NCBI RefSeq assembly: GCF_014191775.1
Contig: NZ_JACHXA010000001.1
Coordinates: 124,001-188,000, forward strand
Direction: 5' to 3'
DNA from: Limibacillus halophilus
GTDB taxonomy: Bacteria > Pseudomonadota > Alphaproteobacteria > Kiloniellales > CECT-8803
DNA: 64,000 bases
The notes under the pieces were generated by a model that was given only the letters and a program-made list of their open reading frames with translations, had not been told where the DNA came from and did no database searches. Position numbers and translations under genes: made by a program. Of the stretch, positions 1 to 64,000 are shown piece after piece (position 1 is the first letter of the stretch; each line of letters starts with the position of its first letter).

Positions 1-2282
1 TAAATTGATGAATCATCCATGGTCAGAGTGAAGCTGCCGCCATTGGCGGTTGAGTATTTGCCCTGCGATTTGGCCGTTATATCGCCAGTAATCCCGCTGC
101 TGTAATAGCTGCCGATGAAAGAACCCTCGGTCAGAGTTACCGTCAGATTTCCACCCAGGCCGTTAGCATATTTTCCTTTTGCATAGCCGTAGGCCTTCGT
201 CTCAAGTCCTTTGCCATAAATCGAGTAGAGGCTGGATCCGCCCGAAAGGTTTACCGTGATGTCGCCGCCCTGTGCGGTTGCGGTGCCAAAGAATCCGTAA
301 GCGTAAGCAGCTCGCTCCAGGTACGCAGCGCTACCGAACACCGAATAGACAGAGGTCCCGTCCGCCAGATTCAGCGTAGCGCTGCCGCCGTTGGCATAGG
401 CGACCGGCCCGTAACTACCAAAGATTGGCGCGCGAGAACTGATCCCGCCGCCCTTAAAATCAACCTTCGCTACAGCCGACGGTCCGTACTTGCCGCCGAT
501 CGAGATGCCGTTGCCGTAATACCCTTCAACGTCCGCGCCACTCAGCGAGATCGTCACGTCCGAAGCTACTGCCGTAGCACTGGAGTATTCTGTGCTGCTT
601 GACCCACCGCCCGGTTCCTCGCGGGCAACCAACACGCCGCCGATAACGTTGACGGCGTAAGCGGAGTCTTGGACCGCGATGCCCGACTGCGATCCGTAAA
701 CAGCGCTATTAGTCAGTGAAACATCGATGGTGCCGCCGGCCGCGCTCGCGCTGGTGTAGAGGCCGTAATAGGCATACCCCTTGCTGATCGCGTAATTCTT
801 CGAATAAACGGAAATTCCATTGCCGTTATACCCGGTAGCCGTCGATTCGTTGGTGAGCGAGACCGATATATCGCCGCCCTGGGCGCTTGCATCGGCGTAG
901 TAACCCAGCGCAAGCCCTTTGGAGGCTGCCACGATGCCGTCATAGGCCCCCTTCACCTGGCTGCCGTCCAGCCCGATGGTTATGTTGCCGGTCGTGGCGT
1001 CGGCGTCGCTGCCGGAGGTGCCGTAATACTTGTCGACAATTCCGCCGCCCAAACTAAAAGCGAAGGCGCCACTGACTGCCCCGATTCCGACTCCGTCCGC
1101 ACCGCTTGCGTATGAATTGCTGAGATCGATCGAAATGTCCGTTCCGATTGCGGTCGCGCCGCCACCCTTGGAAAAGGCTGTCGCGCCACCCTTGCCATAT
1201 TTGCCGGCGATGATTCCACTGTCGAGCCCGTCAACCGAACTGCCGTTGGCAAGTGTGATGTCGATCGTACCGCCGTCCGCCATCGCATCGTTGCCAACGC
1301 CACCAGCCTTAGCGTAGGCGATGCTTTGCGCCGCAATACCATTATCCTCGGCACTGACGCTGCTCGCATCCAATCCGATCGAGATCATCCCGCCGTAACT
1401 GCCGGCGTAATTGTCGTCGTACTCACCGTACTTGGTTTTGGCCACACCGCCTGTGGTGACGAGGATGCCCGTTCCGCCGCCATTCTTGCCGGCGCCATAG
1501 AATTTGGTGTTGATGCTGCTGTTCTGGCTCAACTCGACACTGACCGTGCCGCCGTTAGCCGATGCGTCGTACAGACCCTTGGCATAGCCGATGCTCTTTA
1601 GGTTCAGGCCATTGCCGTAGCTATTGAGTTTGGTTTCAGAAAAATCGACGGTGATATCGCCTGCGGTTGCTTCGGTGGTGCTGCCCACACCAAAACCGAT
1701 GTACACACCGGTATCGACTTTCACGGCGTCTGCCGTGCTGTAGCCGCCAGGATAGTAATTGTTCGAGAGGTTCGACTTGCTGGCGCTCAGGGTGAAGGAG
1801 TCGCCCGTGTAGCTGCCCTTGGTGTATCCGACCCCGGCGCCGAGCTGAACATCCAGCACGTTGCCGTATTGTGCGGTTGCGCTGGCGTCGTTCAGGGTGA
1901 CGGTCGAGGAGCCGCTGTACGCGATGTCGCCGTCGCTGAAGCGGATGGCGTCATAGCTGCCCAGGCCATTCACTGAGCTACTGCTGTTGAGGGTCACATT
2001 GCTGGAGCCATTCAGGTCGATGCCGTCGTCCGCAGGTGCATCAATGGAGGCGCTGGGGGAAAGCACCACCGTGATGTTGCGCTCGTCGTCCGCCGCATAG
2101 ACACCCGTCACATCCGCATCAATGCAGGTGACGGTCTGACCCTCTGTCGGGAGGCTGATGTCACAGGCCGCAGAAGCCGGGTTTACCTGGGCTGTCCAGA
2201 GCGCCAACGCACCGGCGGTTACACCGACCAGCGCAGTTGAAGACAGCAAATACCCGGATAAAAATTGCGACCGTGCGGACAT
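1..2282 (-). CDS. secreted Gly/Ser/Tyr-rich repeat protein, adhesin or autotransporter-like passenger (5' part only)
   Basis: An uninterrupted reading frame of 760 codons starts at ATG 2282 behind GAGGGGGAG, seven bases upstream, and runs off the left edge. Residues 1 to about 39 look like a long signal peptide: basic start, hydrophobic core, then NPASA-A. Two cysteines follow at about 40 and 53. The rest is low-complexity sequence in about eleven degenerate repeats of 45-65 residues. Each has a strand-like motif such as GGTIDITLANGSSV, then a turn with GNGI or DSGI, then Ala/Tyr/Lys-rich stretches. This is typical of beta-helical passengers of type V secreted proteins. No beta-barrel is visible because the 3' end lies outside the window, so the secretion route is inference. 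A function in attachment or surface structure is only a guess. Confidence 0.8.
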   Translation of the reverse strand, partial: MSARSQFLSGYLLSSTALVGVTAGALALWTAQVNPASAACDISLPTEGQTVTCIDADVTGVYAADDERNITVVLSPSASIDAPADDGIDLNGSSNVTLNSSSSVNGLGSYDAIRFSDGDIAYSGSSTVTLNDASATAQYGNVLDVQLGAGVGYTKGSYTGDSFTLSASKSNLSNNYYPGGYSTADAVKVDTGVYIGFGVGSTTEATAGDITVDFSETKLNSYGNGLNLKSIGYAKGLYDASANGGTVSVELSQNSSINTKFYGAGKNGGGTGILVTTGGVAKTKYGEYDDNYAGSYGGMISIGLDASSVSAEDNGIAAQSIAYAKAGGVGNDAMADGGTIDITLANGSSVDGLDSGIIAGKYGKGGATAFSKGGGATAIGTDISIDLSNSYASGADGVGIGAVSGAFAFSLGGGIVDKYYGTSGSDADATTGNITIGLDGSQVKGAYDGIVAASKGLALGYYADASAQGGDISVSLTNESTATGYNGNGISVYSKNYAISKGYAYYGLYTSASAAGGTIDVSLTNSAVYGSQSGIAVQDSAYAVNVIGGVLVAREEPGGGSSSTEYSSATAVASDVTISLSGADVEGYYGNGISIGGKYGPSAVAKVDFKGGGISSRAPIFGSYGPVAYANGGSATLNLADGTSVYSVFGSAAYLERAAYAYGFFGTATAQGGDITVNLSGGSSLYSIYGKGLETKAYGYAKGKYANGLGGNLTVTLTEGSFIGSYYSSGITGDITAKSQGKYSTANGGSFTLTMDDSSI

Positions 2283-2728
2283 GACAAACTCCCCCTCAAT
2301 AAAATGGCTGCGTCCTGCTTAATGAAAATTTACATTCAGAGCAACCACTTGCTTGCCAATTTTGACCGCTTTATGGAATTAAATTCTGTATCGATTGATC
2401 TATCCGAAGCGTTGTTTCAATTTTGCCCCGGATTCGTTGTAAAACATGCGCAAAGCCCTATGTTTGAATTTCTAAGTCAATGTTGCGGTGTTATTCAGGG
2501 CAACTTAATGGTTTTATTGTAAATTCTGCCTTACTTTCGTGCCTGTACTTCATGCAACTAGCCCGGATTCTGTGCTTATAAAACCGATAACCTTGCCGAG
2601 GAATTTTATTGGCTCTAACTAGAGGTGATGCTGGAGTGTCGTCAGGCTTTGGCCCAACCAAAGGTCTAGGCTTTAATGCGGCGTGGTTTTGCGGCGTTAA
2701 CGATGACGACAAAGAGGGAGCGTCGGGT
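2283..2728. other. divergent intergenic region, AT-rich
   Basis: These 446 bases separate the divergent repeat-protein gene and the ATP-grasp gene and must carry both promoters. The part from about 2320 to 2530 is clearly more AT-rich than its surroundings. I see no clear promoter boxes, inverted repeats or convincing small gene. The 85-codon frame at 2265-2522 has no recognisable content. Confidence 0.5.
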
Positions 2729-4411
2729 ATGGGGGATAAGCAAGTTCTGGGGTTACCTGTCCAGAACATCGAGAAGTTCGCGGCCGCTAAGGGACTGGTG
2801 GCCGCGCGTAAAGCCCTTTCCGAGAAGTTGAATGAAGCCAATCTTACCGCCGATAGGCGGTTGGCCTTACTCCGCAAGCTGTTTCAATCGGCTCAGGACC
2901 TGGGTTGCTCGCACACAACCGTGTTGATCGGCAGAATCCTCCTTGCCGCCAAGCGCGATGAGGCGAGCATTTATCGCGCAATCGGCATCGCCCATCTCAA
3001 GCTCGGCCACAACAAGCGGGCGGTTGCGGCCCTGGGGGCCGCTTATCAGCACGGTCGCCTGCCGGACGTTCTGGTGGAGTTCGGCGCCGCCCTGAAAGCT
3101 ATTGGTGGAAGCTCGTGGCCGGTTGAACAGATAGACAACGCGCTTGGGTTGAAACCAGGCGTCTGGCCACGTGCCATGGCGCTTCCTTTAACCTTAACCT
3201 ACCTCGGTCGCGGCCAAGAAGCGGTCGACCATGTGGCAACCGCGACCAAGGCGGGCTGCGCGTGGCCGCAGTTCGATGCGGCTGCCGCATGGGTTCTCGC
3301 CAAGCACCGCCTCCCCAAAGGCGTTGAGCACCTTGAAAAACTGATGGATCAACATCCCCTCTGGCCCTTGAAGCGCACAAGACCAAGGATGACCCAAGCA
3401 CTGGTGATGGCAAATCGGCCGCGCCAGAGTGTGCACGTCGGCAAGCAGTATACGATCCAGCAGATCTTTGGCGGCGCGAATTTCGCGGCTCTTGTTCCGG
3501 GCAGAAAGCTGGCGATCAACTACGGTCTGATCGAATCGCTCCACGACAAACCCGACCTGCTCCGTGATAGAAAAATAGAAGTCGTTCTGGGCAACGCCAT
3601 GGCGGAAGTGGATGAAGATATCGCCCGCCAGGCAAAAGAGCTTTGCGATCAGGTCGGCATTCCTTTGGTCAATGCCCCGGCATCGGTTCGCAACCTGCGC
3701 CGGGACGCCAACTACCGGCGCCTGAAGGACCGCAGCGATCTGTTGTTTCCAAAAACATTACGTTATAACATTGCTGATGCTGATTTAAAGGCCTTGAAGA
3801 CGAAAATCCTATCGGACTTCGCTTTCCCGCTGCTCGTTCGCCCCACCACATCGCAGTATGGCGGCGGCATGCACCTATGCGAGGGTAACGAGGCGCTGGA
3901 CCAGGCCCTTGCAACGCTGGCAAAGCGCAGGATCTCACCGGAGATTTTCGCGATCGAGTTCCACAATGCCCAGAGGAACGAAAAGGGGCACTACAAGGTA
4001 TACCGTTGCGCCTGGATCGATGGGGAGCTGCTTCCGGTCAACTGCTTCTTCAACAGCCATTGGAACACTCACGGCGAGAATGATCAGCAACGCTCGAGCC
4101 AGCTACGCGCCAGCACCTTGATCAACGATCCGGCATTCCATGCGGAGGAAGCCGCCTTCATGGCCGATGTCCGCGGCTATCTGGGCCAGGCAAATAGCGA
4201 TGCGCTGATGGCCGCCTGCGAGGGTGTCGGCGTCGATATCTGCGGTATTGACTTCGGCTTGACCGAGGACGGACGCCCGTTGATCTTCGAGATCAATCCC
4301 AACATGCTGCTCTGGTGGTACCGGGTCGGGTTTCCGCACTTCTGGCCCGCAGCAGACCGCACAATCGAAGCGATTGAGGGTCTGCTGCTCCGACGAGCTG
4401 CGCGCGCCTGA
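2729..4411 (+). CDS. helical-repeat (TPR-like) protein with C-terminal ATP-grasp domain
   Basis: A 560-residue protein. The frame is open back to 2609, but ATG 2729 follows AGAGGGAG closely, and the upstream 40 codons look non-coding. Residues about 20-200 contain helix pairs of TPR type. Residues about 340-555 form an ATP-grasp fold: a central segment with LVRPTTSQYGGGM near residue 370 and the metal-binding EINPNMLLWW near 520, as in RimK/glutathione-synthetase-like ligases. Such enzymes form an amide or similar bond through an acyl phosphate. The substrate cannot be read from sequence. It is transcribed away from the secreted repeat protein, so a shared function is possible but unproven. 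Confidence 0.75.
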   Translation: MGDKQVLGLPVQNIEKFAAAKGLVAARKALSEKLNEANLTADRRLALLRKLFQSAQDLGCSHTTVLIGRILLAAKRDEASIYRAIGIAHLKLGHNKRAVAALGAAYQHGRLPDVLVEFGAALKAIGGSSWPVEQIDNALGLKPGVWPRAMALPLTLTYLGRGQEAVDHVATATKAGCAWPQFDAAAAWVLAKHRLPKGVEHLEKLMDQHPLWPLKRTRPRMTQALVMANRPRQSVHVGKQYTIQQIFGGANFAALVPGRKLAINYGLIESLHDKPDLLRDRKIEVVLGNAMAEVDEDIARQAKELCDQVGIPLVNAPASVRNLRRDANYRRLKDRSDLLFPKTLRYNIADADLKALKTKILSDFAFPLLVRPTTSQYGGGMHLCEGNEALDQALATLAKRRISPEIFAIEFHNAQRNEKGHYKVYRCAWIDGELLPVNCFFNSHWNTHGENDQQRSSQLRASTLINDPAFHAEEAAFMADVRGYLGQANSDALMAACEGVGVDICGIDFGLTEDGRPLIFEINPNMLLWWYRVGFPHFWPAADRTIEAIEGLLLRRAARA

Positions 4412-4414
4412 TAG

Positions 4415-4432
4415 CCGGCACCCGCCTGCCGG
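4415..4432. terminator. short hairpin between convergent genes
   Basis: CCGGCA and TGCCGG form a 6-bp stem with a 6-base loop just after the ATP-grasp stop codon and before the convergent TAXI gene. There is no T-run on either side, so a terminator role is tentative. Confidence 0.3.
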
Positions 4433-4443
4433 TGTTGTAGCCG

Positions 4444-5427
4444 TTACATCAAACCCGCTTCCTTGAAAGCCGCAATGCTGCCTGGGTGAAAGGGGATGGA
4501 ACGCTGCCGCAGCAACATCGGCCGGTCCAGTCCCAGCATCGCCTTATGCACATCCCGCAGGGAATCAATATGTTCGATCAAGGCCGCCGTGATCGCCTTG
4601 GCCGTCACGTCATCCATTGAGGCATCCGCGGCGATCATCGCAGCCAGCGCCAAGGTCGGCGTATCCTTGTCCAACCAGTCATAGGCACTGGCCGGGATGG
4701 TTACCGATCCGATCCCCATCTTTTCGCCGACGGAGCCGATCACCGAGGCGGAGGGCGCCAGCAGGATAAGCTCACGCGCGCTGGCAACCTCCAGAATGGA
4801 AGAGTGCCCAACAAAGGGCGCATTCATGGCCATGTCCGCCTGACCATTGCGCAGAAGCTCGGCCGATTCACGGGACCCGGCAATCATAACCCGCCCGCCC
4901 CAAGATTCGATGTCTTCCGGCGCAATGCCATAGGCCTGCAAGACGTTGACGGCCAGATCGTGTGTAATGTTGCCCGGTTTGTTGAGCACCAGGCGCAACG
5001 GCGGGCGTTTGGCCTTCAAGTCCTCAAAAGAGGTGATCCCGTGTTCTTCCGCGAAAGCCTTCACGAGAATCGGTTGCAACGCCGAAAAATCATAGAGTAC
5101 CGCCAAGGCGCGCAGGTGCTCCGAGGGCTTACTGAACGGGGCCGCTCCTTCAACCGCCTTTCGCGCCTCCGCGTCATGCAGAATTGCGATGTCCACCTTC
5201 TCATCCGCCAGCAATGAAACATTCGCATAGCCGCCGCCGGAAGTCTGGTAGGTCACCGTCGAACCCGGATATGCGGTTTTCATGGCGTTGTCGACGCCGA
5301 CACCGATCAAGGACCAAAGCCCCCCCGCACTGGCGCCCGCCAAGACAAGGTTGTAGCTGACAGCCGCACTCCCGAGTGCCGGGATCATGGCTACCAAAGC
5401 TGCCATTATGAAAACCCTACGTCTCAT
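4444..5427 (-). CDS. TAXI family TRAP transporter solute-binding protein
   Basis: A 327-residue periplasmic binding protein with a clear signal peptide (MRRRVFIMAALVAMIPALGSA). The mature part begins with the family hallmark LAGASAGGLWSLIGVGV and then YQTSGGGYANV, typical of TAXI (TRAP-associated extracytoplasmic immunogenic) receptors. It should capture a solute and deliver it to the membrane subunit encoded 65 bases upstream in the same direction. TAXI receptors are usually paired with fused TRAP permeases, as here. The ligand is unknown; small carboxylates and amino acids are known ligands of the family. Confidence 0.9.
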   Translation of the reverse strand: MRRRVFIMAALVAMIPALGSAAVSYNLVLAGASAGGLWSLIGVGVDNAMKTAYPGSTVTYQTSGGGYANVSLLADEKVDIAILHDAEARKAVEGAAPFSKPSEHLRALAVLYDFSALQPILVKAFAEEHGITSFEDLKAKRPPLRLVLNKPGNITHDLAVNVLQAYGIAPEDIESWGGRVMIAGSRESAELLRNGQADMAMNAPFVGHSSILEVASARELILLAPSASVIGSVGEKMGIGSVTIPASAYDWLDKDTPTLALAAMIAADASMDDVTAKAITAALIEHIDSLRDVHKAMLGLDRPMLLRQRSIPFHPGSIAAFKEAGLM

Positions 5428-5492
5428 CTACTCTCTCCCCTCCAAAAACCGCTCCAGTCCCCTCACGGAGACCCCCATTGTGAAAAATGGCA

Positions 5493-7313
5493 TTACAGGA
5501 CAAGAAGCAGCAACCCTGCCGCAATAAAGCAACAGGCCTGTTGCCATCGCAGCAAAGGCTTGGCCGCATAGCCCTCCACGGCCATCGCCAGCAATCCGAC
5601 TACGCACAGACTGATCGTCACCGCGACCAGACTGTCCTGTAGGGTTGTCCGAAGCAACAAGCCGGGCAGTAACACGAACAAGAACGGGATCACGTAAGCC
5701 GAGATAGCCAGACGAACGGCGCCGCCAGCTATGCCGAATGGCCGCACACCGGCAATCGAGGCAGCGGCAAACGCGGCAACCGCGATGGGCGGCGTCATGG
5801 CCGACATGACCGCGAAGTATAGCAAGAAGAGGTGCCCGGCCAGCTCGCCGATCGCCAGCTGCGCAAGCACGGGACCCGCGACCGCGGCGGCCAGAAGATA
5901 GGCGCTGGGAACCGGCATACCCATGCCCAGTAACAAGGTGATGACGGCGCTGGCAGCCAGCGCGATCAGAAGTGAGTCGCCGTGAAACTGTAAGACCATG
6001 CCCGATAATTTGGCTGCGAGGCCGGTAATGGTCAGTCCACCAACAATCAGGCCGGCCGCCGCGCAGGCACCCGCCACTGGCGCGGCGCGGCGCACCGCCT
6101 CACCCGGAATTTCAGCAAGAACCCGCAACCAGGACGACCATCCCACCATGCGAATTCCCACGAGTAGCAAAATTACCGACGCTCCTGCGCCCGCCAAAGC
6201 AGGGGTGTAACCTGAAAGCAGCAGCCAGGTAATGGCTAGCATTGGGAATAGTAGGGGCCAGCCGCGACGCAGGGTGCCGACCAAACCCGGCAGCTCATCC
6301 GGTGACAACCGGGGCAGATCGAGTTTGATCGCGCGCAGATGGAGTTGAAAATAAACCGCGCCATAGTAGAGAAGCGCGGGGACAGCCGCCGCCACTACGA
6401 TCTCGACGTACGAGATGCCCGTGATCTCGGCCATCAGAAACGCCGCCGATCCCATCACCGGCGGAAGCAAGCCGCCGCCGGTGGAGCCAGCCACCTCCAC
6501 CGCGCCGGCCAGCCTTGCGGGATAGCCTCGACGCATCATCTCCGGGATCGTGATCGAGCCGGTGGTCACCACATCCGATGTGGGGCTTCCCGATACCGTG
6601 CCGAACAACCCGGAGGCTATGACCGAAACCTTGGCCAACCCTCCCTTTCCGCGACCGGCGACCATGGCGGCAAGATCGCAAAAAAACTCGCCACCGCGCG
6701 CCCGGCTGAAAAGCAGGCCGAAAAAAATCAGCGCAAAGACGTAACTGGTAGCCACCCGCAGGGGCGCACCGAAGAGTCCATCGGTTGTGAAGACCGTAAG
6801 GTCCAACCAATCGCTGTAGGAAATAACGCCGTGATTGAACGGCGGCGCCAGATGATGCCCAAACACGTTGTAGAGGATCAGAACCAGGCAGAGCAGGACC
6901 AGAACCGGACCCACCGTGCGCCGGGTTACCTCAAGGGCCAACCCCACGACGAGACTGCCCGCCAGGACCTCGATCCGCGAGAGTGGATCCAACAAATTGA
7001 TACGGTATATGAAGCTGTCGGCAGTCCCGGCAAAGTAGAGACCAACAAGCAAGCTGGAAGTCGCCAGTGACCAATCCAGGGCGCTGGGTTGGTCCGGATC
7101 AGAACGGCTGGTTGCGCCGACGCTCAAAAACACCACGACCATGATTAGGGTGAAGAACACGATGGTCGCAACCAGAGGATCGCTTCGCGCCATTAGTACC
7201 GCATGAACAACCCAGGCGACCGTGGCCCAGCCCATCAGATGCACAACGACCGCCGGGAAGTTCCGCAATTGACGTTGGGGTCCCGGTTGGGGGAGCAGAA
7301 ATTCAAGAATCAT
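5493..7313 (-). CDS. TRAP transporter permease, fused small and large (DctQ-DctM) subunits
   Basis: A hydrophobic protein of about 606 residues with an N-terminal group of about four membrane helices followed by the large DctM-type domain. It contains FGTVSGSPTSDVVTTGSIT and GGLLPPVMGSAAFLMAEITG, hallmarks of fused 4TM/12TM TRAP permeases. Uptake is Na+- or H+-driven. ATG 7313 follows GGGGTGGCA; a GTG two codons earlier (7319) is the alternative. It lies first in a two-gene operon with the TAXI receptor and is divergent from the TauD-like dioxygenase across about 220 bases. Confidence 0.9.
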   Translation of the reverse strand: MILEFLLPQPGPQRQLRNFPAVVVHLMGWATVAWVVHAVLMARSDPLVATIVFFTLIMVVVFLSVGATSRSDPDQPSALDWSLATSSLLVGLYFAGTADSFIYRINLLDPLSRIEVLAGSLVVGLALEVTRRTVGPVLVLLCLVLILYNVFGHHLAPPFNHGVISYSDWLDLTVFTTDGLFGAPLRVATSYVFALIFFGLLFSRARGGEFFCDLAAMVAGRGKGGLAKVSVIASGLFGTVSGSPTSDVVTTGSITIPEMMRRGYPARLAGAVEVAGSTGGGLLPPVMGSAAFLMAEITGISYVEIVVAAAVPALLYYGAVYFQLHLRAIKLDLPRLSPDELPGLVGTLRRGWPLLFPMLAITWLLLSGYTPALAGAGASVILLLVGIRMVGWSSWLRVLAEIPGEAVRRAAPVAGACAAAGLIVGGLTITGLAAKLSGMVLQFHGDSLLIALAASAVITLLLGMGMPVPSAYLLAAAVAGPVLAQLAIGELAGHLFLLYFAVMSAMTPPIAVAAFAAASIAGVRPFGIAGGAVRLAISAYVIPFLFVLLPGLLLRTTLQDSLVAVTISLCVVGLLAMAVEGYAAKPLLRWQQACCFIAAGLLLLVL

Positions 7314-7535
7314 TGCCACCCCAACATACCTTCGGCCACCCCATCGCTTCGTTTGTTCCCGTGTTCGCTAAAGAACGTAACATTTTATCAAAATAAAAAA
7401 GAGTGTTATGGACCAAGAGGAAACCCGCCACTTTTAGATTGCTGCACCACAACGGTTGGTTCTCAGTTTGGGTCGGGCAAAGGAGCGGTTTTGACGGAAG
7501 CCTTGGGGAAGGGTTTGCTTGATGACGGCAAGGGT

Positions 7536-8429
7536 ATGACGGGTTTGTCCCAGTCAGTTGGGCCGCTAGCACTACGCCGGCTGTCGCCGACGCTTGGACT
7601 GGAAATCACCGGGCAGGCGCTTAACGAGGCCGTCCGTTCCCTTTCGACAGAAACACTGAATGCCCTCCTTGCCGAGCATGGATTCCTTCTCTTCCCCGGC
7701 CAAACGCTTGACGAGGCGACACAAGCAGCTTTTGCCGCCTGCCTGGGAAAGGTTCGCAGCGAGGGTGCGACACCGCGCATTCGCTATGTCAGCAACCGCC
7801 CGGTTGACGATGCCGTCGCGATTCTACCGAAGGGTGCGATGGATTTGCATGTTGATCAGTGTTTCGCCGAGCACCCCAACAAGGCGACGCTACTTTATGG
7901 TTTGGAGATTCCTTCCAAGGGCGGCGCTACGCGGTTTGCCGATGCCGTTGCCGCCTATGCGGCATTACCGCGAGGGACTCAGGCGTTGTTATCGGGTCTT
8001 GATGTGCTTCAAGCTTATGGCGGCAGTGAAACGACCCGCACGGCGACTCTGGACGCCAATACCGCTACATGGCGTCATCCCAGCGTGATCAAACACCCTG
8101 TCAGCGGCCATGCGTTGCTGTTCGTCAACCGCTTGATGACCCGCACCTTGGTCGGTTTGCCGGAAGAAGAAAGCAATGCCTTATTGGCAGAGCTTTTTTC
8201 CCATTTGGAGCAACCGCGCTTTCGCTACGATCACCAATGGCGGCAAGGCGACCTTCTGGTGTGGGACAATCTGCGCCTACAGCACGGACGGGCCGAGTTC
8301 GAAACTTCCCAGTCACGCGTATTACGTCGTTTGACGATTGAAGGCGGCAAAGTCGAACGCTTCGTTCAGGTCCCTGGTGATCAGACCCCCGGTGAATTGA
8401 CCGACGTCAGCCAACAACCCCAATCCTGA
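7536..8429 (+). CDS. TauD/TfdA-family 2-oxoglutarate-dependent dioxygenase
   Basis: About 297 residues from ATG 7536. The frame is open far upstream, but homology begins only at LSPTLGLEITGQAL. The iron ligands are visible as HVD (in MDLHVDQCF) and a distal His in LRLQHGRAEF. The 2-oxoglutarate-binding Arg lies in RVLRRLTIEG, and the WRQGDLLVWDN strand is typical of the family. Such enzymes hydroxylate small organic acids or sulfonates using O2 and 2-oxoglutarate. The start is uncertain because the AAGGG sits very close to the ATG; TTG starts upstream are possible. The 3' end overlaps the convergent aminotransferase gene by 49 bases. The divergent TRAP transporter might import its substrate. 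Confidence 0.85.
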   Translation: MTGLSQSVGPLALRRLSPTLGLEITGQALNEAVRSLSTETLNALLAEHGFLLFPGQTLDEATQAAFAACLGKVRSEGATPRIRYVSNRPVDDAVAILPKGAMDLHVDQCFAEHPNKATLLYGLEIPSKGGATRFADAVAAYAALPRGTQALLSGLDVLQAYGGSETTRTATLDANTATWRHPSVIKHPVSGHALLFVNRLMTRTLVGLPEEESNALLAELFSHLEQPRFRYDHQWRQGDLLVWDNLRLQHGRAEFETSQSRVLRRLTIEGGKVERFVQVPGDQTPGELTDVSQQPQS

Positions 8430-9331
8430 ACGGCGCCGCGGCAAACGTCACCGTAGCGATCCGCCAGCAACCTCGTCACCGGACCCGGCGCGCCTGCCGA
8501 GAGTGGTTTTCCGTCAAGACTGCTGATGGGCTCGATACCCGCGCCGGTACTGCTGAAAAAAGCTTCGTCGGCCGTGCACAACGTCGCGACGTCGACCGGG
8601 CGCTCTTCGCAGGCTAAATTCAGGTCCCTCGCCGCGATGGACAGCAAGCTGTCGCGGGTGATGCCGTCAAGGATGTCGCTCTCCAGATCGGGCGTCACCA
8701 AACGACCTTCCCGGATCAGGAAGAGATTGGCGACCGGCCCTTCGGCGACATTGCCTGCCGCGTTCAACATCACCGCACCGTCGAAGCCAGACTCGCGGGC
8801 CGTGAGAAGAGCCAGGCGGCTATTATGATAGTTGGGAGCGCACTTGATAAGCGGCGGCATGACTTGGCGCGAGATACGGACCCAAGGGCTCAGGTGGCAG
8901 CGCCGCACCCGGGAACCGAGGTCGGGTTCGGGACGGCGGGCAGCGACGATGGCGATCGCTACCGGACTGTCATCAAGAAGGCGCCCATGCTCGCCGGACA
9001 AGAGGGCCGTGATCCGCAGATGGCAGTCCTCGTTTCCACCAAGCGCCTGGGCTGCCTCGACCAACCATCGCGACATCTGCGATTCCGGTGGCAATGGCGG
9101 AAAGCGCATCATCTCCGCCGAGCGAGCAAGGCGTTTCAGATGGTCACCAACCCGAAACAGCGCGATGCCCTCCGATCCGGCGGCCGTTTGTCGGTAGCCA
9201 CGCAACGTCTCGAAGACCGACAGACCGAAGGCGACCGCCGGCGAGGAGATCGCAACAGAAGCGGCGCCCGGCTGCTCAATGCGACCGTTTAGGGAGACAA
9301 CCGTCTGCTCCACTACGCCCTTCTCTTTCAT
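8381..9331 (-). CDS. class IV aminotransferase (IlvE/Dat/PabC family)
   Basis: A PLP-fold IV enzyme of 316 residues. ATG 9331 has AGGGG five bases upstream; an in-frame ATG at 9352 would place this ribosome site inside the gene. Recognisable parts are FGLSVFETLRGY, the segment IKCAPNYHNSRLAL carrying the PLP-lysine region, and the phosphate-binding loop NVAEGPVANLFLI with SDILDGITRDSLL. The family includes branched-chain aminotransferase, D-amino-acid aminotransferase and aminodeoxychorismate lyase. Exact specificity cannot be read from sequence. The gene is convergent with the dioxygenase and overlaps its 3' end. Confidence 0.85.
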   Translation of the reverse strand: MKEKGVVEQTVVSLNGRIEQPGAASVAISSPAVAFGLSVFETLRGYRQTAAGSEGIALFRVGDHLKRLARSAEMMRFPPLPPESQMSRWLVEAAQALGGNEDCHLRITALLSGEHGRLLDDSPVAIAIVAARRPEPDLGSRVRRCHLSPWVRISRQVMPPLIKCAPNYHNSRLALLTARESGFDGAVMLNAAGNVAEGPVANLFLIREGRLVTPDLESDILDGITRDSLLSIAARDLNLACEERPVDVATLCTADEAFFSSTGAGIEPISSLDGKPLSAGAPGPVTRLLADRYGDVCRGAVQDWGCWLTSVNSPGV

Positions 9332-9411
9332 GCGTCCCCTGCCTCCTGCCATCCAACTGCGACCCGACTCAACATAGCAAATCCGACTGAAAAGGCCGAT
9401 GAGGAGGCATC

Positions 9412-9434
9412 AAAAAAGCCGCCCGGAGGCGGCT
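9412..9434 (-). terminator. rho-independent terminator of tRNA-Gly
   Basis: On the minus strand a perfect AGCCGCC/GGCGGCT stem with a four-base loop is followed directly by TTTTTT, thirteen bases after the tRNA 3' end. Confidence 0.9.
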
Positions 9435-9446
9435 CATTTGGGAAAC

Positions 9447-9521
9447 TGGAGCGGGCGATGAGATTTGAACTCACGACCCCAACCTTGGCAAGGTTGTGCT
9501 CTACCCCTGAGCTACGCCCGC
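9447..9521 (-). tRNA. tRNA-Gly (anticodon GCC)
   Basis: On the minus strand the sequence starts GCGGGCG and ends CGCCCGC-TCCA, so the acceptor stem is perfect and CCA is encoded. The D-arm is GTAGCTCAGGGGTAGAGCAC. The anticodon loop TTGCCAA is flanked by a 5-bp stem, and the T-loop is GTTCAAATC. The length is 75 with CCA. Confidence 0.97.
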
Positions 9522-9702
9522 GTATCAGTTTCGCGGTGGGGGAGATAAAACCTTTCAGGGGGTTTGGCAAGGGGTAAAATCCCTTTTTCAGGATCACGGT
9601 CGTTCATCTCAGCGGTCGCAGAGGCGTTTCCTCTTGAGAGGCAGCCGCCTGGAAGTTAGCTTCGCAACTCGCATGAACCTTCCCAGGAACGGCAGATATT
9701 CC

Positions 9703-10245
9703 ATGAGCGAGATTGACGCAATACTTGAAGACGGCCATCCGCCGCTAACGCCCGAACAGTTGCTGGAGCGCTTGGCTGCCATGAACGTCGCGCAAACGAC
9801 CGTCGAGCATGCCCCGGTATTCACCGTCGAGGAAGCCCAAGCGCTGCGCGGCAACCTGCCGGGCGCGCATATCAAAAATTTGTTCCTGCGCAATAAGAAA
9901 GGCGCGATGTGGCTGGTTACCTGCCTGGAAGATCGAACCATCGACCTGAAGGCCTTGGGCGAACGACTCCAAGCGGGTCGTTTTTCCTTCGGCAGCGCGG
10001 AACGCCTGATGCGGTTCCTCGGCGTGCGTCCCGGCGCCGTGACGCCGTTGGCGGTGATCAATGATCGAACCTCTGCCGTCACCATGGTCTTGGATCGAGC
10101 GGTTCTTGAAGGGGAAATTGTCAATGCGCACCCGCTGGTCAATCATATGACGACCGCGATAGCGCCGCAGGATTTGTTGCGGTTTCTGGAAGCCGTGGGG
10201 CACCCGCCCCAGCTCCTGGATTTTGAAGGGTCAGCGACGGAATAG
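9703..10245 (+). CDS. prolyl-tRNA editing protein, ProX/YbaK-type
   Basis: About 180 residues. ATG 9703 matches the usual family start; earlier in-frame ATGs (9634, 9673) would add an unusual leader. It has the YbaK/INS-like fold: LPGAHIKNLFLRNKKGAMWLV, the SFGSAERLMRFLGVRPGAVT segment, and NAHPLVNHMTTAI at the C-terminus. Free-standing members hydrolyse misacylated tRNA-Pro; ProXp-ala clears Ala-tRNA-Pro, and this sequence resembles that group. It acts in the cytosol as trans-editing for prolyl-tRNA synthetase. Specificity for Ala against Cys is inferred, not shown. Confidence 0.85.
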   Translation: MSEIDAILEDGHPPLTPEQLLERLAAMNVAQTTVEHAPVFTVEEAQALRGNLPGAHIKNLFLRNKKGAMWLVTCLEDRTIDLKALGERLQAGRFSFGSAERLMRFLGVRPGAVTPLAVINDRTSAVTMVLDRAVLEGEIVNAHPLVNHMTTAIAPQDLLRFLEAVGHPPQLLDFEGSATE

Positions 10246-10334
10246 ACGAAAGCCAAGAGCGGGCCTGCTAAAGCCGGGCTTGCCATGGTTGATCGGAACG
10301 GCCATGTAACTTGGGAACGAAACGCGAGGCGTTG

Positions 10335-11321
10335 ATGAACAGCACAACGCCCGGATCAGAAAGTCGGGAAAAGGGTATCGCCACAATGGAAGAGATTATC
10401 GGCAGCGCCGGTCCTGCGACCAATGGAACGGGTCCAGGCAATGTCATCAAGGACATCAGCGAAAAGGATTTCATGGCCGAAGTCATCGAAGCATCGATGC
10501 AGCGGCCAATCATCGTTGATTTCTGGGCCCCGTGGTGCGGTCCTTGCAAACAGCTAACCCCCGCGCTGGAGAAGCTGGTTACGCAAGCCGGTGGAAAGGT
10601 CATGCTTGCCAAGGTCAATGTCGATGAGAACCAGGGCATTGCCCAACAGCTCCGAGTCCAGTCGATCCCGACGGTCTATGCCTTCTACCAGGGCCGCCCC
10701 CTGGATGGATTCCAAGGCGCCCTGCCCGAAAGCCAGCTTCGCCAGTTCATCCAGCAGGTCCTCGAGGCCGCTGGCGGCGGGGATGACGAAAACTCCATCG
10801 AGGCGCTCCTTGAACAGGCCGACGAGTTGATGCGACAGGGCCAACCGGAAGCCGCCGCTTCACTCTACGCCCAGGTGCTGGAACAGGACGCGGAGAACGC
10901 CAAGGCGTTATCCGGTGTTATCCGCGCCTACATCGGCGCCGGCGAGATGGAGGCGGCTAGGGCGGTCTTCGACGAGCTCAGCGAAGCCTTGAAGTTGCAG
11001 AGCGATATTCAGGGCGCTTTGGCCGCGCTCGAACTTGCCGAGCAGGCCGACGGTGCCGCCGCCAATCTGGCTGATCTCCAGGCCAAGATCGCACAGGATG
11101 CGAACGATCATCAGGCGCGCTTCGATCTCGCCATGGCCCTGAACGCCACGGGTCAGCGTGAAGAAGCCGCGGACGCGCTGTTGGAAGTCATCCGGCGCCA
11201 ACGCGCCTGGAACGACGAAGCAGCCCGCAAGCAGCTGGTGCAGTTCTTCGAGGCCTGGGGTCCGACCGACCCGGTGACCGTTCAGGCTCGTAAAAAACTG
11301 TCGTCCCTGCTTTTCTCGTGA
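10335..11321 (+). CDS. thioredoxin-TPR co-chaperone, CnoX/YbbN family
   Basis: A protein of 328 residues with two parts. A thioredoxin domain carries an intact WAPWCGPCKQ redox site near residue 60, and a C-terminal TPR-like domain starts near residue 150. This is the CnoX (YbbN) architecture, a holdase that protects clients and hands them to GroEL. E. coli CnoX lacks the CxxC pair, whereas this one keeps it and should be redox-active. ATG 10335 follows GAGG with good spacing; ATG 10386 is an alternative. It begins a co-directional run with the Lon-domain, Trm112 and DUF971 genes. Confidence 0.88.
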   Translation: MNSTTPGSESREKGIATMEEIIGSAGPATNGTGPGNVIKDISEKDFMAEVIEASMQRPIIVDFWAPWCGPCKQLTPALEKLVTQAGGKVMLAKVNVDENQGIAQQLRVQSIPTVYAFYQGRPLDGFQGALPESQLRQFIQQVLEAAGGGDDENSIEALLEQADELMRQGQPEAAASLYAQVLEQDAENAKALSGVIRAYIGAGEMEAARAVFDELSEALKLQSDIQGALAALELAEQADGAAANLADLQAKIAQDANDHQARFDLAMALNATGQREEAADALLEVIRRQRAWNDEAARKQLVQFFEAWGPTDPVTVQARKKLSSLLFS

Positions 11322-11346
11322 TCAACCGGCCCTATCTCTCATAGGT

Positions 11347-12030
11347 ATGAGCGAAAATCCTTTCGATCCGACCTTCGACGAGTTGCCGGAAATTCTGCCG
11401 ATCTTTCCGTTGACCGGGGTTCTGCTGTTGCCCCGCGCTGAATTGCCGCTGAACATCTTCGAGCCGCGCTACCTGGCCATGGTCGATCAGGCCTTGGCCG
11501 GTCGGCGCATGATCGGGATGATCCAGCCCAGTTTGGAAACAAAGGGACTGCAAATGGGATCGGCCCCCTGCTTTCCCTTGGGCTGCGTCGGTCGTATCGT
11601 GTCCTTCGCGGAAACAGAGGACGGCCGCTATCTCATAACCTTGAAGGGCATGCTCCGCTTCAAGGTCGGCGAGGAGTTGTCTTTGGAGAGGGGTTTCCGC
11701 CGCGTGCGGCCGGATTACTCCGAGTTCCGCGACGACCTTGAAAGGCCGGAAGTCCTGGAGGACTTTTTTGACCGGGATCGCTTGCTGACGGCCCTGCGCG
11801 CCTATTTTAGCGTCAAACGAATCCGAGCGGACTGGGAAGCCATCGAACAGGCGCCGGGCGAGCGTTTGATCACCTCGCTCGCCATGGCTTGTCCTTTCGA
11901 GGCATTGGAGAAGCAGGCGCTGCTGATGGCGCCCAACCTCTCGACACGGGCCGAGACCTTGATAAAACTATTGGAGCTGGATGCCTCCAGCGCCCAAGAG
12001 ACGCAAGGCGGCGCCAAACCAAGGCATTGA
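11347..12030 (+). CDS. LON peptidase substrate-binding (LAN) domain protein
   Basis: A 227-residue stand-alone N-terminal Lon domain without ATPase or protease parts. It contains [29 protein letters not shown], written here only as the short motifs [13 protein letters not shown] and [11 protein letters not shown], both classic for the family. Then follows GCVGRIVSF with a helical C-terminus. Free-standing versions are common in alphaproteobacteria directly after a CnoX gene. The biochemical role is not established. It lies 25 bases after the CnoX-like gene and is probably co-transcribed. Confidence 0.9.
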
Positions 12031-12068
12031 GCGGGTCTGTTTCCGCGAAGAAGAAAGGCGGCAAGGTC

Positions 12069-12251
12069 ATGACAAAGGTCGATCCAAAGCTTTTGGAGCT
12101 TCTGGTTTGCCCGGTAACCAAGGGTCCCCTCGACTACGACGCGGCAGCCAATGAACTGGTCAGCCGTCAGGCGGGGCTCGCTTATCCGATTCGCAACGGC
12201 ATTCCCATCATGCTACCGGACGAAGCACGGTCGCTGGATAAGGAGACTTGA
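12069..12251 (+). CDS. Trm112 family protein
   Basis: A 60-residue protein from ATG 12069, preceded by GGCAAGG. It has [17 protein letters not shown] and the C-terminal [18 protein letters not shown], the standard bacterial Trm112/YcaR pattern. Only one Cys of the zinc-ribbon pattern remains, as is common in bacterial members. Eukaryotic and archaeal Trm112 activates methyltransferases of tRNA and translation factors; the bacterial partner here is not identified. It is followed after five bases by the DUF971 gene. Confidence 0.88.
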
Positions 12252-12256
12252 GCCTC

Positions 12257-12652
12257 ATGAGCAACGACGCAGCGTCCAGCGACGGAACCTGGGAGAGCAA
12301 CCACTGGCCGACGGAGATTTCCTACGCCAAGGCAACCAAACACCTGAAGATCACCTTCGATAACGGCGTGACGTTCGACTACCCGGCCGAATTGCTGCGC
12401 GTCGAAAGCCCATCGGCGGAGGTCCAGGGCCATGGCCCCTCGCAGAAGAAGACCGTCCCCGGCCGCCGCCACGTCGGCATCATGGCGATCGAGCCGGTCG
12501 GCAACTATGCGGTGCGTCTGCGCTTTGACGACCTGCACGACACCGGCATCTTTTCATGGAAGTACCTCTATGATCTTGGCGAGCGGCAAGACGAGATCTG
12601 GCAGGCCTACCTGGCCGACCTGGAGAAGAAGGGCCTCAGCCGCGACCCTTGA
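12257..12652 (+). CDS. DUF971 / gamma-butyrobetaine hydroxylase-like N-terminal domain protein
   Basis: About 131 residues from ATG 12257, with GGAG of AAGGAG upstream at acceptable spacing; a TTG at 12248 overlaps the preceding stop. It shows HLKITFDNGVTFDYPAELLRV, GRRHVGIMAIEPVGNYAVRL and GIFSWKYLYDLG, the typical features of the free-standing DUF971 family. In eukaryotes the domain is fused to gamma-butyrobetaine hydroxylase. Some bacterial members occur near Fe-S or Mrp genes, and a role in iron-sulfur protein assembly has been suggested for the family. It is the last gene of the CnoX-Lon-domain-Trm112 run. Confidence 0.88.
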   Translation: MSNDAASSDGTWESNHWPTEISYAKATKHLKITFDNGVTFDYPAELLRVESPSAEVQGHGPSQKKTVPGRRHVGIMAIEPVGNYAVRLRFDDLHDTGIFSWKYLYDLGERQDEIWQAYLADLEKKGLSRDP

Positions 12653-12768
12653 TAACTTGATGCCACGATAAGTGACGCAACTGTCGAATTTGCGGTATGC
12701 GAGTCGGTTTCTAGCAAGACAGCGGCTTACATCCTGTCAGGCTTTCCCGGATATTGGTGGGAATAGCT

Positions 12769-14091
12769 ATGGCAGGGAGAAAGATCGTCATGGCGCCAGA
12801 TACGATCATACCGGCGGGTGCGGCCCGCAGTCTTTCATCTCGTAGCATCTCGACGCATCTGGCCGCCCGCACGGCGCCGCCAACCCTCAGCGACTGCGAA
12901 GGGCAGGTCGACATGAAGCGCCTGCGCGCCTATCGCCTCGACCGTTTGAGGGCTCAGCTTCGCGCCCACGACGTGGCGGGCATCGTGCTCTATGACCCGA
13001 TCAACATCCGCTATGCCACCGGCAGCCGCAACATGGCGGTCTGGACCCTGCACAATGCGTCGCGCTACTGCTTCGTGCCCACCGAAGGCCCGATCGTGCT
13101 GTTCGAGTTCCACAACGGCGAGCATCTGTCGGAAGGCCTGGAAACCATCGCCGAAGTGCGGCCCGCCCAAGCTTGGTACTTCTTCGGCGCCGGCCCCCGC
13201 ATGAACGAGAAGGCCGCCATCTGGGCCGCCGAGATTGCCGATCTGGTGAAGGCGACCGGCGGCGGCAACAGGCGTTTGGCGGCAGACCACTGCGACATCG
13301 CGGGGATCCGCGCGCTGGAAGTTCACGGCATCGAAATCTGTGACGGCCAGGCAATTTGCGAACTGGCGCGCTGCATCAAGTCAGCGGATGAGATTGCGTT
13401 GATGAACCATTCTATTTCGGTCTGCGAGGCCGGGATGGCAAAGATGCGCGAGGAACTCAAGCCCGGCATGACCGAGAACGAGCTTTGGGCACATCTGCAT
13501 CACGTCAATATCGCGCGCGGCGGAGAGTGGATCGAGACCCGCCTTCTGGCCTCGGGAGGCCGGACCAACCCCTGGTTCCACGAGTGCTCCGACCGGATCA
13601 TTCGCGCAGGTGAGCTGGTCGCTTTCGACACCGATTTGATCGGCCCCTTCGGTTACTGCTCCGACCTATCGCGCACCTACTACTGCGGCCACGGCAAGCC
13701 GAGCGGCGAACAGCAAGAGCTATACCGCCTGGCCCATGAACAGATTGAGACGAACATGCAGCTCATCCGGCCCGGTATTTCGTTTCGTGAACTAGCCGAG
13801 ACCGCCTTCAAGCTGCCGGATCGTTATCTGCCAGGCCGCTACTCCGTAATCTTTCATGGCGTCGGCTTCTGTGACGAGTATCCGCACTGTGCCTATCTGG
13901 AGGATATCGACGCCCACGGTTACGACGGCGTCCTGGAGGCCGGCATGACCATCTGCGTGGAAAGCTACATCGGCGCTGAGGGCGGCAACGAGGGCGTAAA
14001 GCTGGAAGATCAGGTCCTGATAACGGCAAGCGGCGTCGAGCGTCTCTCCACCTTCCCGTATGAGGAAGCCTTGCTGGGCCGGGAGATTTAG
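12769..14091 (+). CDS. M24 (creatinase/aminopeptidase P fold) protein, DddP-like, candidate DMSP lyase
   Basis: About 440 residues with an N-terminal creatinase-like domain and a C-terminal pita-bread M24 domain. The metal ligands expected for the fold are present: the Asp pair in AFDTDLIG, Asp in CSDLSRTY, His in FHGVGFCDE, Glu in CVESYIG and Glu in KLEDQVLI. The stretches RLDRLRAQLRAHDVAG, YDPINIRYATGSRNM and GGEWIETRLLASG-RTNPWF resemble, from memory, the DMSP lyase DddP more closely than prolidases do. DddP cleaves dimethylsulfoniopropionate to DMS and acrylate. A peptidase or other role remains possible. ATG 12769 follows GGTGGGA; ATG 12790 is an alternative. An IPNS-like oxygenase follows after 18 bases. 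Confidence 0.65.
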   Translation: MAGRKIVMAPDTIIPAGAARSLSSRSISTHLAARTAPPTLSDCEGQVDMKRLRAYRLDRLRAQLRAHDVAGIVLYDPINIRYATGSRNMAVWTLHNASRYCFVPTEGPIVLFEFHNGEHLSEGLETIAEVRPAQAWYFFGAGPRMNEKAAIWAAEIADLVKATGGGNRRLAADHCDIAGIRALEVHGIEICDGQAICELARCIKSADEIALMNHSISVCEAGMAKMREELKPGMTENELWAHLHHVNIARGGEWIETRLLASGGRTNPWFHECSDRIIRAGELVAFDTDLIGPFGYCSDLSRTYYCGHGKPSGEQQELYRLAHEQIETNMQLIRPGISFRELAETAFKLPDRYLPGRYSVIFHGVGFCDEYPHCAYLEDIDAHGYDGVLEAGMTICVESYIGAEGGNEGVKLEDQVLITASGVERLSTFPYEEALLGREI

Positions 14092-14109
14092 CGCAAGGAC
14101 GCCGATCCC

Positions 14110-15102
14110 ATGTCAGCCGCAGCCTTCGACACGATTCCCCAAGTGGACATTTCGCCACTCTTTGGGCGCCCAAGCGCCGCGCGCGATGTCGTTGACCGGG
14201 CCATCGACCGGGCCTGCCGGGAGATCGGGTTTCTTGTTGTTACGGGTTTGCCGGACGAGGCCCTGCTTTCCCCGGAACGCCGGGCGTCCCTGCTGCGGCT
14301 CTTTTCGATCCCGCCGGACGCGCAACGGCGACTCTGGCGACGCAAGTTCGCGCCCGAGGCCCGAACGCTCTATAGAGGGTACTTCCCGTTGCAGAGAGGC
14401 GTTGCCGCCTACAAGGAGGGAATCGACCTCGGTCCTGACCCGGCACCCGCTAAGCGACACCCCTTGATTGAGGAAAACCCCTGGCCGACCGAGGACGACC
14501 TACCGGGCTGGCGCGCCGATGTTCTCGCCTATCGCAAGGCCATGGAGGGGGTCGGGACAGCCCTGCTGCAGTCCCTCGCCCGGGCTTTGGGTCTGGCCGA
14601 GGACCACTTCGCCCAGGCCTTCGACCAAGGAAACGGGACCTTGCGTCTGTTGCACTATCCGCCGCGCAGTGCGGAATCCTACATCGGACTAGACCGGCCT
14701 TACCGCGACCATCAGGGCGCCCGCTATCCCATCATGACACGGGAGCACAGTGATTCCGGTTGCTTGACCCTGTTGGCCCAACTGGACCAACCGGGACTGC
14801 AGGCGGAGAATGGCGCGGGCCAGTGGATTGATGTCCCCTGTTTGCCGGACAGCCTGGCGATCAACCTGGGTGACCTGATGGAACGCTGGAGCGCCGGCCG
14901 CTACCGCGCTACCCGCCATCGGGTCCTGGCGCTTCAAGGCGGTTCTCGTTACTCGTTGCCCTTCTTCTTCGAACCAGCGGTCGATGCCGTGATCGAACCC
15001 TTGCCCGGCACCGGAAGCGAAGCCTATCCGGCAGTCGTCTATGGCGACTACCTGATCGAAAAGGTCAAAGCCTTTCCCGAGTTTTCGGATTTCCTGGCCT
15101 AG
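14110..15102 (+). CDS. isopenicillin-N-synthase-like 2-oxoglutarate/Fe(II) oxygenase
   Basis: A 330-residue double-stranded beta-helix oxygenase. The N-terminal DIOX_N-type segment reads IPQVDISPLFGRPS and GFLVVTGL. The Fe ligands are His and Asp in TREHSDSGCLTLL and His in RATRHRVL, with the RYSLPFFF Arg/Ser pair for the co-substrate. Family members hydroxylate or desaturate diverse small molecules; the true substrate is unknown. The gene lies 18 bases after the DddP-like gene on the same strand, suggesting one transcript, and converges with the ubiquinone hydroxylase gene. Confidence 0.88.
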   Translation: MSAAAFDTIPQVDISPLFGRPSAARDVVDRAIDRACREIGFLVVTGLPDEALLSPERRASLLRLFSIPPDAQRRLWRRKFAPEARTLYRGYFPLQRGVAAYKEGIDLGPDPAPAKRHPLIEENPWPTEDDLPGWRADVLAYRKAMEGVGTALLQSLARALGLAEDHFAQAFDQGNGTLRLLHYPPRSAESYIGLDRPYRDHQGARYPIMTREHSDSGCLTLLAQLDQPGLQAENGAGQWIDVPCLPDSLAINLGDLMERWSAGRYRATRHRVLALQGGSRYSLPFFFEPAVDAVIEPLPGTGSEAYPAVVYGDYLIEKVKAFPEFSDFLA

Positions 15103-15107
15103 CGCCG

Positions 15108-16358
15108 CTACAAGGGTTGGCCCTTGATCAATCGCGGCAAATCGCCTTCCAGGCCCATGGCGTGACGCATGAAGAGACGTTTGAGCGGCGGAATTCGCTG
15201 AACCGCCGCCAGCCCCAGATCACGGGCTAGGCGAACCGGGGCAATATCGTTGGAAAATAAACGATTGAGCGCATCGGTGACGGCAACCAGCGCCAGACCA
15301 TCGAAGTGCCGCCATTGCGGATAGCGTTCCAGAACAGTTGCCGAACCGACGTCAAGTCCAAGGCGCGCCGCATCCACCAGCACTTCGGACAAGGCAGCGA
15401 CATCACGCAGCCCCAGATTGAGTCCCTGACCGGCAATCGGGTGAATCCCGTGGGCGGCGTCACCAACCAAAGCCAGTCGATTATCGATGTATCGGTCCGC
15501 CAGCAGCAGAGAGAGTGGATAAGACCAGCGCGGGCCGACCGCCTTGAGGGTCCCCAGGCTATCACCGAAACGACGGGCGATCTCTTTTGAAAAGTCGGCT
15601 TCGGGTAAAGCCATCAGATGGTCGACCAGACTGCGCTTCTCCGTCCAGACGATGGAGGAGCGGTGGTTGCCCGCGGCGTCGTCTGTCAACGGCAGCATCG
15701 CGAAAGGACCGGAAGGCAGGAAGTTTTCGTGCGCCACGCCCTCGTGCGGCAGGCTGTGCTCGACCGTACAGACGATGCCACTCTGGGGATAATCCCAGCG
15801 TGTTACCTCGATACGCGCCTCGTCGCGCAAACGCGCGTTGCGGCCTTCGGCTGAAACCGCCAGACGAGCGGTGACCCGACGGCCGTCACCCAGCGTCGCC
15901 TCCACGGCATGTGCACCACGCTCCAGGCTTTCCAGCGTGCAGGGAGCAAGCAGTGTCATCCCTTCGCGCGGCAATGCGCCGAAGAGCCCGCGACGGATCG
16001 CTCTATTTTCGACGATGTAGCCAAGCGGCTGATCGCCAACCTCCCGATGATCATAGTGCAGGAAAAGCGGCGACGGCTGCTCGCCCACCCGCGCATCGGA
16101 AACCCGAATATCCAGGATGGGCGCCGCCGCCGGCGCCATCGCGCCCCAAAGATCCAACACCTGCAGCATCTGCTTCGTGCCCCTGGCAATGGCACTAGCC
16201 CGGCCGTCAAAGGTGTTGTCCTGCATTTTTGCCGGATCGGCGCGGTCCAACACAACGGCGGATAATCCCGCGCCCGCCAAAGCATGACCAAGCGTCAGGC
16301 CGACCAACCCGCCGCCGATGATCAATACATCACACTCAAGATTTGGGTTCTTCTTCAT
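15108..16358 (-). CDS. FAD-dependent ubiquinone biosynthesis hydroxylase (UbiH/UbiF/UbiL family)
   Basis: A 416-residue class A flavoprotein monooxygenase. It has the N-terminal Rossmann motif LIIGGGLVGLTLGHALAGAG, a DG-type segment, and the second FAD motif LVGDAAHGIHPIAGQGLNLGL with RDVAAL. This combination is diagnostic for the UbiH/COQ6 group, which hydroxylates the ring of ubiquinone precursors. Alphaproteobacteria use one to three such enzymes with varying regiospecificity, so C1, C5 or C6 cannot be assigned from sequence. It is divergent from glnK across about 320 bases. Confidence 0.88.
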   Translation of the reverse strand: MKKNPNLECDVLIIGGGLVGLTLGHALAGAGLSAVVLDRADPAKMQDNTFDGRASAIARGTKQMLQVLDLWGAMAPAAAPILDIRVSDARVGEQPSPLFLHYDHREVGDQPLGYIVENRAIRRGLFGALPREGMTLLAPCTLESLERGAHAVEATLGDGRRVTARLAVSAEGRNARLRDEARIEVTRWDYPQSGIVCTVEHSLPHEGVAHENFLPSGPFAMLPLTDDAAGNHRSSIVWTEKRSLVDHLMALPEADFSKEIARRFGDSLGTLKAVGPRWSYPLSLLLADRYIDNRLALVGDAAHGIHPIAGQGLNLGLRDVAALSEVLVDAARLGLDVGSATVLERYPQWRHFDGLALVAVTDALNRLFSNDIAPVRLARDLGLAAVQRIPPLKRLFMRHAMGLEGDLPRLIKGQPL

Positions 16359-16582
16359 TCCGTAAAGATCGACTGCCGAGCGCGCGCTGTCCAGCCCCCG
16401 GATCAGCCCCTGAGGCGATGCGGCTTAGATTCTATATATGCATATTTTTTATGCAAATGATTGTAGATGATTATTATTTAGGCATTTATCCCATAAAGCT
16501 CTTTGTATTTCATGAACCGCTCATGCTGCACCTGCGAAGTAGCTGTTTGATTCGCCGTCATGATTCGAGAAGCCGGCGATTT

Positions 16583-17016
<434 letters not shown>

Positions 17017-17030
17017 GGAGGACTTGGAAC

Positions 17031-18359
17031 ATGACACGCACCTTAATCAGGAAATCCCTCTCCATCGCAGGTCTTGCTGCCTTGGGTGGGGTCTTGCTCG
17101 TATCTCCGGCCGCCGCCGAGGTTTCCGAGGAAGTCACCTACGTTTTCAACACCACACTGTTTCTGATCGGCGGCTTCCTGGTTATGTGGATGGCTGCCGG
17201 CTTCGCCATGCTGGAAGCGGGCCTGGTCCGCACGAAGAACGTGGCCATGCAGAGCCTGAAGAACATCACGCTCTACTCCATAGCTTGCCTGACCTACATG
17301 CTGATCGGCTACAACCTCATGTATCCGGGCGACGCCTGGATGAGTCAGGGCTGGCTGGGCGCCTTTAGTGTCACGTCGCTGCCGGGCCACGAAGGCGAAG
17401 ACATCACTTATGCTTCCGTCGGCTCGGATTTCTTCTTCCAGTTGGTTTTCTGCGCAACCACGGCCTCCATTGTTTCCGGCACGCTGGCCGAGCGCATCAA
17501 GCTGTGGCCTTTCCTAGCCTTCACGGTGCTGCTGACCGCCTTTATCTACCCGATCCAGGGTTCCTGGAAATGGGGCGGCGGTTGGCTCGATGCGCTGGGC
17601 TTCAACGATTTCGCGGGCTCAACCATCGTGCACTCCGCCGGCGGCTGGGCGGCCCTGATCGGCGCCGTGATCTTGGGTGCGCGCAAGGGCAAATACGGCG
17701 CCGATGGGCGCATACACCCGATGCCGGGCTCCAACCTGACTCTGGCGACCTTGGGTACCTTCATCCTCTGGCTCGGCTGGTTCGGGTTCAATGGCGCCTC
17801 ACAGCTTGCCCTGGGATCCCTGGGTGACGCTTCCGACGTAGCGCGCATCTTCGCCAACACCAACACTGCGGCCGCCGGCGGCGCGATCACAGCGTTGATC
17901 CTGACCCAAGTCATCTACAAGAAGGCGGATCTGACGATGGTCCTGAACGGGGCGCTTGCTGGCTTGGTTTCGATCACCGCGGAACCGCTGACTCCAACGC
18001 TGGTCGAATCCATGATGATTGGCGCGGTGGGCGGCGTCATCGTGGTGTTCGTTGTCCCCCTTCTCGACAAGATCCGGATTGACGATGTCGTCGGTGCGAT
18101 TCCGGTACACCTCTGCGCCGGTATCTGGGGCACGTTGGCCGTTCCTCTCACCAATGGCGATGCTTCATTCAGCGCCCAGATCATCGGCATTCTGGCCATC
18201 GGCATCTTCGTCTCGGTTGCTAGCGCAATCTTCTGGCTCCTTATCAAAACCTTCATTGGTCTGCGCGTGAGCGAAGAAGAAGAAGACATGGGGCTCGACA
18301 AGGCCGAACTGGGCATGGAGGCCTACCCCGAGTTCGGGCGCGGCTCCCAAACCTTCTAA
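17031..18359 (+). CDS. amtB: ammonium transporter AmtB
   Basis: About 442 residues. ATG 17031 follows GAGGAGG at ideal spacing. A cleavable signal peptide ends at SPAAA, as in many proteobacterial Amt proteins, and is followed by about eleven membrane helices. Conserved pieces include WMAAGFAMLEAGLVRTKN, DFAGSTIVHSAGGWAALIGA (pore His), the WLGWFGFNGAS region and, near the C-terminus, VHLCAGIWGT (second pore His). It conducts ammonium into the cell and is gated by GlnK. A strong terminator follows. Confidence 0.96.
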   Translation: MTRTLIRKSLSIAGLAALGGVLLVSPAAAEVSEEVTYVFNTTLFLIGGFLVMWMAAGFAMLEAGLVRTKNVAMQSLKNITLYSIACLTYMLIGYNLMYPGDAWMSQGWLGAFSVTSLPGHEGEDITYASVGSDFFFQLVFCATTASIVSGTLAERIKLWPFLAFTVLLTAFIYPIQGSWKWGGGWLDALGFNDFAGSTIVHSAGGWAALIGAVILGARKGKYGADGRIHPMPGSNLTLATLGTFILWLGWFGFNGASQLALGSLGDASDVARIFANTNTAAAGGAITALILTQVIYKKADLTMVLNGALAGLVSITAEPLTPTLVESMMIGAVGGVIVVFVVPLLDKIRIDDVVGAIPVHLCAGIWGTLAVPLTNGDASFSAQIIGILAIGIFVSVASAIFWLLIKTFIGLRVSEEEEDMGLDKAELGMEAYPEFGRGSQTF

Positions 18360-18411
18360 GGACAGAGCAGTCCTCAAACCGTTCCCGGCGGATGTTCCTC
18401 CGCTAACCTCG

Positions 18412-18442
18412 GCCCGGAAGCTTCGGCTTCCGGGCTTTTTTT
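18412..18442 (+). terminator. rho-independent terminator of glnK-amtB
   Basis: GCCCGGAAGC and GCTTCCGGGC form a perfect 10-bp stem with a TTCG loop, followed by TTTTTTT. It lies 52 bases after the amtB stop codon. Confidence 0.96.
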
Positions 18443-18471
18443 ATTAAGTTCCCGCTATGTTCTGATTTCGA

Positions 18472-18515
18472 GATTCGATTCGCCTCCCGAGTCGCGCCCG
18501 AGTCGTTTTCGAGTC
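18472..18515. promoter_or_regulatory. array of five GANTC sites, three in 11-bp direct repeats
   Basis: GATTC at 18472 and 18477 and GAGTC at 18489, 18500 and 18511 give five GANTC sites in 44 bases, against one per 256 bases by chance. The last three lie exactly 11 bp apart in a repeated CGAGTCG context, so they face one side of the helix. GANTC is the target of the cell-cycle methyltransferase CcrM in alphaproteobacteria. The array lies between the amtB terminator and the dapC-ftsK genes. The remaining 250 bases up to dapC show nothing else I can name. Confidence 0.7.
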
Positions 18516-18764
18516 GCAAAGGGCAGATTGGCAGGCGCCATTTCGCTCTGGTAAGACAAGTATTGCGGCCATGAATTCACAAGCCCACTACATCTTGCGG
18601 ATTTTCTTCCAGCCGTCCAAACTGCTTATCAATCGAAGCTGCTTGTCCGTCTTAAGACATAACGTTAAGATTGTTCTTGTTTTAGCCTATTTCCGACCGA
18701 ACCGCTGGGCTTTGGCTGTTCAGGCTTGATGAATATGGCGCGGGGTTAAAGGGAACTGCCAACG

Positions 18765-19985
18765 ATGACATCTTTTGCGGCTGCAGGTAGGAGCGCCCTC
18801 GGCAGCTTCCATCCGTTCTTGCGGTTGGAACGCCTGTTGCGCGACCACCCTGCCGGCGACCACGGGCTCCCGGGCGTCAAGGGACCGATACAGCTACAAG
18901 TCGGCGACCCCAAGAATGCGCCGCCGGCATTCCTGCAGGAGTGCCTGCAAAAAAACGCGGCGGGCTGGGGCTCCTATCCGCCGCCGCGCGGTACGGCCGA
19001 CTATAGGGAAGCTGCAGCGGACTGGCTGACCAACCGCTTTGCCCTGCCGGCCAATTTCATCGATCCGGACCGCAACATCCTGCCTGTCCCGGGCACCCGC
19101 GAAGGCCTGTTTTTCACGATCATGATGGCGATTCCCGGCCCCGGCGAAGGCGAAAAGCGAAAGGTTCTTTTGCCCAGTCCCTTCTTTCACGTCTACGCCG
19201 GCGCCACGGCGGCGGCTGGAGGCGAGCCTGTTTTTGTTCCTGCGCGGGCTGAAACCGGGTTCATGCCCGACTACGCCGCCTTGCCCAAGGAGGTGTTGGA
19301 GAAGGCGGCGCTGGCAATCCTTTGCTCGCCGTCCAACCCACAAGGCGCGATTGCCGATGCAGCGCAGATGCGCGACGTCATCACCCTGGCCCGGCAGCAT
19401 GATTTCCTCGCCATATTCGACGAGTGCTACTCTGAAATTTATCTGGACCAACCGCCGCTAGGCGCGCTCCAATCGGCTGCCGAGTTTGGCTCACTCGACA
19501 ATCTGGTGGTGTTCCACTCCCTTTCGAAGCGTTCCAGCGCGCCGGGTCTGCGATGCGGTTTCGTTGCAGGAGATGCGCGCTGGATCGACCGGGTGGATGG
19601 TGCAATGCGCTTTGGCGGTGCAGGCGTCCCCTTACCGGCACTGGCAGCCGGGGCCAGCCTGTGGCGCGACGAGGTGCACGTGGAGCGCAATCGTGACTAT
19701 TACCGCGAGAGCTTTGTCATGGCCGAGCGTTTGCTCGGCAATCGATTAGGTTATCGGCGCCCAGGAGGCGGCTTTTTCCTTTGGCTCGACGTCGGGGACG
19801 GAGAAGCCGCAACGGTGAAGCTTTGGAAGGAGGCCGGTATTCGGGTCCTTCCCGGCGCCTACATGAGTGCGGAGGACGAACGGGGAGATAACCCCGGAGC
19901 GCCATATATCCGCGTAGCCCTGGTCTATGATGCGGCCTTCAACGAAGCCGCTCTACGCCTATTGCTGGACACCTTGGAAGTATGA
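18765..19985 (+). CDS. dapC: class I/II aminotransferase, probable succinyldiaminopimelate transaminase
   Basis: A 406-residue fold-type I PLP enzyme. It contains PIQLQVGDPKNAPP at the N-terminus, the CSPSNPQG motif, DECYSEIYLD and the PLP lysine in HSLSKRSSAPGLRCG. The C-terminus has GGFFLWLDVGD and PYIRVALVYD. The SKRSSAPGLR form and length fit the DapC group, which transaminates N-succinyl-2-amino-6-ketopimelate in lysine and peptidoglycan synthesis. dapB elsewhere in this window belongs to the same pathway. A general aspartate-type aminotransferase is the alternative. The GANTC array lies upstream and ftsK follows. Confidence 0.8.
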   Translation: MTSFAAAGRSALGSFHPFLRLERLLRDHPAGDHGLPGVKGPIQLQVGDPKNAPPAFLQECLQKNAAGWGSYPPPRGTADYREAAADWLTNRFALPANFIDPDRNILPVPGTREGLFFTIMMAIPGPGEGEKRKVLLPSPFFHVYAGATAAAGGEPVFVPARAETGFMPDYAALPKEVLEKAALAILCSPSNPQGAIADAAQMRDVITLARQHDFLAIFDECYSEIYLDQPPLGALQSAAEFGSLDNLVVFHSLSKRSSAPGLRCGFVAGDARWIDRVDGAMRFGGAGVPLPALAAGASLWRDEVHVERNRDYYRESFVMAERLLGNRLGYRRPGGGFFLWLDVGDGEAATVKLWKEAGIRVLPGAYMSAEDERGDNPGAPYIRVALVYDAAFNEAALRLLLDTLEV

Positions 19986-20052
19986 GACACAACCGCCACG
20001 CAGATAGTGCCTTGCAGGGCATCGAAGCTCCAACCATGCTGGGGGAGGAGGC

Positions 20053-22599
20053 ATGTCGGTGAGAGATTCTACAGCCGGACGCGGTGCGAGCCGCCTGTTA
20101 CCGGAGAATGCGAGCGCATTTCTGCGCAACCGCGCAATCGAGTTGCTCGGGGTGCTTTTGTTTGCCCTCGGCCCGGCCCTGATCGCCGCCAGCATCAGTT
20201 ACAACCCCAACGACCCGTCTCTCAACCGCGCAACGACGACCGAAGCTACAAACCTGCTGGGCCTGCCGGGTGCCTATGCTGCCGATCTTCTGCTGCAAAG
20301 CCTGGGGCTCGCCACTTTGGTTCTGGCGGTCATCTTCATGACCTGGGGTTATCGGATTCTGCGCGATCACACGCTCGAACGGATGTGGCTGCGGCTGACG
20401 TTGCTGCCTATCGGTCTATTGTGCATTGCCATGGCGATGGAGACGCTGCCTCGGCCCGAAGGTTGGCCTTTCCCCTCGAATTTGGGTGGGTTCTCGGGCG
20501 CGCTGTTGGCCAGCGCTCTCAAAGGCACCTTCGGACTGGCGCTTTGGCTGTTGGGGTTGATCGGCCTTGTTTTGGGCCTGTGTCTGCTGGGCTTTTGCTT
20601 GGCGCTAACAGGTCGTGACTGGCGCGCACTGGGGCGCGGCGCCACCTGGCTGTTCCCACGCCGGCAGGTGGATGCTAAGGGCAAGAAGTCCCGTCCGGAG
20701 CCAAAATCTGCCCGTAAATCTGAAGCTAGAACCAGCGCCGGAAACAAGGCCAGTGAAAGCGCGGGCGGTCTTTCTTTCCCTTCTTTCCTGACCGAACGTC
20801 CCTCCATGCCGCGGCTGCCGTCTCTTGCCGGTTTCTGGGCGCGCTTCAAGCCGCTCACGGGATCTGACGGCGAGGACGAGGAGGATGCACCGCCGCGTAG
20901 CGATCGCGTGGAGCCGCGACTGGATACCGGCAAGCGTGGCGATGACGGCCCCCGAAAACCCGCTGCCCGCGGTAGTGCCGCCAAGGGCCCGACGGATATC
21001 CCGAGCAAGCCTGAGGAGAAGAAAGCCCCACGGCAAACCGCGGCGCAGAAACAGGGCAGCCTAAAACTCGGCAACCCTGGCGACTACGCGGGACCTGACT
21101 TGGAGCTGTTGCGAACGCCGCCGCCAGAGGTTGTCAACGCTGAGCATAGCAACGACGCCCTGGAAAAGAACGCCCGCCTGCTGGAAGGCGTGTTACAGGA
21201 CTTTGGCGTCAAAGGCGAGATCGTGAAGGTGCGGCCAGGACCCGTGGTTACGCGATATGAACTGGAGCCTGCGCCTGGAACCAAGACAAGCCGGGTCATC
21301 GGTCTGGCGGATGACATCGCCCGTTCGATGAGCGCCTTGTCGGTGCGTGTGGCGGTCGTCCCGGGCTCCAGCGTGATCGGCATCGAGCTCCCCAACAAAA
21401 AGCGTGACACCGTTTGGCTCCGCGAGGTGCTGGCCTCCGACATTTACCAGGATACGCGGGCAAAGCTGCCATTGGTGCTTGGCAAGGACATTGGCGGACA
21501 GCCGCTCGTCGCCGATCTGGCCCGCATGCCGCACTTGCTGGTCGCCGGCACCACCGGATCGGGCAAGTCGGTCTCGGTCAATGCGATGATCCTCAGCCTG
21601 CTCTACCGCCTATCGCCCGAGCAATGCCGTTTCATCATGGTCGACCCGAAGATGCTCGAATTGTCGGTCTATGACGGAATCCCGCACTTGCTCTCACCGG
21701 TAGTCACCGATCCGCGCAAGGCGGTCGTCGCCTTGAAATGGGCCGTTCGCGAAATGGAGCAGCGTTATCAGGCCATGTCGCGGCTCGGCGTGCGCTCTAT
21801 CGAGGGTTACAACCAGCGGGTCGACGAAGCCCAACGGAAGGGTGAGGTGCTGACGCGCAAGGTGCAAACCGGCTTCGATCCGGACACTGGCCAACCGATC
21901 TACGAGGAACAGCCGTTTGATCTGACGGCACTGCCTTTCATCGTGGTGATCGTCGACGAAATGGCCGACCTGATGCTGGTCGCCGGCAAGGATGTGGAGG
22001 GTGCGATCCAGCGCTTGGCGCAGATGGCGCGTGCGGCGGGCATCCACCTCATCATGGCAACGCAGCGCCCGTCGGTCGATGTCATCACCGGCACGATCAA
22101 GGCCAACTTCCCTACACGCATCTCGTTCCACGTCACCTCCAAGATCGACAGCCGTACGATCTTGGGCGAGATGGGTGCGGAGCAGTTGCTGGGCCAGGGC
22201 GATATGCTCTACATGGCGCACGGCGGCCGCATCACGCGCGTTCATGGACCGCTTGTCACCGACGAGGAGGTCGAGCGCGTCGTCAATCACCTCCGCGATC
22301 TGGGTGAGCCGGAGTACCTCGAATCGGTCACCGATGAAACGGAGGTCGGCGGCGACATCCTGATGCCCGGTGGCGATGGTGGAGGCATCAACGGAGGCGG
22401 CAGCGGCGACGAGCTTTACGATCAGGCGGTAGCCTTGGTGTTGCGCGAACGTAAGGCTTCAACTTCCTTCGTCCAGCGCCACCTGCAGATCGGCTACAAC
22501 CGGGCTGCACGTTTGATTGAACGCATGGAACAGGAAGGCTTGGTCAGCAAGGCCAACCATGTTGGTAAGCGTGAAATTCTGGTTGGTGGAGACGGCTGA
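20053..22599 (+). CDS. ftsK: DNA translocase FtsK
   Basis: An 848-residue protein starting at ATG 20053 behind GGGGGAGGAGG. The N-terminal part (residues about 30-190) has four membrane helices. A charged, low-complexity linker runs to about 345. The motor follows, with Walker A GTTGSGKS near 500, [20 protein letters not shown] shortly after, and Walker [13 protein letters not shown] near 635. The C-terminal winged-helix gamma domain (from about 785, [21 protein letters not shown]) reads the KOPS orientation signals. It segregates chromosome ends at the septum. The linker is short compared with E. coli FtsK but normal for alphaproteobacteria. Confidence 0.97.
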
Positions 22600-22776
22600 G
22601 CGACACACGCCAGACCGGCAGCCAAGAAACCCGTCATAGAATTGCCATGCTTGTCGCCTAGTAACGGCGATCTGGTGTACCGGCCTTGTCAGGCAAGATA
22701 AGCAACACCATTGTCTTGGCACGACCGCTACCGCGGCTTTCACCCTCAAATCATGCAAAACATGGCGAAGGCAAAT

Positions 22777-23481
22777 ATGAAAAGATTTCAGATCACCCGA
22801 CTGCGTCTATTGCCTCTACTGCTGTTAGGCGCGCTGCTGGCCGCCGGCCTCCCGGCGAAAGCGCAGAACGCTTCGCCCAACCTGGGTGATTTCAAGACCA
22901 GTGGTATCGACGGCGCCGACAAGGGATCGGAGGCCGCGCGGCTGCTCGGGAAAATCGAAGCATATCTCAACGGGATCGACACGATCACGGCGCGTTATGC
23001 CCAGCTCGCGTCCAACGGCGCCTACGCGGAGGGCATGCTGCACCTGGATCGGCCAGGCAAGATGCGCTTTGAGTATGATGCGCCCCACCCCATCGTCATG
23101 ATATCTGACGGTGATGTACTTTTTTACTACGACCGGGACTTGGAAGAAGCGACACGCATCGATGTCGAGCAAACTCCTATCTGGTTCTTGCTGCGGGAAC
23201 AGGTATCCTTCGATCAACCCTTACGTATCGTCGAATTGAAGCGGCGCGGCGGCACGGTTCTGGTGTCGCTCGTTGAAGAAGATAAGCTTGATCAGGGAAC
23301 CGTGACCCTGCAGTTCAATGAGAATCCACTCAGTCTTCAACGCTGGCAGATCGTTGACGCACAGGGAATGATTATTCAGATCACGCTCTTGGATCCGCGC
23401 TTCAACGACCCGATTCCCGACAAGGCGTTCGATTTCAGCGAGTACACGCTGCCGCTCAGCGGCAGCGCGTCGGACCGTTGA
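22777..23481 (+). CDS. lolA: outer-membrane lipoprotein carrier protein LolA
   Basis: A periplasmic protein of 234 residues. ATG 22777 follows GAAGG and gives a signal peptide MKRFQ...LLLLGALLAAGLPAKAQ; earlier ATGs at 22753 and 22765 give a longer leader. The mature part has the LolA pattern: LNGIDTITARYAQLA, GMLHLDRPGKMRFEYD, ISDGDVLFYYDRDLEE and QRWQIVDAQGMII. It shuttles lipoproteins from LolCDE to the outer membrane. The ftsK-lolA order is common in proteobacteria, and the neighbouring xthA also often follows in alphaproteobacteria. Confidence 0.92.
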   Translation: MKRFQITRLRLLPLLLLGALLAAGLPAKAQNASPNLGDFKTSGIDGADKGSEAARLLGKIEAYLNGIDTITARYAQLASNGAYAEGMLHLDRPGKMRFEYDAPHPIVMISDGDVLFYYDRDLEEATRIDVEQTPIWFLLREQVSFDQPLRIVELKRRGGTVLVSLVEEDKLDQGTVTLQFNENPLSLQRWQIVDAQGMIIQITLLDPRFNDPIPDKAFDFSEYTLPLSGSASDR

Positions 23482-23493
23482 CCGGTCTCACGA

Positions 23494-24285
23494 TCATCCC
23501 GTAAACGGCCGCGCCAAAAGACCCAGCAAAGATCGCTCGGGCCGTGCTTCGACGCCGATTACCATGTCGGTTTGTCGATGATTGCGGCTGAAGGACGCAA
23601 ATAGACGATCCCAGAAGCTAAAGAGCGTACCGTAGTTCGAATCGGTGTCCTTGCGCACCGCATGGTGATGCACCCAGTGAATTGAAGGCGTTACGATCAC
23701 CTTGGACAGCGGTTTCTCGACTACCGCCGGCAGGCGGAGGTTGGAGTGGTGAAATATCGCGGCGCAAAGCACCACCACCTCGAACACGACCACGGATGTA
23801 AAAGGCATACCGAGCAGAATGATGACGCCCGCACGGGCCAGCGCCGACAGCACAACCTCGCCGAAATGGAAACGCACCGCCGAAGTGGTGTCCAAAAAGC
23901 GATCCAGGTGATGCACCTCGTGGAACCGCCAGAGGAACCCCACGACGTGATTGGCCCGGTGCCACCAGTAGATCAGGAAATCGAGCAGGATAAGATCGAA
24001 AGCCAGACCTAAGGCGCCGCTCCACCAATCGGGTCTCCAATTGAGTATCTGGCCGCTTGCCCAAAGTGAAAGCGGCAGGACGATCAGGGGCGACAGTCCG
24101 ACATTAACCAGCCAGAGAGACGCATTGCGCGCCAACCGCAGCCAACTGGATCGTGCTGTTGCCGCCCCCAGTTCCGGCGGCAGAGGCGCTGCAGGATAGA
24201 GCCGTTCGGCCACGAAAAAAGCCCCCAGCCAAAGTGCGACGATCAGTCCCTTGTATGTCAGAAGTTCTTCGATCGCGTTTTCCAT
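23494..24285 (-). CDS. sterol desaturase / fatty acid hydroxylase superfamily membrane protein
   Basis: About 263 residues with four or five membrane helices and the eight-histidine di-iron pattern: WWHRANH, FHEVHHLDRFLD and HWVHHHAVRKDTDSNYGT. The last motif with D-x-NYG is typical of the bacterial group. Members hydroxylate or desaturate lipids, including carotenoids, fatty acyl chains and hopanoid-like molecules. The substrate is not predictable here. ATG 24285 is chosen because the alternative at 24321 adds a charged, unconserved leader. It converges with lolA. Confidence 0.85.
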   Translation of the reverse strand: MENAIEELLTYKGLIVALWLGAFFVAERLYPAAPLPPELGAATARSSWLRLARNASLWLVNVGLSPLIVLPLSLWASGQILNWRPDWWSGALGLAFDLILLDFLIYWWHRANHVVGFLWRFHEVHHLDRFLDTTSAVRFHFGEVVLSALARAGVIILLGMPFTSVVVFEVVVLCAAIFHHSNLRLPAVVEKPLSKVIVTPSIHWVHHHAVRKDTDSNYGTLFSFWDRLFASFSRNHRQTDMVIGVEARPERSLLGLLARPFTG

Positions 24286-24408
24286 AGCGCGTGATATGCC
24301 GCGCCTTGAAGGCGAAGGCAATACACAAGCCCGTGCTAGGGCTGCTCATAAACTCTACCGCATGCTAACGCTCTTGCGCTTTGTCAGGTTCAGCGCTAGC
24401 TATCGGGT

Positions 24409-25191
24409 ATGACAGCAAAGCAACCCCTCATTGGCGTTCCGGCCTGCGTCCGGTCCATGGATCAAATGCCGTTCCATGTGGTAGGCGACAAGTACGTGCG
24501 CGCCGTCAGTCTTGGCGCAAAGGGAATTCCCGTCGTCTTCCCAGCGCTGGGTGATCTTATTCCACTCGCTGAGATGATTGACCGTCTGGACGGCATAATG
24601 CTGACCGGCAGTCCATCAAATGTTCACCCTACGCGTTATGGCCAGACCCCTACACCGGAAGCCGAGCCCCATGACGAGTGGCGCGACGAAACGACGCTAC
24701 CCCTGATCGAGCTGGCGCTGGAGCATGGCGTACCCCTGTTTGCAATCTGCCGCGGTTATCAGGAGCTTAATGTGGCCCTTGGTGGGACACTCTATCCAAG
24801 GGTTCATGAGCTTGAAGGTCGTCTGGATCACCGGGCGCCCAAGGTCGAGAATATGGATATCAAGTATGGGCCGCGCCATTCCGTTGATCTGACACCCGGC
24901 GGCGAACTTGAGAAAATACTTGGTGTCCGAAGGATTGAGATTAATTCGCTTCACTGGCAGGCCATCGATCAGGTCGCGGACCGTTTGGCCATTGAGGCGA
25001 TCGCGCCAGACGGCACGTACGAGGCGGTGAGCGTCAAGGGCGCCAGCACTTTTGCGCTCGGCGTGCAGTGGCATCCGGAATACAAGGTCCGGGAGAACCC
25101 CGCTTCACTGAAAATGTTTGAGGCCTTCGGCGACGCCGCCCGGCAACGTGCGGAAGCCAGGGCGCAGGGCCGCCTGGCCTTGGCCGTCTGA
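24409..25191 (+). CDS. gamma-glutamyl-gamma-aminobutyrate hydrolase family (PuuD-like, class I glutamine amidotransferase fold)
   Basis: 260 residues. The nucleophile elbow is PLFAICRGYQELNVALGG (Cys), and the His-Glu pair is in QWHPEY. MLTGSPSNVHPTRYG and HRAPK-type segments are typical of the PuuD/peptidase C26 group. Such enzymes hydrolyse gamma-glutamyl-GABA in putrescine catabolism or related gamma-glutamyl amides. No other Puu genes are nearby, so the pathway is uncertain. Confidence 0.87.
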   Translation: MTAKQPLIGVPACVRSMDQMPFHVVGDKYVRAVSLGAKGIPVVFPALGDLIPLAEMIDRLDGIMLTGSPSNVHPTRYGQTPTPEAEPHDEWRDETTLPLIELALEHGVPLFAICRGYQELNVALGGTLYPRVHELEGRLDHRAPKVENMDIKYGPRHSVDLTPGGELEKILGVRRIEINSLHWQAIDQVADRLAIEAIAPDGTYEAVSVKGASTFALGVQWHPEYKVRENPASLKMFEAFGDAARQRAEARAQGRLALAV

Positions 25192-25271
25192 GCTTTGGTT
25201 CGTCGTTTCGGCTCTGCATGCCCGCCAAGGCAGCTATTCCTGAGATGCATACGATTGTGCGCCGCACCCTA

Positions 25272-25299
25272 TTGCAAGATACATTCTGCGACCTAGATT
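25272..25299 (+). promoter_or_regulatory. sigma-70-type promoter of candidate small RNA
   Basis: TTGCAA, a 16-base spacer and TAGATT lie about seven bases before the start of the hairpin-rich transcript. The -10 element overlaps a GATTC (GANTC) site at 25296-25300. Confidence 0.5.
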
Positions 25300-25305
25300 C
25301 ATACT

Positions 25306-25437
25306 CATGAGTGAAAGCCGCAACGGTGAGTAACGCATAAGAGGGAAGTTCCGTGTTCCCCTGCCGGAACTCCCAGCTCTTAGGAGCTCAAACGAGAACG
25401 CCCGGATCTCCTCCCCCCGAGCCGGGCGTTCTTTTTT
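25306..25437 (+). ncRNA. candidate intergenic small RNA with three hairpins
   Basis: Between the PuuD-like and xthA genes is a compact unit of about 130 bases with a promoter in front and a terminator behind but no gene. The second half folds into hairpins: GGGAAGTTCCG with CGGAACTCCC, then AGCTC-TTAG-GAGCT, then the terminator stem. Two unpaired pyrimidine motifs, CTCCCA and CCTCCCCCC, could pair with ribosome-binding sites, as in known alphaproteobacterial trans-acting sRNAs such as the AbcR group. I cannot assign it to a family; assignment as an sRNA is inference from architecture. Confidence 0.6.
25396..25437 (+). terminator. rho-independent terminator of candidate small RNA
   Basis: GAACGCCCGG and CCGGGCGTTC form a 10-bp stem whose loop holds CTCCTCCCCCC, followed by TTTTTT. 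Confidence 0.93.
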
Positions 25438-25582
25438 GCCTGAAATCCGCCCCCACCTTGATCGCGAAGCATCGTCACAAGGTTCGGCTTGCCCTGACCC
25501 CACCTAGGGCGGCAGACTGCGCGCCCAACGTTTGACGGGCTTGGATTCGTCCTGCCGACCCGCGCACCGGAGAGGATACAGC

Positions 25583-26383
25583 ATGAGCGCCCTTACCCTT
25601 GCCACCTGGAACGTCAATTCCCTGCGCCAACGCCTGGACGGTCTGGCGCGGCTTGTGGAAGAAAAGAGCCCCGATGTTCTGTGCCTGCAGGAGACCAAGG
25701 TTCGGGACGAGGAGTTTCCCGCCGAAGAAATCAAGGCGATGGGTTTCACGCATCAGGTTATCATTGGACAGAAAAGCTACAACGGCGTCGCCGTTCTTTC
25801 TCGCCGCCCGTTCAAGGCCGTGGGAGAGCGGCGTGCGTGGTGGGGCAAAGACGACTGCCGCCATGCATCCGTTGAGTTGGATGGCGGCCTTGAGATTCAT
25901 AACTTTTACGCTCCTTCGGGCGGCCCGACGCCCGACCCGGAAAAGAATGAGAAGTTTGCGCACAAGCTAGGGTTCTATGACGAGATGGCGCAGTGGGCGG
26001 CAGATCGGAAAAACGATGATCGAGCCATGATCCTGGTTGGCGACTTGAACATCGCACCGTGGGAAAATGACGTTTGGAACCACAAAAAGTTGCTGCGCAG
26101 CGTCGGCCATACACCGACGGAAACTGAACGCTTCCAGCAATTGTTGGCCTCAGGCGCGCTCACCGACGTGGGTCGGCGCTTTGTCTCCGAGGATAAGCCG
26201 CTTTACAGCTGGTGGGGTTACCGCTTCGCTCAGTCTTTTGAGAAGGACTATGGATGGCGCTTGGACCATGTCCTTGCCAACGCGGCAGGAAACGCGGCGA
26301 TCGCCGGCTATGAGGTCTTCCGGGATACCCGCACCTGGGAAAAACCCTCGGACCACGTACCGGTCATCGTCAAGGTCGCGTAA
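25583..26383 (+). CDS. xthA: exodeoxyribonuclease III
   Basis: 266 residues from ATG 25583 behind GGAGAGG. All motifs of the ExoIII/APE1 family are present: TWNVNSLRQR, LCLQETKV (metal Glu), YNGVAVLSR, FYAPSGG, VGDLNIAP, W-LDH in WRLDHVLA, and PSDHVPV with the catalytic His. It cleaves AP sites and acts as a 3' exonuclease and phosphatase in base excision repair. Its last 14 bases overlap the convergent alkB gene, so two DNA repair genes meet tail to tail. Confidence 0.96.
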   Translation: MSALTLATWNVNSLRQRLDGLARLVEEKSPDVLCLQETKVRDEEFPAEEIKAMGFTHQVIIGQKSYNGVAVLSRRPFKAVGERRAWWGKDDCRHASVELDGGLEIHNFYAPSGGPTPDPEKNEKFAHKLGFYDEMAQWAADRKNDDRAMILVGDLNIAPWENDVWNHKKLLRSVGHTPTETERFQQLLASGALTDVGRRFVSEDKPLYSWWGYRFAQSFEKDYGWRLDHVLANAAGNAAIAGYEVFRDTRTWEKPSDHVPVIVKVA

Positions 26384-26987
26384 CGCGACGCAGTGTGAGG
26401 TTGATCCGACCGCCGTCGGGAAACAGTGGCCCGGTCAACAGCCGGCTGGAGCCCCCCAGAATACGGTCTATACCATGGTAGGACAGCCGCGCAGGCCCCG
26501 CCATCACCAACACATCGCCTGAACGCAGCTTAACGACGCTCGAAGGCCCTTGCCGATCCGCTGCGATCCGAAACAGGCCGGTATCCCCCAAAGAGATCGA
26601 AACGACGGGCGCGGCAAGCTCTTCCTCGTCCCGGTCCTGATGCAACCCCATACGCGCGCCAGGCCGATAGTAGTTGACGAGGCAGGCCTCCGGCGGATGA
26701 GAATATTCTGCGACCGAAGACCAGACATCCAGCACCGATTGCGGGATTGGCGGCCAGCGCCGTCCGGTGTTCGGGTGACAAGCCTGATAACGATAGCCGC
26801 CTTGGCGGTCCGATACCCAGCCCAGGGGGCCTGTGTTGGTCATGCAGACCGAGAAGCTCTTGCCGCTGCGGGGCATCACCGGTGTAAAAAACGGCGCTTC
26901 CTGCAGCACGGACGCTATAGCGGCGACCAAAGTCCGCTGCTGCTCACCGCAAAGAAACTCCGGGAAATAGCCAACACCCCCGATCAC
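26370..26987 (-). CDS. alkB: alpha-ketoglutarate-dependent DNA repair dioxygenase AlkB
   Basis: 205 residues, a normal AlkB length. Fe ligands are His and Asp in GLHQDRDE and His in RLSYHGIDR, with the 2-oxoglutarate Arg in GRINLTLRRV. NYYRPGARMG and SISLGDTGLFRI are also diagnostic. It reverses 1-methyladenine and 3-methylcytosine lesions. Its ATG overlaps the stop of the small membrane protein gene by four bases, indicating translational coupling. Confidence 0.95.
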   Translation of the reverse strand: MIGGVGYFPEFLCGEQQRTLVAAIASVLQEAPFFTPVMPRSGKSFSVCMTNTGPLGWVSDRQGGYRYQACHPNTGRRWPPIPQSVLDVWSSVAEYSHPPEACLVNYYRPGARMGLHQDRDEEELAAPVVSISLGDTGLFRIAADRQGPSSVVKLRSGDVLVMAGPARLSYHGIDRILGGSSRLLTGPLFPDGGRINLTLRRVTRP

Positions 26988-27208
26988 CCTGTTTCCTCTC
27001 CCTTTCGGGAGCGGCCGCGACGCCGCAACAAAAAATAAACTGCCCCGCCCGCAAGCGCGACATAGCTGCCCAAACGAGACAGAATCACACTGTCGAGCAG
27101 CAGCTCGCCGGCCAACATCATCAAGACGCCTATCACCGCTATTGCAACCAACAACAAGGCTGTGCGCTGTCGTGGCGCGTCTGCTTGCTCTTTCTTATCG
27201 TTAGCCAT
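26984..27208 (-). CDS. small two-helix membrane protein of unknown function
   Basis: 74 residues from ATG 27208, which has AAGGAG upstream; longer versions lack such a site. There is a charged N-terminus (MANDKKEQADAPRQR), two hydrophobic helices (LLLVAIAVIGVLMMLAGELL and a second after SRLGSYVA), and a strongly basic tail (RRRGRSRKG). No family is recognised. The stop overlaps the alkB start (ATGA), so it is expressed with alkB. Confidence 0.7.
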   Translation of the reverse strand: MANDKKEQADAPRQRTALLLVAIAVIGVLMMLAGELLLDSVILSRLGSYVALAGGAVYFLLRRRGRSRKGEETG

Positions 27209-27300
27209 CGCGGGTCGGCTCCTTAGGCTCTGTGACTTTCTAGACTGGCGTTTTGGCACGCCGCGACATAAAAACCCTGCACGTCAAACGGTTTCAATGC

Positions 27301-27328
27301 TTGCAGGCGCGCCAGTCTTGACTATATA
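27301..27328 (+). promoter_or_regulatory. possible promoter of dnaKJ
   Basis: TTGCAG, 16 bases, TATATA lies about 130 bases before dnaK. Preceded by C at 27300, the first element reads CTTGCAG, which loosely resembles the alphaproteobacterial RpoH -35. No CIRCE element (TTAGCACTC palindrome) is seen here. Confidence 0.35.
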
Positions 27329-27459
27329 GCGCGTTGGAGCGACGTGATCATCATAGCCGTCGCAATGAGCCGAATGTAGACGAAAACCTTTTGGGGACCG
27401 AAGCGGTGGCGCTTCTGCTGGAAGGCCACCCGAGAGGTCTGCTGGAAAAGAGGAAACAC

Positions 27460-29391
<1,932 letters not shown>

Positions 29392-29484
29392 CGAACCCGG
29401 TTCGACCGCTGCCGGATCGGCCGCACCACGCGGCCGTATCCGGGGCGGGATCCGGACGACGCGGCGGAGAGGGCATCCACATCG

Positions 29485-30630
29485 ATGGCTAAACGGGATT
29501 TTTACGAAACGCTGGGCGTATCCAAAGGGGCCTCGATCGACGAGATCAAGAAGGCCTACCGGAAGCTCGCCATGAAGTATCATCCGGACCGTAATCCGGA
29601 CAGCAAGGAAGCCGAAGAAAAATTTCGCGAGGCCAATGACGCTTATGACGTTCTGAAGGACGAACAGAAGCGTGCCGCTTACGACCGCTTCGGTCATGCC
29701 GCCTTCGACGGCAACATGGGCGGGGGTCCGAGGGGCGGCGGCGGCGGCGATTTCGGCGGCGGATTTGCCGATATTTTCGACGAGATGTTCGGCGACTTCA
29801 TGGGCGGCGGCGGCGGACAGAGACGCCAGTCGGCAGGGACTCGCGGTTCCGATATTCGGATCAATCTGGAAATCACCCTGGAGGAAGCCTTCGAGGGCAA
29901 GAAGGCCCAAGTCCACGTTCCGACATCCGTTGCCTGCGAACCTTGCAACGGCACCGGAGCCGAACCAGGCTCCCAACCGACGACCTGCGGTACTTGCGCG
30001 GGTCGCGGGCGCGTACGACAGCAGTCGGGCTTTTTCACCATCGAGCGAACCTGTCCGCGCTGTCAGGGACAAGGCCGGGTCATCGAAGACCCCTGCCACA
30101 GCTGCCACGGACAAGGCCGGATTGAGAAGAATCAGACCCTGGCAATCCAGATCCCGGCCGGTGTCGAAGACGGCACGCCGATTCGGCTATCGGGCAAGGG
30201 AGAGGCGGGCCTGCGTGGCGGCGGCCCCGGCGACCTCTACGTGTTTATTTCCGTCAAGGCGCATCGCTTCTTCAAGCGCGAGGGCGCGCATCTTTTCTGC
30301 AACGTGCCGATCCCCATGACCACGGCTGCCCTGGGCGGCACCCTGGAAGTGCCGGTGATCGACGGCAAGCGCGCAAGACTGCAGATTCCCGAAGGCACCC
30401 AGAACGGCCACTCCTTCAGGCTGCGCGGCAAGGGCATGAGCGTGCTGCGCTCTTCGGCGCGCGGCGATCTCTATATCCAGGTTCAGGTGGAAACGCCGGT
30501 AAACCTTACCAAGCGCCAGAAAGAGCTGTTGGAGGAATTCCAGACCGAGAGCAAGGGCCAGAAGACCTCACCCCAGTCCGACGGCTTCTTCGCCAAGGTC
30601 AAGGAATTCTGGGATGGCCTCACCGAGTAA
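29485..30630 (+). CDS. dnaJ: co-chaperone DnaJ (Hsp40)
   Basis: 381 residues with all type I parts. The J domain (1-70) carries the HPD motif in [10 protein letters not shown] Gly/Phe-rich linker follows (about 75-115). The zinc centre has four CxxCxGxG repeats: [24 protein letters not shown] and CHSCHGQG. The C-terminal domains follow. It stimulates DnaK ATPase and delivers unfolded clients. It lies 93 bases after dnaK, probably in one operon. Confidence 0.98.
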
Positions 30631-30693
30631 CGCGCCTTTTCCCCGCAACGCCTACATGCTAAAGCAAGCTGCGATGATTGGGGGAAACGGAAG

Positions 30694-31500
30694 ATGGCGG
30701 ATACCAGAATAGGAATAGTCGGCGCGGGCGGTCGCATGGGCCGGATGTTGATTCAGACCGTGGCCGCGACCAGCGGCGCCGTTCTGTCCGGCGGTATTGA
30801 GCGGCCGGGCAGCGAAGCTGTCGGCCGCGACCTGGGCGAACTGGCGGGGCTCGGACCCTTGAGCTTGAAAGTAGGCGACGACGCCACCGCCCTAATCGCC
30901 CTCAGCGATGTCCTGATCGACTTCACCAGCCCGGCTTCCACCACCGCCACGGCCAAGCTTGCAAGCGAACGGCAGGTCGCCTACGTCATCGGCACCACCG
31001 GTATCTCGGCAGAGGAAGAGGCCGAGATCGCCGAGGCGGCGACGCACACCCCAATTGTCAAGGCAGGCAACATGAGCCTGGGCGTCAACCTGCTGGTCAA
31101 TCTCGTGGAGCAGGTGGCCAAGGCGCTGGATCCCGATTTCGATATCGAGATTGTGGAGATGCACCACAAACACAAGGTCGATGCCCCCTCGGGCACGGCA
31201 TTAATGCTGGGCGAGGCGGCGGCTAAGGGCCGCGAGGTCGCATTGGAAACGGCGGCGGTCAGAGTGCGCGACGGTCATACCGGCGTCCGCCAGCGCGGCA
31301 CCATCGGATTCCAATCGCTGCGCGGCGGCGACGTGGTCGGCGACCATACGGTGATTTTTGCCGGAAACGGCGAACGCATCGAGGTCACGCACAAAGCCAC
31401 CAATCGCAGCGTCTTCGCCTCTGGCGCGGTAAAAGCCGCCCTCTGGACGAAGGGCCGCAAGCCTGGCCTCTACTCAATGCGTGATGTCCTGGGCCTATAG
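30694..31500 (+). CDS. dapB: 4-hydroxy-tetrahydrodipicolinate reductase DapB
   Basis: 268 residues behind GGGGGAAACGGAAG. It has the N-terminal nucleotide-binding motif IGIVGAGGRMGRML, IGTTGIS, the catalytic MHHKHKVDAPSGTA (His pair and Lys), and GEIGFQSLRGGDVVGDHTV-like sequence (here GTIGFQSLRGGDVVGDHTV). It reduces the dihydrodipicolinate precursor on the path to meso-diaminopimelate and lysine. The dnaK-dnaJ-dapB order is conserved in many proteobacteria. Confidence 0.96.
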   Translation: MADTRIGIVGAGGRMGRMLIQTVAATSGAVLSGGIERPGSEAVGRDLGELAGLGPLSLKVGDDATALIALSDVLIDFTSPASTTATAKLASERQVAYVIGTTGISAEEEAEIAEAATHTPIVKAGNMSLGVNLLVNLVEQVAKALDPDFDIEIVEMHHKHKVDAPSGTALMLGEAAAKGREVALETAAVRVRDGHTGVRQRGTIGFQSLRGGDVVGDHTVIFAGNGERIEVTHKATNRSVFASGAVKAALWTKGRKPGLYSMRDVLGL

Positions 31501-31519
31501 GGACGCCTGGCAACCCTTC

Positions 31520-32371
31520 TCAGACGACCTGTTCGACCTCGTAGAGCGTCGGCGGCTTGACCAGGAACTCCTGAGCAGCCACCAGCGGCAAGTCGAGCGC
31601 ATCCTCCGCCTTCGCCCTGAGCAGGGCATGAACCGATGAGCCGGCCAATGCCAAGGCCTCGTCCATGCCCCGACCCTGTAGCAGGTGACCGATGAACAGT
31701 GCCGCCGTGAGGTCTCCGGCCCCGCCGGCCTTGTGCGTGAGCGTCAATCGCGGCGTGACCAGCCGCCAAATGCCCTTGGGCCCGGCGACCAGCATCTCGA
31801 TGCTATCGGGCGGGCTATCCACAAGATCGACCGAGGTTACCAAAAGGCAGTCCAACCCGCCTTCAAGCAGCCATTCGGAAGCGCTCAACAGGTCCAGACG
31901 CCGCTCAATATGCCAACCGGTGAGCAAGCTCAGCTCAAAGAGGTTCGGTGTCAACACGTCGGCTTGAGGCAAGGCTTCTTCTCGGAAAAACCGGGGGATC
32001 TCCGGGCTGACGTAAAGCTCGCCGTCATCGCCCATCACCGGGTCGCATACGTAAAAGGCGTCTGGGTTTGCCTCCTTTACCAACGCAACAGCGTTCAAAA
32101 CCGCCTGGCCGAGCTCCGCCGAACCAAGATAACCCGACAGCACGGCCCGGCATTTGGAAAGAACGCCCAGGTCATCCAACCCCTGGGTAACCGCTTCAAG
32201 GTTATCCAACGTCAGGGGCCCACCCTTTGCCGGGCCGTGTCCGGTATGATGAGCGAGCTGCACGGTCATCGCCGGCCAGACCTCGATACCCAGCCGTTGC
32301 AGCGCAAACGCGGCCACGGCATTCCCAACGTGCCCAAAGACAACGTGCGACTGAATCGATAAGACCGACAT
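31520..32371 (-). CDS. pdxY: pyridoxal kinase PdxY-like
   Basis: 283 residues of the ribokinase fold. The start is MSVLSIQSHVVFGHVGNAVA, the exact N-terminal pattern of PdxY/PdxK, from ATG 32371 with AGGAG upstream; a longer frame to 32431 is unlikely to be used. YVCDPVMGDDGELYV and VLTPNLFELSLLTG follow. The catalytic Asp is in HKAGGAGDLTAALFIG. It phosphorylates pyridoxal to pyridoxal 5'-phosphate in the salvage route. Confidence 0.92.
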   Translation of the reverse strand: MSVLSIQSHVVFGHVGNAVAAFALQRLGIEVWPAMTVQLAHHTGHGPAKGGPLTLDNLEAVTQGLDDLGVLSKCRAVLSGYLGSAELGQAVLNAVALVKEANPDAFYVCDPVMGDDGELYVSPEIPRFFREEALPQADVLTPNLFELSLLTGWHIERRLDLLSASEWLLEGGLDCLLVTSVDLVDSPPDSIEMLVAGPKGIWRLVTPRLTLTHKAGGAGDLTAALFIGHLLQGRGMDEALALAGSSVHALLRAKAEDALDLPLVAAQEFLVKPPTLYEVEQVV

Positions 32372-32493
32372 GGCCCGTGAATCTCCTGCGACTGCCCTCG
32401 AATCGCAGTTTGGCACAGCTTCGTCTTGCATTGTAGCGATCCCTGAACGAGGCTATACCGCACTGCAATATTCCAGGGGGAACAGAAACCGCG

Positions 32494-33378
32494 ATGACTC
32501 ACACCGTCCGCCCACGCCGCAGCGTTCTCTACATGCCCGGCTCGAACCCACGCGCCCTGGAGAAAGGCCGCGCCCTGCCAGCTGACGCCTTGATCCTGGA
32601 TCTAGAGGATGCGGTTGCGCCGGAAGCCAAGACCGCCGCGCGCGCGCAGATCGTCGCAGCCCTTGCCGAAGGCGGCTACGGCAAACGTGAAATCGCGGTG
32701 CGGATCAACAGTCTTGATTCGCCTTGGGCCGCCGAGGATATCGCCGCCATCGCCAAGACTTCGGCGGATGCCATCCTGCTGCCCAAGGTTTCGACCGCGA
32801 CGATGGTGCAAGAACTCGAAGCACGCATGATTTCCGCCGGTGCGCCGGAGAAAATGGCGATCCAAGTCATGATGGAAACACCGTTGGGCATTCTTAACGC
32901 CCCAGAAATAGCCGGTGCGACGCCCCGTCTTTCCTGTCTCGTCATGGGAACGTCCGATCTCGTCAAGGACCTGCAGGCAGCGCACACACCGGATCGCCTT
33001 CCGGTGTTGACCGCCTTGAGCCTTTGCGTGCTAGCCGCCAGGGCCCACAGCAAGGCTATTGTCGATGGTGTTCATCTGGACCTGTCGGACGACGCTGGAT
33101 TCCGCGCCGCCTGCCAACAGGGACGAGACCTGGGATTTGACGGCAAAACCTTGATCCATCCCAAGACGATAGCTGCCGCGAACGAAACCTTTGCCCCGGA
33201 TGAAGCGGAGATCGCATGGTCACGTAAGATTATCGCCGCTCATGCACAGGCGGTCGCGGACGGTCAGGGCGTGGTGGTGATCGACGGAAAGTTGATCGAG
33301 AACCTTCACGTCGAAAGCGCAAAACGTCTGGTCGCGCTCTCACAGGCCATTGCCGCACTGGCGCCCGCGGATAACTGA
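32494..33378 (+). CDS. HpcH/HpaI-CitE family CoA ester lyase, probable (3S)-malyl-CoA thioesterase (Mcl2-like)
   Basis: 294 residues with the TIM-barrel CitE pattern: RSVLYMPGSNPRALEKG, ALILDLEDAVAPEAK, VRINSLDSPW, MMETPLGILN (metal Glu), GTSDLVKDL and the C-terminal DGKTLIHPKTIAAAN. In ethylmalonyl-CoA-pathway organisms two paralogues occur: Mcl1, a lyase, and the shorter Mcl2, a thioesterase. Length and adjacency to mesaconyl-CoA hydratase favour Mcl2, as in Rhodobacter. Lyase activity cannot be excluded. It lies 30 bases before mch. Confidence 0.75.
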   Translation: MTHTVRPRRSVLYMPGSNPRALEKGRALPADALILDLEDAVAPEAKTAARAQIVAALAEGGYGKREIAVRINSLDSPWAAEDIAAIAKTSADAILLPKVSTATMVQELEARMISAGAPEKMAIQVMMETPLGILNAPEIAGATPRLSCLVMGTSDLVKDLQAAHTPDRLPVLTALSLCVLAARAHSKAIVDGVHLDLSDDAGFRAACQQGRDLGFDGKTLIHPKTIAAANETFAPDEAEIAWSRKIIAAHAQAVADGQGVVVIDGKLIENLHVESAKRLVALSQAIAALAPADN

Positions 33379-33408
33379 TCGACCCAGGAGGCGAGGAGAC
33401 AAGCTGCA

Positions 33409-34479
33409 ATGGCAAAAACCGATACCGGCTGCAAAACCAATTCCGGCCGCTTCTTCGAGGATTTTCGCCCTGGAGAGACCCTGGTTCACGCGACGCCGCG
33501 AACAGCGACTAGCGGCGACCAGGCGCTCTATACGGCGCTCTATGGCAGCCGCTTCGCACTCAACAGCGCCGACAGCTTCGCACAGGGTTTGGGGTTGGCG
33601 CGCGCGCCACTGGATGACCTATTGGTCTTCCATCTGGTTTTCGGAAAATCGGTACCGGATATCTCCCTCAATGCGGTTGCCAATCTAGGCTACGCCGATG
33701 GGCGCTTCCTTTTGCCCGTCTTTCCGGGTGACAGCCTGACCGCCGTCTCTAAAGTCATAGGCCGTAAGGAAAACTCCAGCGGTAAGACGGGCACCGTCTA
33801 TGTCGAGACGACCGGACACAATCAGCGTGGAGAAGCAGTTCTGCGCTATACCCGTTGGGTCATGGTGCACAAACGAGATGCGGGCAGCGCCGCGCCCGAA
33901 CCGGTCGTACCCAGCCTTCCCGACGCGATCTCTGCGGACCAGCTTATCGTGCCGGAGAACATGGTGGGCAAAGACTACGACACGACGCTTTCCGGCTCGC
34001 CGCATCTCTGGGAAGGCTACAGCGCTGGCGAGAAAATAGACCACGTCGACGGGATGACGATTGAAGAAGCGGAGCACCAGCTCGCGACCCGCCTCTATCA
34101 CAACACCGCCCGGGTACATTTCAATCAGCACGCCGAAAGCGGCGGCCGCTTCGGCAAGCGCATTGTTTATGGCGGTCACGTCATTTCGATAGCCCGTGCG
34201 CTCAGTTTCAACGGACTGGCCAATGCGTTGAACGTCGCGGCCATCAACGGCGGCCGTCACTGCAACCCGACCTTTGGCGGGGACACGATCTATGCCTGGA
34301 GCGAAGTGCTGGATTCAGCTGCGATTCCGGCTCGCAATGATATCGGTGCACTGCGTCTGCGGACCGTGGCCACGAAAAATAGACCCTGCCAAGACCATCC
34401 CTTCGCCGATAGCGAAGGCCGCATCGACCCGGCAACGGTGCTGGAGCTGGATTACTGGGTCTTGATGCCGCGCCGCTAA
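33409..34479 (+). CDS. mch: mesaconyl-CoA hydratase (double-hotdog MaoC family)
   Basis: 356 residues with two hotdog domains. GRFFEDFRPGETLVHATPRT, FHLVFGKSVPDISLNAVANL, LPVFPGDSL and YVETTGHNQRGEAVLRYTRW match, from memory, the Mch of Rhodobacter. The second half has NTARVHFNQHAES and KRIVYGGHVISIA, then FGGDTIYAWSEV. Mch hydrates mesaconyl-CoA to beta-methylmalyl-CoA in the ethylmalonyl-CoA pathway for C2 assimilation. Ccr, Ecm and Mcd are not in this window and must lie elsewhere if the pathway is complete. Confidence 0.88.
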   Translation: MAKTDTGCKTNSGRFFEDFRPGETLVHATPRTATSGDQALYTALYGSRFALNSADSFAQGLGLARAPLDDLLVFHLVFGKSVPDISLNAVANLGYADGRFLLPVFPGDSLTAVSKVIGRKENSSGKTGTVYVETTGHNQRGEAVLRYTRWVMVHKRDAGSAAPEPVVPSLPDAISADQLIVPENMVGKDYDTTLSGSPHLWEGYSAGEKIDHVDGMTIEEAEHQLATRLYHNTARVHFNQHAESGGRFGKRIVYGGHVISIARALSFNGLANALNVAAINGGRHCNPTFGGDTIYAWSEVLDSAAIPARNDIGALRLRTVATKNRPCQDHPFADSEGRIDPATVLELDYWVLMPRR

Positions 34480-34525
34480 GCCGCGCGGCTTCCAAACAGC
34501 GCGGCATAGGCCGCACAAACGAGAA

Positions 34526-34560
34526 GCGCCGGGCCACGGGGTGAACCGTTGGCCCGGCGC
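34526..34560. repeat. perfect 11-bp inverted repeat
   Basis: GCGCCGGGCCA and TGGCCCGGCGC are exact reverse complements with 13 bases between them. It lies 46 bases after mch and 24 bases before the terminator. No T-run follows directly. Confidence 0.8.
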
Positions 34561-34584
34561 CTCGGGAACCCTTTTTAGGGGGAA

Positions 34585-34610
34585 CCCGCGTAAAAGCGGG
34601 AGGTTTTTTT
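34585..34610 (+). terminator. terminator of the mcl2-mch transcript
   Basis: CCCGC-GTAAAA-GCGGG with AGG and then TTTTTTT, on the plus strand, about 105 bases after the mch stop. Confidence 0.75.
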
Positions 34611-34685
34611 CGTTTCATCGCGCGCCGTCGATCGGACCTGGCGACCCCGTCAGCGGCAGCGGCGAGAACGGCTTCCCCGGCGAAC

Positions 34686-34990
34686 CGGGTCCACGGCCCC
34701 ACATCGGAAACCTCAAATCTTCGCGGCACCTTTCCTACTTCCGCGCCCACCGCGTGCGGTTCCCGAAGGAAGCCGCCCGGCACCTGGTCCCCGAAGGGTC
34801 CTGGCACACCCCCCCGAAGAGGGGGTGGGCAATCCGCCAATCAGCCCGCGCAGGGATGGACTGAGAGGCGGCAAAGGAAGCAAGTGGTTACCGGTCCACC
34901 GAGGCTCCCCAATCGGAAAACCTGTCCCGAAGGACCCGTCTTCCAACCGCCCGGCACCTTCGACCCCGAAAGGCCGACTTTACCGGGAAG
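34686..34990. repeat. diverged tandem structured repeat with CGAA/UUCG hairpin loops, non-coding
   Basis: Two copies of a unit share GGTCCAC (34688, 34893), ATCGGAAA followed by CCT (34703, 34912), a CCGAAGGA hairpin and the perfect 13-mer CCGCCCGGCACCT (34773, 34947). At least four hairpins have CGAA in the loop: TTCC-CGAA-GGAA at 34760, GG-CCC-CGAA-GGG-CC at 34786, CACCCCC...GGGGGTG at 34807, and GTCC-CGAA-GGAC at 34924. Read on the minus strand the loops are C(UUCG)G, which suggests a transcript on that strand. It is not tRNA, tmRNA, SRP RNA or RNase P RNA as far as I can tell. Reading frames across it look non-coding. Confidence 0.6.
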
Positions 34991-35157
34991 GTTCTATGAT
35001 CGCGACGCCGCTGCCATAAGGCGGTGGGCTTGAAGCCTGAACCGTGATCCTCTGGCCGGGCCGCCGGATCTTCGAACCCGACGCTTTCACGTGACTTAAG
35101 GGTTACGCCAAAGCGGCTCGCTGACAAGCATTACAGAACCGCCCAAACGCAAAAATC

Positions 35158-35218
35158 TGTGCAAAAAAGCGGATTTCTCGCACATATCTTGCACGTTCTT
35201 TACACAGAATTATCCACA
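35158..35218. promoter_or_regulatory. group of DnaA-box-like sites beside AT-rich DNA
   Basis: TTATCCACA at 35210-35218 is a perfect DnaA box. TGTGCAAAA at 35158-35166 fits TTWTNCACA on the other strand. CTTTACACA at 35198-35206 has one mismatch. An AT-rich tract (19 of 25) lies at 35281-35305. The stretch 35000-35157 between this and the structured repeat shows nothing else recognisable. An origin role is only a possibility. Confidence 0.45.
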
Positions 35219-35322
35219 TATTGCCGAAAGTCTCTTGAATATCAGCGACCTGCTTGCTCGCACGCGACAAAGCTGCTAGCGATCTTTTTGCAAAATTTTA
35301 TTACGCATTGCCAGGAACTCTG

Positions 35323-36633
35323 ATGACCGGACCGGCTGCCTCTGGGGAAAACGCGACCCTTTCGACAGGAGATCACAGCAACCCCAGGCACAAACGCAGC
35401 CTTTGGGCGTGGTGCCTCTTCGATTGGGCCAATTCGGCCTATCCCACGGTGGTCGTCACCTTCATTGTCGCGGCCTACGTAACGACAGGCGTAGCGACCG
35501 ATCCGGAGAGCGGCACCGCAGCCTGGGGAAACGCCATGAGCCTGTCCGGGCTGTCGGTGGCGGTCCTGGCGCCCATCCTGGGCGCCATCGCCGATCAGGG
35601 AGGACCGCGCAAGCCCTGGCTTGGCGTGCTCAGCGCAATCACCATCGCCACGGCTTTCGGCCTGTGGTTCGTGGAGCCGAACCCTTCGTTCCTGCTTCTG
35701 GCCCTTCTTCTAGCTGGTGCCGGATCTGCGAGTTTCGAACTCGGAACGGTGTTCTACAACGCAATGCTGCCCGAGGTGGCGCCGCCGGAGAAACTGGGGC
35801 GCATATCCGGCTGGGCCTGGGGCATCGGCTATGCGGGAGGCTTGGCGGCGCTCGTGGTTTGCCTGGTGGTTTTCATTCAGCCCGAAACGCCGCCCTTTGG
35901 TCTGGATGCAAGTAAGGCCGAACCCGTTCGAATGAGCGGTCCGCTGATTGGCCTTTGGTTCTTGCTGTTCGGCTTACCGCTCTTCTTTCTGGTTCCGGAC
36001 CGCCCGGCCAGTCAGATCGGCGTTGTCCAGGCGGTTCGGCGCGGCTTCGTCTCCCTCAAGCATAGCCTCAAGCGCCTCCCTCAGCGCCGCCGGATCAGCC
36101 GTTTCTTGATAGCCCACATGCTTTACACCGATGGACTGAACACATTGTTCGCCTTCGGCGGAATCTACGCCGCTGGCACTTTCGGCATGAGCTTTCAGGA
36201 GATCCTGGTTTTTGCGATCCTGTTGAATGTCACATCCGGCCTGGGCGCGCTTGGCTTTGCCTGGGTCGACGACTGGATTGGGCCGAAACCTACGATCCTG
36301 ATTGCATTGGGCGCACTCACACTTCTCAGCGGGGCCGTGCTCCTGGTGAGCGACAAGCTCATGTTTTACGTCTTGGGTTGCGCGATCGGTATTTTCATTG
36401 GCCCGGCCCAAGCCGCGAGCCGCAGCCTGATGGCGCGACTGGCAAAGCCTGATGAACGTACAGAGATGTTCGGTCTCTACGCTTTATCCGGTAAAGCGAC
36501 GGCATTCATGGGGCCATTCCTGGTCGGTTGGTTGACCTTGGCTTTCGATAGCCAGCGTGCCGGGATGGCATCGATCGTCGCATTCTTCGTCGTCGGTTTC
36601 CTGATCCTCGCACCTCTAAAGAGCGAGTCCTGA
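35323..36633 (+). CDS. MFS transporter, UMF1/Atg22-like family
   Basis: About 436 residues with twelve predicted membrane helices. ATG 35323 follows CCAGGAACTCTG; the frame is open upstream to 35254 only through a TTG and AT-rich DNA. SLWAWCLFDWANSAYPTVVV and FYNAMLPEVAPPEKLGRISG with WAWGIGYAGG are hallmarks of the UMF1 group, related to the yeast vacuolar amino acid effluxer Atg22. GPAQAASRSLMARL is also typical. The substrate is unknown. Confidence 0.88.
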   Translation: MTGPAASGENATLSTGDHSNPRHKRSLWAWCLFDWANSAYPTVVVTFIVAAYVTTGVATDPESGTAAWGNAMSLSGLSVAVLAPILGAIADQGGPRKPWLGVLSAITIATAFGLWFVEPNPSFLLLALLLAGAGSASFELGTVFYNAMLPEVAPPEKLGRISGWAWGIGYAGGLAALVVCLVVFIQPETPPFGLDASKAEPVRMSGPLIGLWFLLFGLPLFFLVPDRPASQIGVVQAVRRGFVSLKHSLKRLPQRRRISRFLIAHMLYTDGLNTLFAFGGIYAAGTFGMSFQEILVFAILLNVTSGLGALGFAWVDDWIGPKPTILIALGALTLLSGAVLLVSDKLMFYVLGCAIGIFIGPAQAASRSLMARLAKPDERTEMFGLYALSGKATAFMGPFLVGWLTLAFDSQRAGMASIVAFFVVGFLILAPLKSES

Positions 36634-36646
36634 AACAGGCGCCCGT

Positions 36647-36892
36647 TTAACCGCAGGCCGGGCAATCGCCATCGCCGATCGTTCTTGTGGCAAAGCGGGC
36701 TGCCGGACGCGGCATGCGGCCAACTGAACGCAAGGCGCTACCAAGGCGCCGTACCAATGCCAGCAGACTCTCGGCTCGCCTTTGCTGGGCTTCGTTCAAC
36801 GTCCGGGTTATGGCCCCGCCAGAAAGCTGTGCCTCAGCGAGCATGGCCTCAGAAATCCGCGCGGTGCGCCTTTCTACATGCCAGTCCATCAT
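36647..36892 (-). CDS. small hypothetical protein
   Basis: 81 residues from ATG 36892, directly behind GAGAGGAAAG, a very good ribosome site; the longer frame to 37042 would overlap the LysR gene start. It is basic in its second half, starts MMDWHVERRTARISEAML, and ends with ATRTIGDGDCPACG. The C-terminal CPAC pair could bind a metal. No family is recognised. It is transcribed divergently from the LysR regulator with 125 bases between the starts, the usual position of a LysR target gene. Confidence 0.6.
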   Translation of the reverse strand: MMDWHVERRTARISEAMLAEAQLSGGAITRTLNEAQQRRAESLLALVRRLGSALRSVGRMPRPAARFATRTIGDGDCPACG

Positions 36893-36962
36893 CTTTCCTC
36901 TCACTTGCAAATCACGGTGCCGGCGACAGCCGTCACGCCTTGCAGGTAAAGATGTGGACTTT

Positions 36963-36982
36963 CCATATGAATTATAATATGG
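36963..36982. promoter_or_regulatory. palindrome in the LysR intergenic region
   Basis: CCATAT and ATATGG are perfect inverted arms separated by eight AT-rich bases. Its position between the divergent small gene and the LysR gene fits an operator, though the T-N11-A signature is not exact. The same bases may serve as a -10 region. Confidence 0.4.
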
Positions 36983-37017
36983 CTTTCTAGCACATAATTT
37001 ATTCCTTGTAGGCACAA

Positions 37018-37935
37018 ATGGATTCCTTCGCACAGCTTGCATTGTTTGTTGAAGTCGCCGACGCGGGTTCGCTCTCCGCCGCCGCGCGGAAACTGAACGT
37101 CACCCCCTCTGCGGTCAGCAAGCAGATCGCACATCTTGAGGATCGTTTGGGCGCACGCCTGTTCCATCGTACGACACGGCGATTGTCCTTGACCGATGAG
37201 GGGCGCGCTTTTCATCAGCGCGCCCGGCAGTTGGTGGCCGATCTCGCCGAAGCCGAGGACGCCGTTCGCGACCTTAGAAAGCGCCCGAGCGGTCGCTTGA
37301 CCGTCGAAGTCCCTGTGATATTCGGGCGGCGCTGGATCGTGCCGCTGTGTGAGAAGTTCCTGAAGCAGAATCCGGACGTGACTCTCGACTTGCGGCTCAA
37401 CGACCGCATTGTCGACCTTGTGGCGGAGGGCGTCGACCTTGTCGTTCGCACCGGCACGATGCGTGATTCCTCGCTGGTGGCCAGGCGACTTTCAACCAAT
37501 CGCAGGTTGGTCGTTGCGAGCCCCGCCTACCTTGAGAAATATGGCCGTCCAACGAGACCCGAGGAATTGGTTGACCACGACTGCATCGTCCATACCGTAC
37601 GCAGTGATCGCTACTACTGGCGCTTTCTGGATGAGAACGAGAACGAAACCGCCGTCACCGTCTCGGGGCGGTTCGAGGTTAATGACGTGGAGGCGGTCAT
37701 GGCCGCGGCTCGATCGGGCCTCGGTGTTGCGCAGCTACCGGTCTGGCTCGTCGCATCGGAGTTGGAAGCCGGCAGGCTGGAACAACTCCTACCGCATCTG
37801 CACGCCCCGGAGGGTGAGATTTTTGCGCTTTACCCCCACTCTAGGCATCTCTCGCCAAAGGTAAGAACATTCCTCGATCTTCTGGTTGACCGCTTCGCCC
37901 ATGGTCAGGAATGGTGGTCCGTGGCCGAGGTCTAG
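37018..37935 (+). CDS. LysR-family transcriptional regulator
   Basis: 305 residues. The N-terminal winged helix-turn-helix reads [36 protein letters not shown] with [13 protein letters not shown]; quoted here as the parts [20 protein letters not shown] and [12 protein letters not shown]. The rest is the type 2 periplasmic-binding effector domain of the AaeR/DmlR-like group ([33 protein letters not shown]). The effector is unknown. Its stop overlaps that of purH by four bases (convergent). Confidence 0.92.
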
Positions 37936-39524
37936 TGGCGGAAGTGCCGCATTCCCGTAAACACCATGGCGATCCCGGCGGCGTCGGCGGCCTCGATGAC
38001 TTCGTCATCGCGCATCGACCCGCCCGGTTGAATAACCGCCGTCGCCCCAGCCTCGACCGCTGTCATCAATCCATCAGCAAAAGGGAAAAAGGCATCAGAG
38101 GCAACGACGCAACCCGCCGTCCGTAAGGTCTTCTCTCCTTCCGCCTCGCCCGCCTCACGCGCCTTGATTGCCGCAATTCTGGCGGCATCAACGCGACTCA
38201 TTTGACCAGCGCCAATGCCAACCGTCCGGCCTTCCTTGGCATAAACGATAGTGTTGGACTTGACGTGCTTGCCGACCCTGAAGGCAAACAGGAGATCGGC
38301 CAACTCCGCTTCGCTGGGCGCACGACGAGTGACGAGCTTCAGGTCAGCCCGCCCGATCCTTCCGGCGTCACGACTCTGTAGCAAGAACCCTCCGGCGATA
38401 GACTTAAAGGTCATCCCGGCTTCCAACGGATCGGGGAGCCCGCCCGTAACCAAGACTCGCAGGTTCTGTTTGCTCGAGAGAATTTCCCTAGCCTCGGCAT
38501 CAACCTCCGGAGCGATGATAACCTCCAGGAAAGTCTTCACCAGCTCCTTCGCCACAGCAGCGTTCAGGGGACGGTTGAAGGCGACGATACCACCAAATGC
38601 GCTGGTGGGATCGCACGCTTGTGCCTGTAGATAGGCGGTCCGTAGATCCGCCCCCTGAGCGACGCCGCAAGGATTGGCATGCTTGATGATGGCGACCGCC
38701 GGGGTTTCATCGAACTCCGCCACCAACTCAAAAGCCGCGTCGGTATCGTTAAGGTTGTTGTAGCTCAGTTCCTTGCCCTGCAGCTGCTGAGCCGAGGCAA
38801 TACCCGGGCGCGTCGGTCGCGCAGAGCTATCCAGGTAGAGAGCCGCGATTTGATGCGGGTTCTCGCCATAGCGTAGAACTTGCTTCAAGCGGCCCGGCAA
38901 GCTGCCTTCAACCGGAAACGCCTCGCCCTGTTGTTCGCTCATCCACCCGGCAATCGCTGCGTCATAGGCTCCGGTATGGGCATAGGCCTTGGCAGCAAGA
39001 CGCCGCCGCAATGCCAAGTCGGGGCCACCCAACGTCAGAGAAGAGATAACGAGTTCATAGTCGCCAGGATCGGTGAGAATCGTGACATCGGCGTGGTTCT
39101 TGGCCGCCGCACGGACCATGGCGGGTCCACCGATGTCGATGTTCTCCACGCAGGTCTCGGCATCCGCGCCGCTCAAGACCGTTTCCCGGAAGGGATAGAG
39201 GTTGACCGCCACCAAATCGATAGGAGCGATGCCGTGCTCGGTCATGGCCGCCGTGTGGTTTTCCAAATCCCGGCGCGCCAAAATACCCCCGTGGATTTTG
39301 GGGTGCAGTGTTTTGACGCGGCCATCCATGATTTCCGGGAATCCGGTATGGGACGAGACTTCGGTAACCGCAATGCCGGCATCGGCCAGCGCCCGCGCTG
39401 AACCGCCAGTCGACAGAATCTCCGCACCTGCCGCGATCAAGGCATGACCCAGTTCGACAAGGCCGCTCTTGTCGGAAACGGAAAGCAAAGCACGCCGTAT
39501 CGGCGTCCTGCGGTCGTCGGTCAT
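37932..39524 (-). CDS. purH: bifunctional AICAR transformylase / IMP cyclohydrolase PurH
   Basis: 530 residues from ATG 39524 behind CGGAG at eight bases; a GTG at 39533 is the alternative. The N-terminal MGS-like cyclohydrolase domain has [26 protein letters not shown] and [15 protein letters not shown]. The transformylase domain has [12 protein letters not shown], the catalytic [10 protein letters not shown] (Lys-His) and the C-terminal [14 protein letters not shown]. It performs the last two steps of IMP synthesis. There is no other purine gene nearby. Confidence 0.97.
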
Positions 39525-39634
39525 GGGGCTCACTCCGTCTCAATTCCGGGGGCGGGAAGGCGATCGCCTTTGAATAGAGGCCGAGGCGACAAGGGTCAAG
39601 CGGCAGCGCACCGAGTAGCGGTGAGAAATCAAAC

Positions 39635-41557
39635 CTAGGCCTTGGCGGCGGACTCCGTTATTGCGGTTTGGCCATATTCTGGAACCAACCGGCCCAGCAA
39701 TGTTTGGGCGTCAACGTCCTCGCCTCGACGACTCAGGGCCTCTAGGTCATCTATGCCACGCATCAGCAAACGAAGATCGGCCGTTCGTGGAGAAGCGAGG
39801 TGCAAGGAGGGATGATCTGTAGGCAACATCTCTTCGGCTTCATGAAACAAACGTTCGCGAAGCTTCTCGCCAGGCCGTGGGCCCGTGAAGACGATCTGAA
39901 CGTCCTTGTCGGGACGCAGACCGGCAAGACGGATCATCTGGCGCGCAAGATCGACGATGGCGATGGGCTCTCCCATTTCCAACACGTAAATCCGGCCGCT
40001 GTTCTCGTGTTTTTCCGAACCCAATTCCATGGCTGCGGCCTGGAGGATCAACTGGACGGCTTCTTCCACGGACATGAAGTAACGCACCATGTGAGGATCG
40101 GTAACGGTCAGCGGTCCCCCTTCGGAAAGCTGGCGCTGGAACAACGGGACCACGGAACCCGTAGAGCCCAGGACGTTGCCGAAGCGCACCGTTATGAACC
40201 GGGTTCCGTCACTCTCAAGGTCAAGCGCCTGGCAATAGCTCTCAGCCAAGCGCTTGGTGGCACCCATGGCGTTGACTGGGTGGACGGCTTTGTCCGTCGA
40301 TACCATAACGACCGCGGCGGCCCCGGCGGCGCGCGCCGCATCCGCCAGGTTCTTGGTCCCCACGACGTTGGTCAGGATCGCCTCGCCGATATTGTCTTCC
40401 GCCAGGGGGACGTGCTTCAACGCGGCCGCGTGGAAAACAATCTCCGGACGCAGTTCGCCCAGCAGCCGGTTGAGTTTTTCACGATTCCGCACATCGCCCA
40501 GGAAAGAACGCCAGGGCGTCTTCACCTGGCTGCCGGAAAGCTCTTGGGTCAGGCTATAGAGGTTGTATTCGCTGATATCGAACAGCAACAACTCGCTGGG
40601 CTCGAAGGCAAGCAGCTGGCGCACCAACTCTGCGCCGATGGAACCGCCCGCGCCGGTCACAAGGACACGTTTAGCACGGACGAGGCGGTCCATCGCTCCA
40701 CGATCCAAGCGCACTGCCTTACGGCCCAACAGATCCTCAAGGGGGATTGGCTGAATCTCCACGCCCGAACCGGAGCCATCCGGCGTGCTGCCCGCCCGTA
40801 ACTGCGATAGCTTGGGTAATCGCGCTAGACTGATTCCATTGCTGTCGGCGATCTCCAGCAATTTCTCCAGCACGGGCCGGTCCACGTCACGCGTCAATAT
40901 AAGCCGCTGCGGCGGTCTCCCGTTATCCGACAAGCGCTCGATTATGCGCGGGATGTCGTCAACCGCACCCTCGACCTTCAGGCCGTGGATCATTCGCCCG
41001 GTGCGCTTGCCGGTAATACCGACCATGGACAGGGGTTCATAGGCGAAGTTCGGGTTTCGCTTGTATTCGCGCAAGAACAGTTCCGCCGCATCGTTTGCGC
41101 CGACCAAAAGAACCGGGATACCAGGCCTGCGGCGCTCAAGCAGGTGCTCGAAGCCCTTGTCCTTGAGTACACGGTAAATCATCCTCGGAGCGCCAAGCAG
41201 CGCGATCAGCACAAACCAGTTGATGATCAAGGCGCCGCGCGGCACAGCCTCCAGGCGGGTCAGGAAGAAGGTCACGGCCAGAAACACGAGCAAGGCCAGT
41301 GTCACGGCTCTGGTAATGGCCGTTAGATCGCTGAGTGATGCATACCGCCAGATGCCGCGATAGAGACCGACCGCATAAAAACTGGCGGCGGCGACCAACG
41401 TAAAGACGCCGGTAGCCAGCAAAAGGGCATCATCGAAGCGTGCGGCGAAGCTTTCTCCAAGGCGCAGATAAAGCGACAGGACGAACGATAGGGCCGCCAT
41501 GCCCGTGTCGTGCACGAACGCCATGCCCGCCCGCAGGAAAAACCGCAAATAGCGCAT
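39635..41557 (-). CDS. membrane-bound nucleoside-diphosphate-sugar 4,6-dehydratase (CapD/WbpM/PglF family)
   Basis: 640 residues. Four N-terminal membrane helices (to about 130) are followed by a CoA-binding-like Rossmann domain and a catalytic SDR domain. The NAD motif is VLVTGAGGSIGAELVRQLL near 292, with LFDISEYNLYSL and FHAAALKHVPLAEDN. The active site has VMVSTDKAVHPVNAMGATKR, where Met replaces the usual Tyr of Y-x-x-x-K, as known for this large-membrane subfamily. It probably makes UDP-4-keto-6-deoxy-GlcNAc for surface glycans. It is followed by a WecA-like transferase upstream in the same operon. Confidence 0.9.
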   Translation of the reverse strand: MRYLRFFLRAGMAFVHDTGMAALSFVLSLYLRLGESFAARFDDALLLATGVFTLVAAASFYAVGLYRGIWRYASLSDLTAITRAVTLALLVFLAVTFFLTRLEAVPRGALIINWFVLIALLGAPRMIYRVLKDKGFEHLLERRRPGIPVLLVGANDAAELFLREYKRNPNFAYEPLSMVGITGKRTGRMIHGLKVEGAVDDIPRIIERLSDNGRPPQRLILTRDVDRPVLEKLLEIADSNGISLARLPKLSQLRAGSTPDGSGSGVEIQPIPLEDLLGRKAVRLDRGAMDRLVRAKRVLVTGAGGSIGAELVRQLLAFEPSELLLFDISEYNLYSLTQELSGSQVKTPWRSFLGDVRNREKLNRLLGELRPEIVFHAAALKHVPLAEDNIGEAILTNVVGTKNLADAARAAGAAAVVMVSTDKAVHPVNAMGATKRLAESYCQALDLESDGTRFITVRFGNVLGSTGSVVPLFQRQLSEGGPLTVTDPHMVRYFMSVEEAVQLILQAAAMELGSEKHENSGRIYVLEMGEPIAIVDLARQMIRLAGLRPDKDVQIVFTGPRPGEKLRERLFHEAEEMLPTDHPSLHLASPRTADLRLLMRGIDDLEALSRRGEDVDAQTLLGRLVPEYGQTAITESAAKA

Positions 41558-41619
41558 CTTCGACAGCCCCTTTCAGGTCAAAGACTTACCACAAGCGGTT
41601 GCAGATCGACAGCGCCGCG

Positions 41620-42615
41620 TCAGGCATCAAATGGGCGCCCAATGACGGTCAGGAAAACCAGCGTCGCAAAACCTGCCAGCGACATTGCAACCCAGGGATT
41701 GAGCCAGGGTTCAGCAAGGGCGACTGGAACCAGCAGCAGAAGCAGAAAGATATTGAAACATAGAATGCGCAGAACGACCGGACCATGCCCCAGCCGCGCG
41801 GCGGCGCGCTGATACCAGTGTTCTCTGTGGCCTTGCCAGATCACCTGCCGACGATAGAGCCGGCGCAACAATGTCAGTGTCGAATCCGCCCAATAATATG
41901 CCGGAATGATGATGGCCGCGTAGGCATACCCGGCCAAAGCCGCCTCCGCGAGAAGAAAGCCGAAAAGGAATCCGAGAGGCACGCTCCCCACGTCACCCAG
42001 AAAAATCCTCGCCGGCGGGCGATTCCAGTAAGCAAAGCCCAGCAGAGCCGCGGCAAGTAACAGGGGCTCCGGTGAAAAAGGCAGGCTCGAAACAAAAGAC
42101 AAGAGCAGAAGACCGGCGCACAGGCAAAGTCCCTCAACGGCAGATATGCCGTCGATACCGTCCATGAAATTGAATAGGTTGACGAACCAGAGCCAGGCCA
42201 AACCCAGAAGCAAGCGATCAAGCCAGAATGGCAGAAAACCTCCGGAAACGCTGCCCTCGGGACCAAGCGCGTATAGGCCCAGGCCGATGGCAAGAAACTG
42301 CGCCAGCAGGCGCGGCAAGGCGCCAAGCCCGCGCAGGTCGTCGACCCAGGATACTGCGGCAAGCAAAAGCGCACCCAGCACCACAGCAACCGGCAGAGTG
42401 GCGGGCCCGAGTTGGCCCGCAAAAGCCCAGGCCAGAAGAACGATTGGGATCAGAACAATGCCCGCACCGCGCGGCGTCGGCACAAGATGGCTGGAACGCG
42501 CGTTTGGATGATCGAGCACGCCTGCCCGGTGCAATCCCTTTTGCAGCATCCCGACGGCTGCCCAGCTTGCACCGGCCACAACCAAAGCCAGAAGCAAGGC
42601 TGCGCCCCAGGTCAT
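41620..42615 (-). CDS. WecA/MraY-family undecaprenyl-phosphate sugar-1-phosphate transferase
   Basis: 331 residues and about ten membrane helices. The catalytic WVDDLRGLG (Asp pair), FVNLFNFMDGIDGISAVEG and FLGDVGSVPLGFL are the signature of the family. It attaches an HexNAc-1-phosphate to the lipid carrier, the priming step of O-antigen or capsule synthesis. The dehydratase downstream likely supplies or modifies the sugar. It lies five bases after the gshB stop, so all three genes may form one transcript. Confidence 0.9.
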   Translation of the reverse strand: MTWGAALLLALVVAGASWAAVGMLQKGLHRAGVLDHPNARSSHLVPTPRGAGIVLIPIVLLAWAFAGQLGPATLPVAVVLGALLLAAVSWVDDLRGLGALPRLLAQFLAIGLGLYALGPEGSVSGGFLPFWLDRLLLGLAWLWFVNLFNFMDGIDGISAVEGLCLCAGLLLLSFVSSLPFSPEPLLLAAALLGFAYWNRPPARIFLGDVGSVPLGFLFGFLLAEAALAGYAYAAIIIPAYYWADSTLTLLRRLYRRQVIWQGHREHWYQRAAARLGHGPVVLRILCFNIFLLLLLVPVALAEPWLNPWVAMSLAGFATLVFLTVIGRPFDA

Positions 42616-42620
42616 TCGCC

Positions 42621-43577
42621 TCAGGCGTCCCGGCGCCGGGCGACCCGCGCTTCGATCACGTCCCAGATGCGGCCTTCAAGATTAATGCCGTCGAAGCGGC
42701 CAATCTCCTGCAACCCGGTCGGTGAGGTCACGTTGATCTCGGTCAGGTAGTCACCGATCACGTCGATGCCGACGAAGATCAGCCCTTGATCGCGCAACGT
42801 CGGCCCTATTGCCGCACAGATTTCGCGCTCCCGGTCGGTAAGTCCAACCTTTTCCGCCCTGCCGCCCACGTGCAGGTTGGCGCGCGACTCACCTTCTGGC
42901 GGCACCCGATTGAGTGCGCCCAACGGCTCGCCATCCACCAGAATAATCCGTTTGTCGCCCTTGCGTACCTCGGGAATGTAGCGCTGCACCATGATTGGCT
43001 CACGGTAAATACGGGTGAACATCTCAAGCAGCGCATTTAGATTGTCGTCCTCGGGCCGGATATGGAAAACGTCGGCCCCGCCGTTCCCAAACAGCGGCTT
43101 GACGATAATATCTCCATGCTCCTTGCGGAAAGCCTTGATCTCCTCCTTGTTCGAGGAAATCAAGGTCGGCGGCATCAGGTCCGGAAAGTGCGTTACGAAC
43201 AGCTTCTCCGGCGCATTGCGCACGGCGGCGGGGTCATTCACCACCAATGTACGCGGATGGATGTGTTCCAGAAGATGGGTCGCGGTGATGTAAGACATAT
43301 CAAAGGGCGGATCTTGACGCATCAAGACAACGTCCATGATCTGCAGGTCCACTATCTCGGGATCGCCAAGTGTGAAATGGTCGCCGGCCTTGCGTCGCAC
43401 GGACAAAGACCGGGCGCGCGCCATCACGCGATGGTGGCGAAAGGTCAGGTCCCGCGGCAGGTAATGAAACAATCTGTGGCCGCGATTCTGGGCCTCCAAC
43501 GCCAAGGCGAAAGAGCTATCGGCGTCGATGTCTACCACATCGATCGGGTCCATCTGGATGGCTACAGCCAGGCTCAT
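42621..43577 (-). CDS. gshB: glutathione synthetase
   Basis: 318 residues, typical for GshB. The N-terminal domain starts [20 protein letters not shown], as in all GshB proteins. The ATP-grasp part has [18 protein letters not shown], the [19 protein letters not shown] segment and [17 protein letters not shown]. It joins gamma-glutamylcysteine and glycine. In alphaproteobacteria it is commonly grouped with yraN and the PBP-activator gene, as loosely seen here. Confidence 0.97.
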
Positions 43578-43612
43578 CTTGTTTCTTCTCCAGCCGGGTT
43601 ACTGCGCAGGCG

Positions 43613-43664
43613 ATAGTGCCCGGGGGTACCCGGGCTGGGCCGTTGCTACTCAAAACGGCACTAT
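43613..43664. repeat. nested inverted repeats between SirB1-like gene and gshB
   Basis: ATAGTGCC and GGCACTAT form perfect outer 8-bp arms, 36 bases apart. Inside is CCCGGG-GGTA-CCCGGG. There is no T-run, so a terminator, operator or processed leader are all possible. Confidence 0.5.
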
Positions 43665-43708
43665 AACGACAGGATCGCCGCCTGCAAGCGGGCGCGGTTT
43701 CGTGTATC

Positions 43709-44590
43709 TCAGTTCAATCGATGCCGTAGATCGCGTATCAGCGCAAAGGCTTCATCGGCTCGCGGATCACTCGGGGCCAATTTGATAAACCGCTCAAGCG
43801 CCAGTATCGCAGCACGCAGGTTGTCGGTGTTGATATGAAGAAGCGCCGCCTCGCGCCAGAGCTCAGCGCTGTCGGGCGCAATCATCAGCATAATTTCCAG
43901 GCTAGCCAATCCATCATTCAAGCGACCCGCCTGAACCGCCCGCAGCTTGACGTTGTTCTGCAACCGCAAAAGCACGTGACGGTCATCAACCGCTGCGTAA
44001 TGGGCAGGCGATAGCTCCGCGCCCAATCCCGTGATGGCTTTAAGCAACTCGCGAATGTCGCTAGCTGCAAGTTGGCGCCAACCGTTGAAGGGGTCGATGA
44101 TGACTCTCGCACCGCCGGTATCCATGCTGATGAGAAAATGGCCCGGAAAACTGACTCCATTCATATGCCAGCCCTGAGCGCGCGCGACCTGCAAGGTCAG
44201 AATGCCCAGCGAGACCGGCAAACCCCGACGACGTTCCATTACCGACATAAGATTGGCATTCTGCGGATCGTCGTAAGATTCATGATCACCGCAATAGCCA
44301 TGCCGCACCGCAAATACTCCACGTAACGCTTCCAAGCGCAGGTCGGGAGTCCAAATGTCGGCCCGATTGGCCCCCAGGTCGGCGGCGGCAGCGGCCGTGT
44401 CGCGTGCCAACTCCTCCAAATGATCCAGGTAGTGCACCATCGCCTTGCCAGGCCTATCGAGGCCCGCCATTAGCAGCGCCGCCTCGGCAATGCGATCAAT
44501 CGGCATTTGACCTGACGTCAGCTGTCTCAAACGCGCTTCAAGTTCACTTCGCGCGGGAACGGCCAAGGCACTCTGCCAGCGATCACTCAC
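43709..44590 (-). CDS. SirB1-family transglutaminase-like and TPR protein
   Basis: 293 residues from GTG 44590, behind a TGGAG site. The transglutaminase-like N-terminal half has LDHLEELARDTAAAAADLGA, FAVRHGYCGDHESYDDPQNANLM (written as the motifs GYCGDHESYDDPQN and LMSVMERRRGLPVSLGIL) and GVSFPGHFLI. The C-terminal half carries a short TPR. The family is widespread but its role is not settled; it was once linked to Salmonella invasion regulation. It lies six bases after the BON lipoprotein gene in the same direction. Confidence 0.87.
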   Translation of the reverse strand: MSDRWQSALAVPARSELEARLRQLTSGQMPIDRIAEAALLMAGLDRPGKAMVHYLDHLEELARDTAAAAADLGANRADIWTPDLRLEALRGVFAVRHGYCGDHESYDDPQNANLMSVMERRRGLPVSLGILTLQVARAQGWHMNGVSFPGHFLISMDTGGARVIIDPFNGWRQLAASDIRELLKAITGLGAELSPAHYAAVDDRHVLLRLQNNVKLRAVQAGRLNDGLASLEIMLMIAPDSAELWREAALLHINTDNLRAAILALERFIKLAPSDPRADEAFALIRDLRHRLN

Positions 44591-44596
44591 TCCAGC

Positions 44597-45250
44597 TTAT
44601 CCCTGTACCTGCGGTTTGCCGGGCCCCTGATCATCAAGCCGTCGCACATAACTCACAACGCGCTCGACATAGGATACATTGCGCGCGTGGTTGATCACTC
44701 TGGACAGCTCGGTATCGTCCTTGGCAATACCCATCAGATAGACCACGCCATGCACGGTTTCGATGGAGTAATTGATCGAGGAAACCTCCACATCGAAGAT
44801 CAGCTTGGTTTTGATCTGCGTGGATATCCAGGTATCGCGCGCATAGGTCCCCAACCCGCCTTCGTCCGTAATCGTGATCTCGTTGATGACCTCCTTGACG
44901 CCATCGACTTCCCAAGCCAAGCGCACCGCGGCGAGCCGCATTTCCTGGCTCGGCAGCGCACCCGTCAGCAACACACGCGCTTCTTGCACCTGTAGCGACA
45001 AAAGCCGGTACATCTTTTCATCATGCTGCAACCACTTGCTATTGATCTCGAGGCGTATTCTCTGATCCTCGACCCCTTGACCCAGGCCACGTTCCTGGGA
45101 CGCCATGACGCCGACGCCGGCGCCGACACCGACCGCAGTTCCCGCAGGAGAACAAGCGGTCATAACCAGTAGCAAAGCCAGCAACGCGCCTGAAATGCCG
45201 CCGCGAAACCCTGCCCATTCCATCGAAAGGAGTTGACTGTACTTCTGCAT
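44597..45250 (-). CDS. BON-domain lipoprotein (DolP/OsmY-like)
   Basis: 217 residues from ATG 45250 behind AAAGG. A lipoprotein signal ends LLLVMTACSPAG, with Cys as the lipid site. A glycine-rich stretch (GVGAGVGVMASQERGLG) follows. Then two BON domains: LEINSKWLQ...VLLTGALPSQ with VKEVINEI, and QIKTKLIFDVEVSSINYSIE with VVYLMGIAKDDTELSRVINH. The paired BON architecture matches DolP (YraP), which supports outer membrane integrity and lies near lpoA and yraN in E. coli. The neighbours here are the same kind of genes. Confidence 0.9.
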   Translation of the reverse strand: MQKYSQLLSMEWAGFRGGISGALLALLLVMTACSPAGTAVGVGAGVGVMASQERGLGQGVEDQRIRLEINSKWLQHDEKMYRLLSLQVQEARVLLTGALPSQEMRLAAVRLAWEVDGVKEVINEITITDEGGLGTYARDTWISTQIKTKLIFDVEVSSINYSIETVHGVVYLMGIAKDDTELSRVINHARNVSYVERVVSYVRRLDDQGPGKPQVQG

Positions 45251-45337
45251 CCTTACCTTTCAGGTTCCCAATCAGATGATGGGGCGACCCCCGGGAAGCC
45301 ATCTCTCCCGTGTCGATCCTATGATTCTCATAACGTT

Positions 45338-45748
45338 TTACTTGGAGTCACGCCAAGCCCCAGTTATGTGGCAAGGCAAGCGGCCGGGCGCCAGCAACAA
45401 AGCGTCATAGCGCAACGCAAAGGACGCGTAACGCTCGTGACGCTGCAGGAAATGCGCTGCGGCAGCAGCAATACGGCGTTGCTGTGCAGGACGAATAGCC
45501 TCCGCTGCAGCACTTAAGGTCGCACGGCGCTTTACCTCGACAAAAGCGAGCAACCCACCGCGACGCAAGATCAGATCCACCTCGCCCTGGGCGCAACGGT
45601 AACCGTGCCGCAAGAGGCGATACCCGCGCAAACGCAGCCAGAGCAGCGCCCACCATTCGGCACGACGCCCTGAACGCCAAGCCCGGCGGCGGGCGCCTTG
45701 CGCTATCGGAGCGGTGCCGGGACCCCGCTTCTTTGTCTTGCCGGGCAT
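45338..45748 (-). CDS. YraN family protein (UPF0102, nuclease-like fold)
   Basis: 136 residues from ATG 45748 behind GGGAGG; the longer frame to 45910 overlaps the divergent gene and is not used. The core is YRCAQGEVDLILRRGGLLAFVEVKRR, seen as GEVDLIL and FVEVKRR, the E-x-D...E-x-K nuclease signature of the Holliday-junction resolvase-like fold. Its biological role is not established. In most proteobacteria rsmI lies between yraN and the PBP-activator gene; here it is absent. Confidence 0.9.
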   Translation of the reverse strand: MPGKTKKRGPGTAPIAQGARRRAWRSGRRAEWWALLWLRLRGYRLLRHGYRCAQGEVDLILRRGGLLAFVEVKRRATLSAAAEAIRPAQQRRIAAAAAHFLQRHERYASFALRYDALLLAPGRLPCHITGAWRDSK

Positions 45749-45852
45749 GCATTCCTCCCATCGTGATTCAGCCCGGTTTACGGCATTCGCCGGCCCCGCT
45801 ATCTTGACCGGATTAGGGGTCGGGCGACACACCCCTAGCGAGGGAGAAGCAG

Positions 45853-47130
45853 ATGACTGCACGTCAAGAACGCCGTTCCATTGAATCGGGAGCGGCTCAA
45901 CAGCCTTCAAGGGCCTTCAAGCGAACCGCTTTTCGTCTGGCGTCAATGTTGTTCATCCTGCTGCTGGCTGCCTGTGGCAGCCCGCGTACCGATGATACAA
46001 GAACAACTATACAACCGACACAACCAACTGTGGAAGCGCCCGATACGACGGCCCTTAGGCCCGTAGGGTTAACTGACGACGGCAAGATCGGCATCGGGTT
46101 CCTGGCGCCGCTTACCGGATCGGAGGCCGCGGTCGGTCAAGCCTTGTTGCAGGCCGCGCAGATTGCTTTCCTCGACAATGCCGGGGCCGATCTGGCCCTG
46201 TTGGTGGAGGATACTGGCGGCAATCCGCAAGGGGCGGCGGCAGCCGCGCAACGCTTGCTGGACCAGGGCGCCGGGATCGTTGTTGGCCCACTCTTTTCGG
46301 CTTCTGCACGGGCCGCCGCCCCTGTTTTGGCCGCGGCGGGCGTCCCACTGCTGACCTTCTCGAATGACCGCTCGATCGCGGGCCAAGGTGTTTATACACT
46401 GGGATTTGACCCTGCCAGCGAAGTTGACCGTATCGTCGAATTCTCGTCGCGCCAGGGGCTGCTTCGGTTCGCGGCTTTTGCGCCGGATACACCCTACGGC
46501 CGCGTCGCTGTGGTTGCTCTCCAGCAAGCCGCAACGCGCGGGCCGCTCAGCGTGGAACGTGTGGCTTACTACGATCAAACGGCACGCTCGTTGAACGAGT
46601 CTGCAAAGGCCTTCGCATCAATCGGCCCCGAATCGATCGATGCCGTGTTGTTACCGGACGGCGGCCAGCGGCTGCTGGGCGTGGCACCCTATTTACCCTA
46701 TTACGATATTGCACTGCCCGATGTTCGTTTCCTGGGCACCGCACTTTGGGCCGATGCCAGCCTGTTGCGAGAAGACACCCTCAAGGGCGGCTGGTTCGCA
46801 GCGCCGGACCCAGCGATCTGGGAGGACTTCAACAAACGCTACACCGCGCTCTTCGGCAAGCAACCCCCGCGCGTTGCGTCGCTTGGATACGACGCGGCAG
46901 CCGTCGCCACGGTCCTGGCCCGCGATCTGCAACCGCAAGCGTTCCAACAGGCGGAAGCATTCGGCCCTGCAGCTCTGACGCAGGCTCAGGGTTTCTTTGG
47001 CGTGAACGGTATCTTCCGTTTGCGAGAGGATGGCAGCGTCGAACGCGGCCTTGCGATTATTGAGGTTTCGCCGGAAGGGTTCCAGATAATCGAGGCCGCG
47101 CCGCAATCCTTCCAGATTGCAACCTTCTGA
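45853..47130 (+). CDS. penicillin-binding protein activator (LpoA-like lipoprotein)
   Basis: 425 residues. An N-terminal lipoprotein signal ends MLFILLLAACGS, with Cys at about residue 41. The rest is a type 1 periplasmic-binding fold: IGFLAPLTGSEAAVGQALLQ, FLDNAGADLALLVEDTGGNP, GIVVGPLFSASARAAAPVLA and SRQGLLRFAAFAPDTPYGR. This is the C-terminal domain of LpoA without its TPR half, normal for alphaproteobacteria. It probably activates a class A PBP in peptidoglycan growth. It is divergent from yraN across 104 bases. Confidence 0.88.
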   Translation: MTARQERRSIESGAAQQPSRAFKRTAFRLASMLFILLLAACGSPRTDDTRTTIQPTQPTVEAPDTTALRPVGLTDDGKIGIGFLAPLTGSEAAVGQALLQAAQIAFLDNAGADLALLVEDTGGNPQGAAAAAQRLLDQGAGIVVGPLFSASARAAAPVLAAAGVPLLTFSNDRSIAGQGVYTLGFDPASEVDRIVEFSSRQGLLRFAAFAPDTPYGRVAVVALQQAATRGPLSVERVAYYDQTARSLNESAKAFASIGPESIDAVLLPDGGQRLLGVAPYLPYYDIALPDVRFLGTALWADASLLREDTLKGGWFAAPDPAIWEDFNKRYTALFGKQPPRVASLGYDAAAVATVLARDLQPQAFQQAEAFGPAALTQAQGFFGVNGIFRLREDGSVERGLAIIEVSPEGFQIIEAAPQSFQIATF

Positions 47131-47141
47131 GATCGCTGATT

Positions 47142-48344
47142 TCAGGTAAGGAGATAACCGAGTAGAGCATTCAACCGCTGACGGCCTTCGTCGGTGGCGC
47201 GGATGCGCTCGCCGTTTAGGGTCACCAAGCCTTCACGGCTGGCCGCCTCAAGCCGTGCCAGCGAGAGCAAGCTTTCCGGCTCGGCCCCCAATTCGCGCCT
47301 AAAGGCGGCGCGGGTTATCCCTTCCGTCAGACGCAAACCCATCATGAGCATCTCTTCCAGGCGCTCTTGCCCGCTCAACTCCGTGCGGGTTCGCGTTGCG
47401 TGCCCCGCACTCTCGACCGCGGTCAACCAGGCTTCCGGCGCCCGGTGCTGGCGGGTCGCTAACTTGGTGCCCCCCAGGGTCAGGCGACCATGCGCACCCG
47501 GACCGATGCCGATGTAATCGCCGTAACGCCAGTAGGTGAGGTTGTGCCGGCAAGCCGATCCAGGCCGAGCGTGGTTTGATATCTCATAGGCTGGGAGGCC
47601 GTTCTCCGTGAGGATTTCCTGGGTTCGCTCGTAGAACCGCCCTGCCGTATTCTCGTCCGGAACACGCAACTCACCCCGCCGCCAGGCACCGTGGAAGACC
47701 GTGTTTTCCTCGATCGTCAGCTGATAGAGCGAGATGTGTTCAGGTCCTTCACCCAGTGCTTGCTCCAATTCACGCTCCCAATCGGAGAGCTTCTGGTCTG
47801 GTCGCGCGTAGATAAGATCGAACGAGAAGCGCGGCAGGCAACGTCGCGCAAGATCGATCGCCGTCAAGGCTTCCGCCGCACTGTGCTTGCGCCCCAGGAA
47901 TGCCAGCGCCGTGTCGTCCAGTGACTGCACACCAATCGACAAGCGGTTGACGCCTGCTGCGGCGAAAGCTTCGAACTTTGCGCCTTCAGACGAGGTTGGG
48001 TTGGCCTCCAACGTCACCTCAAGATCAGAATCAGTCGGCCATAGGCGCTTGGCCTGCCCAACAACCGCTGAGACAGTCTCCGGCGCCATGAGAGAAGGCG
48101 TTCCGCCGCCCAAAAAAATGGATGTCAGATGCCGCCCTGCAGTTTGCGCCGCATAGTGCTCCATCTCGGCAAGCAGGGCCTTGCGCCAGCGATTCTGGTC
48201 GACCGCTTCGCGGACATGGCTGTTGAAATCGCAGTAGGGACACTTAGCCAGACAAAAGGGCCAGTGAACATAGAGACCAAATCCCGGATCCTGCGTCAGT
48301 GCCGCGGAATCATCGCTCGGGATGGGTGCGGCGGATAGCATCAT
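47142..48344 (-). CDS. hemW: radical SAM heme chaperone HemW
   Basis: 400 residues from ATG 48344 behind GAGAGG. The radical SAM cluster motif is CLAKCPYC in [19 protein letters not shown]; note HemW's extra Cys pattern is partly kept. [16 protein letters not shown] and SIGVQSLDD are typical, with [14 protein letters not shown] near the C-terminus. HemW transfers heme to membrane respiratory enzymes; it was long annotated as coproporphyrinogen oxidase. Its start overlaps the rdgB 3' end by 35 bases. Confidence 0.93.
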
Positions 48345-48969
48345 CCGTTTCCTCTCTCTTCGCCTTCCCCCCGTTCGGCGCAATCGCGGCGACCAATTTA
48401 GAGAACGCTTGGGCCCGGTGACTCATCGCGTGCTTACGCGCGGGTTCCATCTCCCCAAAGCTCAACTCATGGCCTTTCGGCACGAACATGGGGTCGTAGC
48501 CGAAACCTCGTTTCCCACGTGGCGGCCAGACAAGATTACCCGCCACGCGACCCTCAAAACAGGCGGTGTTGCCGTCGGGCCAGGCAAGACACAGCACGCA
48601 GATAAATACCGCCGACCGATCCGATGACTTGCCCAGCGCGGCGTTCACCTTTTCCATCGCCAAGCCAAAGTCTTTCTCGGGTCCTGCCCAACGCGCCGAG
48701 TAAATTCCGGGATTGCCGCCCAGCGCCGTCACCGCCAAGCCTGAATCGTCGGCCAGTGCCGGCAAACCGGTCGCGCGCGCCGCCGCGCGCGCCTTCAATT
48801 CGGCGTTCCCGGCAAAGGTCGATGCGGTTTCCTCGGGTTCCACAAGCCCTAGCTGAGCTGCGGAGCGAACCATAATTCCCCAGGGCGCCAACAGCGCCCC
48901 GATTTCACCAACCTTGCCATTGTTGTGGCTGGCGATAACGATCTTGTCCCCCAAAGGCGGCAGTGACAT
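48310..48969 (-). CDS. rdgB: non-canonical purine NTP pyrophosphatase RdgB
   Basis: 219 residues. It starts with the nucleotide-binding motif [18 protein letters not shown], then [26 protein letters not shown] (catalytic Asp; quoted parts LADDSGLAV and GIYSARWAG), [12 protein letters not shown] and SHRAQAF. It hydrolyses ITP, dITP and XTP to keep them out of DNA and RNA. It lies eight bases after rph and overlaps hemW. The rph-rdgB-hemW operon is classic for alphaproteobacteria. Confidence 0.96.
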
Positions 48970-48977
48970 ACCTCGTC

Positions 48978-49700
48978 CTAATCCTCCAAACCCAGTGCAT
49001 TGCGCTGAGCAATCGCCAATTCGCTGACACCCTGTATTGCAAGGTCCATGAGCGCGTCGAATTCAACTCGGGAGAAAGGCTTTTCCTCGGCCGTAGCCTG
49101 CACTTCCACCACTTGGCCATCATCAGTCAGAACGAAGTTGGCGTCGGTTTCAGCCGCCGAATCCTCTTCATAATCCAGATCAATGATCGCCTGCCCCTTA
49201 TGAATACCACAGGATATGGCCGCCACCTGCCGAACAAAAGGTATGGTTTCGATGGCTTTCATTTCCTGCATCAACTGAAACGCCTGATAGAGCGCAACAT
49301 AGGACCCCGTAATAGCTGCTGTGCGGGTTCCCCCATCAGCCTGCAAAACGTCGCAGTCTATGCGTATCTGCCGTTCGCCGAATCCTTGCAGGTCGATCAC
49401 CGCGCGAAGCGAACGGCCAATCAAACGCTGAATTTCCTGAGTCCTGCCCGATTGCTTTCCACGGGCTGCTTCCCGTCCCATCCGGCTTTGGGTCGACCGC
49501 GGCAACATGCCATACTCCGCCGTAATCCAACCGCGACCGCTGCCCTTCATCCAACCGGGCACCGACTCTTCGATGGTTGCCGTGCAGAGAACGTGGGTGT
49601 TCCCGAACTTGGCAAGGCATGATCCCTCGGCGTAGCGGTTTACGTCGGTTTCCAGTGTGATGGGGCGCAGTTCATTGGCGGCACGGCCTGAGTGGCGCAT
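48978..49700 (-). CDS. rph: ribonuclease PH
   Basis: 240 residues from ATG 49700 behind AAGGAAACC. It starts [17 protein letters not shown] with [77 protein letters not shown] and DLDYEEDS complete the family pattern, with active-site Asp residues. It trims tRNA 3' ends phosphorolytically. It leads the rph-rdgB-hemW operon, divergent from hrcA. Confidence 0.97.
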
Positions 49701-49884
49701 GAGGTTTCCTTCTTTTTCTCGGTTCAAAGCTTGTTCTTCCGCCCGGCATCGCAAGCCTTTAAGACAAACGACGGCGCAGACGCGGCGCGCACGCTAACGC
49801 AAGCCAGCAATCAGGTCCAGCCACAGCACGGATTCTCGGCGGACCCCGCTGGTCAGTAGGACCGGTACGAAATAGTGCCCGGCG

Positions 49885-49913
49885 TTGACCAGCAGGGCAG
49901 GCCTCACTAGATT
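49885..49913 (+). promoter_or_regulatory. sigma-70-type promoter of hrcA-grpE with GANTC at the -10
   Basis: TTGACC, a 17-base spacer and TAGATT lie about 30 bases before hrcA. GATTC (49910-49914) overlaps the -10, and two more GATTC sites are at 49831 and 49934. No CIRCE operator is visible. Confidence 0.6.
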
Positions 49914-49947
49914 CAAGGTCCCATAGAGGAGCGGATTCTAAACAAGG

Positions 49948-51021
49948 ATGGCGCAGCCACTTTCATTCAAGGGATTGAAACGCCCGTTGCTCGATGATCT
50001 CAACGAGCGATCACGCGAGATATTCCGTCATATCGTCGAGGCTTACGTGGAAACCGGCGCGCCGATCGGTTCACGCACCTTGTCCCGACGCCTGGGACTG
50101 GACCTGTCGCCAGCCACCATCCGCAACGTAATGGCCGACCTGGAAGAGTTAGGCTTGCTGTTTGCACCTCACACGTCGGCCGGGCGCCTGCCGACCGACC
50201 TTGGCCTGAGTATGTTCGTCCACGGGCTGCTTGAGCACGGCAATATTGGGATCGAAGAACGCCAGCGAATAGAGGCCCAATGCCACGCGCAAGGGCGCAG
50301 CTACAGCGAGGCGCTGGAGGAGGCGGGCGCCACCCTATCGCAGCTATCACGCTGTGCCGGTCTCGTGGTCGCACCGAAAGTCGATGAGGCGCTTAAACAT
50401 ATCGAATTCGTGTCCTTGGGACCGGGGCGAGCCTTGGTGGTCATGGTCACTAATTCCGGCAAGGTCGAGAATCGTGTGATCGACGTGCCGATAGGTCTGC
50501 CGCCGTCGTCGCTGGTCCAGGCCTCAAACTTCCTGACTGCGCGACTTGTCGGTCGCACGCTCGGCGAAGCGCAGAAAACCGTGAAGCAGGAACTGGAAGA
50601 GCAACAGGCACAACTGGACGAAATCACAACGCGCTTGGTTGAAGCGGGATTGGCCACCTGGAGCCCTAACGCGCGTGGTGGCGCCCTGATCGTCCGCGGG
50701 CAGGCACAGCTTCTCGACGAGATCACCGCGATCGAAGATCTGGAGCGGGTTCGACAGCTTTTTGCTGCTCTCGAGGCCCGTGAAACTCTGCTCAAGCTGC
50801 TCGATCTCACGGAGATGGCCGAAGGCGTACAGATCTTTATCGGTGCGGAGAACGAACTCTTCGGCGTGGCCGGTTGCTCGATGGTTGTGGCCCCCTATCA
50901 GAACAGTCAGCAACAGATCGTCGGCGCAATCGGTGTGATAGGTCCATCGCGGATGGACTATGGGCGCATCATCCCTTTGGTGGACTACACTGCAAAGGTG
51001 ATCGGTCGTTTGATCGGTTGA
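49948..51021 (+). CDS. hrcA: heat-inducible transcription repressor HrcA
   Basis: 357 residues. The winged-helix N-terminus has LNERSREIFRHIVEAYVETG, PIGSRTLSRRLGLDLSPATI and RNVMADLEELGLL. The middle GAF-like part has HTSAGRLPTDLGLSMFV, and the C-terminus has FIGAENELFGVAGCSMVVAPY and IGVIGPSRMDYGRIIPLVDY. It represses groESL and related operons at CIRCE elements, which are not seen in this window. It is followed by grpE on the same strand. Confidence 0.97.
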   Translation: MAQPLSFKGLKRPLLDDLNERSREIFRHIVEAYVETGAPIGSRTLSRRLGLDLSPATIRNVMADLEELGLLFAPHTSAGRLPTDLGLSMFVHGLLEHGNIGIEERQRIEAQCHAQGRSYSEALEEAGATLSQLSRCAGLVVAPKVDEALKHIEFVSLGPGRALVVMVTNSGKVENRVIDVPIGLPPSSLVQASNFLTARLVGRTLGEAQKTVKQELEEQQAQLDEITTRLVEAGLATWSPNARGGALIVRGQAQLLDEITAIEDLERVRQLFAALEARETLLKLLDLTEMAEGVQIFIGAENELFGVAGCSMVVAPYQNSQQQIVGAIGVIGPSRMDYGRIIPLVDYTAKVIGRLIG

Positions 51022-51093
51022 ATTCCGCCCCACGCCTCCCCATAAAGTGCGCTTGATCCCTTGAATCGAAATACAGAAGGAAGCATCCCAGTG

Positions 51094-51750
51094 ATGAACA
51101 CCGAGGAGCGCAAAAAAGCCAAGAAGGCTGAGGACTCAATCGACGAACCGCAGATAGCGGTTGAGGACGTCGAGAGGGCTGAAACACCCGAGGAAGCCAA
51201 TCCCGCTGAAGCTGATGCAGCCGAGCCCGCTGCAACAGACGCCGCCGAGCAGGCTGAAGCTGACGCTGCCGAGCCCGCCGTTGATGCGGCCGCAGCGCTC
51301 GAAGCCGAGGTCGCACAGTTGAAGGACCAGCTACTCCGTGCGGTGGCTGAGACCGAGAACCTGCGCCGCCGCGCTCAGCGCGAGAAGGAAGATGCCGTGC
51401 GTTATGCCCCTGCACCTCTGGCCAAGGCGCTATTGCCGGTGGCGGACAATCTGCGGCGCGCGCTGGAGGCCATTCCCGATGACTTACGCAGCGACGCCCG
51501 CGCCGAAGGTTTGATTTCGGGATTGGATCTGACCGCAAAGGAGCTAATGCAGGCCTTTGGGAAAAACGGCATAGAAGCTATTGAGCCGATGGGACAGAAG
51601 CTTGATCCTCATTGGCACGAAGCTCTCTTCGAGGTTCCTGATCCAACGCAAGAGGTCGGGACCGTGGTTCAGGTCGTAGAAGTCGGTTATCGGCTGGGTG
51701 ACCGTCTGCTGCGGCCCGCGCGTGTTGGTGTGGCCCGAAAGCCCGATTGA
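51094..51750 (+). CDS. grpE: nucleotide exchange factor GrpE
   Basis: 218 residues. An acidic, Ala/Glu-rich disordered start with repeated AEADAAEPA is followed by the long dimerisation helix (ALEAEVAQLKDQLLRAVAET, NLRRRAQREKEDAVRYA) and the beta domain GQKLDPHWHEALFEVPDP with GYRLGDRLLRPARVGVA. It releases ADP from DnaK. The start may be ATG 51094 or GTG 51091; AAGGA lies somewhat far upstream. It lies 72 bases after hrcA. Confidence 0.95.
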   Translation: MNTEERKKAKKAEDSIDEPQIAVEDVERAETPEEANPAEADAAEPAATDAAEQAEADAAEPAVDAAAALEAEVAQLKDQLLRAVAETENLRRRAQREKEDAVRYAPAPLAKALLPVADNLRRALEAIPDDLRSDARAEGLISGLDLTAKELMQAFGKNGIEAIEPMGQKLDPHWHEALFEVPDPTQEVGTVVQVVEVGYRLGDRLLRPARVGVARKPD

Positions 51751-51771
51751 CCCACGACGTGCGGCGCCTTC

Positions 51772-52272
51772 CTACAGACGGGGACGGCGCCGCATGTGAT
51801 AACGACCAGGGCGAACGGATTCCGGCAAAGCGAGGTCAATAGCGCCTGCTATTGGAATGTTCTGGTCTGATACCAAAATTCCACCGGGGGCCAGCAACCG
51901 TCCAAGGTAAGGGGCCAAGCCGGCCGCGAGCTTGGCGTTGGCGGCCTCATCACCGCTACCGATATCCGCGTGAATAAGCGCGGCCATGCCGTCGAATCTG
52001 GCCAACGCCAGAGGTAGCGTCTCGAACACATCGCCCAAGAAAAGATGCTCTTGATCGGGTATGCAATCCGGGTGCGCCGCAACCTTGCGCTCGAACACAA
52101 AAATCTCCCGTTCCGGCAAAGCCTCACGAATATGGTCGTAGGTCCGGCCATTCCCCAAGCCGAGTTCCATGACCGGCCCGGCCACGGACTCGGCCTCTAT
52201 CAGAGTGACGGCTGCGTCAAGACAGGACCGCTGGGCCTCAAGCCGACGAATCGCACTATCAAGCCGGCTCAC
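51772..52272 (-). CDS. small class I SAM-dependent methyltransferase
   Basis: 166 residues. The SAM-binding glycine loop is VMELGLGNGRTYDHIRE, followed by an acidic residue at the end of strand 2 (FVFERKVAAHP) and LIHADIGSGDEAAN at the motif II region. Motif III is LAPGGILVSDQ. The fold is minimal with no substrate domain, so the target is unknown. Its ATG overlaps the stop of the cyclic-nucleotide-binding gene by four bases (translational coupling), forming one unit with that gene and the ABC-like protein. Confidence 0.82.
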   Translation of the reverse strand: MSRLDSAIRRLEAQRSCLDAAVTLIEAESVAGPVMELGLGNGRTYDHIREALPEREIFVFERKVAAHPDCIPDQEHLFLGDVFETLPLALARFDGMAALIHADIGSGDEAANAKLAAGLAPYLGRLLAPGGILVSDQNIPIAGAIDLALPESVRPGRYHMRRRPRL

Positions 52273-52721
52273 TGCTTGGCGCCCTGGACATCGCGCATGG
52301 CCTTAATCATTCCTTCCATGCGGTGAGCCAGAACACGCATCACCTCCAGCGCCATATCCGGGAATTCGTGAGCCATGCGTAAGAACAACTCCTTGGTCAG
52401 CTTCAAGGCAACGGCACCTTTCGCACCGGCCTCGACATTGGCGGTCCGCGGCACGTCGCAAAGGATGGCGATCTCACCGACGATGTCGTTGACGCCAAGT
52501 CTGGCTATGACCCGTTTCTCGCCGCCGTTGAAGAAAACCTCGGCATCACCTTCGAGAATAATGTAGGCGGAATCACCGACATCACCTTGCTTGCAAAGCA
52601 TTTGGCCGGGCTTAAAGGTCAATCGCTCGCTCGCGAAAGCCATCAACTTCAACCGGGCGGGATCAATGTTTGCAAAGAAGGGAACCTTGCGAAGGGCCTC
52701 CACTTCCTGATCCAGGCTCAT
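52269..52721 (-). CDS. stand-alone cyclic nucleotide-binding domain protein
   Basis: 150 residues from ATG 52721 behind AAGGAG at seven bases. It is a single CRP-type cNMP domain: FKPGQMLCKQGDVGDSAYII, LEGDAEVFF and the phosphate cassette VGEIAILCDVPRTANVEA with its conserved Arg. The C-terminal helices (MALEVMRVLAHRMEGMIKAM) replace the DNA-binding winged helix of CRP. It therefore probably acts as a ligand sensor through protein contacts. It lies between the methyltransferase and the ABC-like gene in one operon. Confidence 0.87.
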   Translation of the reverse strand: MSLDQEVEALRKVPFFANIDPARLKLMAFASERLTFKPGQMLCKQGDVGDSAYIILEGDAEVFFNGGEKRVIARLGVNDIVGEIAILCDVPRTANVEAGAKGAVALKLTKELFLRMAHEFPDMALEVMRVLAHRMEGMIKAMRDVQGAKQ

Positions 52722-52746
52722 GACAATCTCCTTGCTCTTAGATTTC

Positions 52747-55542
52747 TTATGCTGCGCCCGATGTTTCAAGGAGCAGGCGCAATTTTTGTCCGTCCTTGTT
52801 CAAGTCTGCGAACGACCCCTGTTCAACCAATCGTCCCTCTTCCAGAACCAGGATTTTATCAAAGGCATCAGCAAAATCCGGTCGATAGAGGCTCCAGAAA
52901 ACACCCTGGCCCTTCCGGGTTTCCAAGACGCGTTCAAGAATTCGGCGTTGCGAGGCGCTGTCCAGGGCTGCCAGGGCCTCGTTGAGAACCAGCAAGTCCG
53001 GGCGCTTGACAAGTGAACGCGCCAAGGCGGCCTTCTGTTTTTGCCCATTGTTCAGGCGCTTGCCCGCGACGCCGACGTCATAGGTCATTCCCAGTTCGAT
53101 GACGCGCTCGCGCAAACCCTGATCATCAAGGACCTTGATGATCGCATCCTGAACAGTCTCTTCGCCTTGCGCCTGTCCGAAGGCCAGGCGTCCAAACAGG
53201 ACATTGTCCTGCAACGTCGCCGCCGGGTTATAGGTGCCGGGCTCATAGAATGCGACGCCCAGGCCGTTGTCCTTCGCAAGCAAATCGGCAAACCGCTTGC
53301 GCGTGCGCACGATTCGTTCCGCCCGCTCCGGCGATATCAACCCCAGGCGATGCCGCGCCTCTACGTAATCGAGAGCAATGCGCATCAATCGCCCACGATC
53401 CTCAGGGGTAAGGCCTCCCATGCCGCCTTTCTCCTGGCGCCCGACCAAGCTGCGGAACTCCGGCAACTCCTCGGCATCAATGAAACTGAACTGTTCGAAG
53501 AACGGGTGGCCCGGCGGCAAATCGGCGAAGATTTCCACCATAGTCCGGGCAATCTCCAACCCAACCGCCTCTAGATCACCCTCCAAGGCCTCGGCCTCGA
53601 CCGCTTCTTTCATGCTCGCTTGGGCGAGCAGTTGATCCGGTTCAAAGCGCGCATCGAGCGGCGAGCCGAACAACAGGTTTTCGGCTAGCGACGCGTTCGG
53701 ATTGAAGGAACCGGGGTCGAAACGCACAATCAAATCATCATGCCCATCCGCGTGGAGACTCTCGGCCAGCGCCTGCCGTGCGGAGAGGATTTGATCGGCA
53801 AGGTCGGTGTGCTCCTCGGGGTTAAACCTGGCCAACAAACCGAAACGGTACAGGTCTTCTTCCAATTCCACCGTCTGGATCGCCTCAAGCAACCGCTGAT
53901 CGAGCTCTTGTGCGTCGCGCGCGCCCGCCGCCTCGTAGTCCACCCAGTCGGCCTCAAAGTCAAAATAAGGATTACCCGCGCGTTGGGCTTCAAGGCGATC
54001 TGCCTCTGCGGCTCGCTGAGCCGCCGGTTCACGCTCAGGCGGGCGCAAGGGCTTGTGCAGCAGGCCGTACAGCAGATTTCTGCGCAGCGAGCCTGCAAAG
54101 AAATGCGCGTCGGCGGCCACGTAGCCCAAACGTCTCCCGGTTACCGCCTGCGGTAACGCACCAAGTTCGTGGCCGCCAATCGAGGCATGGCCCGTACTGA
54201 TCGGCTCCAAACCTGCCACAACAAGCGGCAGATATTCCTTCCCGCCGCCACCCGGACCGACGACTGCCACGTGCTCGGTAAGGGCAGCGGTAAAGGAAAT
54301 CGCATCGAGCAGCCTGCGATCGCTGTCGTCGACCACCGCCACCCCACGCAGCTCGATCTGGCCCTCCAGTTTCGCCGGCCCCTCGGCGTCGGGGTCCTGG
54401 CGCTGCGGGTCGATCAACACCGGCGGTGCAAACTGCTCGATCACCTGCTCGTACTTGATCTGGACATCCTGGCGGCGCTGGTCCCAGTCAATTAGTTCCT
54501 TGATCGGCGAAGGCAAATCTTTGTAGGCGGCGATTACCGCCACCAGCGCGCCGATGTCGAGCTCACCGGCTATCGCTAGTACGCCGCCCACAACATAGAA
54601 AATAAAAGGTGTGACCTGAGCCAGGAAGTTGTTGAGAAATTTGACAAAAAACTTCCGGCGATAAATCTCGTATCGGATATCGTATATGCGCGCCAGACGG
54701 CTAACCAGTTCGGCCCGCTCGTAGTTCGAGGTATCATGAGCATGCACCTCGGTAGCACCGGCAATGGTCTCGCCCAGACGCCCCGCTAGCTCTCGGGCTG
54801 TCAGTTGACGCTGACGACCGAGCCTGAGGATCGGAATACGCAACTTCGGAATCAGCGCCGCCTGGAAAATTACAACGGCAGCCGCAACACTGCCCAGAAT
54901 CCAGCTTTGGGCCAAAATGAAGGCCATCGCTGTCAAGGCCTGTCCGCCCAGGAACACCGGGTTCACGAAGGCTTCGCCAATGAAGCCGCCGAGCGGCTCA
55001 ACCTCGTCCTTGATCATGGTGGCGACTTCGGCCTGCTTGACCTTGCGCATGTAGGGCAAAGGGAAGCGCAACAAGCGGTCGCTTAACTGGTAACGCAGAC
55101 GGCGCAGCATACGCTCGCCCATCTGCCCCTTCCGGGTATTGATGACATACTTGAAGTAGCCGTTGACGATCACAAGGCCCAGAAAAACAAACGAAAGCAC
55201 AAGCAGCGCGTCCATCTGCCCCAGTTCCAGCCCGTCGAACATCGTGACGGTCTGGCCGAAAATCTCCTGGCTGTATGGAATGTGAATACTGAAATAGGGC
55301 TGCGTATCATCCGGGCCGGTGAAGCCTTGACCCTCGATGCCCTGGTTCACGATCTGCTTGGGAAGATCAAGCGAGACGTAATAGAAGGGCATCGACAACA
55401 GCACGAGGCAAAGCACCCTAATCTGATAGTGCTTGCTGTGCCGCCAGATATAGCGAAACAGGTTTTGATCCATCGGCTGTGCCACATCCCCCAGGAAGGC
55501 TTTCCAGTGCTGCAGAGTAACCATCGCCGCGACTGCCGTCAT
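52747..55542 (-). CDS. ABC-exporter-like protein with degenerate nucleotide-binding domain and long insertion
   Basis: About 931 residues. An exporter-type membrane domain (residues about 20-390) includes RYIWRHSKHYQIRVLCLVLL and further helices. The nucleotide-binding part departs from consensus everywhere. Walker A is GPGGGGKEYLP near 428 (Glu for Ser/Thr), the Q-loop is VAADAHFF (Gln lost), the signature is LNNGQKQK near 830, Walker B is LLVLNEALAALD (Asn for Asp), and the switch His is Tyr in FWSLYRPDF. About 300 residues are inserted between Q-loop and signature. The segment NxxLxxNxLFG recurs three times. ATG 55542, 55521 and 55473 are all possible starts. It may bind nucleotide without hydrolysis. 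Confidence 0.82.
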   Translation of the reverse strand: MTAVAAMVTLQHWKAFLGDVAQPMDQNLFRYIWRHSKHYQIRVLCLVLLSMPFYYVSLDLPKQIVNQGIEGQGFTGPDDTQPYFSIHIPYSQEIFGQTVTMFDGLELGQMDALLVLSFVFLGLVIVNGYFKYVINTRKGQMGERMLRRLRYQLSDRLLRFPLPYMRKVKQAEVATMIKDEVEPLGGFIGEAFVNPVFLGGQALTAMAFILAQSWILGSVAAAVVIFQAALIPKLRIPILRLGRQRQLTARELAGRLGETIAGATEVHAHDTSNYERAELVSRLARIYDIRYEIYRRKFFVKFLNNFLAQVTPFIFYVVGGVLAIAGELDIGALVAVIAAYKDLPSPIKELIDWDQRRQDVQIKYEQVIEQFAPPVLIDPQRQDPDAEGPAKLEGQIELRGVAVVDDSDRRLLDAISFTAALTEHVAVVGPGGGGKEYLPLVVAGLEPISTGHASIGGHELGALPQAVTGRRLGYVAADAHFFAGSLRRNLLYGLLHKPLRPPEREPAAQRAAEADRLEAQRAGNPYFDFEADWVDYEAAGARDAQELDQRLLEAIQTVELEEDLYRFGLLARFNPEEHTDLADQILSARQALAESLHADGHDDLIVRFDPGSFNPNASLAENLLFGSPLDARFEPDQLLAQASMKEAVEAEALEGDLEAVGLEIARTMVEIFADLPPGHPFFEQFSFIDAEELPEFRSLVGRQEKGGMGGLTPEDRGRLMRIALDYVEARHRLGLISPERAERIVRTRKRFADLLAKDNGLGVAFYEPGTYNPAATLQDNVLFGRLAFGQAQGEETVQDAIIKVLDDQGLRERVIELGMTYDVGVAGKRLNNGQKQKAALARSLVKRPDLLVLNEALAALDSASQRRILERVLETRKGQGVFWSLYRPDFADAFDKILVLEEGRLVEQGSFADLNKDGQKLRLLLETSGAA

Positions 55543-55755
55543 CAATCACGTCGCACAAAGGCTGCATGCCTGTATATTTTTCTGTAGTGACCAAGTGTTT
55601 AATTCAACATGGTTGCTTTGGCTACTGGTCACCGTGTTGGTTATTCAAGCCTTTCCGTTGATTGATTGCTGTGGCACAGTTCCCCCTGTTCTTGCAGGAA
55701 GAGGCCGCTCGACCGCAGGGTAGAGACGGGAGCCGGCCAGGGGAGTCTCTAAAGG

Positions 55756-56982
55756 ATGGCCGGTGCACGACAGCGGGACACCCGCGTTCTGATCTATAGC
55801 CATGACAGTTTTGGCCTGGGTCACTTACGTCGATGCCGAGAGATTGCGCACCATTTGGTGCAGGGGGAGAGCGACCTTTCGGTTCTTATAATCTCCGGCT
55901 CGCCTATTATAGGGTCCTTCGATTTTCGGAGCCGCGTCGATTTCATCCGCATTCCAGGTGTGATCAAGCTGCGCAATGGTGAGTACACGTCACTCAACCT
56001 GCCGATCGCCGTGGAGCAGACGGTAGCGCTCCGCGCCTCGATCATTGAACACACCGCGGAGATTTTTGAACCTGACATCTTTCTGGTCGACAAGGAGCCG
56101 CTTGGGCTGCGTGGCGAGGTGGAAGGTACCTTGCGTTATCTGAGCGAGAAGGGCGTACCTTGCATTCTGGGCCTGCGCGATGTCATGGATGGCCCTGAAC
56201 TGCTTGCGGCGGAATGGCTGCGGAAGCAAGCCGTCCCCGCTCTCGAATCTTACTACGATCAAATTTGGGTCTACGGCCTGCCGCAGATCTGCAACCCGCT
56301 GGAAGGGATTGATCTACCGGATTCCGTGGTCAAGAGAATCACTTTTACCGGATATCTCCGCCGGACCTTGCCCCAGGTCGCCAGCAGTGCATTGCCCGAG
56401 GCGATACCCTCTCCATACATTCTGGTGACGGTCGGTGGCGGCGGTGATGGCGAAGCGATCATCGACTGGGTGCTGCGCGCCTACGAGCAGGATGCAACGA
56501 TCCCCTACCCCTCGCTGCTGGTGCTGGGGCCCTTCATGGGCGGCGAACACCAGAATGAGTTTCAGCAGCGCGCGGGGCGTTTGGACAAGGTCGAAGTGAT
56601 CACCTTCGATGCGCACATGGAAAGTCTGATGGCCGAAGCTGCCGGCGTGATTTGCATGGGCGGCTACAATACCTTTTGCGAACTACTTTCCTTTGATAAA
56701 CGCGCCGTCATCGTACCACGCACAGAACCACGGCTTGAGCAGTACATCCGCGCCAAGCGAGCGCAGGATTTGGGTTTGTCACGCATGCTGCTCGACGACG
56801 GCGCGCGCGATGCCGCAGATATGGCGACGGCCATTCGAAACTTGCCCCAGCAGCCGCTTCCGTCGGAGAGCGTCATCCCCGGCCTGCTCGATGGGCCGGA
56901 GAACGTCACGAAGCTGGCCCGGCAGTGGTTTGCCAGAACCGGCCGCCCGCAGCTTTCCCTCGCCGCCCAGCAACAACAGTGA
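55756..56982 (+). CDS. glycosyltransferase of the MurG-like (COG4671) group
   Basis: 408 residues from ATG 55756. The start TRVLIYSHDSFGLGHLRRC is the N-terminal pattern of this GT-B group, with SGSPIIGSFDF and IFLVDKEPLGLRGEVEGTL. The C-terminal sugar-nucleotide half has ILVTVGGGGDGEAII, VITFDAHMESLMAEAAGVIC and MGGYNTFCELLSFDKRAVIV. Sugar and acceptor are unknown. It opens the glycan cluster, is separated by 80 bases from the next transferase, and resembles the protein at 60087-61262. Confidence 0.85.
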   Translation: MAGARQRDTRVLIYSHDSFGLGHLRRCREIAHHLVQGESDLSVLIISGSPIIGSFDFRSRVDFIRIPGVIKLRNGEYTSLNLPIAVEQTVALRASIIEHTAEIFEPDIFLVDKEPLGLRGEVEGTLRYLSEKGVPCILGLRDVMDGPELLAAEWLRKQAVPALESYYDQIWVYGLPQICNPLEGIDLPDSVVKRITFTGYLRRTLPQVASSALPEAIPSPYILVTVGGGGDGEAIIDWVLRAYEQDATIPYPSLLVLGPFMGGEHQNEFQQRAGRLDKVEVITFDAHMESLMAEAAGVICMGGYNTFCELLSFDKRAVIVPRTEPRLEQYIRAKRAQDLGLSRMLLDDGARDAADMATAIRNLPQQPLPSESVIPGLLDGPENVTKLARQWFARTGRPQLSLAAQQQQ

Positions 56983-57062
56983 AACTGGCGGCGGCGACGC
57001 GCGATGCGGCAACGTGGTAAAGAAGTTCCGCGAAATCTTGGGTTGAGGCGTCAAGGTCAAGC

Positions 57063-58331
57063 ATGAAGGAACCCCTCATAAGTGACGCCGGAATCGAACA
57101 TCTGGCCATTGTCCTGAAAGGCTACCCGCGCCTCTCGGAGACTTTTATTGCCCAGGAACTGCTGGCACTGCAGCAGCGTGGCATGAACATCACCTTGCAA
57201 TCCCTCAGGCATCCCACGGATCGGGAAATTCACCCGATCCACCGCGAGATTACGGCACCGGTCAATTACCTGCCTGAGTATCTGCACGATCAGCCAGCCC
57301 GAGTTATCAAGGCTTGGTGGCGGGCCCGACAGCTACCGGGGTACAAAGCGGCCTTCGCTGCATTCCTGCGGGACTTGCGGCGGGATCTAACCCGCAATCG
57401 AATTAGGCGCTTTGGCCAGGCTTGCGTCCTGGCGGCGGAGATGGCACCGGAAACCACCCGCATTTACGCCCATTTCCTTCACACCCCGGCATCCGTTGCC
57501 CGCTATGCCGCCCTGATCCGCACACTGCCGTGGAGTTGCTCCGCGCACGCCAAAGACATCTGGACGACGCCGGACTGGGAAAAGCGCGAGAAACTGGCGG
57601 ACCTCGACTGGTTGGTCACCTGTACCGGCAGCGGACGCGATCACCTGAAATCCCTGGCCGGGGACCCTTCCCGCGTACATCTGGTTTACCATGGGTTGGA
57701 CTTTCGGCGTTTTCCCGCACCGCCTGACCGGCAGATTTCCGGCGATGGGCGCAGCGCCTCCGCCGCGGTGGAAATTTTGTCTGTCGGCAGACTCGTCGAG
57801 AAGAAAGGGTATGATCTTCTGATCGCCGCGCTTGCCGCACTCCCACCGGATCTCCATTGGCGGTTCACGCATATCGGCGGCGGCGATTTAATGAATACCT
57901 TGGCAGGAAAAGCGCGGGATTTGGGTCTGGCGAACCGCATCGATTGGCGCGGTGCGGAGCCTCAAGAACGGGTACTGAAGGCATTGAAGGAGTCCGATAT
58001 CTTCGTATTGCCCAGCCGCATTACCAAGAACGGTGATCGAGACGGTTTGCCAAACGTACTGATGGAGGCCCAAAGTCAGAGGCTGGCTTGCATTTCAACC
58101 GAAATTTCGGCCATACCGGAGCTCATTCTACCGGGGGTAACCGGCTTGTTGGTGCCCCCTGATGACGTCCCGGCCCTGACAGAGGCACTGGAAAGGCTGA
58201 TCCGTGATCCGCAGCAGCGGCTGCGGCTTGGCAAAGCTGGCGAAGCGCGACTGCGGGCAGAGTTTGGATTGGAGCAGAATATCGGAACGCTCTTGGGCCT
58301 GTTGGGTGTGAAGGCGAGGGAGGCGGCGTAA
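57063..58331 (+). CDS. GT4-family glycosyltransferase
   Basis: 422 residues. The N-terminus has LKGYPRLSETFIAQELLALQ, common in exopolysaccharide transferases. The GT4 donor domain has ILSVGRLVEKKGYDLLIAAL and the E-x7-E region SRITKNGDRDGLPNVLMEAQ. Then PELILPGVTGLLVPPDDVPA closes the pattern. It should add a nucleotide-activated hexose with retention. Its stop TAA overlaps the next ATG by one base (TAATG), indicating tight coupling. Confidence 0.88.
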   Translation: MKEPLISDAGIEHLAIVLKGYPRLSETFIAQELLALQQRGMNITLQSLRHPTDREIHPIHREITAPVNYLPEYLHDQPARVIKAWWRARQLPGYKAAFAAFLRDLRRDLTRNRIRRFGQACVLAAEMAPETTRIYAHFLHTPASVARYAALIRTLPWSCSAHAKDIWTTPDWEKREKLADLDWLVTCTGSGRDHLKSLAGDPSRVHLVYHGLDFRRFPAPPDRQISGDGRSASAAVEILSVGRLVEKKGYDLLIAALAALPPDLHWRFTHIGGGDLMNTLAGKARDLGLANRIDWRGAEPQERVLKALKESDIFVLPSRITKNGDRDGLPNVLMEAQSQRLACISTEISAIPELILPGVTGLLVPPDDVPALTEALERLIRDPQQRLRLGKAGEARLRAEFGLEQNIGTLLGLLGVKAREAA

Positions 58332-59470
58332 TGAAGGTCGCCTTCTACGCACCGATGAAGCCACCTGACCACCCAGTGCCTTCCGGCGACCGCCATATGG
58401 CTCGCCTATTGATTTCCGCGCTGGAAAGAAGCGGTCACGACGTAACCCTGGCAAGCCGTCTGGTTAGTCGCGACGGTCGAGGAGACGCCCTTCGGCAAGC
58501 GCGCCTGCAGCGACTGGGAAGCGAACTGGCAGAGCGCCTTTTGCGGCGCTATGCCCGGGCGCCGCGAGACCAGCTGCCCGAACTCTGGCTGACCTATCAT
58601 CTCTACTATAAGGCGCCCGACCACCTTGGCCCCAAAGTATCCAAGGCTTTGGGTATTCCTTATGTGGTGGCCGAGGCCTCAGTGGCCCCAAAGCGCGCTG
58701 GCGGTCCTTGGGACCTGGGGCACAGAGCTGTATTGAGCGCTCTAGGCGCAGCGAAGGGCGCAATCACGCTCAACCCGGCGGATGCTGGCTGTCTCGACCC
58801 TGCTTTGCCGCAATTGATGCTGCCGCCGTTCCTAGATCCGCAGCCCTACGAGGCCGCTCGCGGCATGCGATCGGCCCATCGCAAGACCGTGGCCGATCGG
58901 TTCGGCATGGACACCGAAAAAACCTGGCTGCTTACCGTCGCCATGATGCGGCCGGGCGACAAACTGGCGAGCTATCGCCTGCTCGCAGAGGCCTTGAAAA
59001 CATTGGCCACGACAGATTGGGAAATATTGGTGGTCGGCGACGGTACCGCATCAGGCGAAGTGCGTGAGGCTTTCCAGGGGTTTGCGAACGATCAAATGCC
59101 CTTGCGCTGGGCCGGAGCGCTGCCGGGCGAAATGCTGCCGACAATCTATGCCGCAGCCGACCTCTTTGTCTGGCCCGCCATTCGCGAGGCGTATGGTATG
59201 GCCTTGCTCGAAGCCCAAGCTGGCGGGCTTGCTGTGGTGGCCGGGCGCGAAGGAGGTGTCCCAGCCGTGGTCGACGACCAAGCAAGTGGCCTCCTGACCC
59301 CGCCGGGCGACTGTCGTGCCTTTGCCGCGGCGGTGTCGCGACTTATTGCGGATCCCGATCTGCGTGGGGAGATGGGCCGAAAGGCCGCCGAGCGGGTTTC
59401 TCGAACCCAGAATCTGGATATCTCGGCACGTAAGATCACCACCTTTCTGGAGCGATGCAGAACGCCATGA
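58331..59470 (+). CDS. GT4-family glycosyltransferase
   Basis: 379 residues of GT-B fold. It opens MKVAFYAPMKPPDHPVPSGD and RHMARLLISALERSGHDV. The donor domain shows WLLTVAMMRPGDKLASYRLL, ILVVGDGTASGEVREAF, LRWAGALPGEMLPTIYAAAD, and FVWPAIREAYGMALLEAQAG with the E-x7-E motif. It is coupled to both neighbours: TAATG at its start and ATGA at its end. The sugar cannot be predicted. Confidence 0.88.
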   Translation: MKVAFYAPMKPPDHPVPSGDRHMARLLISALERSGHDVTLASRLVSRDGRGDALRQARLQRLGSELAERLLRRYARAPRDQLPELWLTYHLYYKAPDHLGPKVSKALGIPYVVAEASVAPKRAGGPWDLGHRAVLSALGAAKGAITLNPADAGCLDPALPQLMLPPFLDPQPYEAARGMRSAHRKTVADRFGMDTEKTWLLTVAMMRPGDKLASYRLLAEALKTLATTDWEILVVGDGTASGEVREAFQGFANDQMPLRWAGALPGEMLPTIYAAADLFVWPAIREAYGMALLEAQAGGLAVVAGREGGVPAVVDDQASGLLTPPGDCRAFAAAVSRLIADPDLRGEMGRKAAERVSRTQNLDISARKITTFLERCRTP

Positions 59471-60090
59471 CCGAAACGGGATCATATGCGACGCCCTTCG
59501 TGTTGCTGCGCCACGGTCCCACGGAGTGGAACCGGGATCGCCGCTTACAAGGACGAAGCGATATCCCTCTGTCGCGCAAGGGCCGCGCCGAGGTTGCAAG
59601 CTGGCACTTGCCGCCGGACCTACAAGACTACAATTGGTTGGTCAGCCCCCTGGAACGCGCGCGAGAAACGGCCAGGATACTCGGGTTGGAGCAGGCCCGG
59701 ATCGAACCGCGGCTGATCGAGATGAATTGGGGCGAGTGGGAAGGGCAGCGCATCGCCGACCTCAGGCTCGCCTTGGGAACGGCTATGACCCGGAACGAAG
59801 CGAAGGGTCTGGATTTTCAACCCCCCGACGGCGAGAGCCCGCGTGATCTGCAAGAGCGCTTGAAACCGCTGTTAGAAGAGATCGGCCAAGAGCGCAGGCC
59901 CACGGCGGCGGTCTGCCATCGCGGCGTGATCCGTGCCCTTTACGCCTTAGCGAGCGGATGGGACATGACCGGCAAACCGCCGGATCGGCTGAAAGAAGCC
60001 TGCTTGCATCGCTTTGCCATTTCCAACGAAGGCATCCCAGCGGTCGTCCGCATGAATGAGAGTCTGCGCGGCGGGGAGGTCAGGATATGA
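59467..60090 (+). CDS. histidine phosphatase family protein (phosphoglycerate mutase-like)
   Basis: 207 residues from ATG 59467, which overlaps the previous stop (ATGA). The catalytic motif is VLLRHGPTEWNRDRRLQGRS with RHG. The second His is in AAVCHRGVIRALYALASGWD. Acidic GEWEGQ (here NWGEWEGQRIADL) is also typical. In this position it may remove phosphate from a sugar-phosphate intermediate. A glycan cluster role is inferred from coupling to transferases on both sides. Confidence 0.88.
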   Translation: MTETGSYATPFVLLRHGPTEWNRDRRLQGRSDIPLSRKGRAEVASWHLPPDLQDYNWLVSPLERARETARILGLEQARIEPRLIEMNWGEWEGQRIADLRLALGTAMTRNEAKGLDFQPPDGESPRDLQERLKPLLEEIGQERRPTAAVCHRGVIRALYALASGWDMTGKPPDRLKEACLHRFAISNEGIPAVVRMNESLRGGEVRI

Positions 60091-61262
60091 AGCCAAAGGT
60101 CCTTCTTTACGTACAGCACCTTTTGGGCATCGGCCACCTAAAGCGCGCCGCTCTGCTGGCCCGCGGCATGACGGATGCGGGGTTCCACGTTGTCTTCGTC
60201 TCTGGAGGCGAACCCCACAGCGGTCTGGATCTCGGAGCCGCGGAACCAATACAGCTTGCGCCCTGTCATGTGCGCGACGAGAGTTTCCAATTGCTCGACG
60301 AAACCGGTCAGCCGGTCAGCGCCGACTGGCAACAGCGGCGCCGCGATCATTTGCTTTCGATTCTGCAAGAAGCCCGGCCCGATGCCTTGTTGGTGGAGCT
60401 TTTCCCCTTTGGGCGCCGACAGATGCGCTTTGAACTGTTGCCGCTGCTGGAAGCGGCCCGGGAACAAGACCCATCCCCCCTTGTGTTCTGTTCGGTCCGC
60501 GACATCCTCTCGAAGATACCCAGCCCTGAGCGGCAGACGTGGATTGTGGATGTCCTCGGCAAGTACTTTGACGGCGTCCTCGTGCACGGCGACCGCTCTT
60601 TCATTCCCTTCGACGCGACCTTCCCGGCAACCCACCTTCTGGAATCGAAGCTTCTCTATACCGGCTATGTGACAACAACGACGGCGGCTGGCTCGCCAAC
60701 CGGAGCCGGGCGAGGCGAGGTGTTGGTTTCGACCGGCGGCGGCGCGGTCGCCGGGCCGCTGCTAGAAGCTGCGTTGGCGGCGCGACCGCTGACTTCTATT
60801 GCCTCGGCACCATGGCGGCTGTTGGCGGGCCGCAATTTTCCGGAGGAATCATTTCAAAGACTGCGTAAGCAGGCGCTGAAAACTGCAGGCGGCGTGATCC
60901 TGGAGCGCGCCAGACCCGATTTTCAACAACTGCTGGCCAACTGTCTGCTCTCCATCAGTCAGGCCGGTTATAACACCACGCTCGAGGTTCTCGCCGCAGG
61001 GCCCCGGGCAGTGCTTGTCCCCTATGCCGCAGGGGAGGAGGGTGAACAGAGCCTGCGCGCCGCGTTATTGGCGAAGCAGGGCCTGCTCACAGTCGTCGAG
61101 GAGCGCGGCTTGAGCGGGACCACGCTGGCCGCTGGTATCGAGATGGAGCTAAGGCGCCCGCGAATCGAAACAGCATTCGATCTTGATTTGGAAGGCGCCG
61201 CCCATAGCGCCAGCCTAATCCGGCAGGCTTTGGACGCAAAAAGGCAGCAACCCGACCGATGA
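60087..61262 (+). CDS. glycosyltransferase of the MurG-like (COG4671) group
   Basis: 391 residues, same group as the protein at 55756-56982. It opens KVLLYVQHLLGIGHLKRAAL with FVSGGEPHSGLDLG and has LVELFPFGRRQMRFELLPLL. The C-terminal half has EVLVSTGGGAVAGPLLEAAL, CLLSISQAGYNTTLEVLAAG and RAVLVPYAAGEEGEQSLRA. The start overlaps the phosphatase stop (ATGA), and its own stop overlaps the deacetylase-family start (ATGA). Sugar and acceptor are unknown. Confidence 0.85.
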   Translation: MKPKVLLYVQHLLGIGHLKRAALLARGMTDAGFHVVFVSGGEPHSGLDLGAAEPIQLAPCHVRDESFQLLDETGQPVSADWQQRRRDHLLSILQEARPDALLVELFPFGRRQMRFELLPLLEAAREQDPSPLVFCSVRDILSKIPSPERQTWIVDVLGKYFDGVLVHGDRSFIPFDATFPATHLLESKLLYTGYVTTTTAAGSPTGAGRGEVLVSTGGGAVAGPLLEAALAARPLTSIASAPWRLLAGRNFPEESFQRLRKQALKTAGGVILERARPDFQQLLANCLLSISQAGYNTTLEVLAAGPRAVLVPYAAGEEGEQSLRAALLAKQGLLTVVEERGLSGTTLAAGIEMELRRPRIETAFDLDLEGAAHSASLIRQALDAKRQQPDR

Positions 61263-62038
61263 CAACTTGGCGTAATTTGGACGAGGAACTGGCAGCCTGG
61301 CAGGAAGCGGGCCGAAAGCCGGTATTCTGGTGGCGCGACGACGATGCTGCGCGGGCAAGCGATGGTCTCTCACTTTTGTTGGAACTGCGCGCGGCATCGG
61401 ATCTGCCGCTTTCCTTGGCTGTGGTACCCGGCCTGGTGGAAGACAGCCTGGAAAAGGCCCTAGGCGATCGCCAAGGCCTTTCACTGTTGCAGCATGGGTA
61501 TCGGCATGAAAACCACGCAACGCCCGGGATGAAGAAGATCGAATTGGGCGGCACCCGTTCCACGGAAGAAATCCTAGCGGCTCTGGAGGCCGGCAAGAGT
61601 ATTGGAGAGGCCGTGTTCGGACGAGGTTGGCTTCCCGTCCTAGTGCCCCCGTGGAACCGAATCGAAGATCGGATCGTTCCGCATTTAGCGGCTTTGGGAT
61701 TTCAGGGGCTTTCGATCCACGGGCGCAGACGCGACGCCTTCATGGGGCTGACCGTGGTCAACAGTCATCTGGACATCCTGCAATGGAAACCGGCCGCCCA
61801 CTTTCTTGGGGAGGCGGCCTTGCTCACCCAACTTACGACCGCCCTGAGGACACGACGCCTGGAAGATACACCGGGCTCTGAAGAACCTTGCGGCATCTTG
61901 ACGCATCATCAAGCGCATGATCCCGAGAGTTGGCGGTTCCTAAAGTCTCTCTTTTCGCACCTGGAACAGCACGAGGTTGTTTCCTGGAAGGGGGCAATAC
62001 CGCTATTCTGCGAAACCAAAAGGGGAGACGAGCCGTAA
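61259..62038 (+). CDS. polysaccharide deacetylase (NodB-like) family protein
   Basis: 259 residues without signal peptide, so cytosolic. The first metal motif is PVFWWRDDDAARASDGL (Asp), the second LLQHGYRHENHATPG (His pair), and a third part LVPPWNRIEDRIVPHLAAL. HHQAHDPESWRFL near the C-terminus supplies the last His. It should remove acetyl groups from an N-acetylated sugar or related precursor. Start overlaps the preceding transferase (ATGA). Confidence 0.85.
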   Translation: MTTWRNLDEELAAWQEAGRKPVFWWRDDDAARASDGLSLLLELRAASDLPLSLAVVPGLVEDSLEKALGDRQGLSLLQHGYRHENHATPGMKKIELGGTRSTEEILAALEAGKSIGEAVFGRGWLPVLVPPWNRIEDRIVPHLAALGFQGLSIHGRRRDAFMGLTVVNSHLDILQWKPAAHFLGEAALLTQLTTALRTRRLEDTPGSEEPCGILTHHQAHDPESWRFLKSLFSHLEQHEVVSWKGAIPLFCETKRGDEP

Positions 62039-62040
62039 AC

Positions 62041-62562
62041 ATGCCGATTTTTCGCTATCCGCGAAGCAGCCTCATTGGTGATTTTTTGCGCTCAGGCGGG
62101 GGGCTGGCCGCCGGTTTGGCTGGACTCGTCCTGGCGCCGTCTTCCAGCGTCGTTGTTGTGATCAGCCTGTTTTTCATCGTTCTGTTCGGCTGGTTCCTCT
62201 GGCGCACCATTCGACGCAGCCGTACGGAAATCGCGTTGATATCGGATGGCATCGCCTGCAGGGACATTACCGAAAAGCGAATCTCCTGGGACGATTTGGC
62301 ATCGCTCAAGCTGCGCTTTTATGGAACGCGCCGCGAGCACCGCAACAAACAAGGCGGTTTCATGGTCCTCACTCTGGCCGGCCCTGGAAGTAAGATCGCC
62401 CTTGAATCCAGCCTCGAGGGGTTCAGCGATATTGTCGAACGTGCCGCTGCGGCCGCCCAGGCGAAGCACCTTGAAATCGATGCCGCCTCGCAAGAGTACC
62501 TGCTTGATCTGGGTATAGAGGCCGCCCAGCCAATCGCAGCCGTTCAAGCAGAGGAACATTAG
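62041..62562 (+). CDS. two-helix membrane protein of unknown function
   Basis: 173 residues from ATG 62041, two bases after the preceding stop. Two N-terminal membrane helices (AAGLAGLVLAPSS and VVVVISLFFIVLFGWFLW) are followed by a soluble domain: IALISDGIACRDITEKRISW and DDLASLKLRFYGTRREHRNK, as in PH-like domains of bacterial YdbT/YcxB type. No function is known. It closes the glycan cluster and may be co-translated. Confidence 0.72.
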   Translation: MPIFRYPRSSLIGDFLRSGGGLAAGLAGLVLAPSSSVVVVISLFFIVLFGWFLWRTIRRSRTEIALISDGIACRDITEKRISWDDLASLKLRFYGTRREHRNKQGGFMVLTLAGPGSKIALESSLEGFSDIVERAAAAAQAKHLEIDAASQEYLLDLGIEAAQPIAAVQAEEH

Positions 62563-62567
62563 GAATC

Positions 62568-64000
62568 ATGACAGTAGCGCAGCAACAGAGCACGCTCGTC
62601 AACCCACTTCTGGAGATTAAGGATCTCCGGGTTTCCTTCCAACTTCCGGAGGGCGTGCTTGAAGCGGTCCGAGGCGCTTCCTTTTCGATTGCGCGGGGCG
62701 GCACGGTGGCGCTGGTCGGTGAGAGCGGCTCCGGCAAATCGGTCATCAGTCAGGCGATCATGGGAATTCTCCCCCGTGTCGCTCGGATCAGTGGCGGAGA
62801 GATTCTGTTCCGCGACCCCAAGAATTCCGATCAGGCAATCAATCTGGCCCAACTGAATCCCGAGAGCAGCCGTTATCGGGATCTGCGCGGCGGCCGTATG
62901 TCGATCATTTTTCAGGAACCCATGACCTCGTTATCGCCCGTACATACCGTCGGAGATCAAGTCGGCGAGGCGCTTGCGCTACACAGCCCGGTAAGCAAGG
63001 CTGAAGGGCTTCGTTTGGTCGAGGAAATGCTTCGGCTGACGGGTTTTCCAGACCCTGCCCGAGCGCTAAAGACCTATCCCTTCGAACTTTCGGGCGGACT
63101 GCGTCAACGCGCCATGATCGCCATGGCGCTGGTTTGCCGACCAGCCCTCTTGATTGCCGATGAACCAACGACGGCCTTGGATGTCACAATTCAGGCCCAA
63201 ATCTTAAAGCTTATCAAGGACCTACAGGCCGAGTTGGGCATGGCCGTCCTGATGATCACACACGATCTCGGTGTCGTCGCCAATGTGGCCGAGGACGTCG
63301 TCGTCATGTACCACGGCCAAATCATGGAAAGCGGGAACCTGGAGGAAATCTTCCATAACCCCCAGCACCCATACCTGAAAGCACTCCTGCACGCCGTCCC
63401 CCGGTTCAACATGGATGCCGGAGAGCGCCTGGAACCCTTGCGCGAGATCGGCGCCAAGGAAAAGGCCGAAGCCCTGAGCCAGAAAATGGGCCACAAGGGC
63501 GATGCCGCCTCGGGCGAGCATCTACTGTCCATGATGGATGTTTCAAAAAGCTTCCGCATTCGCAAGTCGGGTTGGATCGGTTCCAAAAGCGACAAGGTTC
63601 GTGCGCTAGACGGTATCACCCTGTCAATCAGGCACGGCGAATGCCTGGGGCTGGTCGGTGAAAGCGGCTGTGGCAAATCTACCCTGTCTAAAGTCATCAT
63701 GCGGGCGGTGACGCCGGATAGCGGCCAAATCAATTACCATGCCAAAGGCGGCAACATCGACATTCTTGGGCTCAAAGGGGTCGAACTCAACGCCTTCCGG
63801 CGACGTGTACAGTATGTGTTCCAAGATCCCTTTTCGTCCTTGAATCCGCGTATGCGCGTTGGCGAGATTCTTTGCGAGCCCCTGGACATTCACCGTATCG
63901 GCAAGCCGGAAGAGCGGAACGCCAGGGTCGAAGAACTGCTGGAGCTCGTAGGGTTGGGGCGGCGACACCTACAGCGTTATCCCCATAGTTTTTCCGGCGG
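62568..64000 (+). CDS. peptide-type ABC transporter ATPase with two nucleotide-binding domains (5' part)
   Basis: 477 codons to the window edge, starting at ATG 62568 behind TTAGGA. The first domain has LVGESGSGKSVISQAI, QEPMTSLSPVHTVG, LSGGLRQRAMIAMALV and LIADEPTTALDVTIQAQIL. The second has LVGESGCGKSTLSKVI, FQDPFSSLNPRMRVGEIL and, just before the edge, HSFSGG. The double-domain, YejF/GsiA-like form energises uptake of oligopeptides or similar solutes. Unlike the protein at 52.7-55.5 kb, all motifs are intact. Partner permeases must lie beyond the right edge. Confidence 0.95.
   Translation, partial: MTVAQQQSTLVNPLLEIKDLRVSFQLPEGVLEAVRGASFSIARGGTVALVGESGSGKSVISQAIMGILPRVARISGGEILFRDPKNSDQAINLAQLNPESSRYRDLRGGRMSIIFQEPMTSLSPVHTVGDQVGEALALHSPVSKAEGLRLVEEMLRLTGFPDPARALKTYPFELSGGLRQRAMIAMALVCRPALLIADEPTTALDVTIQAQILKLIKDLQAELGMAVLMITHDLGVVANVAEDVVVMYHGQIMESGNLEEIFHNPQHPYLKALLHAVPRFNMDAGERLEPLREIGAKEKAEALSQKMGHKGDAASGEHLLSMMDVSKSFRIRKSGWIGSKSDKVRALDGITLSIRHGECLGLVGESGCGKSTLSKVIMRAVTPDSGQINYHAKGGNIDILGLKGVELNAFRRRVQYVFQDPFSSLNPRMRVGEILCEPLDIHRIGKPEERNARVEELLELVGLGRRHLQRYPHSFSG

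Follow-up and report, generated by a model that had tools for sequence, protein, structure and literature searches.

The gene at 52747..55473 encodes, by descent and fold, a type IV (ABCB-like) exporter with matches to PF00664 and PF00005. Judged by sequence, the consensus ATPase motifs are lost family-wide, and we infer that the protein is a pseudo-ABC exporter without ATPase activity. Its nucleotide-binding domain (NBD) would no longer hydrolyse ATP and would have been rebuilt into a non-catalytic platform, probably via tandem copies of its own Q-loop-to-signature helical subdomain. It may form one functional unit with a cyclic-nucleotide-binding-domain (cNBD) protein, whose gene follows immediately downstream. 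A class III cyclase of the same neighbourhood would supply the cyclic nucleotide, whose binding by the cNBD would alter the state of the pseudo-NBD and, with it, the membrane domain. This unit may serve an envelope-glycan cluster of glycosyltransferases, a deacetylase-like protein and a Yej-type importer, and its most likely role would be the regulation, or the passive or secondary transport, of a glycan or a lipid-linked substrate. The whole explanation, a non-hydrolysing pseudo-ABC gated via a cNBD subunit in an envelope-glycan locus, falls a little short of an even chance in our judgement. Its basis in sequence is the motif loss, the repeats, the constraint, the cNBD operon and fusion, the cNBD consensus, and the nearby cyclase and glycosyltransferases. 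The absence of ATPase activity, the physical complex, the gating by cyclic nucleotide, the energy source and the substrate are inferred. ABC exporters are commonly regarded as ATP machines; if the explanation is true, an ABC architecture has been rewired to another ligand, keeping the fold and giving up the catalytic motifs. The window is the whole analysed stretch of 64,000 nucleotides from Limibacillus halophilus, and the gene and its membrane domain lie in it as follows.

52747..55473, minus strand: pseudo-ABC exporter gene, about 908 aa; likely ATG at 55473, ORF extends to 55545
54430..55473, minus strand: transmembrane domain of the type IV exporter fold (PF00664, 51.5 bits, cut-off 28)

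The ORF at 52747-55545 on the minus strand has 932 aa and no internal stop. M4 of alignment row A1 is kept in at least 90% of the 60 rows of the family alignment, which suggests that translation really begins at the ATG of ORF residue 25. Near-full-length copies are present in 47 related genomes, and in 3 of these the matched stretch contains one or two stops. These three copies have open frames of 907-953 aa and their matches start upstream of residue 25; thus, the stops are probably upstream of the actual start codon. In the S. meliloti 2011 laboratory strain the frame is intact. The median dN/dS is 0.085 for the transmembrane domain, 0.18 for the N-terminal half of the NBD and 0.12 for the insert (17 pairs each), and 0.12 for the C-terminal half of the NBD (16 pairs). 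The initial annotation had taken the long intact frame as a sign that the gene is not decaying, and it was right: dN/dS is 0.03-0.46 in all pairs and regions where it is defined, which rules out gene decay. These sequence comparisons place the family under purifying selection, with strong constraint. The PF00005 (ABC_tran) match has 43.4 bits (cut-off 25), and six of the nine divergent members scanned are below the cut-off or have no match. Database records label the protein as an ABC transporter ATP-binding protein.

The consensus elements of an ABC ATPase are Walker A (G-x4-G-K-[S/T]), the Q-loop Gln, the signature (LSGGQ), the Walker B Asp-Glu and the switch His. The alterations described in the initial annotation are real: four of them are listed here, and the Q-loop region, LGYVAADAHFF, has no Gln.

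54235..54258, minus strand: altered Walker A, GPGGGGKE
53041..53055, minus strand: altered signature, LNNGQ
52978..52995, minus strand: altered Walker B, LLVLNE, with Asn replacing Asp
52885..52887, minus strand: switch position, with Tyr replacing His (WSLYRP)

The motifs were counted in 119 non-redundant homologues (<95% identity). SGGQ is found in none of them, Walker A GK[S/T] in 5, Walker B D-E in 4, any His at the switch region 885-889 in 16, and the Q-loop Gln in 39. The Walker B Asp, the Walker A Ser/Thr, the signature and the switch His are each missing in most homologues and never co-occur, and none of the 119 has three or more of the five consensus elements. Consensus-motif relatives, named in the initial annotation as a refutation, were thus not found among these members, and its view of a dead or merely nucleotide-binding ABC protein with another job is supported. 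The control set consisted of six other ABC proteins from this genome: five of exporter type and one tandem ATPase. Walker A GK[ST] and LSGG[QE] are present in 6/6, and simple patterns recovered Walker B D-E and the switch His in 4/6 each.

Nucleotide binding by the pseudo-ABC is not excluded, since the Walker A Lys is retained in 68/119 homologues and the Walker B Glu in 57/119. The pseudo-NBD could bind ATP or another nucleotide without hydrolysis, as a SUR-like sensor for which the cNBD is an extra input. SUR1 and SUR2 are ABC proteins that regulate a channel, an exporter fold used for regulation and not for pumping. SUR2B is also the top VIA row for the whole model (Z 29.9, 2.8 A, 436 residues), merely 1.1 Z above the next exporter row. 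However, the position after the Walker A Lys, Ser/Thr in the consensus, is an acid in 95/119 homologues, which we infer should repel Mg-phosphate; SGGQ is missing throughout, and the Lys itself is gone in several lineages. Compared with SUR1/SUR2, the pseudo-ABC is a half-size exporter with more eroded motifs, and its ligand module would be the cNBD. We consider such a sensor rather unlikely.

The pseudo-ABC shares the transmembrane domain and NBD fold of type IV exporters (MsbA, Sav1866, PCAT1 and TmrAB). VIA rows include TmrAB chain 5mkk_B (Z 28.8, 483 residues, 11.4 A) and the NBD of ComA (Z 27.9, 239 residues, 1.8 A). It differs from these exporters in lacking a consensus ATPase site and in having extra helical modules and a cNBD partner. 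The overall fold would also suit a working ATP-driven, MsbA-like flippase or exporter with an unusual site, or one half of a heterodimer whose consensus partner is unlinked, and the glycosyltransferase surroundings fit a flippase of lipid-linked glycans. Heterodimeric exporters with one poor site, such as TM287/288 and TmrAB, are known; in BmrCD, PatAB and TM287/288 the partner supplies the second, consensus site. The pseudo-ABC has the degenerate site in common with them, but no consensus partner was seen adjoining its gene, and the 80 loci compared, where linked genes only were considered, show no recurrent exporter half beside it. The joint loss of catalytic motifs across the family also speaks against ATP-driven transport, as does the score of 166.4 bits against TIGR02203 (MsbA), whose curated equivalog cut-off is 602, so that the criterion for MsbA is not met. 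An ATP-driven pump is very unlikely.

The rebuilt NBD of the proposed pseudo-ABC carries its extra helical modules between the Q-loop and the signature.

53221..54060, minus strand: insertion of extra helical modules between Q-loop and signature
54064..54129, minus strand: module 1, degenerate Q-loop and SLRRNLLYG segment
53665..53730, minus strand: module 2, segment IVRFDPGSFNPNASLAENLLFG
53191..53256, minus strand: module 3, segment VAFYEPGTYNPAATLQDNVLFG

An insert of about 300 residues and a segment repeated three times had been claimed from the sequence, and both stand. The insertion has ~280-300 residues, with the extra segment at about residues 495-775, and the 293-aa block at 53107-53985 is 291-294 aa long in 60/60 aligned homologues, a constancy that also disfavours gene decay. 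The segment [ST]-L-xxN-[LV]-L-[FY]-G occurs three times (residues 473-494, 606-627 and 764-785), and copy one is the ordinary post-Q-loop segment. The repetition is not due to chance, because N623, N781 and G785 are present in 119/119 homologues and G627 in 113/119. Modules 2 and 3 match each other over 81 columns (hhalign probability 98.5, E 1.9e-15), which supports the earlier guess of a duplicated half-domain. The link to module 1 is weak (E 9e-4 with module 3 and 1e-3 with module 2, hhalign probability 21-23). In the structure model of the insert (pLDDT 90.4, pTM 0.84), the best VIA rows for the insert alone are ABCB1 476-547 (Z 5.6) and IrtA 737-807 (Z 5.3). Both are Q-loop-to-signature segments; both have Z <8 and are weak alone. 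The repeat analysis and these two top rows together favour an origin from the helical subdomain, and the modules probably derive from the NBD's own Q-loop-to-signature subdomain by tandem copying. The same two lines disfavour an unrelated foreign domain. There is no Pfam match over its cut-off within the insert, Foldseek with the insert alone gave no match at E <=0.001, and the five rows from a profile search of solved structures reach E 0.2 at best.

The cNBD partner, its fusion and the nearby cyclase are new here and were unseen in the initial annotation.

52269..52721, minus strand: stand-alone cNBD protein, 150 aa, proposed regulatory subunit (PF00027, E 2e-17)

The PF00027 match has 63.4 bits (cut-off 27.5). 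The gene lies directly downstream of the pseudo-ABC gene on the same strand in 78/80 loci; the adjacent cNBD is missing at L067 and L105, which belong to one clade. Nine divergent members that were inspected carry the cNBD as a C-terminal fusion to the pseudo-ABC (L144-L149, 6/6 by Pfam; L138-L140, 3/3 by tblastn and printed C-termini). Such fusions occur in two genome families. In the tree, which leaves room for two independent fusions, the fused rows are in an open fork with the unfused L128, with a warning of long branches. Adjacency and fusion support the cNBD and the pseudo-ABC as one unit, the physical complex being inferred. The phosphate-binding cassette keeps Gly in 104/104, Glu in 96/104 and Arg in 102/104 rows. 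At the sequence level, the cNBD consensus is intact; binding of a cyclic nucleotide is inferred from it. A rule that the presence of the cNBD goes with loss of the ATPase was rejected: L067 and L105, which have GKT and the switch His, hint at it, and the fused L138-L140, which have GKS and DE, break it. The latter also indicate that motif erosion differs between lineages. The TIGR03896 bacteriocin-type ABC systems likewise pair a cNBD protein with an exporter. They differ in their peptidase domain, which the pseudo-ABC lacks, and the cNBD of the window scores 32 bits against TIGR03896, far under the cut-off of 161.

Partner, fusion and nearby cyclase point towards a cyclic-nucleotide-regulated membrane protein. 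The pseudo-ABC/cNBD pair is a candidate effector of cAMP or cGMP outside transcription, in cyclase-rich bacteria. It is possible, if doubtful, that it is a cyclic-nucleotide-gated transporter or channel of ABC fold, in which a cNMP subunit, acting on the pseudo-NBD and its triplicated helical subdomains, would replace the ATPase and the second messenger would drive or permit the inward/outward switch.

The genes around the pair, with their frequency in the 80 loci, are given below.

51772..52272, minus strand: SAM methyltransferase (PF12692), a frequent next gene, 54/80 loci
55756..56982, plus strand: GT28-C-type glycosyltransferase, divergent neighbour, 58/80 loci
57063..58331, plus strand: GT4 glycosyltransferase, 52/80 loci
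58331..59470, plus strand: GT4 glycosyltransferase, 45/80 loci
59455..60090, plus strand: histidine phosphatase superfamily protein, 34/80 loci
60087..61262, plus strand: second GT28-C-type protein, 41/80 loci
61259..62038, plus strand: polysaccharide-deacetylase-like protein, 28/80 loci
62568..63998, plus strand: start of the Yej-type importer ATPase

The deacetylase-like protein has no Pfam match of its own; two proteins with this annotation share 40% and 35% identity with it. Past the edge of the window (L120), two permeases and the class III cyclase follow the Yej-type ATPase. This cyclase is divergent: PF00211 matches with 33.7 bits (cut-off 21.9) over profile positions 6-141 of 183. The genome has 11 PF00211 matches. 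A cyclase orthologue (E <1e-100) was found in 30 of the 50 genomes searched, at most 20 kb away in 25 of the 30 and not within that distance in five; a close orthologue is missing in the other 20. In S. meliloti R28 pSymB and R. johnstonii pRL11, too, the cluster has an annotated cyclase. The glycosyltransferases are absent from the flanks of all ten loci of betaproteobacterial type (L069, L073, L077, L082, L085, L088, L094, L097, L106 and L107). The gene neighbourhood does not prove the function. The association with the cNBD gene and the GT28-type gene (78/80 and 58/80 loci) and the new surfaces on the rebuilt NBD would also suit a non-transporting membrane scaffold or signalling receptor, which organises the glycosyltransferases or the importer upon cyclic nucleotide. 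Such a role is quite improbable, as constraint is strongest in the membrane domain, beyond the needs of a plain anchor.

This domain is the best-conserved part of the proposed gated pseudo-ABC, with a mean column conservation of 0.72 versus 0.56-0.65 elsewhere. A paralogous group has the same membrane domain without any NBD. These paralogues and the pseudo-ABC have the EVEP-GG and [HY]KD motifs in common, and neither motif is present in the five canonical exporters of the genome. The motifs are missing from the divergent member L141 and partial in L151. At least 90% of the 60 alignment rows share charged residues, among them Lys-Asp in TM6 and Glu-x-Glu-Pro at TM3. Such residues and the NBD-less paralogues leave room for a proton-driven secondary transporter of the SbmA/BacA kind, in which the dead NBD and the cNBD would be purely regulatory. 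The ABC-type membrane domain of SbmA/BacA (SLiPT) works without ATP hydrolysis, and SbmA, an NBD-less relative, is energised by the proton gradient, according to the portion of the source available (PMC13316013). However, in the membrane domain of the pseudo-ABC only PF00664 scores above its cut-off, and there are no data for proton coupling. SbmA has no NBD, whereas the pseudo-ABC has a rebuilt one, so that the SbmA/BacA criterion of a membrane domain without NBD is not met. Proton-driven transport is likewise quite improbable. The family makes testable the question of what an ABC membrane domain can do without ATP.

No experimental description of the pseudo-ABC family was found in the literature, where the S. 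meliloti and R. leguminosarum locus tags were guessed from position. SMb20813 of S. meliloti is termed an msbA homologue, with no function given in the passage available (PMC10945364). It probably represents the family in S. meliloti, an inference that rests only on an approximate pSymB position and guessed tags. SMb20811 is named without function in the part of the source seen (PMC6180224). In an excerpt of another source, smb20804 and smb20805 are linked to the capsule (PMC5539429). These two tags are near the guessed place of the pseudo-ABC gene on pSymB and were not used as evidence.

The pseudo-ABC family is distributed in Alpha- and some Betaproteobacteria. The insert is present in 31 of 398 evenly drawn genomes of the phylum. 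Among 72,556 plasmid records, 263 have it, mainly from Rhizobium and Sinorhizobium.

The pseudo-ABC open reading frame (window 52747-55545, minus strand) encodes 932 aa. Because the conserved stretch starts at Met residue 25 in the family alignment, the gene is probably 52747-55473. Two Pfam domains score over their cut-offs, ABC_membrane at 51.5 bits and ABC_tran at 43.4 bits; no third does. The initial annotation listed changes in Walker A, the Q-loop Gln, the signature, Walker B and the switch His, and every one is present in the sequence:

Walker A: GPGGGGKE
Q-loop: Gln absent
Signature: LNNGQ
Walker B: LLVLNE
Switch position: Tyr

The model of the whole protein (pLDDT 85.8, pTM 0.79) is a type IV exporter. 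The core of its nucleotide-binding domain (NBD) is complete, matching the ComA NBD with Z 27.9 and 1.8 Å over all 239 residues. Model confidence (m10b7eadfedda) is lowest at residues 163-179 and 324-334, on the most invariant membrane-domain motifs, EVEPLGGFxGDAF and KELIDWDQ; this overlap is unexplained. By membership test, descent and fold place the pseudo-ABC among the ABC exporters; its motifs are not those of an active ABC ATPase, and it is neither MsbA nor SbmA. SMb20813, named an msbA homologue in PMC10945364, may be the S. meliloti member, an inference from approximate position only. No experimental description of the family was found in the literature searched, and the initial annotation knew of none either.

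Judged from aligned sequences, it is established that the consensus ATPase motifs are gone in the family. Filtering 129 aligned rows to <95% identity in the NBD left 119 homologues. Their Walker A retains Lys in 68/119 and GK[ST] in 5/119, with an acid at the next position in 95/119. The Q-loop Gln is kept in 39/119, and the SGGQ signature in 0/119. Walker B has Asp in 20, Asn in 92, Glu in 57 and DE in 4, and His occurs anywhere at the switch in 16. Of five consensus elements, 61 homologues have none, 52 have one and 6 have two. Homologues with consensus motifs would have refuted the initial reading of a dead or nucleotide-binding ABC protein with another job; none of the 119 has three or more elements. 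In L144-L149, the most divergent rows at 28.9-33.4% identity, the Walker A Lys and the outline of the signature have disappeared as well. Six control ABC proteins from the same genome (five exporter-type, one tandem ATPase), scored by regular expression, have Walker A GK[ST] in 6/6, LSGG[QE] in 6/6 (one is LSGGE), D-E in 4/6 and the switch His in 4/6. It is very likely that the pseudo-ABC has lost ATP hydrolysis.

Alignments to canonical exporters mostly end at around residues 494-513 and pick up again mostly between 767 and 822. The aligned insert block is 291-294 aa in 60/60 rows. By comparison of family sub-alignments with hhalign (single-comparison E-values), its modules 2 and 3 appear homologous (probability 98.5, E 1.9e-15, 81 columns), and the enlargement of the NBD by repeated modules is regarded as established by sequence. 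Module 1, the ordinary Q-loop segment and following helices, shows only a weak relationship to the other two, with E 9e-4 over 70 columns (probability 23) against module 3 and E 1e-3 over 22 columns (probability 21) against module 2. Modelled alone, the insert has a confident fold (pLDDT 90.4, pTM 0.84), and Foldseek with it found no significant match. In VIA-align, the two best rows were from ABCB1 (Z 5.6, 2.6 Å, 70 residues) and IrtA (Z 5.3, 2.8 Å, 71 residues), in both cases the segment between Q-loop and signature; the next reached only Z 3.7. These Z-scores are low, and their weight comes from the matching segment having been foreseen by the sequence repeats. Since the repeats and the top two rows point to the same segment, tandem triplication of the helical subdomain within the NBD is probable, not proven. 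The earlier idea of a duplicated half-domain is thus supported for modules 2 and 3, while the link to module 1 remains weak.

The genome-contig scan gave at least 556 relatives, of which 80 loci (L040-L119) were kept for all locus counts. Their titles are Alphaproteobacteria, Betaproteobacteria, or only Proteobacteria. Full or near-full-length copies are present in 47/58 related genomes (own included; 50-62% identity outside it), only pieces at contig ends in one (G023), and no copy in 10/58. The insert-only profile matched 31/398 evenly drawn phylum genomes at E 1e-10, every one in the window's class, and 263/72,556 plasmid records, mostly Rhizobium (144) and Sinorhizobium (80). Median dN/dS is 0.085 in the membrane domain, 0.18 in the NBD N-half and 0.12 in the insert (17 pairs each), and 0.12 in the NBD C-half (16 pairs); selection is purifying in all four regions. 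The membrane domain is best conserved (mean column conservation 0.72 vs 0.56-0.65 elsewhere). Three of the 47 copies have 1-2 stops inside the matched stretch; their matches begin upstream of residue 25, and their open frames are still 907-953 aa. These frames and the low dN/dS bear out the earlier view that this is not a decaying gene. The homologue's frame is broken in the S. meliloti 1021 pSymB record (L164) and intact in 2011 (L163) and R28.

The most constant neighbour is the following gene:

52269-52721, minus strand, stand-alone cyclic-nucleotide-binding domain (cNBD) protein, 150 aa, without other Pfam domain

In 78/80 loci, a cNBD gene comes immediately after the pseudo-ABC gene on the same strand, with a median match-end spacing of 41.5 bases (78/78 within 400). 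It is missing only at L067 and L105, which form one clade in the tree. Nine divergent homologues carry it in the same polypeptide: L144-L149 have PF00027 at the C-terminus (6/6, E 8.7e-11 to 6.4e-17), and L138-L140 have a fused cNBD by tblastn and C-terminal sequences (3/3). The tree does not resolve one fusion event from two. From gene order and domain content, the cNBD is established as a neighbour gene and sometimes a domain of the same protein, and it is likely to be a true partner. Its cassette residues are kept among 104 rows (Gly 104, Glu 96, Arg 102, then Thr 92), and therefore cyclic-nucleotide binding, which is inferred, is plausible. As a separate observation, L067:480-3233 and L105:6001-8799 keep Walker A GKT and the switch His and are among the most consensus-like unfused members.

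The simplest mechanism is that a cyclic nucleotide is the controlling ligand instead of ATP. Bound to the cNBD, it would replace ATP in setting the conformation of the pseudo-NBD, presumably dimeric, which in turn would set that of the membrane domain. The output could be gating of a pathway that is passive or driven by protons, for which SbmA is the precedent (PMC13316013), or signalling to glycosyltransferases; these are undecided. Cyclic-nucleotide control is a tentative proposal, falling just short of an even chance, and a glycan or lipid-linked substrate is more doubtful still.

The neighbourhood counts cover flanks of at most 6 kb at the 80 loci, many of which are on short contigs. Neighbours include a GT28-type gene (58), a PF12692 methyltransferase (54), GT4 genes (52 and 45), a second GT28-type gene (41), a histidine phosphatase (34) and a deacetylase-like gene (28). 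Ten loci are of betaproteobacterial type (L069, L073, L077, L082, L085, L088, L094, L097, L106, L107). These glycosyltransferases do not show in their flanks (0/10); 8/10 have both Yej-type permeases, a pair found in 12/80 overall. Four Hyphomicrobiales plasmid records carry Yej-type importer genes, three glycosyltransferases, the pseudo-ABC and the cNBD in that order on one strand, interrupted in S. meliloti by a single opposite-strand methyltransferase. The window's locus runs on into a Yej-type importer (59-67% identical to S. meliloti and R. johnstonii proteins), followed beyond the window by a cyclase:

G000:C1:190672-192030 (own genome), class III cyclase

Family searches had identified 76 genomes, and 50 of these were searched for this cyclase. 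It was matched in 36/50 at E 1e-30 and 30/50 at E <1e-100. Of these 30, 25 are within 20 kb of the pseudo-ABC (two measured from the insert only), 2 are farther on the same contig and 3 on another contig. By annotation, a cyclase heads the cluster on pSymB of S. meliloti R28 and on pRL11 of R. johnstonii; it is not the same protein as the one beyond the window, to which it is 32% and 25% identical across parts of the sequence. At 49948-51750, hrcA- and grpE-like genes, named by reading ORFs, adjoin the locus, and an hrcA-like match is also near the pseudo-ABC in 12/80 loci.

NBD-less paralogues of the membrane domain are present in G007, G037, G052 (39-41% identity to the window's) and G336, each adjoining a multicopper-oxidase-like gene, Pfam-confirmed in G336 (L183) only. 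A third group has PF00664 without an NBD. The positions of both groups are:

L121:4837-6207, NBD-less paralogue by a multicopper-oxidase-like gene
L122:4829-6010, the same
L123:4589-5959, the same
L183:6540-7781, the same
L184:4200-5186, third group (328-334 aa)
L185:4924-5910, third group
L186:4246-5250, third group

EVEP-GG, NN...TPF.F and [YH]KD..P.[KR]EL are common to the long family and three aligned NBD-less paralogues, and absent from five canonical own-genome exporters. Among divergent long members in the motif alignment, L141 lacks the membrane-domain motifs and L151 has part. The paralogue query matched 95/289 genomes of the window's class at E 1e-25. The multicopper-oxidase-like neighbours suggest a copper-related role for the stand-alone membrane domain. 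On a Phyllobacterium zundukense plasmid (L158:13810-16812), the pseudo-ABC/cNBD pair is followed by a metal transporter, a multicopper oxidase domain protein and mntR, which hints at a metal connection a second time.
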